34,233 nt of DNA from Limibacillus sp. (GTDB lineage: Bacteria; Pseudomonadota; Alphaproteobacteria; Kiloniellales; CECT-8803). Positions 1-34,233 of this stretch are shown one piece after another. A program made the position numbers and the translations under genes. Position 1 is the first letter of the stretch. The number at the start of each line of letters is the position of its first letter. The stretch is from positions 1 through 34,233 of the forward strand of contig JARRJC010000019.1 in NCBI GenBank assembly GCA_037379885.1. The letters run 5' to 3'. The notes under the pieces are model-generated. The model was not told the origin of the DNA, made no database searches, and worked only from the letters and a program-made list of their open reading frames with translations.

Positions 1-264
1 AGTGGCGTTGCTCACTTCAGCTTCAGGCGCGACGTAGCTGCCCAGGGCCACGAACTGGAAGCTGTTGTGCTGCGCCAGGGTGGCCGGGTTGAAGAACATA
101 TGGCTGATGTCGCCGGAGCCGGTCGAGGCATTCGAAAAGGCCTGACCCAGCGAGGAGCCGCTCTGTTCCTTGATGGCGAAGCCCGCGGCCTCCGCCTTGC
201 CGCCAGCAGCCGCGACGGCCGCCAGAACACCGAGGGATACCCCGGCCTTGAAAAGCGTCTTCAT
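1..264 (-). CDS. FadL/OmpP1-family outer-membrane transport protein, N-terminal part
   Basis: The first 88 codons of a gene that runs off the left edge of the window. The product starts with a signal peptide (Lys at 2 and 6, a hydrophobic stretch at 7-20, likely cleavage after AEA near residue 26). It continues with AGFAIKEQSGSSLGQAFS and, further on, FFNPA, the N-terminal signature of FadL-type beta-barrels that carry long-chain fatty acids or other hydrophobic compounds across the outer membrane. This segment forms the hatch inside the barrel. The ATG at 264 follows a good ribosome-binding site (GGGAGGA, about six bases upstream). Family assignment is firm; the substrate cannot be told. The barrel and C-terminus lie outside the window. 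Confidence 0.85.
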   Translation of the reverse strand, partial: MKTLFKAGVSLGVLAAVAAAGGKAEAAGFAIKEQSGSSLGQAFSNASTGSGDISHMFFNPATLAQHNSFQFVALGSYVAPEAEVSNAT

Positions 265-406
265 GGACTTCCTCCCACTCACGCTGCCCGGGGCCTCTGA
301 AGCGTCCCTTGGCCTCTCCGGACTGTCTCAACACGGCCGAGCCGCAGTCTTCTGCTGCTAACTTAGCCGATAAAGCATAAATGAAGCGTGAACAAATCAC
401 CACAAC

Positions 407-426
407 TTCATGCGTTAATTCATGAA
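407..426. promoter_or_regulatory. TTCATG direct repeats upstream of the FadL-type gene
   Basis: TTCATG occurs at 407-412 and 419-424, twelve bases apart, and the second copy extends to the palindrome TTCATGAA. They sit in an AT-rich patch (about 358-430) inside otherwise GC-rich DNA, upstream of the leftward FadL-type gene. A weak leftward promoter (TTGTTC at 390-395, 17-base spacer, TATCGG at 367-372) lies just downstream. The arrangement would suit a regulator site, but no known operator is recognised. Confidence 0.25.
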
Positions 427-517
427 TCTGCCCGTCCCTTCCCGGACGCGCCGACACAGTGGTGCGGAGAATGCACCGCGCATTCCTATTAAGTCAATCT
501 CTTTCCGTATAGGGAAG

Positions 518-1573
518 CTATATTTTTCGGCAGGCCAGAACACGCGACAGGAAGGCGTGATCCAGCGATTCGACCCGGAACCCGGAGTCTTCGAAGAGCT
601 CCTGTAGATCGCTTTGGATGTAGTCGAGGTAGTAGGGCTCGTGAAAATGCCCCGGGAAGCGCCGCAAAAGCGCGTCGTAGCCCGGCCGGTCGCCGAGCTG
701 AAGGGAGTCGACCAGAAGGAAGAGCCCGCCCGGCTTCAGGATACGCGCGGCCTCCTCCGCCACTTGGCGGCGCACTTTCTTGGGCAGCTCGTGGAACAGG
801 TAGACGGCGCTGACCGCGTCCACGGAGCTTTCCGGCAGTCCGGTCTTCTCCGCCGCCGCCTCGCGCAGATCCGCCTTCCGCCAGGGCTTCAGCGTCTCGG
901 CGGCCTTTTCCAGATAGGGGCCGCTCAGGTCCAGCCCCGTAACCTGCAGGAGCGGGTAGTTCTGCTTCACGAAAGAAAGCCAGCGGGCCGTGCCCGTTCC
1001 CAGATCCACCAGGTGGCAGTCCCGGCTGCGCCGCCCGGCGAGGAAGCGCTGAAGCGGCACCAGCCCCTGACGCCGCATGGCGTCGCTGCCGCCGCCGAAC
1101 AGCACCTCGACCTGATGGTCGTAGACGGCGGCGGACTCTTCGCTCAGCCAGCCGCCGCTCTGGTAGTGGAAGTTCTGCAGGTAGTAGCGGGGATAGCGCC
1201 CGCGCCTCTCCGGCGTGAAGACCTCCTGATGGCGGCCCGCCAGCCGCAGCTCCTCGACCTTCGAGAACTCACGGAAGAAGCGGGGCGCGCCGCGCAGGGC
1301 CTCCAGCCCGCCGGAAAGCAGGTCGTGCGGCGGCCTGTAGATGCCCGCCTCGATGTTGGCCCAATCGCGCGCCATCAGGGCCTGTAGGTCGGCGAGGATG
1401 TCGTTGCGGCTCGGAAAGCGCTCGGGTTCCGCCCCTGCCTCTTCCACCGGCGTCTCCGGTTTCCTTTCCGCGGGCCTGGTCATCCGCTGGGACAAGAGGT
1501 ACTGGGACCAGTAGCCCGCGACGCGCGCGCCCTGGCCCAGGCGGTATAGGGTTCTGCCTAAAGGATCGCTCAT
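518..1573 (-). CDS. SAM-dependent class I methyltransferase with a long N-terminal extension
   Basis: A 351-residue predicted methyltransferase. The C-terminal half has the Rossmann-type SAM-binding fold: motif I reads HLVDLGTGTAR, an acidic motif II follows (VTGLDLSGPYL), and later come FHELP and LKPGGLFLLVD, typical of Methyltransf_11/25 proteins. The first ~165 residues belong to no domain I can name; they are rich in aromatic residues and contain RYYLQNFHYQSGGWLS. ATG 1573 is preferred over a TTG at 1609 because AAGG lies just upstream and the extra residues look non-coding. The gene is alone on its strand and divergent from pgk. The acceptor substrate is unknown. Confidence 0.8.
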   Translation of the reverse strand: MSDPLGRTLYRLGQGARVAGYWSQYLLSQRMTRPAERKPETPVEEAGAEPERFPSRNDILADLQALMARDWANIEAGIYRPPHDLLSGGLEALRGAPRFFREFSKVEELRLAGRHQEVFTPERRGRYPRYYLQNFHYQSGGWLSEESAAVYDHQVEVLFGGGSDAMRRQGLVPLQRFLAGRRSRDCHLVDLGTGTARWLSFVKQNYPLLQVTGLDLSGPYLEKAAETLKPWRKADLREAAAEKTGLPESSVDAVSAVYLFHELPKKVRRQVAEEAARILKPGGLFLLVDSLQLGDRPGYDALLRRFPGHFHEPYYLDYIQSDLQELFEDSGFRVESLDHAFLSRVLACRKI

Positions 1574-1620
1574 GTCCTTAAGGCTTGGCGCGGGACCGCG
1601 CGCTGTCAAGCGATAGCCCT

Positions 1621-1649
1621 TTGCGCGGGGCGGCTTTTTTGCCTATACC
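1621..1649 (+). promoter_or_regulatory. Putative sigma-70 promoter of pgk
   Basis: TTGCGC at 1621-1626, a 17-base spacer and TATACC at 1644-1649 lie 45 bases before the pgk start codon. Spacing is ideal and both boxes keep the most conserved positions. The site is in the divergent gap between the methyltransferase gene and pgk. Confidence 0.5.
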
Positions 1650-1694
1650 CTTTGCGTCCCGACCGCCCGCGAAACGCTTTTTTGGGAGCTCTGG

Positions 1695-2894
1695 ATGAGC
1701 CGCTTCAAGACCCTCGACGACCTCGACCTCGCCGGAAAGCGCGTGCTGGTGCGTGTCGATTTCAACGTGCCCCTCCAGGACGGCAAAGTCAGCGACGCCA
1801 CCCGCATTGAGCGCGCCGCCGTCACGCTGCGCGAGTTGAGCGACAAGGGCGCGCGGGTCGTCCTCCTGTCCCACTTCGGGCGGCCCAAGGGCGCGCCCAA
1901 CCCGGAGATGTCCCTCGCCCCGGTGCTGCCCGCGCTGGAAAAGGCGCTGGGCCGCCCGGTGGCCTTCGCCAAGGACTGCATCGGGCCCGCCGCAGAAGAG
2001 GCCGTGGCCGCGCTCGGCGAGGGCGGCGTCCTGCTGCTGGAGAACCTGCGTTTTCACGCAGGCGAGGAGAAGAACGATCCCGCCTTCGTGGCGGCGCTGG
2101 CGAAGTTGGGCGACCTCTACGTCGGGGACGCCTTTTCCGCCGCGCACCGCGCGCACGCCAGCGTCGAGGGCCTGGCCCGCGCGCTGCCCGCCGCCGCCGG
2201 GCGGCTGATGCAGACCGAGCTGGAGCACCTTCAGAGCGCGCTGGAGAATCCCGAGCGCCCGGTCGCCGCCGTGGTCGGCGGCGCCAAGGTCTCCTCCAAG
2301 CTGGAACTGCTGGGCAATCTGGTTGCCAAGGTCGACCTGCTGGTGATCGGCGGCGGCATGGCAAACACCTTCCTCTTCGCCCAGGGGGTCGCGGTCGGCA
2401 AGTCGCTCTGCGAGAAGGAGATGGCCGGGACCGCGCTGGAGATTCTCGAAAAGGCCGAAGCGGCGGGCTGCCACATCCTGCTGCCCGAAGACGTCGTGGT
2501 GGCAGAGGCCTTCGCCGCCGGAGCGGCCCATCAGACGGTCGGCAAGGAGGCCGTGCCGGACGAGGGCATGATCCTGGACGTCGGCCCCAAGTCGTTGGAG
2601 ATGCTGGGCGCGGCCATCGAGGGCTGCAAGACCTGCGTCTGGAACGGCCCGCTGGGCGCCTTTGAGATCGAGCCCTTCGACAGGGGCACCGTCGCGCTCG
2701 CCCGCCAGGTGGCCGACCTGACCAAGGCCGGCAAGCTGCTCTCGGTCGCGGGCGGCGGCGACACCGTGGCCGCGCTGGGCCATGCCGGGGTGGTGGAGGA
2801 CTTCTCTTACGTCTCCTCGGCGGGCGGCGCCTTCCTCGAATGGCTGGAAGGCAAAACCCTGCCGGGCGTCAAGGCCCTGGAAGACGCCGCCTGA
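1695..2894 (+). CDS. pgk: Phosphoglycerate kinase
   Basis: Cytosolic glycolytic enzyme that moves phosphate between 1,3-bisphosphoglycerate and ADP. The 399-residue product has normal family length and all main signatures: VRVDFNVP near residue 20, SHFGRPKG near 60, [14 protein letters not shown] near 115, GDAF followed by AHRAHAS near 140, [12 protein letters not shown] near 200, WNGPLGAFE near 315 and GGGDTVAAL near 355. The usual DAFG is DAFS here, a mild substitution. ATG 1695 has GGGAG six bases upstream. The gene stands alone rather than beside gap or fba, so it is probably transcribed from its own promoter at 1621-1649. Confidence 0.97.
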
Positions 2895-2897
2895 GGG

Positions 2898-3017
2898 CTA
2901 GCCGCACTGCTCATAGTCCGTGGCCAGGCAGGTCTCAACTGCCCGCTCCACCGCGGCGCGCTCAGCGCCGGTCTCGTAGCAGGAAAAGGCCGCAGCAGGG
3001 CGCAATGAGCAAGGCAT
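2898..3017 (-). CDS. Possible small cysteine-containing protein (39 residues)
   Basis: A weakly supported short leftward frame in the gap between pgk and azlD. From the ATG at 3017 it reads MPCSLRPAAAFSCYETG and ends AVETCLATDYEQCG, with four cysteines and an acidic amphipathic C-terminal half. ACAGG lies directly before the ATG and a reasonable leftward promoter sits at 3068-3095. I recognise no family. It could equally be a decayed 3' end of a longer gene or chance. Confidence 0.25.
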   Translation of the reverse strand: MPCSLRPAAAFSCYETGAERAAVERAVETCLATDYEQCG

Positions 3018-3067
3018 CCTGTCAGGGGCGCCTAAACGGGAGAAACAATATATTTTATGTCCCGAAC

Positions 3068-3095
3068 AGTATAATTGGCTGACTGGCAAAGGCAA
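3068..3095 (-). promoter_or_regulatory. Putative leftward promoter in the pgk-azlD gap
   Basis: Read leftward: TTGCCT (3095-3090), a 16-base spacer and TATACT (3073-3068), within the only AT-rich patch of this gap (about 3043-3078). A consensus TATAAT is also present on the plus strand at 3070-3075 but lacks a matching -35 box. The leftward signal would drive the small frame at 2898-3017. Confidence 0.35.
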
Positions 3096-3123
3096 TGCGC
3101 CTACTGGCCGCAGCCCGTGAAAG

Positions 3124-3471
3124 TTAGAAGAAACCGCCCAGTAACCGCAGGAGAATCAGCCCGCCCACGCCGCCGAGAACGCCCAGCAGCAGGTTGCGGC
3201 GCGTCGCGAAGAAGACCGCCAGCGCGGCCACTGTGGCGGCCAGACGGTAAGAGAGAGGCGTGGCGTCCAGGGGCGGACCCAGCGGTAGCACGATCATGCG
3301 GGCGATCAATGCTGCCAGCAGCGCATAGGACACCGCCCCGACCCACTGGAAGAGCGGCGAGCCCGGATCGATCCGCCCGGATAGGAGCACGCCCAGGAAG
3401 CGCCAGAAGTAGGTGACAAGCGCACCTAGACTGAGCGCCAGCAGGGCGGTCAGGATCAAGCCGTCACTCAT
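3124..3471 (-). CDS. azlD: AzlD-family branched-chain amino-acid export subunit
   Basis: A 115-residue membrane protein with about four hydrophobic helices, the usual size of AzlD. The N-terminal LALSLGALVTYFWRFLGVLL and the final run LLGVLGGVGGLILLRLLGG match the family. With AzlC it should form an inner-membrane exporter of branched-chain amino acids or related compounds. Its ATG at 3471 lies inside the 3' end of azlC (8-base overlap), so the two are translationally coupled. Subunit identity is firm; the substrate is inferred from the family. Confidence 0.88.
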   Translation of the reverse strand: MSDGLILTALLALSLGALVTYFWRFLGVLLSGRIDPGSPLFQWVGAVSYALLAALIARMIVLPLGPPLDATPLSYRLAATVAALAVFFATRRNLLLGVLGGVGGLILLRLLGGFF

Positions 3472-4249
3472 CGACCACGCCTCCGCCCCCGTTCCGGCCT
3501 CCGTCCCCGGGTGTGGACCCCGGCGTGCGCCGCGTCACGCGCTCCGCAGCGAAGGCGAGGCTGCCGCCAAGCGTGCCGGCCAGCAGCAGGCCCCAGTCGG
3601 GCGTCAGCAGGTGGAGCGCCGGGCCCAGGACCGCGCCCAGCGCCAGCGCGTAGACCTTCATCCGGTCTCTCAGATCCGCTGCGAAGACCAGCATGAAATA
3701 GATCGGATTGAGAAAGACCAATCCCAGGGTCACGATGGAGGGCAGGGCGTCGGCGGCGAGGAAACCCAGCGCCGTCGAGACCAATGTCGAGCTCCAAAGC
3801 GTCATGGAGTAGCCGAAGAAGTAGGGTAGGCGCAGCGGCGGCTCGATCTTCTCCGCGTTGCTCATCATCTCCGCCCAACCGGTCACGGCCACCCAATGCG
3901 CTGCGATATAGAGTGGCCAGCGCCGCCAGCGGGAGGAGGCGAGCTTGGGCATCAGCACGACCGTCATGGGCAGAAGCCGCGCGTTGGTCAGCGCCACGAC
4001 CGACACCATGACGACGAAGGAGGCGCCCACCGAAAGAAGTTCAACGACGGCGATCTGTCCCGGCAGCGCCCAGCCGGTCGCGGTGGAGAAGAGCCCCAGC
4101 CAGAGCGTGAGGCCCGACTCGCGCACCAGGGCCCCGAATCCCAGGAAGCTGCCGCAGAGCACGAGAACCGGCACGCCGAAGGCATTCAAGAGTCCGCGCC
4201 GGAAGGCCGCCTTCGGCGTTGCGAATTGATAGCGCTTGCTGTCGGTCAT
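3464..4249 (-). CDS. azlC: AzlC-family branched-chain amino-acid exporter, large subunit
   Basis: A 261-residue inner-membrane protein with about seven hydrophobic segments. FRRGLLNAFGVPVLVLCGSF at the start, the segment LTNARLLPMTVVLMP and the later LGLVFLNPIYFMLVFA are typical of AzlC. The C-terminal tail (about 240-261) is polar and Gly-rich. It overlaps azlD by eight bases, forming a two-gene operon. The 255 bases upstream (4250-4504) hold no gene I can support and probably contain the operon promoter, though none stands out. Confidence 0.88.
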   Translation of the reverse strand: MTDSKRYQFATPKAAFRRGLLNAFGVPVLVLCGSFLGFGALVRESGLTLWLGLFSTATGWALPGQIAVVELLSVGASFVVMVSVVALTNARLLPMTVVLMPKLASSRWRRWPLYIAAHWVAVTGWAEMMSNAEKIEPPLRLPYFFGYSMTLWSSTLVSTALGFLAADALPSIVTLGLVFLNPIYFMLVFAADLRDRMKVYALALGAVLGPALHLLTPDWGLLLAGTLGGSLAFAAERVTRRTPGSTPGDGGRNGGGGVVDE

Positions 4250-4504
4250 GCGGCGGCGCGGCCCTTCGGCCTATTCCAGGGACTCCCCAACACTAGAATC
4301 TCCAGGCTGCGCTTGGAAAGGTGCAGGATCCGGATGGCTGGTCCGCGTTATCCGCAACGATTGATTCGCAACGATTGGAGGGCGAAGAAGAGGTCCAGCC
4401 GCCGGCGCGCTACCCCTGCGGGCGTAGACACGGCCGGAACCTCTTCCCCGGTGCGGCCCGGCCTTTCGAAGCAGGCCGCGCCGTCTTGCCTCCGGACGCC
4501 AGGA

Positions 4505-5119
4505 TCAGCGCCAGGCGAAGGAGAACTGATCGCCCCGGAAAACGAAGCGCTGAGGGTAGTAGCGCAGCACCCTGTGGCTGCCTGGCTTGATGTAGGCGCG
4601 GCCATAGCGGTCGAAACACTTGAGGCCTGCGATCTGGGCCGGACGCCCGCCCCAGTATCCATGCCTTGTCACCCGCTGGCAGGCGACCTGATGTCCCTGG
4701 TGCCTGCCCCGGTTCACATAAGGTGCCGTCCAGCCATAGTGCTTGCCCTTGTTCACATGGGGCGCGGTCCAGCCATAGTGCCCGCCCTGGCCGTGCCGGG
4801 GTTTCTGATAGTGGCGGCGTTGGCCGTAGAAGTGACGCTGGCGGTAGCTGTGGTGCTGGCCAAAGCTGTGGCGGTGGTCGCGTTGGACATGGTGCCCGCC
4901 TTGCTGATGGCGGGAGTCCCCGCGGCGGTAGTCGTGGCCTGAATTGCGGTGGCCCCGGTACTCGCCGGATTGGCTGTGCTGGTATTTCCGGACTTGGTCC
5001 CGGTCCCCGTTCTGTCCAGCCAGGGCCGCCTGGCCGAGGTCGAGGGTGAAGAACAGGACGCCCATCAGGGCGGCGAACTTGAATCGTGTGGGTATCATGG
5101 CCTTGCTAGTGGGTCTCAT
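4505..5119 (-). CDS. Secreted His/Arg/Gly/Tyr-rich repeat protein
   Basis: A 204-residue predicted exported protein. A hydrophobic signal segment (FKFAALMGVLFFTLDLG, then AALAG) is followed by about 100 residues dense in His, Arg, Gly, Gln and Tyr with no regular fold. Two 13-residue units beginning HYGWTAP lie in tandem. A C-terminal part with two cysteines (ACQRV, then LKCFDRYGRAYIKPGS) looks ordered and may be disulphide-linked. Histidine clusters suggest metal or surface binding, which is inference. ATG 5119 is chosen; ATG 5098 is also possible and would still leave a signal peptide. The open frame extends further upstream but that part does not look protein-like. No family recognised. 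Confidence 0.65.
   Translation of the reverse strand: MRPTSKAMIPTRFKFAALMGVLFFTLDLGQAALAGQNGDRDQVRKYQHSQSGEYRGHRNSGHDYRRGDSRHQQGGHHVQRDHRHSFGQHHSYRQRHFYGQRRHYQKPRHGQGGHYGWTAPHVNKGKHYGWTAPYVNRGRHQGHQVACQRVTRHGYWGGRPAQIAGLKCFDRYGRAYIKPGSHRVLRYYPQRFVFRGDQFSFAWR
4712..4789 (-). repeat. Two tandem 39-base repeats inside the His-rich gene
   Basis: Copies at 4712-4750 and 4751-4789 encode two 13-residue units, HYGWTAPHVNKGK and HYGWTAPYVNRGR. The DNA copies differ at several positions while most amino-acid changes are conservative (Lys/Arg, His/Tyr), so this is an older duplication kept under protein-level constraint. Confidence 0.8.
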
Positions 5120-5228
5120 GACCTTGGCGCTCCCTTCGCTAAGTCTTGTCGCTGCCGTCCTCCCCACGGGTCTTGAAGGGTGGTACGGCGCAAGACCGCC
5201 GGAGCATCCCCGCTGATGCAGCGGAAGA

Positions 5229-6326
5229 TCACTCCGCGAAGCGCGAGGGCCTGAAGGGTTGGGCCAGTTCCAAAGGGTGGCCCTCCATGATCTCAGCGGC
5301 CAGGATGCGGGCGGCGAGCGGCGCCAGAGTGATGCCCGAATGCATCGCGGCCAGAAAGAGACCCTCAATCCCCGGCAGCCCGCCCAGGATCGGCAGACCG
5401 TCGCGCGGCATGGGCCGCTGGCCGATGGCAAAGCCGGAGAGCGCCAGTCCGTCCGACCGCTTGAGGCCCCGGATCAGCGCCTTTTCTGCCCGCGCGGCGA
5501 TGGCCGCGGGTCCGGTCTCTCGCTCGCTGTCGACGAAGTCCTCGGCGGCCAGAAGTTGGCGCGCCCCGGCCTGCCGGGCCTCGAAGTCCGGGCCGGAGAC
5601 GATGCCGCGCAATAGCGGCCGCGCCACATCGAAGCTCAGCCACATCGACGGCGACGCCTCCAGCGGCAGGTCCAGGCCTAGCTCCGCACAGAGCCGCACG
5701 GAACCCAGCCCCGCGGCGAGCACAACGCTGTCCGCTTCCAGCCAGCCCTGCTGAAGCTGCACGCCGGTGACGCGCCCGCCCTTGGTGCGGAGAGCTTCTA
5801 CCCTCTGTCCCGTCCGGATCACCGCGCCCTTTTCGGCCGCCGCGGCGACGAGCCCTTGGGTCACGGCCAGCGGAGCAAGCGCGCCCTCCTCGGCGGCGTA
5901 GACGGCGGTGCTCGGCGGGGCAGCGAGACCGGGCTCAAGCTGCGCTATCGCGCGGCGGTCCAAGAGGCTCACCGCTTGCCCCGCGCCCTTCAGCGCCTCG
6001 GCCTTCGCCGCCGTCGCTTCGGGATCGTTCTGCCAGGTCAAGGCGCCGCACCAATCGATGGCGAGGGCCGTGCCCACCTCACGCTGCACGTCACGCCAGG
6101 CCGGTATGGCCTCGCGCCTCAGCCGTCCCCAGGGTCCTTCGCCAGCTCCTTCGCCGGGCCCTGCGCCGACGCCGCTGGCGTTGATCCAGGCGAACGCCTT
6201 GCCGGTCACCCCGCCAGCAGGCTCCCCTTCCTCCAGCAGCAGCGTCTGCGCGCCGTCCACGGCCAGCCGGTAGGCCAAAGCCGCCCCGACGATCCCGCCG
6301 CCAACGATGATGATGTTCCGGGTCAC
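5229..6326 (-). CDS. FAD-dependent oxidoreductase, DAO (D-amino-acid oxidase-like) family
   Basis: A 365-residue flavoprotein. The N-terminus carries the dinucleotide fold IIIVGGGIVGAALA (residues 5-18) followed by LLLEEGEPAGGVTGKAFAW. Later come VVLAAGLGS and a C-terminal LFLAAMHSGITLAPLAARIL, as in DadA- and glycine-oxidase-like enzymes. It probably oxidises an amino acid or amine; the substrate is not readable. GTG 6326 is chosen because it sits directly before the FAD fold and has GAAGGA upstream; an upstream extension to 6470 is not protein-like. The gene is divergent from the LysR remnant at 6423-6560, which may be what is left of its former regulator or neighbour. Confidence 0.85.
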   Translation of the reverse strand: MTRNIIIVGGGIVGAALAYRLAVDGAQTLLLEEGEPAGGVTGKAFAWINASGVGAGPGEGAGEGPWGRLRREAIPAWRDVQREVGTALAIDWCGALTWQNDPEATAAKAEALKGAGQAVSLLDRRAIAQLEPGLAAPPSTAVYAAEEGALAPLAVTQGLVAAAAEKGAVIRTGQRVEALRTKGGRVTGVQLQQGWLEADSVVLAAGLGSVRLCAELGLDLPLEASPSMWLSFDVARPLLRGIVSGPDFEARQAGARQLLAAEDFVDSERETGPAAIAARAEKALIRGLKRSDGLALSGFAIGQRPMPRDGLPILGGLPGIEGLFLAAMHSGITLAPLAARILAAEIMEGHPLELAQPFRPSRFAE

Positions 6327-6422
6327 GCGGGTCCTTCGTCCTTCTTTGCCGCTTTCAGGATCGGCGACAGGGTACAGACTCGGCGGGCAGGTTTCACCCC
6401 AGCGCGGCGTCTCACGGCCCGG

Positions 6423-6560
6423 GAAAAGCCGCTGCCGCCCCTGGATTCCAAACTCTGGCTGCTGACCCACGCCGACCTGCGCAGCGCCCCCAGAATCCGC
6501 GCCTGCCTCGACTTGCTCTACGAGGAACTGAAGCGCGCAAGGGGAAGGTTGATGCCCTAA
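6423..6560 (+). pseudogene. 3' remnant of a LysR-family regulator gene
   Basis: The last 45 codons of this plus-strand frame read PLPPLDSKLWLLTHADLR, then RIRACLDLLYEEL, and end in TAA. This matches the C-terminus of LysR-type regulators, where LWLLTHPDLR, Arg-x-Arg-Ala and a final helix are standard. There is no DNA-binding domain and no room for one: about 100 bases upstream the DNA belongs to the divergent oxidoreductase gene, and the frame upstream of 6423 is not LysR-like. The stop overlaps the convergent Nudix stop codon by three bases. I read it as the leftover of a deleted regulator gene. Confidence 0.7.
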
Positions 6561-7096
6561 AGCCCCTCGACCGGATTTGTGAAGGGGGGGAAGCCGGTCA
6601 TGTCGCGGCTGTCGCGCCAGTGGTGCAGGGCCCAGTGGACGGAGGGGAAGGCGACGTCGTCCCAGGGGATCTCGTCCCAGGCGAAGAGGGCGACCTCCTG
6701 GCTTTCCGGGCCCGGCGCGAAGTCCGGGCGGGGCAGGCTGGCGCGGTAGATCATCTGCACCTGGCTGATCCGGGGGATGGAGTAGACGCCCAGCAGCAGC
6801 TCGATCTCAATCGCCGCGCGGGCCTCTTCCCAGGCTTCGCGGGCCGCGCCCTGTTCCGGGGTCTCGTGGTTCTCCAGGTAGCCCGCGGGCAGGGTCCAGT
6901 AACCGAGACGCGGTTCGATGGCCCGCCGGCAAAGCAGGAGCTTGCCGCCGCAGGTCACGACAGAGCCGACGACGATCTTGGGGTTCTCATAGGCGATGAA
7001 GCCGCAGGAATCGCAGACCAGCCGCTCCCGGTCGTCATCCTCGGGGATGCGGCGCTGAAAGCGCTGGGGTTGCTTGCCTTGGGAGCCCTCGGCCAT
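6557..7096 (-). CDS. Nudix hydrolase with N-terminal zinc-ribbon-like segment
   Basis: A 179-residue hydrolase for a nucleoside-diphosphate-linked substrate. The N-terminal part has [20 protein letters not shown], the short Nudix_N_2 segment (only one CxxC pair is seen). The Nudix box starts at GYLENHE and continues to REAWEEA, with the acidic metal ligands intact; the Gly that often follows EE is Arg here. The protein ends a leftward run with hisB-hisH-GNAT-hisA-hisF-hisE-HIT, only six bases after the HIT gene, so it is probably co-transcribed. The substrate is unknown; ADP-ribose, NADH-like or dinucleotide substrates are usual for relatives. Confidence 0.88.
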
Positions 7097-7102
7097 GGCG
7101 TC

Positions 7103-7471
7103 TTACTTGCCGGCCGGCTTGATCATGCGGCCCAGGTTCTCGCCGGCGAAGATGTGCAGGTGGAAGTGCGGCACCTCCTGATGCGCGTCCCGGCCGGTGT
7201 TGGCGAGGATGCGGTAGCCGTCCGCCTCGACGCCCAGGTCGCGGGCGATCTTGCCGGCGGCGCGCACGAAGCCAGCGATCTCCTCCGGGCTGGCCTCCGC
7301 CGAGAAATCGGCGAAGGAGACATAGGCGCCCTTGGGGATCACCAGGACATGGGTCGGCGTCTGGGGATTGATGTCGTTGAAGGCGAGGACATGTTCGTCC
7401 TCGTAGACCTTGTCGCAAGGGATCTCGCCGCGAAGGATCTTGGCGAAGATGTTCTGGGGATCGTAGCTCAT
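7103..7471 (-). CDS. HIT-family (histidine triad) nucleotide hydrolase
   Basis: A 122-residue HINT-like protein that cleaves AMP from phosphoramidate or acyl-adenylate substrates. The start NIFAKILRGEIPCDKVYEDE, the middle PTHVLVIPK and the triad EVPHFHLHIFAG near the C-terminus are classic. Its ATG overlaps the hisE stop by four bases (ATGA), so it is translationally coupled to the his operon. HIT genes follow hisE in several alphaproteobacteria, so this is a known arrangement, although its link to histidine synthesis is unclear. Confidence 0.92.
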   Translation of the reverse strand: MSYDPQNIFAKILRGEIPCDKVYEDEHVLAFNDINPQTPTHVLVIPKGAYVSFADFSAEASPEEIAGFVRAAGKIARDLGVEADGYRILANTGRDAHQEVPHFHLHIFAGENLGRMIKPAGK

Positions 7472-7812
7472 CCGTCCTCTCCCTGGTTTCGGGCCGCCTT
7501 TTCCTCCAGGCCGGAGACGCCTTCGCGTGCGGCCAGCTTGGCCCAGACCTGTTCCGGCTTCACGCCGCGCGCCGCCCAGAGCACCAGCAGGTGATAGAGC
7601 AGGTCGGCGCTCTCTCCGGCCAGGGCCTCGTCGTCCTCGACCAGCGCGGCGACCATGGTTTCCGCCGATTCCTCGCCCAGCTTCTGGGTGATCTTCTTCA
7701 GGCCCTTGGCGAAAAGCTTGGCGGTGTAGCTGCTTTCCGGGTCGGCGCCCTTGCGGGATTCGATCACGGCGAAAAGCCGCTCCAGAACCTCGGCTTCGCT
7801 CTTGTCGCTCAT
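7468..7812 (-). CDS. hisE: Phosphoribosyl-ATP pyrophosphatase
   Basis: Second step of histidine synthesis: removes pyrophosphate from phosphoribosyl-ATP. The 114-residue all-alpha MazG-like protein contains the signature [18 protein letters not shown] and the acidic residues [13 protein letters not shown] that bind magnesium. It is a stand-alone HisE, not fused to HisI, and no hisI lies in the window. It overlaps hisF by four bases upstream and the HIT gene by four bases downstream. Confidence 0.95.
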
Positions 7813-8591
7813 GGCCTGTCTCCCGAAGCCTCGATGGGGCGGACCGGCAGCCCGGCCTCGGCGATGGCCGCCTTGGCCTCGGCGATGGAATAGCTGCCGA
7901 AATGGAAGATGGAGGCGGCGAGCACCGCCGTCGCATGGCCGTCGCGCAGCCCCTCCACCATGTGTTGCAGCGTGCCGACACCGCCAGAGGCGATCACCGG
8001 TATGCGCACCGCATCCGCGATCGCGCGGGTCAGCGGGATGTCGTAGCCCTCGCCCGTGCCGTCGCGGTCCATGGAGGTCAGCAGTATTTCGCCCGCGCCG
8101 AAGGACTCCATCTTGCGGGCCCATTCCACGGCGTCGATGCCCGTCGCGTTGCGCCCGCCGTGGGTGAAGACCTCGAACTTGCCGGGCGCCACCTGCTTGG
8201 CGTCGATGGCGACCACGATGCACTGGGTGCCGAACTTCCGCGCCGCCTCGCGCACAAACTCCGGGTTGCTGACGGCGGCGGTGTTGATCGAGACCTTGTC
8301 GGCCCCGGCCAGCAGCAGCTTGCGGATGTCCTCCAGCGTGCGCACCCCGCCGCCCACGGTGAGCGGCATGAAGCAGTGCTCGGCGGTCTCGCGCACGACC
8401 TCCAGGATGATGCCCCGGTTCTCGTGGCTGGCGGTGATGTCCAGGAAGCAGAGCTCGTCGGCCCCGGCGGCGTCGTAGACCCGCGCCTGTTCGACCGGGT
8501 CGCCCGCATCGCGCAGGTCTACGAAGTTGACGCCCTTCACCACGCGCCCGTCCTTGACGTCGAGACAGGGTATGACGCGCATCTTCAGCAC
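7809..8591 (-). CDS. hisF: Imidazole glycerol phosphate synthase, cyclase subunit
   Basis: The TIM-barrel partner of HisH; uses ammonia from HisH to form imidazole glycerol phosphate and AICAR. The 260-residue protein has [19 protein letters not shown] with the first catalytic Asp and VVAIDAKQ with the second. It begins at GTG 8591, which gives [12 protein letters not shown], the family-typical N-terminus, and has GGGAG eight bases upstream; ATG 8582 would cut the first three residues. The GTG shares its first base with the hisA stop (TAGTG), so the two are tightly coupled. Confidence 0.96.
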
Positions 8592-9343
8592 TAGGCCGTC
8601 TCCCTTTCTTGGGCCCCTGCGCCCTTGGCGACCGCCAGGGCTTCAGCCGGGTCGAGCCTTCCGTCGTAGAGCGCCCGTCCGCAGATCGCGCCTGAGATGC
8701 CGCGCGCCTCCAGCGCCTTCAGCTTCTTGATGTCTTCGATGCCCGAGAGGCCGCCGGAGGCGATCACCGGGATTGCCACGGCCTCGGCCAGCGCCAGGGT
8801 CTGCTCCAGGTTGATCCCCTGAAGCGCGCCGTCGCGCTCGATGTCGGTGTAGACGATGGCGGCGACGCCCGCGTCCTCGAAACGCCGGGCAAGGTCCACG
8901 GCCTCGACCTCGCTCGCCTCGGCCCAGCCCTCCACCGCGACCTTTCCGCCGCGCGCGTCGATGCCGACCACCACGCCGCCGGGATGAGCGCCCGCGGCCT
9001 GCTTCACCAGATCCGGATCGCGCAGCGCGACGGTGCCCAGGATGACGCGGGTCACCCCGGCTTCCAGCCAGGTCTCGATGGTCGCCCGGTCGCGGATGCC
9101 GCCGCCGAGCTGGGCAGGGAGGTCGGTGGCCTTCAGGATGGCGCGCACGGCATCGGCGTTGACCGGCTTGCCCTCGAACGCGCCGTTGAGGTCGACCAGA
9201 TGGAGCCACTCGAAACCGGCGGCGGCGAACTTCGCCGCCTGATCCGCGGGGTCGCGGTTGAAGACGGTCGCCTGATCCATCTCGCCGCGCAGCAGGCGCA
9301 CGGCCTCGCCGTCCTTCAGGTCGATTGCGGGGTAGAGGATCAT
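8591..9343 (-). CDS. hisA: Phosphoribosylformimino-AICAR ribotide isomerase
   Basis: TIM-barrel isomerase of histidine synthesis, 250 residues. It starts [20 protein letters not shown], with the catalytic Asp in AIDLKDG, and has the second acidic residue in VVGIDARGG. The two half-barrel phosphate sites (LGGGIRD and VIASGGLSG) are present. ATG 9343 follows the GNAT stop by five bases. It ends in TAG, overlapping the hisF GTG by one base. Confidence 0.95.
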
Positions 9344-9348
9344 GGCGC

Positions 9349-9906
9349 TCAGTCCTCGGGATTCTTGGAGGTCAGCTGCTTGGAGTAGTGCAGCCCCGTC
9401 ACCCAGGCGCCGTCCACCAGGGCGTAGTAGGGGTTCCGCCCCCAGCACTTGAAGCCGAGGCTCTCGTAGACCTCGATGGCGCGGGCCTGGGTCTCGCGCA
9501 CGTCCAGGGTGATGGCCTTCAGCCCGGCGTCCCGCGCGGAGCGCTCCACCGACTTCACCAGCAGGGGCGCCAGACCGTGGCCGCGCGCCCAGGGCGCCAG
9601 GAACAGCGAGGTGATCTGTCCGACGGCCGACTGCGCCTCGTTGTTGCGGGCGGCGCGCTGAAGCTGCGCCGAACCGGCGATGGTCTTGTCGAGCCGCGCC
9701 ACGAAGAGCTGCCGCTCGGGCACCAGCAGCACGCCCTTCCAGTAGCGTTCCAGCGTCTGGCGCGGCGGCGGCGTCAGCCAGCCGAAGCCGCCGCCCTGGA
9801 GAATCGCCACTTCGGTCGCATCGCAGAGGTCGTGCAGGTCCGCGCCGCTCAGGCTGTCGACGCGCTCCACGGCGGTTTGGGCTTCGATGACGGGAAAGTC
9901 GCTCAC
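9349..9906 (-). CDS. GNAT-family N-acetyltransferase within the his operon
   Basis: A 185-residue predicted acetyltransferase. The acetyl-CoA-binding region reads [20 protein letters not shown], with the Arg/Gly-x-Gly pattern that grips the CoA pyrophosphate, followed by [20 protein letters not shown] and [12 protein letters not shown], as in Acetyltransf_1 proteins. GTG 9906 is chosen because it overlaps the hisH stop as GTGA and has GGAG eight bases upstream; GTG 9915 would lack a spaced ribosome site. It lies between hisH and hisA, so it should be produced with the histidine enzymes. The acceptor is unknown. Confidence 0.85.
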
Positions 9907-10544
9907 GGTCGCCACTCCAGAAAGTTGGTGAGAAGCCGGAGGCCAGCGGCCTGGCTCTTTTCCGGGTGGAACTGCGTGCCCGCCATGGTGTCGCGTCCGA
10001 CGATGGCGGCGACGCTGGCCCCATAGTCCACGGACGCCAAACGCTGCGCCGGATTCTCCAGCCGCAGGTGGTAGCCGTGAACAAAATAAACGTGGGAACC
10101 CTGGTCGAGGCCCGCAAGCAGAGGATGGTCCTGTTCGATCACGAGCTCGTTCCAGCCCATGTGCGGAATCTTGAGGGTGGGGTCCTCGGGCTCCAGCGCC
10201 ACCACCTCGCCGGGCAGCCAGCCGAAGCCCGGCGTGTCGCCATGCTCACGCCCGACGCTGGCCATCAACTGCATGCCGACGCAGATGCCGAGAAAGGGGC
10301 GCGCCTTCACGGCCACCGCCTCCTCCAGCGCCTCGACCATGCCGGGCAGCGCCTCCAGACCGGCGCGGCAGTCGCCGAACGCGCCGACGCCGGGCAGCAC
10401 GATCCGCTCGGCCGCCGCCACGCGGGCGGGGTCGGCGGTCACCTCGACCGCCCCGGAATAGCCGCTCTCGCGCGCTGCGCGCTCCAGCGCCTTGGCAGCC
10501 GAACGCAGGTTTCCCGAGCCGTAGTCCACGACTGCGACCGTCAT
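9903..10544 (-). CDS. hisH: Imidazole glycerol phosphate synthase, glutamine amidotransferase subunit
   Basis: Class I glutamine amidotransferase that supplies ammonia to HisF. The 213-residue protein starts [15 protein letters not shown], has the nucleophile Cys88 in FLGICVGMQ and the His-x-Glu pair in GTQFHPEKS near the C-terminus, so the catalytic triad is complete. ATG 10544 lies 28 bases after hisB. The GNAT start overlaps its stop. Confidence 0.96.
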
Positions 10545-10572
10545 GCTTTGGATCTCCCGTTTCGCAGTCGGC

Positions 10573-11163
10573 TCAGATGAGCGAGCCCTTTGTGGAGGCC
10601 ACCTCGCCGTCCAGGCGCGGGTCGATCTCGACCGCCTGACGCAGCGCGCGGGCCAGCGCCTTGAAGCTGGATTCCACGATATGGTGGTTGTTCACGCCGT
10701 AGAGGTTCTCGACATGCAGCGTGATCCCGGCATGCTGGGCGAAGGCCTGGAAGAACTCGCGGAACAGCTCGGTATCCATCTCGCCGAGCTTGTCGCGGGT
10801 GAACTCCACCTTCCAGATCAGGTAGGGCCGCCCCGAGACGTCCAGCGCGCAGCGCGTCAGGGTCTCGTCCATGGGGATGTAGGCATGGCCGTAACGGCGG
10901 ATGCCCGCGCGGTCCTCCAGCGCGTTGGCCACGGCCTTGCCCAGCACGATGCCGCAATCCTCGGTCGTGTGGTGGCCGTCGATGTGGAGGTCGCCCTCGC
11001 AGTCCAGTTCGATGTCGATCAGGGAATGGCGCGCCAGCTGCTCGATCATGTGATCGAGAAAGCCGAGACCGGTGGTCACGTCATAGCGGCCGGTCCCGTC
11101 CAAGTCGATCTTGGCGGTGATCTGCGTTTCCTTGGTCTGTCGCTCGACACGCGCCTGGCGCAT
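10573..11163 (-). CDS. hisB: Imidazoleglycerol-phosphate dehydratase
   Basis: Manganese-dependent dehydratase of histidine synthesis, 196 residues, the monofunctional bacterial form without the HisN phosphatase domain. Metal-binding motifs are intact: [13 protein letters not shown] near residue 70 and [14 protein letters not shown] near 170; GLGFLDHM and SGRPYL are also present. It is the first gene of the leftward his operon. GGGAG lies about nine bases before its ATG. The promoter should be in the 207-base divergent gap at 11164-11370; no clear leftward box stands out. Confidence 0.96.
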
Positions 11164-11289
11164 GGCTCTGTCACTCCCGCTTTTCTGGCCCGGAGGATTG
11201 AAACGGAGCGCTTTTTAGCAGGAAGCGGGCCCCAAGGTCACGCACCAAAAAGCCCGCGCGTCTTTTGGACCTTTTAATACACTTTTCGA

Positions 11290-11319
11290 TTGTTCGGCGA
11301 GCCGGGCGCCGCGCTATCG
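11290..11319 (+). promoter_or_regulatory. Putative promoter of the lipoprotein-protease gene
   Basis: TTGTTC at 11290-11295, an 18-base spacer and CTATCG at 11314-11319, about 50 bases before the GTG start at 11371. The -10 box is poor, so confidence is modest. Confidence 0.3.
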
Positions 11320-11370
11320 TCTCAAGCAGAACGAATCATGAATGATTGAGCGAAACACCGGGAGATTCAG

Positions 11371-12711
11371 GTGAGGTTCAAGATTATCCCCGTCCTCTGC
11401 GGGGCGGCCCTGCTGGCCGGGGTCAGCGCCTGTCAGACCACGAGCGGGACCGGCGGCGGTTCGGGCAGCGTGTCAAGCGGCACGAGTTCTGGCGGGGCGA
11501 GCTCTGGCGGCCAGTCCGCCAACCGGCAAACGCTCGATGAGCCGATCTTTCTCGCGAGCATGACCAGCACCATTCCCCACGGACAATCCATCGACACCCC
11601 CGGCGGGGACGGCTTCGTTTGTGCGCCACCCGTCGTCCACCTCACCTGGAGCGTGCAGCCCGGCGCCAATTTCAATCTGGCCCATCAGGACAGTGTCGCT
11701 TCGGCGTTTCGCGAGCAGGGTCTGTCGCTCGTCAAGGGCTCGACCAGCACTTTCAAGTCGGACGACCCGGCCTCCGAGGTGGACCTGCTTCTGGCGGGCA
11801 CGGTCTTCGAGTACAAGATGCGCTCTTGCCGCTGGGGTTGGGATGAGACCTATTCCGGCGATGCGACGGTCAAGATCCGGTGGGAGCTCTATTCCCAATA
11901 TCTCGACGAGGTGCTGTTCGACGAGACCTTCGTCACGGAATTCAAGGAGCGGCGGTATAGGCTGCAGATCACCGACATCCTGACCAAGACCTTCGAGAAG
12001 TCGGCGCACGAATTGGCGGGCAACCCCCGCTTCAGGGAAGCCGTGGCGAGCGCAAGCCAGGCGGACGGGGCGCGCCAGGCCCTGGTGCAGAAAGCGGCCT
12101 GGGAGCCTTTGAGGCTCGACGGCCCGGCGCTTCGGCGGCAGGCCTTCACGGCGAACCCCGACCCCGTTCTCGACGCCACCGTCGTGCTTCGCTCCTCGAC
12201 CGGCCACGGCTCCGGCTTCGTGGTTTCCTCCGACGGCTACATTCTGACCAACGCCCATGTGGTGGGGCGGTCCAGCGAGATCACTGTGCGGTTCCGGGAC
12301 GGGCGCGAGTTCAACGGGCGGATACTCAGGCGCGACGAGAGGCGCGATGTGGCGCTGGTGAAGATCGAGGCGCGCGGTCTCCCGACGCTGCCGCTCCGCA
12401 GCGCGCCGGTGAAGGTCGGCGAGGAGGTCTTCTCAATCGGCGCGCCGCTCTATGAAAGCCTCTCAGCGACGGTGTCGTCGGGAATCGTGAGCGCCTTGCG
12501 CCCCGGCGCGCGTAAGGGCTATGACGTCATCCAGTCGGATGCGATCATCCACGGCGGCAATTCGGGCGGCCCGCTGGTCGACCGCAACGGCAATGTCGTG
12601 GCGATCGCGGTTTCCATCATCACCGACAGCGCGGAGAAATTCGGATCGGGCATCTCCATGTTCATCCCGATCCGCGATGGGCTGGAGAAGCTCGAACTCG
12701 ACGTGAACTGA
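11371..12711 (+). CDS. Lipoprotein with C-terminal trypsin-like serine protease domain
   Basis: A 446-residue envelope protein. The signal peptide ends in the lipobox VSAC with lipidated Cys21, followed by a flexible Gly/Ser linker (about 24-50). Residues about 55-230 form a domain I cannot name; [13 protein letters not shown] and the following alternating strands recall small lipoprotein domains such as the YajG group (inference). Residues about 265-446 are a Trypsin_2/DegP-like protease with the complete triad: His296 in TNAHVV, Asp326 in RRDVALV and Ser398 in GGNSGGPLV. No PDZ domain follows. GTG 11371 has GGGAG six bases upstream. It stands alone between the divergent his operon and hslV. 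Confidence 0.85.
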
Positions 12712-12732
12712 AGCGCGGCAGACGCTCGCCGC

Positions 12733-12762
12733 TTGACCCGGCTGGGCGGCCACGCCATCTAT
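12733..12762 (+). promoter_or_regulatory. Weak putative promoter of hslVU
   Basis: CTTGACC spans 12732-12738, and ATCTAT follows at 12757-12762 after an 18-base gap from TTGACC. It resembles both a housekeeping promoter and, loosely, the CTTG-containing heat-shock promoters of alphaproteobacteria, but the -10 fit is poor. Transcription from here would start only a few bases before the hslV ATG. Confidence 0.25.
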
Positions 12763-12770
12763 GCCGGGTC

Positions 12771-13334
12771 ATGAGCGAGCAAAACAGCAACAGCCCCGTC
12801 TGGCACGGGACCACGATCCTCTCGGTGCGCAAGGGCGGCCATGTGGTGATCGCGGGCGACGGTCAGGTCACCCTGGGCAACACCGTGATCAAATCCAACG
12901 CGCGCAAGGTGCGCCCTCTGGGCGACGGCAAGGTGATCGCCGGGTTCGCGGGCGCCACCGCCGACGCCTTCACGCTGTTCGAGCGGCTGGAGGCCAAGCT
13001 GGAGAAGCACCCCGGCCAACTGGTGCGCGCCTGCGTCGAGCTGGCCAAGGACTGGCGCACCGACCGCTACCTGCGCCGGCTGGAGGCCATGATGGCCGTG
13101 GCCGACGCCGGTCATTCCCTGGTTCTGACCGGCACCGGCGATGTGCTGGAGCCCGAGGACGGCCTGATCGGCATCGGCTCGGGCGGCTCCTTCGCGCTCT
13201 CCGCGGCCCGCGCGCTCGTGGACGTCGAGGGCCTGGACGCCGAGGCCATCGCCCGCAAGTCCATGAAGATCGCCGCCGATATCTGCATCTATACAAATGA
13301 GTCAGTCGTTGTCGAAAAGCTTCCGACCGAATAG
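12771..13334 (+). CDS. hslV: ATP-dependent protease HslV, proteolytic subunit
   Basis: Peptidase of the HslVU (ClpQY) complex, a proteasome-like threonine protease. The 187-residue product begins with a 13-residue segment before the catalytic threonine (Thr14 in [13 protein letters not shown]), which must be removed for activity; alphaproteobacterial HslV often has such a pro-segment. GDGQVTLGN and [15 protein letters not shown] are characteristic. It overlaps hslU by 38 bases. The ribosome site before ATG 12771 is weak. Confidence 0.95.
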
Positions 13335-14673
13335 CGGCGGGGCGGAAAACGCCGCCGCCTCCTTTTCGCCGCGCGAGATCGTCTCCGAACTGGACCGCTT
13401 CATCGTGGGACAGGGCGACGCCAAGCGCGCCGTCGCCGTGGCGCTGCGCAACCGCTGGCGCCGCCAGCAGCTGCCCGAGGCGCTGCGCGAAGAGGTCCTG
13501 CCCAAGAATATCCTGATGATCGGGCCGACCGGCGTCGGCAAGACGGAGATCGCGCGCCGCCTGGCGCGGCTCGCCAACGCCCCCTTCCTGAAGATCGAGG
13601 CGACCAAGTTCACCGAAGTCGGCTATGTCGGCCGCGACGTGGAGTCCATCGTCCGCGATCTGGTCGAGATTTCCATCACCATGACCCGCGAGCGCCTGCG
13701 CCGCGAAGTGCGCGCCAAGGCCGAGCTTCAGGCCGAGGAGCGCATCCTGGACGCGCTGGTCGGCGAGAACGCGAGCGCGGAGACACGCCAGAAGTTCCGC
13801 AAGATGCTGCGCGAGGGCGAGATCGACTCCAAGGAGATCGAGGTCAAGGTCGCCGACACCAGCGGGCTTGAGCTGCCGACCATGGACATCCCCGGCATGC
13901 CCGGCGGCCAGATGGGCATGCTCAACCTGGGCGACATCTTCGGTAAGGCCATGGGCGGACGCCAGAAGCCCCGCCGCATGCAGGTGGCCGAGGCCATGGA
14001 GATCCTGAGCGAGGAGGAGGCCGACAAGCTCCTCGACGAGGAGCGGGTCAAGAGCGAGGCCATCGAGGCGGTCGAGCAGCACGGCATCGTGTTCCTGGAC
14101 GAGATCGACAAGATCACCGCGCGCTCCGACGAGGGCGTGCGCGGCGGCGGCGACGTCAGCCGCGAAGGCGTGCAGCGCGACCTCTTGCCGCTGATCGAGG
14201 GGACCCAGGTCGCCACCAAGCACGGCACGGTGCGCACGGACTTCATTCTCTTCATCGCCTCGGGCGCTTTCCATCTCGCCAAGCCCAGCGACCTGCTGCC
14301 GGAGTTGCAGGGCCGCCTGCCGATCCGCGTGGAGCTGAAGGCCCTGACGCGCGACGACTTCAAGCGCATCCTGACCGAGCCGGAGGCGAGCCTCATCAAG
14401 CAGTACACGGCGCTGATGGGGACCGAGGACCTCTCTCTCACCTTCACCGACGACTCCATCGACGCGCTGGCCGACCTCTCCTTCCAGATCAACGAGACGG
14501 TGGAGAACATCGGCGCGCGGCGGCTTCAGACCGTGATGGAAAAGCTGCTGGAGGAAATCTCCTTCACCGCCCCGGACCGCGGCGGCGAAGCCATCACCAT
14601 CGACGCCCAGATGGTCCAGGAGCGCGTCGGCCACCTGGTCCAGAACGCCGACCTCTCGAAGTTCATTCTTTAG
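13297..14673 (+). CDS. hslU: ATP-dependent protease HslU, unfoldase subunit
   Basis: AAA+ ATPase that unfolds substrates for HslV. The 458-residue protein has [16 protein letters not shown], Walker A GPTGVGKT at 76-83, the pore motif context [12 protein letters not shown], Walker [12 protein letters not shown], and sensor region GRLPIRVEL. It ends in DLSKFIL, the tail that docks into HslV. The ATG at 13297 lies within hslV; no other plausible ATG occurs before the conserved start, so the 38-base overlap is accepted. It has about 20 more residues ahead of SPREIV than short-form HslU. Confidence 0.96.
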
Positions 14674-14708
14674 CCGCAACGCTGGCTTTAAGAGCGGCGG
14701 CGGCTGCC

Positions 14709-14750
14709 CATCCTTCGAGACGCGGGCTGTCGCCCGCTCCTCAGGATGAG
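14709..14750 (+). repeat. Alphaproteobacterial palindromic repeat, copy 1
   Basis: Outer arms CATCCT and AGGATG enclose a second stem, GCGGGC-tgtc-GCCCGC (14722-14737). The outer sequences (CATCCTTCGAGACG and CTCCTCAGGATGAG) match an intergenic repeat I know from many alphaproteobacterial genomes. It sits just downstream of hslU in the convergent gap and could also help end transcription, although it has no T-run. Confidence 0.8.
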
Positions 14751-14848
14751 GTGGTACGCACTGAGGCTATTCGGCGGGCGAGGCGGCGGTCCAGCCCTGG
14801 GGAAGCGCGCGCCTGACACATTCCCACCCAGCCACGACCAAGCGCCAG

Positions 14849-14893
14849 CCTCATCCTGAGGAGGGTCCGAACGGACCCGTCTCGAAGGATGGG
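14849..14893 (-). repeat. Alphaproteobacterial palindromic repeat, copy 2 (inverted)
   Basis: Same outer arms as copy 1 but in the opposite orientation (CCTCATCCTGAGGAG at the left, GTCTCGAAGGATG at the right). The inner stem is different, GGGTCCG-aa-CGGACCC, yet still perfectly paired. The two copies face each other across about 100 bases and could together fold into a larger cruciform. Confidence 0.8.
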
Positions 14894-14919
14894 CGGCGCT
14901 TTGCCTCCCGCCACTCCTG

Positions 14920-15816
14920 CTACTTCCGCACCACCAGCGCCACGCCGAGCGCGGTGACGGCGACCCCGGCGAGGGCGATCAGGCCGAAGGTCTCGCCGAA
15001 CAGGAAGTAGGCGATGAGCGCGGTCGAGGGCGGCACGAGGTAGAAGAGGCTGGCGACCTTGTTGGCCTCGCCCAGCCGGATCAGCAGCATCAGGAGGCTG
15101 ACCGCGCCCAGGCTCAAGACCAGCACCAGCCAGGCGAGCGAGAAGATGAGCTCGCCGGTCCAGTCGATGTGGAACTCCTCGAACAGCAGCGCGCCGAGCC
15201 CGCAGGCGAGCGCGGCGGCCATGTACTGGATCGCCGTGCCGCTGCGCAGGTCCATGCCGCCGCCGAAGCGCTTCTGGTAGAGCGTGCCGATGGCGATGGC
15301 CAGGACCGCCAGCACGCAGATGAAGACCTCGGTCCAGCCGAACCCCTCGAACGCGGTGGCCGCCGCCGGGTCGATCTTCTCTGAGAGCACCAGCGCCACG
15401 CCGACCAGACCCAGGAAGAAGCCCAGCCATTGGCGCAGCTTCACCCGTTCGCCCAGAAGCCGCCCGGCCAGCAGTGCGACCAGCACCGGCTGGAGGGACA
15501 CGATCAGCGCGGAGAGGCCCGCGGTCATGCCCTGGTGGATCGCGACGAAGACCCCGCCCAGATAGACCGCATGGACCAGGAAGCCGACCACGGCGATGTG
15601 GCCCCACTGGCGCCAGTCCTTGGGCCAGGGCGCGCCGGTCAGGAAGGCGAAGCCGGCGAGCAGCCCCGTCGCGATGGCGAAGCGCAGCAGCAGGAAGGTC
15701 ATGGGCTCGGCGTGGGGCATGGCCCCCTTGGCGCCGATGAAGCCGGTCGACCAGAGCAGGACGAAGAGGCCCGGCGCGGTCGCGCCCGCCAGGCGTTGCA
15801 GGCCTTCCCGGGTCAT
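14920..15816 (-). CDS. EamA/DMT-family transporter
   Basis: A 298-residue inner-membrane protein with about ten hydrophobic helices arranged as two EamA repeats. The first begins LFVLLWSTGFIGAKGAM and ends GFFLGLVGVALVLSE; the second ends LFGETFGLIALAGVAVTALG. LQPVLVALLAGRLLGERV and LVPPSTALIAYFLFGE are the repeated family segments before each final helix. Such proteins export amino acids or other metabolites; the substrate is unknown. ATG 15816 is one base downstream of the XRE gene's stop, so the two form an operon and the regulator may control it. It converges on hslU. Confidence 0.9.
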   Translation of the reverse strand: MTREGLQRLAGATAPGLFVLLWSTGFIGAKGAMPHAEPMTFLLLRFAIATGLLAGFAFLTGAPWPKDWRQWGHIAVVGFLVHAVYLGGVFVAIHQGMTAGLSALIVSLQPVLVALLAGRLLGERVKLRQWLGFFLGLVGVALVLSEKIDPAAATAFEGFGWTEVFICVLAVLAIAIGTLYQKRFGGGMDLRSGTAIQYMAAALACGLGALLFEEFHIDWTGELIFSLAWLVLVLSLGAVSLLMLLIRLGEANKVASLFYLVPPSTALIAYFLFGETFGLIALAGVAVTALGVALVVRK

Positions 15817-15817
15817 A

Positions 15818-16174
15818 TCAGGGCTCCTGCTCGATCTGTTGCAGAAGCTCAGCCAGGCGCTCTTCGGAGAGGTCGCCGATGCGCTCGGAAAGGCGGTTGG
15901 CCAGAAGGGTCGCGGTGCTCGACAGTCCGGCGGTGTCCACCACCACGCGCGGGTGGGAGACATCGGCCAGGCGCTGAAGCTCCTCCGCGTCGTCCCAGAT
16001 GATTCCCAGGTGCTGGCAGATGTTGTGCACCAGCCGTCGGTTGGGCCGCCCGCGCTTGCCGTGCTCCAAGGCGGAGAGATAGGCGGCCGAGACGCCCAGC
16101 GCCGCCGCCATCTGCTGAAGTGTCTCGCCGCGCTCGGCCCGCAAGCCGCGCAGCTTTTCGCCAAAGGGTGTCAT
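15818..16174 (-). CDS. XRE-family helix-turn-helix transcriptional regulator
   Basis: A 118-residue DNA-binding protein. Residues about 5-65 form a Cro/C1-type domain: FGEKLRGLRAERGETLQQMA, then ALGVSAAYLSALEHGKRGRP, the recognition helix region. The C-terminal part ends in an acidic amphipathic helix (LAELLQQIEQEP). From memory, an XRE gene after smr is part of the conserved cluster in Rhizobiales, where gyrB follows; here an EamA gene follows instead. Targets unknown. The 109-base gap to smr holds no gene. Confidence 0.88.
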   Translation of the reverse strand: MTPFGEKLRGLRAERGETLQQMAAALGVSAAYLSALEHGKRGRPNRRLVHNICQHLGIIWDDAEELQRLADVSHPRVVVDTAGLSSTATLLANRLSERIGDLSEERLAELLQQIEQEP

Positions 16175-16283
16175 GGGGCGGCAGTCTAGTGGCGGGCGCG
16201 GGGGTTTTGCCAGTGAGCTTTCCGTCTAGGGCCTATGCGCCAGGCTCAAGACGGCGCAGAAGCACGCCCGTCACTGGGCTGCG

Positions 16284-16853
16284 TTACTGGGGCCGGCGCC
16301 GCTTCAAGAGCACATAGAAGGCCCCGGCGCCGCCGTGCTTGGGCTGGGCCTGGGCGAAGGCCAGGACGCGGGCGCGGTTGGGTCCCTCGTTCAGCCACTG
16401 GCCCAGACTGCGGCGCAGCACGCCGCGCGACTCGCCGATCTGGCCCTTGCCGGTAATCACGAGGATGCAGCGCTTGTCGGCGGCCTGCGCGCTGGCGAGG
16501 AAACGGCTCAGCGCCTCCTCCGCCTCGTGCTGGCGGTGGCCGTGAAGGTCCAGCACCGCCTCGATCGGAAGCTGGCCGCGGCGCAGGCGCTCGGCGTTGC
16601 GGCGGTCGATATCGACCAGACGGCTGGGGTCGAGCGGCCTGGGCTCGCTGCGGGGCGGGGTCAGGGGGGTGAGGGGAGGCGGCGCGATGGGGCGGGTCTT
16701 CGGGGTCTTGGACTTGGCGGCCTTGGGGCCGGGCGTCTCGGCGGCGGCCTCTTCCTCCTTGACCGTGCGCCGGCGCTTCAGCGGCTGGACGCTCTCCGCG
16801 ACGCGGGACCAGAGCTGCTGGTCCTCCTTGGAAAGCCTCGGCTTCTTGGACAT
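16284..16853 (-). CDS. Smr-domain protein
   Basis: A 189-residue protein. Residues 1-90 are charged and Pro-rich, probably disordered. Residues about 98-185 are an Smr domain: VLDLHGHRQHEAEEAL carries the LDLHG motif, and CILVITGKGQ carries the TGKG motif, both typical of small MutS-related or RNA-cleaving Smr nucleases. GGAGAFYVLLKR closes the domain. Its ATG is four bases after lutC, so it is probably transcribed with lutABC. In related genomes it usually sits beside mltA. Function in this short, MutS-less form is not established. Confidence 0.9.
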   Translation of the reverse strand: MSKKPRLSKEDQQLWSRVAESVQPLKRRRTVKEEEAAAETPGPKAAKSKTPKTRPIAPPPLTPLTPPRSEPRPLDPSRLVDIDRRNAERLRRGQLPIEAVLDLHGHRQHEAEEALSRFLASAQAADKRCILVITGKGQIGESRGVLRRSLGQWLNEGPNRARVLAFAQAQPKHGGAGAFYVLLKRRRPQ

Positions 16854-16857
16854 GGTC

Positions 16858-17556
16858 TCACGCGCTGCCGGCGGGCGCGTCTTCGCCGACCAGGATCACG
16901 TGGAGGCGCTTGGGCCCGTGCGCGCCCAGCAGGATGGTCTGCTCGATATCGCCGGTGCGCGACGGCCCGGTGATGAAGTTCAGCGTGCGCGGCATGACAT
17001 CCTTGCCAAAGCGCTGGCGCAGGCGGTCCCAGACCTCCTCATAGGGCCCGACGATCTCGTCACGGCGCAGCACCACGATGTTGGTCTCCGGCAGGAAGTT
17101 GAGCGTGGTGGCGCCCTCCTCTCCCGAGATCACCGCCAGCGTGCCGGTCTCTGCCACGCCCGCCAGCGCGCGCGTCACGGAGACGGGATCGTCGCCCTGG
17201 GCGCGCCCGAAAGCGGTTTCCAGAAGCTTCTGGTCGGCCCAGTCCAGGCCCTTCAGGTCCGCCGCCGGGGTGATCTTGACCTGGGGTGGCAGGTTGCGCG
17301 CCTTCAGGTACCCGGCGACCGCCCCGGGAACCTCGTCCAGGCTGGCGACCTCGTCGATGGTGGTCTGCACCTGTTCGGCCATGGACTTGAAGAGGGCGGT
17401 CAGATCGGCGGGCGCGCCCTGGCTGCGCTCCGGCACGATGACGCGCTCAGGCTTGGCGAGGCGCGCCTCCACGGCCTGCCGCCGCGCGCCGTCCTCGTCC
17501 GACACCTTCAGGGAGCGGCGGAGGGCGCCCAGGATCTGATCGCGCGCGCCGCTCAT
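16858..17556 (-). CDS. lutC: Lactate utilization protein C (LUD domain)
   Basis: Third component of the LutABC iron-sulphur system that oxidises L-lactate to pyruvate. The 232-residue protein has the LUD fold: GVAETGTLAVISGEEG, TLNFLPETNIVVL and FITGPSRTGDIEQTILLGAHGP, the last being the hallmark C-terminal segment. ATG 17556 overlaps the lutB stop by four bases. It lacks iron-sulphur motifs, as expected. Confidence 0.92.
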   Translation of the reverse strand: MSGARDQILGALRRSLKVSDEDGARRQAVEARLAKPERVIVPERSQGAPADLTALFKSMAEQVQTTIDEVASLDEVPGAVAGYLKARNLPPQVKITPAADLKGLDWADQKLLETAFGRAQGDDPVSVTRALAGVAETGTLAVISGEEGATTLNFLPETNIVVLRRDEIVGPYEEVWDRLRQRFGKDVMPRTLNFITGPSRTGDIEQTILLGAHGPKRLHVILVGEDAPAGSA

Positions 17557-18986
17557 GCCGCTTTCCTCCGCTTCTTCTGCTCTTCGGCCCAGAGCTGCTG
17601 GAAGGTCTTGCCCTCCGGCGCGGGGAAGTCGCGGTACTTGGTCCAGCCCCCGGCCAGCGGCAGGCGCGAAAGACGGCCCTTGGAGCCCGCCATCGCCCTC
17701 AGGACGCGCGCCGCCATGCCGGTCGCGAACTGATAGAGCGCCGGGCGGGTCGCGAAGAAGCGCCAGAAGGAGAGGCCCTGCCGGACGGTCGCGGGCGAAA
17801 GGTGCTTCTCGAACTCGCGCTCGCGCCAGTGGCGCATCATCTTGGGCAGCGGAATGCGCATGGGGCAGACCGACTCGCAGCGCCCGCAGAAGGTCGAGGC
17901 GTTGGGCAGGTGGCCGCTCTCCTCCACGCCGATCAGGCTGGGGGTCAGGACCGCGCCCATGGGTCCGGGATAGACCCAGCCGTAGGAATGCCCGCCGACG
18001 GAATGGTAGACCGGGCAGTGGTTCATGCAGGCCCCGCAGCGGATGCAGCGCAGCATCTCCTGAAACTCCGTGCCGAGCATTTTCGAGCGGCCGTTGTCCA
18101 GCAGGATGACGTGGTACTCCTCCGGCCCGTCCAGGTCCTCGGCGCGCTTGGGCCCGGTGGAGAAGGTGGTGTAGCTGGTGAACTCCTGCCCTGTCGCCGA
18201 GCGCGCCAGGACGCGCAGGATCGCGGTCGCGTCCTCCAGCGTCGGGACGACCTTTTCGAGAGAGGCGATCACGATGTGGACCTTGGGCAGCGACTGGGTG
18301 AGGTCGCCGTTGCCCTCGTTGGTGACGATGATGGAGCTGCCGGTCTCCGCGATCAGGAAGTTGGCGCCGGTGATGCCGACGTTGGCGTCCAGATACTTCT
18401 GCCGCAGGATCGAGCGCGCCTCGGCCACCAGGCTCTCGGGCTCCGTCAGGTTGCGGTCTTCCGGCAGTTCCCGGTGCACCCGGCGGAAGTCGGCCTCGAC
18501 CTGATCGCGGCTCAGGTGCACGGCGGGCGCGATGATGTGGCTGGGCGGCTCCTTTCGAAGCTGGATGATGTACTCGCCCAGATCGGTTTCCACGACCGTC
18601 AGGCCGTCCTTCTCCAGATGGTCGTTGAGCGCGATCTCTTCGGAGATCATGGACTTGCCCTTGGTGACCGTCTTGGCCCCGGCGGCGGCGCAGATGCTGC
18701 TGATCGCCGCGCGGGCGTCTGCGGCGCTGGCGCACCAGTGCACCTTCCCCCCGGACTCGGTCACCTTCGCCTCGTAGCGCTCGAGATAGAGGTCGAGGTG
18801 TTCCAGCGTGTGGTTCTTGATGTCGCGCGCGGCGTCGCGCAGCGCCTCGAACTCGGGCAGCTTGGCGGCCACGTCCGCGCGCTTCTTGATGAAGCCCTTG
18901 CGGACATTGCCCAGGGCGCGCTGCAGCTGTTCGTCCTTGATCGCGCCGGAGGAGCGGTTCTTGAAGTCGTGGCTTTGCGATTCCAT
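17553..18986 (-). CDS. lutB: Lactate utilization iron-sulphur protein B
   Basis: A 477-residue LutB. The N-terminal two thirds are a LUD domain (KTVTKGKSMISEEIALND, GITGANFLIAETGS, VTNEGNGDL). Two 4Fe-4S motifs follow: CIRCGACMNHCPVY and CGRCESVCPMRIPLP. The C-terminus is a LutB-type tail (FPAPEGKTFQQLW). It passes electrons in lactate oxidation at the membrane face. ATG 18986 follows lutA by 12 bases; it overlaps lutC by four. Confidence 0.94.
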   Translation of the reverse strand: MESQSHDFKNRSSGAIKDEQLQRALGNVRKGFIKKRADVAAKLPEFEALRDAARDIKNHTLEHLDLYLERYEAKVTESGGKVHWCASAADARAAISSICAAAGAKTVTKGKSMISEEIALNDHLEKDGLTVVETDLGEYIIQLRKEPPSHIIAPAVHLSRDQVEADFRRVHRELPEDRNLTEPESLVAEARSILRQKYLDANVGITGANFLIAETGSSIIVTNEGNGDLTQSLPKVHIVIASLEKVVPTLEDATAILRVLARSATGQEFTSYTTFSTGPKRAEDLDGPEEYHVILLDNGRSKMLGTEFQEMLRCIRCGACMNHCPVYHSVGGHSYGWVYPGPMGAVLTPSLIGVEESGHLPNASTFCGRCESVCPMRIPLPKMMRHWREREFEKHLSPATVRQGLSFWRFFATRPALYQFATGMAARVLRAMAGSKGRLSRLPLAGGWTKYRDFPAPEGKTFQQLWAEEQKKRRKAA

Positions 18987-18998
18987 GCCTCGCCCCCT

Positions 18999-19766
18999 CT
19001 ACTTCCGCTCTTCGCCGATCGCGGGCGTGTCGGTCATGCCGGCCAGCACCTCGGCGACGTGGCGCGCCTCGACCTTGGAGCCGGAGCGCTTCAGCTTGCC
19101 CGCCATGTTCATGAGACAGCCGAGATCCCCGGCCAGGAGCAGTTCGGCCCCGCTCGCCTCGATATCCCCGGCCTTCTTGCCGACGATCTCGTTCGAGATG
19201 TCGGGGTACTTGACGCAGAAGGTGCCGCCGAAACCGCAGCAGACCTCCGGCTCGTTCATCTCGGTCAGCTCCAGGCCCTCGACCGACGCCAGCAGACGGC
19301 GCGGCTGCGCCTTCACGCCCAGTTCGCGCAGGCCGGAGCAGGAATCGTGATAGGTGACCTTGGCCGCCAGCTTCGCCTCCACCGAGGTCATGCCGCGCTG
19401 GTCGACCAGAAAGGAGATCAGCTCGAAGGTCCGCCCAGCGAGCGCTTCGGCCCGGGCGCGCCATTCCGGGTCCCCGGCGAAGAGAGTGGGGTAGTGGTCC
19501 TTGATCATCGCGCCGCAGGAGCCGCTGGGAGCGACCACGTAATCGTAGCCCTCGAAAGCCTCGATGGTCTGGCGGGCCAGCGCCTCGGTGTCCTTGCGGT
19601 CGCCCGAGTTGTAGGCCGGTTGCCCGCAGCAGGTCTGGCTGCGCGGCACCTCGACCCGGCAGCCCGCGTCTTCCAGCAGCTTCACCGAAGCAAAGGCGAC
19701 GCTGGGGCGCAGCATGTCGATCAGACAGGTGACGAAAAGCCCGACGCGGGGCTGGTCTTGGCTCAT
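18999..19766 (-). CDS. lutA: Lactate utilization protein A (CCG-domain protein)
   Basis: A 255-residue protein with the two cysteine-rich CCG domains that bind a non-cubane cluster in heterodisulphide-reductase-like proteins: SQTCCGQPAYNSGD near residue 45 and EVCCGFGGTFCVKYP near 175, plus APSGSCGAM and TYHDSCSGLRE. It is the first gene of lutA-lutB-lutC. AGAAGGG lies about seven bases before ATG 19766. A GntR-type operator is found 35 bases upstream. Confidence 0.94.
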   Translation of the reverse strand: MSQDQPRVGLFVTCLIDMLRPSVAFASVKLLEDAGCRVEVPRSQTCCGQPAYNSGDRKDTEALARQTIEAFEGYDYVVAPSGSCGAMIKDHYPTLFAGDPEWRARAEALAGRTFELISFLVDQRGMTSVEAKLAAKVTYHDSCSGLRELGVKAQPRRLLASVEGLELTEMNEPEVCCGFGGTFCVKYPDISNEIVGKKAGDIEASGAELLLAGDLGCLMNMAGKLKRSGSKVEARHVAEVLAGMTDTPAIGEERK

Positions 19767-19800
19767 GGGTCGCCCTTCTCCTTCGCGGTCACTCCGAGAA

Positions 19801-19811
19801 TGGTATGACCA
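19801..19811. promoter_or_regulatory. TGGT-N3-ACCA operator upstream of lutA
   Basis: A perfect palindrome, TGGTATGACCA, lies 35 bases before the lutA start codon in the 75-base gap between lutA and mltA. This is the core recognised by FadR-subfamily GntR repressors, which include the lactate-responsive LldR and LutR. Position within the lut promoter region fits repression lifted by lactate. No GntR gene occurs in the window, so the regulator would be encoded elsewhere. Confidence 0.65.
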
Positions 19812-19841
19812 CTTTTCAAAAGCAAGACCGGCCCCGGCTCA

Positions 19842-21134
19842 TCAGCTTCCAGCCGGTCCCGCGGTCAGGCGGGCCGCCGCGGCCTCGGGCAGGAGCAGCC
19901 AGTAGCGGCCCTTCTCCTTCATGCGGCCCGCGCGGGCCAGCGCCGGTTCGCCCTTGCCGAAAAAGAAGTCGCCGCGCACCCCGCCGGTGATGGCGGCGCC
20001 CGTGTCCTGCGCGATCATCAGGCGCTGGAAGACCAGGTCTTCCTGGGCGCTCTCGGTCTGAAGATAAAGAGGTGCGCCCAGCGGCAGGTAGGCGCGGTCG
20101 ACGGCCAGCGACCGTTCGGGCGTCAGCGCCACGCCCTGCGCGCCGATCGGGCCTTCGCCCTCCAGCAGGCGGAAGAAGATGTAGCGCGCATTGCGCTCCA
20201 TCAGCTCGCGGGCCCGCTCCGGGTTGGCGCGCAGCCAGTCCCGGATCGCCTGCATCGACATCTGGTCGCGCGGCACCTCGCCGCTTTCCAGGAGGGCCCG
20301 GCCGATGGCGTAGAATTCATGCCCGTTGTTGCCGGCATAGCCGACCCTCTGTTCGCCGCCGTCCGGCAGCGTGACCACGCCCGAGCCCTGCACCGATAGA
20401 AAGAAGGCGTCCACCGGGTCGGCCAGCCAGAGAACCTCCAGCCCCCGCCCCTCCAATGCGCCGTCGTTGATCGCCGCGCGCGGGTGATAGGGCAGGAAGC
20501 GCTGGGCCTCGACCCGCCCGACCAGCGTGCGGTCCGGCAGGTCCTCGCCGAAGTCGCTGAGGTCCAGGCTGATGAGATCGTCCGGAACGTTATAGAGCGG
20601 CACCGGATAGCCCGGCCCCTTCTCCAGGCTGCCGTTCAGGGTGGCTTCGTAGTACCCGGTGATGATGCCCCAGGGCTCCCCGCCGCTTTCGACGGCGAAG
20701 GGCTGGAAGTGGGTTTCGAAGAAGGCCCGGGCGCTGGCGGGATCGCCTGGCGGCGGCAGCCATTCGCAGACGCTAAGCCAATCCGCGACGGTCAGGCCCA
20801 GCGCCTCGGGCTTCTGCGGCCTCTCAGGGGGCAGGGAGCGGAACTTCTCGCAGGAGCGGGCGAAAGCGGAGAGCGCGGCGCCCATCTCGTCGTCTTTCCA
20901 ACCGGGCAGCGCTTCGAAACCGACCGGCGAGAGCGAAACCTCGCCGCCCGGCCCTTCGATCACGAAGCCCTGGCCGGTCGGGGTTTCGGTTTCCTGTTCC
21001 GGGCTTGCCTGGCCTTCCTCTTCCGCCGTCTCCTCCGCTTCCTCGCCGCAGGCCGACAGCGTGAAAAGCGCCAGGAAGGCGCAAAGGATCAGACGGCGAA
21101 AGGGTTTGCGGTCGCGCTCAGTCTTGGTCGCCAT
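19842..21134 (-). CDS. mltA: Membrane-bound lytic murein transglycosylase A
   Basis: A 430-residue outer-membrane lipoprotein that cleaves peptidoglycan glycan strands. The signal peptide ends FTLSAC (lipidated Cys), followed by a Glu-rich linker. The MltA domain shows IITGYYEATLNGS and later the 3D domain with LMIAQDTGAAITGGVRGDFFFG, which carries the catalytic Asp. ATG 21134 is preferred because it puts the signal peptide close to the start; it overlaps the end of the Tim44-domain gene by 17 bases. A GTG or other start further up (to 21197) would add a non-signal-like extension. Confidence 0.92.
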   Translation of the reverse strand: MATKTERDRKPFRRLILCAFLALFTLSACGEEAEETAEEEGQASPEQETETPTGQGFVIEGPGGEVSLSPVGFEALPGWKDDEMGAALSAFARSCEKFRSLPPERPQKPEALGLTVADWLSVCEWLPPPGDPASARAFFETHFQPFAVESGGEPWGIITGYYEATLNGSLEKGPGYPVPLYNVPDDLISLDLSDFGEDLPDRTLVGRVEAQRFLPYHPRAAINDGALEGRGLEVLWLADPVDAFFLSVQGSGVVTLPDGGEQRVGYAGNNGHEFYAIGRALLESGEVPRDQMSMQAIRDWLRANPERARELMERNARYIFFRLLEGEGPIGAQGVALTPERSLAVDRAYLPLGAPLYLQTESAQEDLVFQRLMIAQDTGAAITGGVRGDFFFGKGEPALARAGRMKEKGRYWLLLPEAAAARLTAGPAGS

Positions 21135-21843
21135 CGGTGGCGACGAGGGTCCAGTTGGGATCGCGGGATTTGGTGTTGCGCGCAAAGGTCCAGACATCCG
21201 TGATGGTGCTCACCGCGTTGGGATCGCCGTCGAGAATACGGCCCTCGGCGTCTTTTAGCACGTTGATCTGCTCGGATACGAAGGTGACCGTCACCGAAGC
21301 CGTGCGGTCGCGCATCTCGGCATCGGTGATCTCGGCTGAGCGGATGCCGACGAAGGTGGTCTCCAGCGTTTCCTTGTTGGCCTCGCGCTCCTTGATCGCG
21401 CCGGAGAAGTCCTCGAAGACGTCGCGGGCCAGAAGCGGGCGCAGCGTCTTCTGATCGCCCTTGGCGAAGGCCGTGATGACCATCTCGAAGGCGGTGCGCG
21501 CGCCGACCAGGAACTCTTCCTTGTCGAAGGAACTGTCGGCCAGCGCGATCTGGGTGAGCGCGTGGTCGATCGGCCCGCCGCTGTCGCCCTCGCTCATGGC
21601 GGCGTCGGCCGGGCCCTTGTCCGCCCTGGCCGTCTTGTTGCGGTCCGGCATGGCGATCACGGAATCATCGCCCTTGGACTCAGGTTCGCCTTCGCGCGCC
21701 TTATCCTGATTCTCCTTGAAGGGGTCGCGGCTCGGCTTGTCTTCGAAACCCGTTCGCGTTCCGAGAACGGAGCGCAGACGAAAGAAGATAACCGCCGCGA
21801 CGACGGCCAGGATCAGTATTGACGTTAAGTCGAAATCACCCAT
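21118..21843 (-). CDS. Tim44/TimA-domain membrane protein
   Basis: A 241-residue protein with an N-terminal membrane helix (SILILAVVAAVIFFRLRSVLG, residues about 7-27) followed by GTRTG, an acidic disordered linker and a C-terminal Tim44-like domain (AFEMVITAFAKGDQKTLRPL, VFEDFSGAIKERE, ITDVWTFARN). Bacterial relatives are called TimA and may be ancestral to the mitochondrial import motor protein; the bacterial role is poorly known. ATG 21843 places the helix at the start. It precedes mltA as in many alphaproteobacteria. Confidence 0.88.
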   Translation of the reverse strand: MGDFDLTSILILAVVAAVIFFRLRSVLGTRTGFEDKPSRDPFKENQDKAREGEPESKGDDSVIAMPDRNKTARADKGPADAAMSEGDSGGPIDHALTQIALADSSFDKEEFLVGARTAFEMVITAFAKGDQKTLRPLLARDVFEDFSGAIKEREANKETLETTFVGIRSAEITDAEMRDRTASVTVTFVSEQINVLKDAEGRILDGDPNAVSTITDVWTFARNTKSRDPNWTLVATDGDQD

Positions 21844-21965
21844 GGGGTTGCGCTGGGGCTCCCTTGCTCCCAAGTTCCTGCCAAGACTTTAATAGCCTTC
21901 TCCGGAGCGCGGCTTGGCTTTCGCGGCTCCCCAACAAATAAGAAGTGAAGCCGGAAAGGGCAAGG

Positions 21966-22484
21966 ATGCCGCTTCTAATCCTCCTTCTCATCATCATCGG
22001 CCTTCCCCTGCTGGAGATCGCGATCTTCATCCAGGTCGGCGAGGCCATCGGCGTGACCGCAACGCTGGCCGCCGTGGTTCTGGGCACCATCGTGGGGGTA
22101 ACGGTGGTGCGCGCGCAAGGGGTGGGCGTCTTTAATCGCCTGCGCAGGCAGGTGGATGCCGGCGAACCGCCCGAGCGCGAGCTCTTCGACGCCTTCTGCC
22201 TGCTGCTGGCCGGGTTCTTCATTCTGATCCCCGGATTCTTCACCGACACCCTGGGCGTGCTGCTGTTGCTGCCGCCGGTGCGCGGCTTCCTGATGGGCGG
22301 CGTGGCCAAGGTCGCGCGCCAGCGCGCCGAAGCGCGGGGCCAGGGACATACCCGCAGCTACCGGACGCGCGAGGGCGTGGTGATCGAAGGCGAGTATGAA
22401 GAGCTCGACGAAGGCCGTGGGCCGTCCGGAGACGACAAGGGCTCCAGCGGTCAAGATGGCCCGGGTCCGGGGCGGCTGCCGTGA
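21966..22484 (+). CDS. fxsA: FxsA-family membrane protein
   Basis: A 172-residue inner-membrane protein. Two N-terminal helices (PLLILLLIIIGLPLLEIAIF and ATLAAVVLGTIVGVTVV), then DAFCLLLAGFFILIPGFFTD and a fourth helix LGVLLLLPPVRGFLMG match FxsA, linked in E. coli to exclusion of phage T7 by F plasmid. The cytoplasmic tail is polar. ATG 21966 is chosen over GTG 21945 because GGAAAGGG lies a few bases upstream. It diverges from the Tim44-domain gene and its stop overlaps the next start (GTGA). Confidence 0.9.
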   Translation: MPLLILLLIIIGLPLLEIAIFIQVGEAIGVTATLAAVVLGTIVGVTVVRAQGVGVFNRLRRQVDAGEPPERELFDAFCLLLAGFFILIPGFFTDTLGVLLLLPPVRGFLMGGVAKVARQRAEARGQGHTRSYRTREGVVIEGEYEELDEGRGPSGDDKGSSGQDGPGPGRLP

Positions 22485-23008
22485 TCCTGCTGCGCCACGC
22501 CCAATCCCACTTCAACGTCCACTTCGCCAAGACCCGACAGGATCCCGGCATCGTGGATCCCGAACTGACCGACGAGGGGCTGCTCCAGGCCGAAGCGGCG
22601 GCGGAGGTCCTGCGGCACCTGCCGGTCAAGCGGATCCGCGTCAGTCCCTACACGCGCACGCTACAGACGGCCAGCATCCTGGCGGAGCGGCTCGATCTGC
22701 CGGTCACGGTCGATAGCCTGATCCGGGAGCGGGCCTTTTTCACCTGCGATATCGGCTCGCCGCGATCCGACCTCCAGGCGCGCTTTCCGAAGATCGACTT
22801 CGGCGATCTGCCGGAGCGCTGGTGGCCGGAGCCGGAGGAGACCGAGGAAGAGCTTCTCGAGCGCTGCGGGCGCTTCCGCCGATCGATGGCGGACAGCGGC
22901 GACTGGACCGATTGGCTGGTGGTCTCGCACTGGGGATTCATCCGGGGCCTGACCGGCGAGGGCGTCGCCAACTGCACCCATCTGAGGTTCGATCCCACCC
23001 TGGCGTGA
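22481..23008 (+). CDS. Histidine phosphatase-superfamily protein (phosphoglycerate mutase-like)
   Basis: A 175-residue phosphatase-fold protein. The catalytic His is in ILLRHAQSHFNVHF (residues 2-15), arginine and surrounding residues in VSPYTRTLQTASIL, and the second His in VVSHWGFIRGLTG. LTDEGLLQAEAAAEVL fits the family helix. Whether it acts on a sugar phosphate, a nucleotide or a protein cannot be told. The GTG start overlaps the fxsA stop by four bases, so the two are coupled and share the terminator at 23058. Confidence 0.87.
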   Translation: MILLRHAQSHFNVHFAKTRQDPGIVDPELTDEGLLQAEAAAEVLRHLPVKRIRVSPYTRTLQTASILAERLDLPVTVDSLIRERAFFTCDIGSPRSDLQARFPKIDFGDLPERWWPEPEETEEELLERCGRFRRSMADSGDWTDWLVVSHWGFIRGLTGEGVANCTHLRFDPTLA

Positions 23009-23057
23009 TCTTGCAAGCCAGGGGGGCTCGTGCTAGCAGAAACCGCGATTTCGCCCC

Positions 23058-23083
23058 GACGCCCAGCGGCGCGGGCGTCTTTT
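23058..23083 (+). terminator. Rho-independent terminator after fxsA and the phosphatase gene
   Basis: A perfect seven-base stem, GACGCCC (23058-23064) with GGGCGTC (23073-23079), an eight-base loop and four T residues. It separates the fxsA operon from secB. Confidence 0.7.
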
Positions 23084-23115
23084 AAGTGAACGTCAGAGAA
23101 AAAAGAGAGATCAGG

Positions 23116-23652
23116 ATGGCCGAAGACAGCAACGGCGCGGATCAGAACGCCCCGGCAGGCGCCGCCGCCACCGGACAGGATGCGGACCCCAAGAAGACCG
23201 GCGCGCGCTTCGTCATCTCCAGTCAGTACGTGCGCGATTTCTCCTTCGAGAACCCCAACGCGCCGCAGATCTACGGCCTCCTGAAGCAGCAGCCCAAGAT
23301 CGCCGTCAACGTGGACGTCAACGCGCGCAGCTTTCCTGACAACTACTACGAAGTGATCCTCAAGGTCTCCATCGACGCCAAGGCCGAGGACAAAGCGGCC
23401 TTCATGATCGAGCTGGAGTACGCCGGGCTTTGCCAGCTCAATGGCGAGCTTGAAGAGGCGATGAAGCAGCACATCCTGCTGGTCGAGGTTCCGCAGAACC
23501 TCTTCCCCTTCGCCCGCGCGATCCTCTCCAAGGCGAGCCAGGATGGCGGCTTCCCGCCGCTGCTTTTGAGCCCCATCGACTTCCGCGGCATGCTGGTGCG
23601 TCAGGCCGAAGCGGCCCGCGACCAGGCACCAGCCCCGGAAGGAGAGGCTTGA
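23116..23652 (+). CDS. secB: Protein-export chaperone SecB
   Basis: A 178-residue cytosolic chaperone that keeps precursors unfolded for SecA. After an Ala/Asp-rich N-terminal tail of about 35 residues it shows SSQYVRDFSFENPNAPQIY, LEYAGLCQLNGELEEAM, HILLVEVPQNLFPFARAIL and PPLLLSPIDFRGMLVRQ, the classic SecB segments. ATG 23116 with AGG upstream is preferred to GTG 23086. Confidence 0.95.
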   Translation: MAEDSNGADQNAPAGAAATGQDADPKKTGARFVISSQYVRDFSFENPNAPQIYGLLKQQPKIAVNVDVNARSFPDNYYEVILKVSIDAKAEDKAAFMIELEYAGLCQLNGELEEAMKQHILLVEVPQNLFPFARAILSKASQDGGFPPLLLSPIDFRGMLVRQAEAARDQAPAPEGEA

Positions 23653-23678
23653 GCCCGGCGCTTCACCCATAAGCGGGC
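23653..23678 (+). terminator. Hairpin directly after secB
   Basis: CGCTT (23659-23663) pairs with AAGCG (23671-23675), extended by GCC/GGC outside a small bulge, starting at the base after the secB stop codon. There is no T-run, so this may be a stability hairpin or a weak terminator. Confidence 0.3.
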
Positions 23679-23718
23679 AGCGTCTAGACTGACCCTGGTT
23701 TCAGGGGAGAGGCCGCCC

Positions 23719-25479
23719 ATGCCAGCGCAGACCACCCGACGCAGACTCTCGGCCATTTTGGCCGCGGACCTCGTTGGCTACAGCCGCCTGACGGAAGTGA
23801 ACGAGACAGGCGCTTACAGTCTGGTGCGGTCCCTGCGCGACGAGGTTATCGAACCCAAGATAGGAGAGCATCAAGGCCGTCTGGTGAAGACCATGGGCGA
23901 CGGTTTCCTGGTGGAGTTCGGCTCCGCCACAGATGCGGTCTCCTGCGCGCTGGCGCTCCAGGAAGCGCTGCCCTCCTTCAATGAGAGCCGGGCCTCGGCG
24001 CTGCAACTGCGGATCGGCGTCAACCTGGGCGAGGTGATCGTCGACGGCGACGACATCTTCGGGGAGGGGGTCAACATCGCCGCCCGCCTGGAAGCCCTGG
24101 CCGAGCCGGAGACCATCTGCCTTTCCGAGGAGGTGCATCACCTGGTGCAAAAGCGCATCGAGGGCCGTTTCGAGCCGCTCGGCGAACTCCGCTTGAAGAA
24201 CATCGAACAGCCGGTCGTCGCCTACCGCCTGCGCGCGGCGACCCAGGCGGGCGCCAAAAGCACTGCCTCGCCGGAGCCCGCGAGCAGCCGCCCGGCCATC
24301 GCTGTGCTCCCCTTCGACAACATGAGCGGCGACCCGGAGCAGGAGTACTTCTCCGACGGCCTGACCGAGGACATCATCACGGCGCTGTCGCTCTGGCGCT
24401 CCTTTCCCGTGATCGCCCGCAACTCCAGCTTCACCTACAAGGGGCGTTCGGTACGCGCGCAGGACGTGGCGCGGGACCTGGGCGTGCGCTACCTGCTGGA
24501 AGGCAGCGTGCGGCAGGCTGGAAAACGCATCCGTGTCACCGCCCAGCTCATCAACGCGGAGACCGGCCACCATGTGTGGGCCGAGAAGTTCGACCGGGAG
24601 CTGGCCGACATCTTCGATCTTCAGGACGAGATCACGCACCGCATCGCCGCCACCCTGGTGCCGGAGCTGGAACAGGCGGAGACGACGCTGACGCGCGCCA
24701 AACGGCCCGGCGATCTCACCGCCTGGGACTGTTATCTGCGCGGCATGAGTTTCTTTCACGAAGAGACCGGTGAGGCGATCGGCGAGGCGATTGCGATGTT
24801 CGAGGCCGCCGTGGAGGCCGATCCCGACTATGTGGACGCCTGGGCGCTGCTCGGCTGGTCCTACGCCAAGCAGGTCAGCTTCCGCAGCGCTGCCGATCCG
24901 GAAGAAACGATGAAGCGGGCGTTCCAGGCCGGACGGCGGGCCGTGGCGCTCGATCCCTCCTCCGCGGTGGCGCACATGAGCCTCGGCACGGTTCACATCT
25001 GGGCGGAGGAAACCGAGCAGGGGCTGGCGGAAGCCCAGCGCGCCCTGGAGCTGAACCCGAACTTCGCCTATGCCGCCATGGCCGTCGGCAACCGCCTGGA
25101 CCTGGTGGGGCGCAGCGAACAGGGGATCCGGCAGATGGAGGAAGCCCTGCATCTGAATCCCCGCGACCCGGTCCGCTGGCGCTACATGTTCTATCTGTCG
25201 CGCGCGCAGCTCTCGGTCGGCGATCTGGAAGCCGCCGACCTGTGGAGCGCCAAGGCCCTTTCGATCCGGCCCGAATTGCCCGAAGCCTTGTTCCGGCACG
25301 CGCTGGTCCAGGCGCATCTCGGCCGTCTGGAGGAGGCGAAACGCGACCTGCTGCGCCTGAAGGCAAGCGATCCCGCCTTGTTCGAGCGCATGAAGGACTG
25401 GCGGCCCTATTCGGATGAAAGCCGCAACGCCAAGCTGATGGCGCCGCTGCGCGAGAACGGCCTGATGGATAGCCTCTAG
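23719..25479 (+). CDS. Class III adenylate cyclase with TolB-like and TPR domains
   Basis: A 586-residue signalling protein. Residues about 8-165 are a class III cyclase: metal-binding Asp17 in ILAADLVGYSRL and Asp61 in KTMGDGFLVEF, adenine-specifying Lys57, and GEGVNIAARLEALAEP with the Asn/Arg that stabilise the transition state, so it is probably active and makes cAMP. Residues about 195-320 are a TolB-like N-terminal domain (IAVLPFDNMSGDPEQEYFSD). TPR repeats fill about 360-560 (for example AHMSLGTVHIWAEETEQGL). No membrane helix is seen. The ATG at 23719 has GGGGAGAGG upstream. It lies between secB and dnaQ and ends tail-to-tail with dnaQ. Confidence 0.92.
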   Translation: MPAQTTRRRLSAILAADLVGYSRLTEVNETGAYSLVRSLRDEVIEPKIGEHQGRLVKTMGDGFLVEFGSATDAVSCALALQEALPSFNESRASALQLRIGVNLGEVIVDGDDIFGEGVNIAARLEALAEPETICLSEEVHHLVQKRIEGRFEPLGELRLKNIEQPVVAYRLRAATQAGAKSTASPEPASSRPAIAVLPFDNMSGDPEQEYFSDGLTEDIITALSLWRSFPVIARNSSFTYKGRSVRAQDVARDLGVRYLLEGSVRQAGKRIRVTAQLINAETGHHVWAEKFDRELADIFDLQDEITHRIAATLVPELEQAETTLTRAKRPGDLTAWDCYLRGMSFFHEETGEAIGEAIAMFEAAVEADPDYVDAWALLGWSYAKQVSFRSAADPEETMKRAFQAGRRAVALDPSSAVAHMSLGTVHIWAEETEQGLAEAQRALELNPNFAYAAMAVGNRLDLVGRSEQGIRQMEEALHLNPRDPVRWRYMFYLSRAQLSVGDLEAADLWSAKALSIRPELPEALFRHALVQAHLGRLEEAKRDLLRLKASDPALFERMKDWRPYSDESRNAKLMAPLRENGLMDSL

Positions 25480-26156
25480 TCGTCCGACAGCCAGATCGGG
25501 TCGGAAATGCCCTTCAGCATCTTGGCGTGGGCTTCCAGTTCCTCGGCGCTGGGGGCGTGCGGGCGCGGTTCGCGGTAGCGCCGCTCCGCTTTCACGTTCG
25601 AGCCGCCGCCCTGCTTGCCCGAGCCGGCCAGTTGCAGGCCGGGCTGCTGGCCGCCGCGCAGTTCCAGATAGACCTCCGCCAGAAGCTGGCAGTCGAGCAG
25701 CGCGCCGTGAAAGGTGCGCTCCGAATTGTCGATGCCGAAACGCCGGCAGAGCGCATCCAGGCTGGCCGGGGCGCCCGGATAGCGTTGCCGCGCCATGGCG
25801 AGCGTGTCGACGGCGCGGGTCATGGGCAGCGCGGCCTTGTCGATCCAGCCCAGCTCCGCGTTCAGGAATCGCATGTCGAACTCGGCGTTGTGGATCACCA
25901 GCTTGTCCTCGCCGATGAACTCAAGAAAATCGTCGGCGACCTCGGCGAAGACCGGGTGGTCCTTCAGGAACTCCTCGGAGAGCCCGTGCACCTCGAAGGC
26001 GCCCTGGGGCATGTCCCGCTCGGGATTGATGTAGCGCCGCCAGTGGCGGCCGGTCTGCACGTGGTTGACCAGCTCCAGGCAGGCGATCTCGACGATGCGG
26101 TGGCCCTCGGCCGGCTCGAAGCCGGTGGTTTCGGTGTCCAGAACCAGTTCGCGCAT
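25476..26156 (-). CDS. dnaQ: DNA polymerase III epsilon subunit (3'-5' proofreading exonuclease)
   Basis: A 226-residue proofreading exonuclease. Exo I reads LVLDTETTG (Asp7, Glu9), Exo II HNAEFDMRFLN and Exo III HGALLDCQLLAEVYLEL, so the DEDDh active site is complete. The polar C-terminal tail should contact the polymerase alpha subunit. ATG 26156 lies two bases after the coaE stop; the longer upstream frame is not conserved in character. Its stop codon shares the sequence CTAG with the stop of the adenylate cyclase gene on the other strand. Confidence 0.95.
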   Translation of the reverse strand: MRELVLDTETTGFEPAEGHRIVEIACLELVNHVQTGRHWRRYINPERDMPQGAFEVHGLSEEFLKDHPVFAEVADDFLEFIGEDKLVIHNAEFDMRFLNAELGWIDKAALPMTRAVDTLAMARQRYPGAPASLDALCRRFGIDNSERTFHGALLDCQLLAEVYLELRGGQQPGLQLAGSGKQGGGSNVKAERRYREPRPHAPSAEELEAHAKMLKGISDPIWLSDD

Positions 26157-26158
26157 CC

Positions 26159-26812
26159 CTAGCTTTCCTGCCTGCTGCTGCTGTGAAAGGGCGGCTGGCG
26201 GCGCGGCGGCCAATGGCGCGGCTCCAACCCTTCAGCAAGTGTGACGATGCGGCGGAGTCGCTTCAAGGTCTGGGCCTTGGAGAGGCCGTTCTGCAGGAGG
26301 AAATCGGCGCGGCGGCGCTTCTCGGCGTCGGGCGTCTGCTGCGCCAGGATCTGCTGGAAGCGCTCTTCGGTCATGCCGGGCCGGGCCAGCACGCGCTGGC
26401 GCTGGATCTGGGGCGGCGCGGTCACCGCCAGAACGGCGTCCACACGCCGCTCGGCCCCGGTCTCATAAAGCAGCGGGATGTCCAGTACCACCAGCGGCGC
26501 GCGGCGGCGGGCGTGACGGCGCAGGAAGCGCTCGGTCTCCTCCCGCACCAAGGGGTGCAGGATCGCTTCCAGGCGGCGCAAGGCCTCGGGCTTGCCAAAG
26601 ACGGCGGTGCCCAGCTTCTTGCGATCGACCGCGCCGTCCTGGACCACGCCGGGAAAGGCGGCCTCGATGGCGGGCACGGCACGCCCGTTCTTGGCCATCA
26701 GCCTGTGGACCGTGGCGTCGGCGTCGTGCAACGGCAGGCCGAGCCGCCGGAGCATCCCCGCGACGGTCGATTTTCCCATGCCAATGGAGCCGGTGAGACC
26801 CAGGATCACCAT
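26159..26812 (-). CDS. coaE: Dephospho-CoA kinase
   Basis: Last step of coenzyme A synthesis. The 217-residue protein starts MVILGLTGSIGMGKSTVAG with the P-loop, then LPLHDADATVHRL, and has VVLDIPLLYETGAE and ERFQQILAQQTPDAEKRRRAD, all diagnostic. ATG 26812 follows the aroE stop by four bases. The C-terminal 20 residues are a short, Arg/Ser/His-rich extension. Confidence 0.95.
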   Translation of the reverse strand: MVILGLTGSIGMGKSTVAGMLRRLGLPLHDADATVHRLMAKNGRAVPAIEAAFPGVVQDGAVDRKKLGTAVFGKPEALRRLEAILHPLVREETERFLRRHARRRAPLVVLDIPLLYETGAERRVDAVLAVTAPPQIQRQRVLARPGMTEERFQQILAQQTPDAEKRRRADFLLQNGLSKAQTLKRLRRIVTLAEGLEPRHWPPRRQPPFHSSSRQES

Positions 26813-26816
26813 GCCG

Positions 26817-27656
26817 TCAGTCCCCGAGGACGAAGGCGCGCAGTTCCGCCGTGACCTCGGGCTCCCGGCCGAACCAGGCGGCAAAGCCGGGCCGGGCCTG
26901 ATGCAAGAGCATGCCCAGGCCGTCCACGGCCGGGTTGCCCCGCGCCCTGGACGCGGCCAGAAGCGGCGTCTCAAGCGGGCTGTAGACGATGTCGGTGACC
27001 AGCGCGTCCTCTGGCAAGGCATCAAGAGCGATTTCCAGGGCCGGCTGCCCGGTCATGCCCAGCGAGGTGGCGTTGACCAGAAGGGCAGCTCCCGCCAAGG
27101 CTTCGTCGCGGCTTTCCCATTCCAGCGCCTCGACAGTCGGCTCGAAGATTTCGGCCAGACTTTCCGCACGGTGGAAGGAGCGGTTGACCAGGCGGATCTC
27201 CGGCGCACCGGCGTCGAGCAGTCCGACGATCAGAGCGCGGGCCGCGCCCCCGGCGCCCAGGATCACCGCCGGACCGCTGTCCGCGCGCCAGTCCGGCGCC
27301 CCGGCCTTCAGGTTCTCGATGAAGCCGAAGGCGTCGCTGTTGGAACCCAGGAGACTGCCGTCCGGCTCCACGATCACGGTGTTGACCGCCCCGACCCGCT
27401 CGGCCAGCGGGTCCAGGCGGTCGCAGATCTCCATGGCCGCTTCCTTGTGCGGGATGGTGAGGTTGCAGCCGGCGAAGCCCAGCTTCGGCAGGGCGCGGAG
27501 CGAGGCCTCCAGATCGTCGGGCTTTACCGGCAGCGGCAGATAGGCGCCGTCGATGCCGTAACGCTCCAGCCACCAGCCGTGCAGGCGCGGCGACTTGGAA
27601 TGGCCGACCGGCCAGCCCATCACCCCCGCCATCTTGGCTTTTCCCGTCAGGATCAT
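26817..27656 (-). CDS. aroE: Shikimate dehydrogenase
   Basis: NADP-dependent enzyme of the shikimate pathway, 279 residues. It has GWPVGHSKSPRLHGWWL (shikimate-binding serines), NLTIPHKEAA with the catalytic Lys, the NADP loop ILGAGGAARAL, and LVNATSLGM. The usual NTDGxG motif reads NSDAFGF here, a mild change. Its ATG overlaps the maf stop by four bases. Confidence 0.95.
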   Translation of the reverse strand: MILTGKAKMAGVMGWPVGHSKSPRLHGWWLERYGIDGAYLPLPVKPDDLEASLRALPKLGFAGCNLTIPHKEAAMEICDRLDPLAERVGAVNTVIVEPDGSLLGSNSDAFGFIENLKAGAPDWRADSGPAVILGAGGAARALIVGLLDAGAPEIRLVNRSFHRAESLAEIFEPTVEALEWESRDEALAGAALLVNATSLGMTGQPALEIALDALPEDALVTDIVYSPLETPLLAASRARGNPAVDGLGMLLHQARPGFAAWFGREPEVTAELRAFVLGD

Positions 27657-28249
27657 CGCGGCACCACTCCCTGGTTTCGCAGGAAGTCTAACAGCGCGAG
27701 CAGCGGCAGTCCCAGGATCGTGAAGTAATCTCCCTGAACGCGGGCAAAGAGCTGTGCGCCCCGTCCTTCGAGCTGATAGGCCCCCACCGAGGTCAGGGCC
27801 GCCTCGCCGACCGCCTCCAGATAGGAATCCAGGAAGGCGTCGCCGAGCTCGCGCACCTGGAGCCGCGCGCCCTCGTTATGGTGCCAGAGCCGCTGTCCGC
27901 CCTGGACGACGCAGACCGAGGCCAGGAGGCTGTGGGTCTTGCCGGAGAGCGCCTGGAGCTGCGCGCGGGCCTCCTCCAAGGTCGCCGGCTTGTCGAACCA
28001 GCGGCCCTCGCACTCCAGCATCTGATCGGCGCCGATCACCAGCGCCTCGGGCTTGCGGCGCGAGATATGGAGCGCCTTCAGCTCCGCCAGCGTTTCGGCG
28101 ACGGCGGCGGCGGAGGCCTGTTCGGCGCGCAGGGCCTCCTTGACTTCGGCTTCATCGACCGGTGCTGCCATCACCTCGAAGGGCACGCCCGCGTTCTCCA
28201 GAAGGCTGCGCCGCACCTGGCTGGCGGAGGCGAGGATCACCTCCTTCAT
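27653..28249 (-). CDS. maf: Maf-family nucleotide pyrophosphatase
   Basis: A 198-residue house-cleaning pyrophosphatase that hydrolyses non-canonical or modified nucleoside triphosphates. The N-terminal LASASQVRRSLLENAG carries the Maf signature, VIGADQML the catalytic Asp, FDKPATLEEARAQLQALSG the KP motif and GAYQLEGRGAQLF the C-terminal motif. GADQ rather than GADT places it nearer the YceF (7-methyl-GTP) type than the YhdE type, though this is a loose guide. Starts inside the end of the DUF299 gene (ATGA overlap). Confidence 0.92.
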   Translation of the reverse strand: MKEVILASASQVRRSLLENAGVPFEVMAAPVDEAEVKEALRAEQASAAAVAETLAELKALHISRRKPEALVIGADQMLECEGRWFDKPATLEEARAQLQALSGKTHSLLASVCVVQGGQRLWHHNEGARLQVRELGDAFLDSYLEAVGEAALTSVGAYQLEGRGAQLFARVQGDYFTILGLPLLALLDFLRNQGVVPR

Positions 28250-29091
28250 CGGCCCTGCGCCTCGCGGTGCGCGGCGTAGAGCGCCATGATCGCCGCCGCC
28301 GTCTCCTCGATGGAGCGGCGCGAGACGTCGATGACGGGCCAGCCGTGCTTGGTGTAGAGACGCCGTGCGTTCGTGACCTCTTCGCGCACCGCCTCGGGGT
28401 CGATGTAGTGGCTCTCCCGGCTGGTGTCCTCGTCGACGCGCAGACGGCTTCGGCGTACCTGGACAAGCTGCTGCGGGTCCTTGGTCAGGCCGACGATCAG
28501 CGTGTCCTTCAACTGAAAGAGCGCATCGGGCAGCGGAATGCCGGGGACGACCGGGACGTTGGCCGCCCGGATCCCGCGGTTGGCGAGATAGATGCAGGTC
28601 GGCGTCTTGGAGGTGCGCGAGACGCCCAGGACGATCAGGTCGGCGTCGCGCAGGCGTTCGGTCTGCTGACCGTCGTCGTTGGATAGCGCGAAGTTCACTG
28701 CCTCGATCCGCTCGAAGTACTCGGCGTCCAGGGCGTGTTGCAGGCCGGGCCGGCCCCGGATCGTGACGCCGAAGTAGGCGGCCAGTGTGTGGATCACCGG
28801 GTCCAGGACAGGGATGCAGGGCACGCCCAGCTCGCGGCAGCCCTCGACCAGCCGGGCGCGCAAGGAATCGTTGATGATGGTCATGATCACCGGGCCCGGG
28901 TGCTGGCGAATGCCTTCGACCACGCGCTCCATCTGGCTGGGCGTGCGCACCAGGCTCCAGACGTGCTCGCGCGGCTCCACCCCTTCGAACTGCACCAGGC
29001 AGGCGCGAGCGACGGAATTGAGCGTCTCGCCGGTGGCATCGGACACCAGATGCAGATGGGGCGCCGTGGTCTGGGTCTTCTCGCCTTCCAA
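28246..29091 (-). CDS. Pyruvate,phosphate dikinase / PEP synthase regulatory protein (DUF299)
   Basis: A 281-residue bifunctional kinase/phosphorylase that switches pyruvate,phosphate dikinase or PEP synthase on and off. LHLVSDATGETLNSVARA opens the domain, the P-loop reads LGVSRTSKTPT, and GLTKDPQQLVQVRRSRL follows. TTG 29091 is chosen: AGGAGG at 29100-29105 lies eight bases upstream and the length equals the family norm. A GTG at 29148 would extend into the DnaA box. In Caulobacter and Rickettsia this family borders the replication origin, as here. Confidence 0.93.
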   Translation of the reverse strand: MEGEKTQTTAPHLHLVSDATGETLNSVARACLVQFEGVEPREHVWSLVRTPSQMERVVEGIRQHPGPVIMTIINDSLRARLVEGCRELGVPCIPVLDPVIHTLAAYFGVTIRGRPGLQHALDAEYFERIEAVNFALSNDDGQQTERLRDADLIVLGVSRTSKTPTCIYLANRGIRAANVPVVPGIPLPDALFQLKDTLIVGLTKDPQQLVQVRRSRLRVDEDTSRESHYIDPEAVREEVTNARRLYTKHGWPVIDVSRRSIEETAAAIMALYAAHREAQGR

Positions 29092-29140
29092 GAACAAGCC
29101 CTCCTGAACAACTGGGTAATAGCCTGCATAACCGGGGGTG

Positions 29141-29149
29141 TTATGCACA
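29141..29149 (+). promoter_or_regulatory. DnaA box (perfect)
   Basis: TTATGCACA matches TTATNCACA at every position. A reverse-facing partial copy (29123-29131, 7/9) forms an inverted pair with it around a seven-base GC-rich centre. Confidence 0.75.
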
Positions 29150-29330
29150 GGGGCAAAAAAGCAGCCCCAGATGAGGGACTCCTCCTCCCCCTTGCCACAC
29201 AGGTGCGAGGCGTCTTTCCCGGCCTCTTGATAATCGCTGCATCGTGGCAGGCCAAGCGATGCTTGTTACCGATTCTCTCTTTTTCAGTTTCGTGAGACCC
29301 GATAAGGCGTCAAAGGTCACCATCCCCAGC

Positions 29331-29339
29331 TTATCCCCA
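29331..29339 (+). promoter_or_regulatory. DnaA box (8 of 9)
   Basis: TTATCCCCA differs from TTATCCACA at one position. It follows a related ATCCCCAG copy by 11 bases, one helical turn, as in arrays of weak DnaA sites. Confidence 0.6.
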
Positions 29340-29375
29340 GAAGGGACCCTGTCCTCCTCTCTCCCCCTCCCGCCC

Positions 29376-29384
29376 TGTGCGTAA
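29376..29384 (-). promoter_or_regulatory. DnaA box (8 of 9), minus strand
   Basis: The plus strand reads TGTGCGTAA, so the minus strand reads TTACGCACA, one mismatch from TTATNCACA. Confidence 0.55.
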
Positions 29385-29434
29385 GCGCGGGAGGAAAAGG
29401 AATTACCGATTCACACAGGCCCTACTGCAACAAC

Positions 29435-29459
29435 ATCCTTTCTTTTTTATAAAAAGGAT
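29435..29459. other. AT-rich inverted repeat, possible unwinding element
   Basis: ATCCTTT (29435-29441) and AAAGGAT (29453-29459) flank an all A/T centre apart from one C; the stretch 29439-29455 is the most AT-rich of the origin gap. It lies between the DnaA boxes and hemE. It might also supply a -10 element (TATAAA at 29448-29453) for hemE. Confidence 0.5.
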
Positions 29460-29512
29460 TCTTTGTTGGTGGGAGCCAAGACCTACCGCGACGAGGGACG
29501 ATCAGAACCGTC

Positions 29513-30556
29513 ATGAACACACCGGCTTCCGGCAAGGACAAGCTCATGCTGCGCGCCCTGCGCGGCGAGATCACTGAACGCCCGCCCGTTTGGCTGATGC
29601 GCCAGGCTGGCCGCTATCTTCCCGAATACCGGGAGACCCGCAAGCAGGCGGGCGGCTTCCTGGAGCTCTGCTATAGGCCCGAGCTGGCGGTGGAGGTGAC
29701 GTTGCAGCCGATCCGGCGCTACGGCTTCGACGCTTCGATCCTGTTCTCCGATATCCTCGTGGTCCCGCACGGCTTGGGCCAGGAGGTCTGGTTCGAGGAG
29801 GGCGAGGGTCCGAAGCTGGCGCCGTTGGAGCGGCCCGATGCCCTGGACGCGCTCAGGCTGGAAGGCATGGTGGAGCGGCTGGCGCCGGTGTACGAGACGG
29901 TCCGGGGTCTTTCAGCGGCACTACCGCCTGAGACCACGCTGATCGGCTTCTCCGGCGCGCCCTGGACGCTCGCCACCTACATGCTGGAGGGCGGCACCTC
30001 CAAGCAGTTCGTGACCTGCAAGCGCTGGGCGCTGGCCGAGCCGGAGGCCTTTGGCCGTTTGATCGACCTGCTTGAGCAGGCTGTCGTCGAGCATCTGAGC
30101 GCGCAGGTCGCCGCCGGGGCCGAGGTCTTGCAGATCTTCGATTCCTGGGCGGGCGCGCTTCCGGTGCGGGCGCTGCGGCAGTGGTCGCTGGAACCCTTGA
30201 AGCGGATCGTCGCCGCCTTGAAGGCGCGTCATCCTGAGGTCCCGGTGATCCTCTTTCCGCGCGGCGCCGGGCTACTCTATCTGGATTTTGCCGCCGAGAG
30301 CGGCGCCGAGGGCCTCTCCCTCGACAGCAACCTGCCGCCGGCCTGGGCCGCCGAGGCGCTTTCGCCGCAGGTGACGCTGCAAGGCAACCTGGACCCGCTC
30401 TATCTGGTGGCGGGTGGCTCCGCCATGGATGCGGCGGCCGAGGAGATCCTGAGCGCTTTCGAACAACGCCCTTTCATCTTCAATCTCGGGCACGGCGTCG
30501 TGCCGCAAACCCCGCCGGAGAACGTGGAGCGTCTTTTGAAGGTGATCCGGGGGTGA
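29513..30556 (+). CDS. hemE: Uroporphyrinogen decarboxylase
   Basis: Decarboxylates uroporphyrinogen III to coproporphyrinogen III in haem synthesis. The 347-residue protein has RPPVWLMRQAGRYLPEYRET near the start, the conserved YGFDASILFSDILVVPHGLG with the catalytic Asp, GFSGAPWTLATYMLEGGTS, and FNLGHGVVPQTPPENV near the end. The ribosome site before ATG 29513 is weak (GAGGGA is too far upstream). First gene of the rightward hemE-hemH-hemJ-rho block beside the origin. Confidence 0.96.
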   Translation: MNTPASGKDKLMLRALRGEITERPPVWLMRQAGRYLPEYRETRKQAGGFLELCYRPELAVEVTLQPIRRYGFDASILFSDILVVPHGLGQEVWFEEGEGPKLAPLERPDALDALRLEGMVERLAPVYETVRGLSAALPPETTLIGFSGAPWTLATYMLEGGTSKQFVTCKRWALAEPEAFGRLIDLLEQAVVEHLSAQVAAGAEVLQIFDSWAGALPVRALRQWSLEPLKRIVAALKARHPEVPVILFPRGAGLLYLDFAAESGAEGLSLDSNLPPAWAAEALSPQVTLQGNLDPLYLVAGGSAMDAAAEEILSAFEQRPFIFNLGHGVVPQTPPENVERLLKVIRG

Positions 30557-30574
30557 CCGCCCCCGCGGCTTTTT
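30549..30574 (+). terminator. GC hairpin spanning the hemE stop codon
   Basis: GGGGG (30549-30553) and CCCCC (30560-30564) form a stem whose loop contains the hemE TGA stop; GCGGCTTTTT follows. It could partly terminate hemE transcription or protect the 3' end. The T-run starts six bases after the stem, so termination is uncertain. Confidence 0.35.
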
Positions 30575-30661
30575 CCTTGCCTTTCCTGCCCCTAGCGCAA
30601 GATTAAGCGGGGCCTTATAAAGCCCGGCGACCAAGGGCCCCATCACCGCTGAGCGAGATTC

Positions 30662-31717
30662 ATGTCCGGCAAGACCTCCAGCAAGTATTCCCGCCAGGAC
30701 TGGGCGAAGGAGCATCCCGATCTTCCCAGCCCGAAGATCGGCGTTCTGCTGTTGAACCTCGGCACGCCGGAGGGCACGGACTATCCGGCCATGCGCCGCT
30801 ATCTGTCCGAGTTCCTGTCGGACCGGCGGGTGGTGGAGCTGACGCCCTGGCTCTGGCAGCCGATCCTGCAGCTGGTGATCCTCTCGACCCGGCCCAAGCG
30901 CAGCGGCGCCGCCTACAAGGAGATCTGGAACGAGGAGCTGGACGAAAGCCCCTTGAAGACCATCACCCGCGGGCAATCCGAAGGTCTGGCCCAGCGCTTC
31001 GCCAAGCTCTATCCCCAGGTCATGGTGGACTGGGCCATGCGCTACGGCCAGCCCGCCGTGGGCGACCGGATCGAAGCGCTGCAGAAGGCCGGCTGCGACC
31101 GCATCCTGCTGCTGCCGCTCTATCCCCACTACAGCGCTGCCACCACGGCGACGGCCTGCGATCAGGCGTTCCGGCGGTTGATGACGCTGCGCTGGCAGCC
31201 GAGCCTCAGGGTTGCGCCCGCCTACTACGACGATCCGGCCTTCATCAACGCGCTGGCGGGCTCGATCACCGAAAGCCTCGCAGGCCTCGATTGGGAGCCG
31301 GAGGTGACCATCGCCTCCTACCACGGCCTTCCCAAGGAGAACCTGGAGAAGGGCGATCCCTATCACTGCCACTGCCTGAAGACCACGCGGCTGCTGCGCG
31401 AGCGCCTCGGCTGGGACGGGCGGCGGCTGATCACCACCTTCCAGTCGCGCTTCGGGCCCAAGGAGTGGCTGCAGCCCTTCACCGACGAAACGGTCAAACG
31501 CTTGGCGGGAGAGGGCGTGAAGCGCCTCGCCATCGTCTCCCCCGGCTTTTCCGCCGACTGCGTGGAGACGCTGGAGGAGATCAACATCGGCGTGCGCGAG
31601 TCCTTCCTGGAAGCGGGCGGAGAGGCCTTCCACTACATCCCCTGCCTCAACGACAGCCCCGGCCACCTCGATTTCCTGACCGGCTACATCGAAAAGGAAC
31701 TGGGCGGCTGGCTCTAG
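30662..31717 (+). CDS. hemH: Ferrochelatase
   Basis: Inserts iron into protoporphyrin IX, the last step of haem synthesis. The 351-residue protein has IGVLLLNLGTPEGTDYPAM, LLPLYPHYSAATT, the catalytic His221 in IASYHGLPKE, and Glu302 in GFSADCVETLEEI. A four-Cys iron-sulphur tail is absent, as in most Gram-negative enzymes; CHC at about 236-238 is not that motif. ATG 30662 lies 105 bases after hemE. Confidence 0.96.
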   Translation: MSGKTSSKYSRQDWAKEHPDLPSPKIGVLLLNLGTPEGTDYPAMRRYLSEFLSDRRVVELTPWLWQPILQLVILSTRPKRSGAAYKEIWNEELDESPLKTITRGQSEGLAQRFAKLYPQVMVDWAMRYGQPAVGDRIEALQKAGCDRILLLPLYPHYSAATTATACDQAFRRLMTLRWQPSLRVAPAYYDDPAFINALAGSITESLAGLDWEPEVTIASYHGLPKENLEKGDPYHCHCLKTTRLLRERLGWDGRRLITTFQSRFGPKEWLQPFTDETVKRLAGEGVKRLAIVSPGFSADCVETLEEINIGVRESFLEAGGEAFHYIPCLNDSPGHLDFLTGYIEKELGGWL

Positions 31718-31791
31718 GTTTCCGTGCTTGCGGAGGCTGGGTTTTTTGAGCAGTTTGGCGTTCTGGAAGAGGCTGTTTGGGCGTACAGACG

Positions 31792-32235
31792 ATGCAAGGC
31801 TTTTTGAGTGACGGCTATCTCTGGTTCAAGGCGCTGCACGTTATCTCCGTGATCGCCTGGATGGCGGGGCTGTTCTACCTGCCGCGCCTTTACGTCTATC
31901 ACTGCCAGGTGGCGCCGGGCTCCGAGCAGTCCGAGACCTTCAAGGTGATGGAGCGCCGGCTGCTGAGAGCCATCATGAATCCCTCCATGATCGCCAGCTG
32001 GGTCTTCGGCGGGCTGCTGATCGCCGCGCTCCAGCCCTGGAGCGAAGGCTGGTTCCACGCCAAGCTTCTGTTGGTCATCGCCATGACCGTGGCCCACATG
32101 CAGCAGGCCAAGTGGCGCAAGGACTTCGAGCGGGACGAGAACCGGCGGCCCGAGCGCTTCTACCGCCTGATGAACGAGGTGCCCACGGTGCTGATGGTGC
32201 TGATCGTCATCCTGGTGATCGTGAAACCTTTTTGA
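31792..32235 (+). CDS. hemJ: Protoporphyrinogen IX oxidase HemJ
   Basis: Membrane enzyme that oxidises protoporphyrinogen IX, replacing HemG or HemY in most alphaproteobacteria; it makes the substrate of HemH. The 147-residue protein has four hydrophobic helices, with [20 protein letters not shown] (haem-ligand His) first, PRLYVYH next, and [20 protein letters not shown] later. ATG 31792 matches the family start but lacks a ribosome site; TTG 31777, five codons upstream, has GGAAGAGG four bases before it and may be the real start. Confidence 0.92.
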
Positions 32236-32263
32236 CGCTTTGGCCTTTCTTTGTTCTCGCCTG

Positions 32264-32292
32264 TTGACGAGGGGCCGCCCTTGCGCTAACTA
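32264..32292 (+). promoter_or_regulatory. Promoter of rho
   Basis: TTGACG at 32264-32269, a 17-base spacer and TAACTA at 32287-32292: the best sigma-70 match in the window. It lies 29 bases after hemJ and predicts an untranslated leader of about 187 bases before the rho ATG. Confidence 0.65.
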
Positions 32293-32298
32293 CTGCGT

Positions 32299-32485
32299 CA
32301 ATCCTTTCGAAAGCCGCGTGACGAAACCACTGGGCGCGAGCGCCTTTCCGCCATACGAGAGCGCTAAGCCATACGAGAGCGCTAAGATCGACAAGAGGCC
32401 CTTGCCAACAGGACCCCTTTCGGCGCCGAAGCCGGAAACCATCCCCGAATTTTCCCCACCTTCTTCCGAGACGCCAGAAACCGCC
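32299..32485 (+). promoter_or_regulatory. rho mRNA leader, possibly autoregulatory
   Basis: Between the predicted transcription start and the rho ATG. The last 85 bases (32401-32485) contain 36 C and 16 G, the C-rich, G-poor composition of Rho-utilisation sites. In E. coli Rho represses itself by ending transcription in its leader. The frame is open through the leader in phase with rho but I do not read it as coding, since family members start at MNLQELK. Confidence 0.45.
32351..32386 (+). repeat. Perfect tandem duplication of 18 bases in the rho leader
   Basis: CCATACGAGAGCGCTAAG occurs at 32351-32368 and again at 32369-32386 without a mismatch. Identity suggests a recent duplication or slippage. 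Being a multiple of three, it leaves the in-phase frame open. Confidence 0.9.
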
Positions 32486-33742
<1,257 letters not shown>

Positions 33743-33780
33743 AACGAAGAGAAAGTGCCGTCAGTCGGCGGCTGAAATCG

Positions 33781-33812
33781 AAAAGGCGGAGCCCCAGGGT
33801 TCCGCTTTTTTT
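33781..33812 (+). terminator. Rho-independent terminator of rho
   Basis: An eight-base stem, GCGGAGCC (33786-33793) with GGTTCCGC (33798-33805), one G-T pair, a CCAG loop and seven T residues; AAAA precedes the stem. It lies 40 bases after the rho stop codon and is the strongest intrinsic terminator in the window. Confidence 0.88.
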
Positions 33813-34181
33813 GTCTGGTTTCAGCTGTCAGGGGATAAGACGCAATTGCAACGGAATGAGTATTAGAATCTTCGCATATACGGAAGACATTATTCTACAA
33901 ATCTCGAATCGACTCGTTCGCCGATCCGCAAACATTCTACATATGGAGAGTGTGCGCTATCCCACTGCGCGGTGAGGTCATGTGTAGGACTTCACTTCAC
34001 GGTTTGACTATGTGCTCAAGCGCTCGAAGCCGGAGAGGTTCTCCGGTAGGTCGAGGAACTCTCCGGAATGCGTGGCCACGGCGACGGGTGCTTTCCCGCT
34101 CTGGGAAATAGTCATTGGAGCTGAGAAACGCCGGTCGCATGGACGTGGTCTTCTTCTTAACGAGGAAGAGAGGTGAGGACC
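33813..34181. other. Lower-GC stretch without a supported gene
   Basis: After the rho terminator, 33840-33960 is clearly AT-richer than the rest of the window. A 39-codon frame from ATG 33856 ([20 protein letters not shown] onward) has no ribosome site and no family. A leftward frame at 34008-34199 is likewise not protein-like. A hairpin lies at 34030-34046. In many alphaproteobacteria mnmE follows rho; it does not appear here. Confidence 0.5.
34030..34046. other. Hairpin with an alternative partner arm
   Basis: CCGGAG (34030-34035) and CTCCGG (34041-34046) form a perfect six-base stem with a five-base loop. CTCCGG recurs at 34061-34066, so the first arm could pair with either. It lies about 140 bases before the gene starting at 34182. 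No T-run follows. Confidence 0.35.
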
Positions 34182-34233
34182 ATGCAGAATAGGAATCACG
34201 ACGGCTCGATCGACATGAACGCCTTTGAGGCGA
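34182..34233 (+). CDS. Unidentified protein, first 17 codons only
   Basis: ATG 34182 is preceded by GAGGTGAGGACC, a good ribosome-binding site, and the frame stays open to the window edge, giving MQNRNHDGSIDMNAFEA. The polar start without a signal peptide suggests a cytosolic protein. I cannot assign a family from so little sequence. Confidence 0.5.
   Translation, partial: MQNRNHDGSIDMNAFEA

Follow-up and report, generated by a model that had tools for sequence, protein, structure and literature searches.

A predicted chromosomal origin of replication beside hemE and its candidate strand-opening element

The window analysed in this study is the complete contig C19 (34,233 bp) of a draft genome of 3.1 Mb in 128 contigs, and it contains a non-coding gap between two divergent genes, a kinase/pyrophosphorylase gene of the PF03618 family, which we take to be the family named PPSR or DUF299, and hemE (Table 1). 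The outward orientation of the genes on both sides, which had been noted in a sequence-only reading of this DNA, was borne out. On the PPSR side the gap is followed by maf, aroE, coaE and dnaQ, and on the hemE side by hemH, a UPF0093 gene that is presumably hemJ, and rho. The length of 421 bases given in the same reading holds when the TTG at 29091 is taken as the start of the DUF299 gene, a choice that was made from its spacing to a well-spaced AGGAGG Shine-Dalgarno sequence, but the gap would be shorter if the alternative mechanical GTG start at 29148 is used.

Table 1. Features of the hemE locus, with positions counted from the first base of the window.
Feature	Position	Strand	Basis
dnaQ-coaE-aroE-maf side of the origin cluster	25476..28249	-	Domain matches
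Kinase/pyrophosphorylase gene (PF03618), left boundary	28246..29091	-	Domain match, E 3e-91; start read from sequence
Predicted oriC, gap between DUF299/PPSR gene and hemE	29092..29512	.	Gene calls, boxes, profile, synteny, stability
DnaA box TTATGCACA, 0 mismatches	29141..29149	+	Consensus scan
GANTC site (others at 29271, 29408, 29457)	29177..29181	.	Motif scan
DnaA box TTATCCCCA, 1 mismatch, overlaps second ATCCCCAG copy	29331..29339	+	Consensus scan
DnaA box TTACGCACA, 1 mismatch	29376..29384	-	Consensus scan
Stretch matched by the unwinding-element profile	29400..29462	+	E 5e-6; sole match in the draft genome at E<=1
Weak DnaA box CGATTCACA, 2 mismatches, anchors the putative unwinding element, overlaps GATTC (GANTC)	29407..29415	+	Scan
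GC-rich spacer CAGGCC	29416..29421	+	Read from sequence
Trinucleotide array, CTA CTG CAA CAA CAT on the + strand	29422..29436	-	Read from sequence; relatives' gaps
Candidate AT-rich duplex unwinding element, with palindrome at 29444-29455 and GATTC at 29457	29438..29467	.	Stability scan
hemE (PF01208), right boundary	29513..30556	+	Domain match, E 8e-122
hemH, UPF0093, rho side of the origin cluster	30662..33742	+	Domain matches; order kept in G001

DnaA boxes were scored against the consensus TTATNCACA. The gap contains one perfect box, three boxes at no more than one mismatch and eight at no more than two, whereas the mean counts in 1000 dinucleotide shuffles were 0.003, 0.14 and 2.06, and the observed counts were reached by 3, 0 and 1 of the 1000 shuffles, respectively. 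Seven boxes at no more than one mismatch were found in the whole 34-kb window, three of which lie within the gap. The three boxes with at least eight of nine matching bases described previously (one perfect at 29141 and two 8/9 at 29331 and 29376) were recovered, as were the pair spaced by 11 bases (ATCCCCAG at 29322-29329 and 29333-29340) and the AT-rich inverted repeat, the palindrome TTTTTATAAAAA, but the three 7/9 boxes of that description have to be raised to five, located at 29123 (-), 29225 (-), 29407 (+) and in an overlapping palindromic pair at 29444 (-) and 29447 (+). The second copy of ATCCCCAG is part of a box variant, TTATCCCC, that occurs 34 times in 25 of 31 order-level gaps including the window (shuffle mean 0.57); in the same set, which is composed of 28 gaps from same-order genomes, the window among them, and three loci picked by name, ATCCCCAG occurs 11 times (shuffle mean 0.62) and TTATCCAC 16 times (0.20).

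The experimentally mapped origin of Caulobacter lies between hemE and COG1806, that is DUF299, and the Rickettsia arrangement is identical (PMC1914354), so the position of both origins beside hemE, given in the earlier reading, is confirmed in print. The gap shares its boundary genes, DnaA boxes and AT-rich DNA with the C. crescentus Cori and the R. prowazekii origin, and its size is similar to that of the Rickettsia gaps, 383-395 bp among the table rows listed (PMC1914354). Three features of the hemE/COG1806 type are present: the gap is intergenic between hemE and COG1806 (DUF299), it holds a cluster of DnaA boxes above chance, and it is enriched in AT, with a GC content of 0.55 versus 0.61-0.71 in 2-kb windows.

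Judged by the names of its best hemE matches, the window is alphaproteobacterial. In order to place the locus among other genomes, we collected 87 hemE loci, of which 55 come from an 80-locus set, 30 from a second set that includes the window, and two are stretches; 25 loci from L058 on, mostly with gamma- or betaproteobacterial names and with a few alphaproteobacteria such as L061, L063 and L076, were left out of the 87. The divergent order of PPSR, gap and hemE is found in 76 of the 87 loci, the window's own counted, and no PPSR was found upstream of hemE in the other 11, three of which have less than 600 bp of upstream sequence. Removal of two near-duplicates left 74 gaps, with a mean of 2.8 boxes at no more than one mismatch versus 0.33 in shuffles.

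A likely strand-opening element, absent from the earlier reading, was located at 29407-29467, where a DnaA box is followed by a GC-rich spacer, then by a trinucleotide array and finally by AT-rich DNA. A common block recurs close to hemE in many of the gaps and is made up of AATCCCC(A/G), GATTCACAG, a spacer rich in GC, an array of C(T/A)A units and a stretch rich in AT. The version found in the window consists of GATTCACA (29408-29415), CAGGCC, the array and the AT-rich stretch, and by nearest-neighbour energies no other 30 bp in the window are less stable than the last of these. The minus strand of the array, the one expected to be captured by DnaA, reads 5'-ATG TTG TTG CAG TAG-3'. The array of the window scores 8/10, a score attained by 8% of the shuffles of its own gap, and it is therefore convincing through its relatives and not alone; five consecutive C.A triplets with a score of 9/10 or more are found on the hemE-sense strand in 19 of the 74 gaps and on the opposite strand in none. 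We also considered a mirror-image partner array beyond the AT-rich element, as in a symmetric opening, and rejected it, since the longest inverted repeat was 5.6 versus 5.2 in shuffles and the T.G triplets gave 4.0 versus 3.8.

The part order of the element is that of a known system in Bacillus subtilis, and so is its strand sense, a statement that rests partly on the direction of the B. subtilis box as we presume it. The basal unwinding system of B. subtilis (DnaA-boxes 6/7) is composed of a DnaA box, a GC-rich spacer, which is a 5-mer, a trinucleotide repeat and AT-rich DNA (PMC8287927, PMC6669920, PMC10316083). Differences are seen in the trios, of which the first two in the window have the required middle A, whereas the next three are TTG, TTG and ATG, and in the protein, since the DnaA of the window's genome has Tyr in place of Asn187. 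We applied the B. subtilis rule in a simple rendering that omits the screening of the paper (a box, a spacer of 0-16 bp and at least three 3'-NAN-5' trios), and it gave only two in-register trios following the 29407 box; the rule is matched elsewhere in the gap, and it is permissive, being matched by 55 of the 74 gaps versus ~37 of 74 base-shuffled ones. Membership of the strict B. subtilis type was rejected for this reason, and we do not file the element there. The kind of origin is one already known from Caulobacter, whereas the strand-opening element is conserved but departs from the textbook sequence.

We built a profile of the element from 29 relatives, with the window excluded from training. 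Over ~2 Mb of stretches it matched two sites outside the training set, 29400-29461 in the window (E 2e-5) and the gap beside hemE in G069 (E 0.007), together with three training sites and one chance-level match, and a sequence-only profile run over the 3.1-Mb draft gave a single match at E<=1, the one on C19 listed in Table 1. All 148 first-look candidates were scored in the window's genome, but only 150 in most of the other genomes. The element was matched in 18 of 20 genomes, with no match in G074 and G096, and among the candidates scored the best match lies just upstream of hemE in all 18. Four of these 18 genomes belong to the training set, G003 has a block much like a training block, and no 20-mer of any training block is present in the element of the remaining 13, among which is the window's own genome.

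Origins of the hemE type do not generally carry the element, since no match at E<=1 was obtained next to hemE in 39 of 45 further non-training hemE loci, mostly Rhizobiales/Hyphomicrobiales by name, and the Rhizobiales gap tails that we inspected are mostly without the trinucleotide array. Eight of the Rhizobiales gaps (L025, L027, L029, L041, L042, L049, L051 and L055) carry another conserved string near hemE, which is AATCCTTGATAGTCACAGACTCTAAGAAATAGAA-like, and lack the array. Matches beside hemE were obtained in the other six of the 45 loci. Three of these, L016, L017 and L044, are loci in which the search for an upstream PPSR gene found none, so the element appears to remain with hemE where the opposite boundary is altered.

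The cumulative GC skew of the window is flat, ranging from -90 to +49, with a maximum and not a minimum at 28,912 and no turn at the gap, an outcome that counts strongly against nothing but gives no support. For relatives, the skew was taken from samples of complete or long contigs. In G001, a genome of the same family, the skew minimum within 250-410 kb of contig C1 falls at 329,938, in the gap upstream of hemE where the element matches at 329,925-329,994, and among 19 sampled stretches of this contig the skew is negative in seven of nine on the hemE side and positive in all 10 on the PPSR side. The single contig of G015 has its minimum within 290-510 kb at 373,925, which is 20 bp away from where the hemE match begins, with the element at 373,782-373,855; 20 stretches round the chromosome are mostly negative before this point and positive after it, with exceptions at 3.75 and 4.0 Mb. 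In G069 the turn is seen roughly: the skew is clearly negative until the 5 kb holding the hemE start, about zero to ~3,645 kb and positive to ~3,715 kb; the trough is flat, with its exact minimum ~12 kb further on than the hemE start. No clear skew turn was seen in G004, whose GC content is 70%.

The neighbourhood is also retained in G001, where 29 of 33 queried window proteins were found with their order kept from pgk to rho, at 325.8-360.7 kb. Here dnaQ, aroE and maf are collinear, and the missing match for coaE carries no meaning, as the query was out of frame. A class III adenylate/guanylate cyclase with TPR repeats (23719-25479, +) stands between secB and dnaQ in the otherwise collinear cluster; it has no counterpart in the 160 kb of G001 searched, and the DAO-type FAD oxidoreductase at 5229-6470 (-) and the methyltransferase at 518-1609 (-) gave no match in the same 160 kb.

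With regard to replication control, Cori contains five sites for CtrA and one for IHF (PMC1914354), whereas no site of either kind was found in the gap at up to one mismatch to the consensus. The gap contains no TTAA at all, and its best approach to the TTAA-N7-TTAA site of a Caulobacter-type CtrA-controlled origin has two mismatches, at 29105. The sequence-only reading was right that a full CtrA site is missing, and only partly right in concluding from this that control would differ, because a CtrA homologue that is 67% identical to the Caulobacter sequence is encoded on contig C31 and the absence of the site is ordinary here: a perfect TTAA-N7-TTAA occurs in two of the 31 order-level gaps, the window included, and in eight of 74 overall, and sites at up to one mismatch occur in 10 of 31 and 24 of 74, leaving 21 of the 31 without any.

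We also scanned for GANTC, which we take to be the CcrM site. The four sites in the gap are not significant alone, since 109 of 1000 shuffles attain this number, but the 74 gaps together contain 275 sites versus a shuffle mean of 154, an enrichment of ~1.8-fold. A protein with a RAMA domain (PF18755), presumably a part of CcrM, is encoded on contig C17, and among 14 control genomes PF18755 was found only in Caulobacter; PF18284, the family tried before it, had no match in Caulobacter and is uninformative. As GANTC is enriched across these origins and one of the sites overlaps the anchoring box, control of the origin by methylation is possible.

We conclude that the gap is very probably the chromosomal oriC of this genome, of the hemE/COG1806 type, as had been proposed. 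This assignment, which we make with high confidence, is a prediction by comparison and draws on the anatomy of the gap, its conservation, the single occurrence of the element genome-wide, synteny and the skew minimum of the relatives G001 and G015, to which G069 roughly conforms. Since oriC adjoins dnaA in many bacteria, the gap could instead be merely a divergent promoter regulated by DnaA, with the origin lying at dnaA, and such a placement has a parallel in the alphaproteobacterium R. centenum, for which no strong skew inflection was described and the dnaA/dnaN area was suggested (PMC2890560). We consider this highly improbable for the present genome: the 14.6 kb holding dnaA on contig C9 contain no box at up to one mismatch, only three scattered boxes were found in the 34.6 kb of C9 read, and the origin profile has no match on C9. 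The relatives argue in the same direction, as the skew of G015 turns at hemE and not at dnaA, which lies at 498 kb, 124 kb from the minimum, and the skew of G069 leaves its negative arm at hemE, with dnaA 137 kb from the hemE start on the assumption of a circular contig. An origin beside dnaA, which the earlier reading had named as the outcome that would contradict it, was not borne out. A conserved regulatory region with no part in replication would fit a gap that lies between divergent genes and has to contain their promoters, but it would leave the box density, the skew minima of the relatives and an element with one site in the genome, located beside hemE in 18 of 18 matching genomes, unaccounted for, and we regard it as improbable in the extreme. 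The assignment of the gap as oriC gives a fragmented draft genome with uninformative GC skew a location for its origin, and the element profile, which finds the same place in non-training relatives, may help where skew fails.

By analogy with B. subtilis, opening of the origin could proceed from the binding of ATP-DnaA to the boxes at 29141, 29331 and 29376 and to the weak box at 29407, from which DnaA would be guided across the short GC-rich spacer to reach the trinucleotides of 29422-29436. On this array it would capture the minus strand, with its 5'-TTG/TAG-3' repeats, as a filament that would melt the adjoining AT-rich DNA at 29438-29467, and the helicase would be loaded into this melted stretch on the hemE side. 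The origin could also be opened in the manner of E. coli, with DnaA held at the boxes recruiting single-stranded TTGT/TTATT and no trio filament being formed. TTGT/TTATT motifs are required by E. coli DnaA in the unwinding element, on its T-rich strand (PMC5742627), and the minus strand of the array, 5'-TTGTTG..., contains TTGT, which makes recruitment of this kind a serious alternative; furthermore, the E. coli origin scores weakly for the B. subtilis system, so modes of opening can differ between lineages (PMC8287927). The array differs from E. coli oriC, however, in following immediately on a box and its GC-rich spacer, in keeping a trinucleotide register that mixes CTA with CAA, and in the lack of an IHF site in the gap at up to one mismatch, and we judge E. 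coli-like opening to be possible, if rather doubtful.

To characterize the array further, we analysed the middle bases of its trios in 30 origins that were picked from the 74 gaps for an in-place C.A run of at least 8/10 near hemE, the middle base being ignored in the choice. The 118 C.A trios of these origins, the window included, have on the plus strand 81 A, 25 T, 12 C and no G as the middle base, versus background shares of 32% A, 10% T, 33% C and 24% G in the rest of the same gaps, and on the captured strand the middle base of triplets 1-5 is mostly T, then A, then G. The set holds near relatives, the arrays of L004 and L096 being identical. A hand count over 38 trios of 11 non-training origins (G002, G005, G007, G008, G011, G014, G018, G088, G098, G099 and G100), from which G069, whose array was not caught in register, and G003, which is near the training set, were left out, gave 17 A, 16 T, 4 C and 1 G, and because the preference for A is weaker here, the dominance of TTG is partly a sampling effect.

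In B. subtilis the middle base of the trio is A, which can be replaced by C, whereas T or G impair opening, and the amine of this base contacts Asn187 (PMC10721633). Alignment of the DnaA of the window's genome to that of B. subtilis (8btg) places Tyr at Asn187, Leu at Ile193 and Lys at Arg202, with Ile190 kept. The Asn187 position is occupied by Tyr in 22 and by Phe in three of the 25 DnaA proteins read from named alphaproteobacteria or from genomes that belong to the class of the window, and by Ala, Gln or Arg in all eight gammaproteobacterial ones; 16 of 49 dnaA loci could not be read by the pattern and were dropped from this survey, and L290 was left out. The association between residue 187 and the array amounts to one clade-level correlation and not to proof.

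In light of an array that mixes the canonical DnaA-trio TAG with TTG, we put forward tentatively, and at somewhat less than even likelihood, that the trio code has changed in this lineage, such that DnaA would read 5'-TTG-3' interchangeably with canonical 5'-TAG-3'; the flanking T and G would be kept, the middle base would be mostly T or A, and Tyr or Phe would stand at the Asn187 position. As T is disfavoured at the middle position in B. subtilis (PMC10721633), the reading rule would have changed together with the protein, and the single-strand motif read by DnaA would have diverged along with the residue that reads it. A possible divergence of this motif is raised in general terms in PMC8287927 and PMC10721633, and no description of a changed trio code was found in the titles and abstract openings of the DnaA-trio papers listed. 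In the gaps of L004, L096, L101 and L110, a second B. subtilis-like string, TTACTATTACT, is present in the AT-rich part, past the CAA array.
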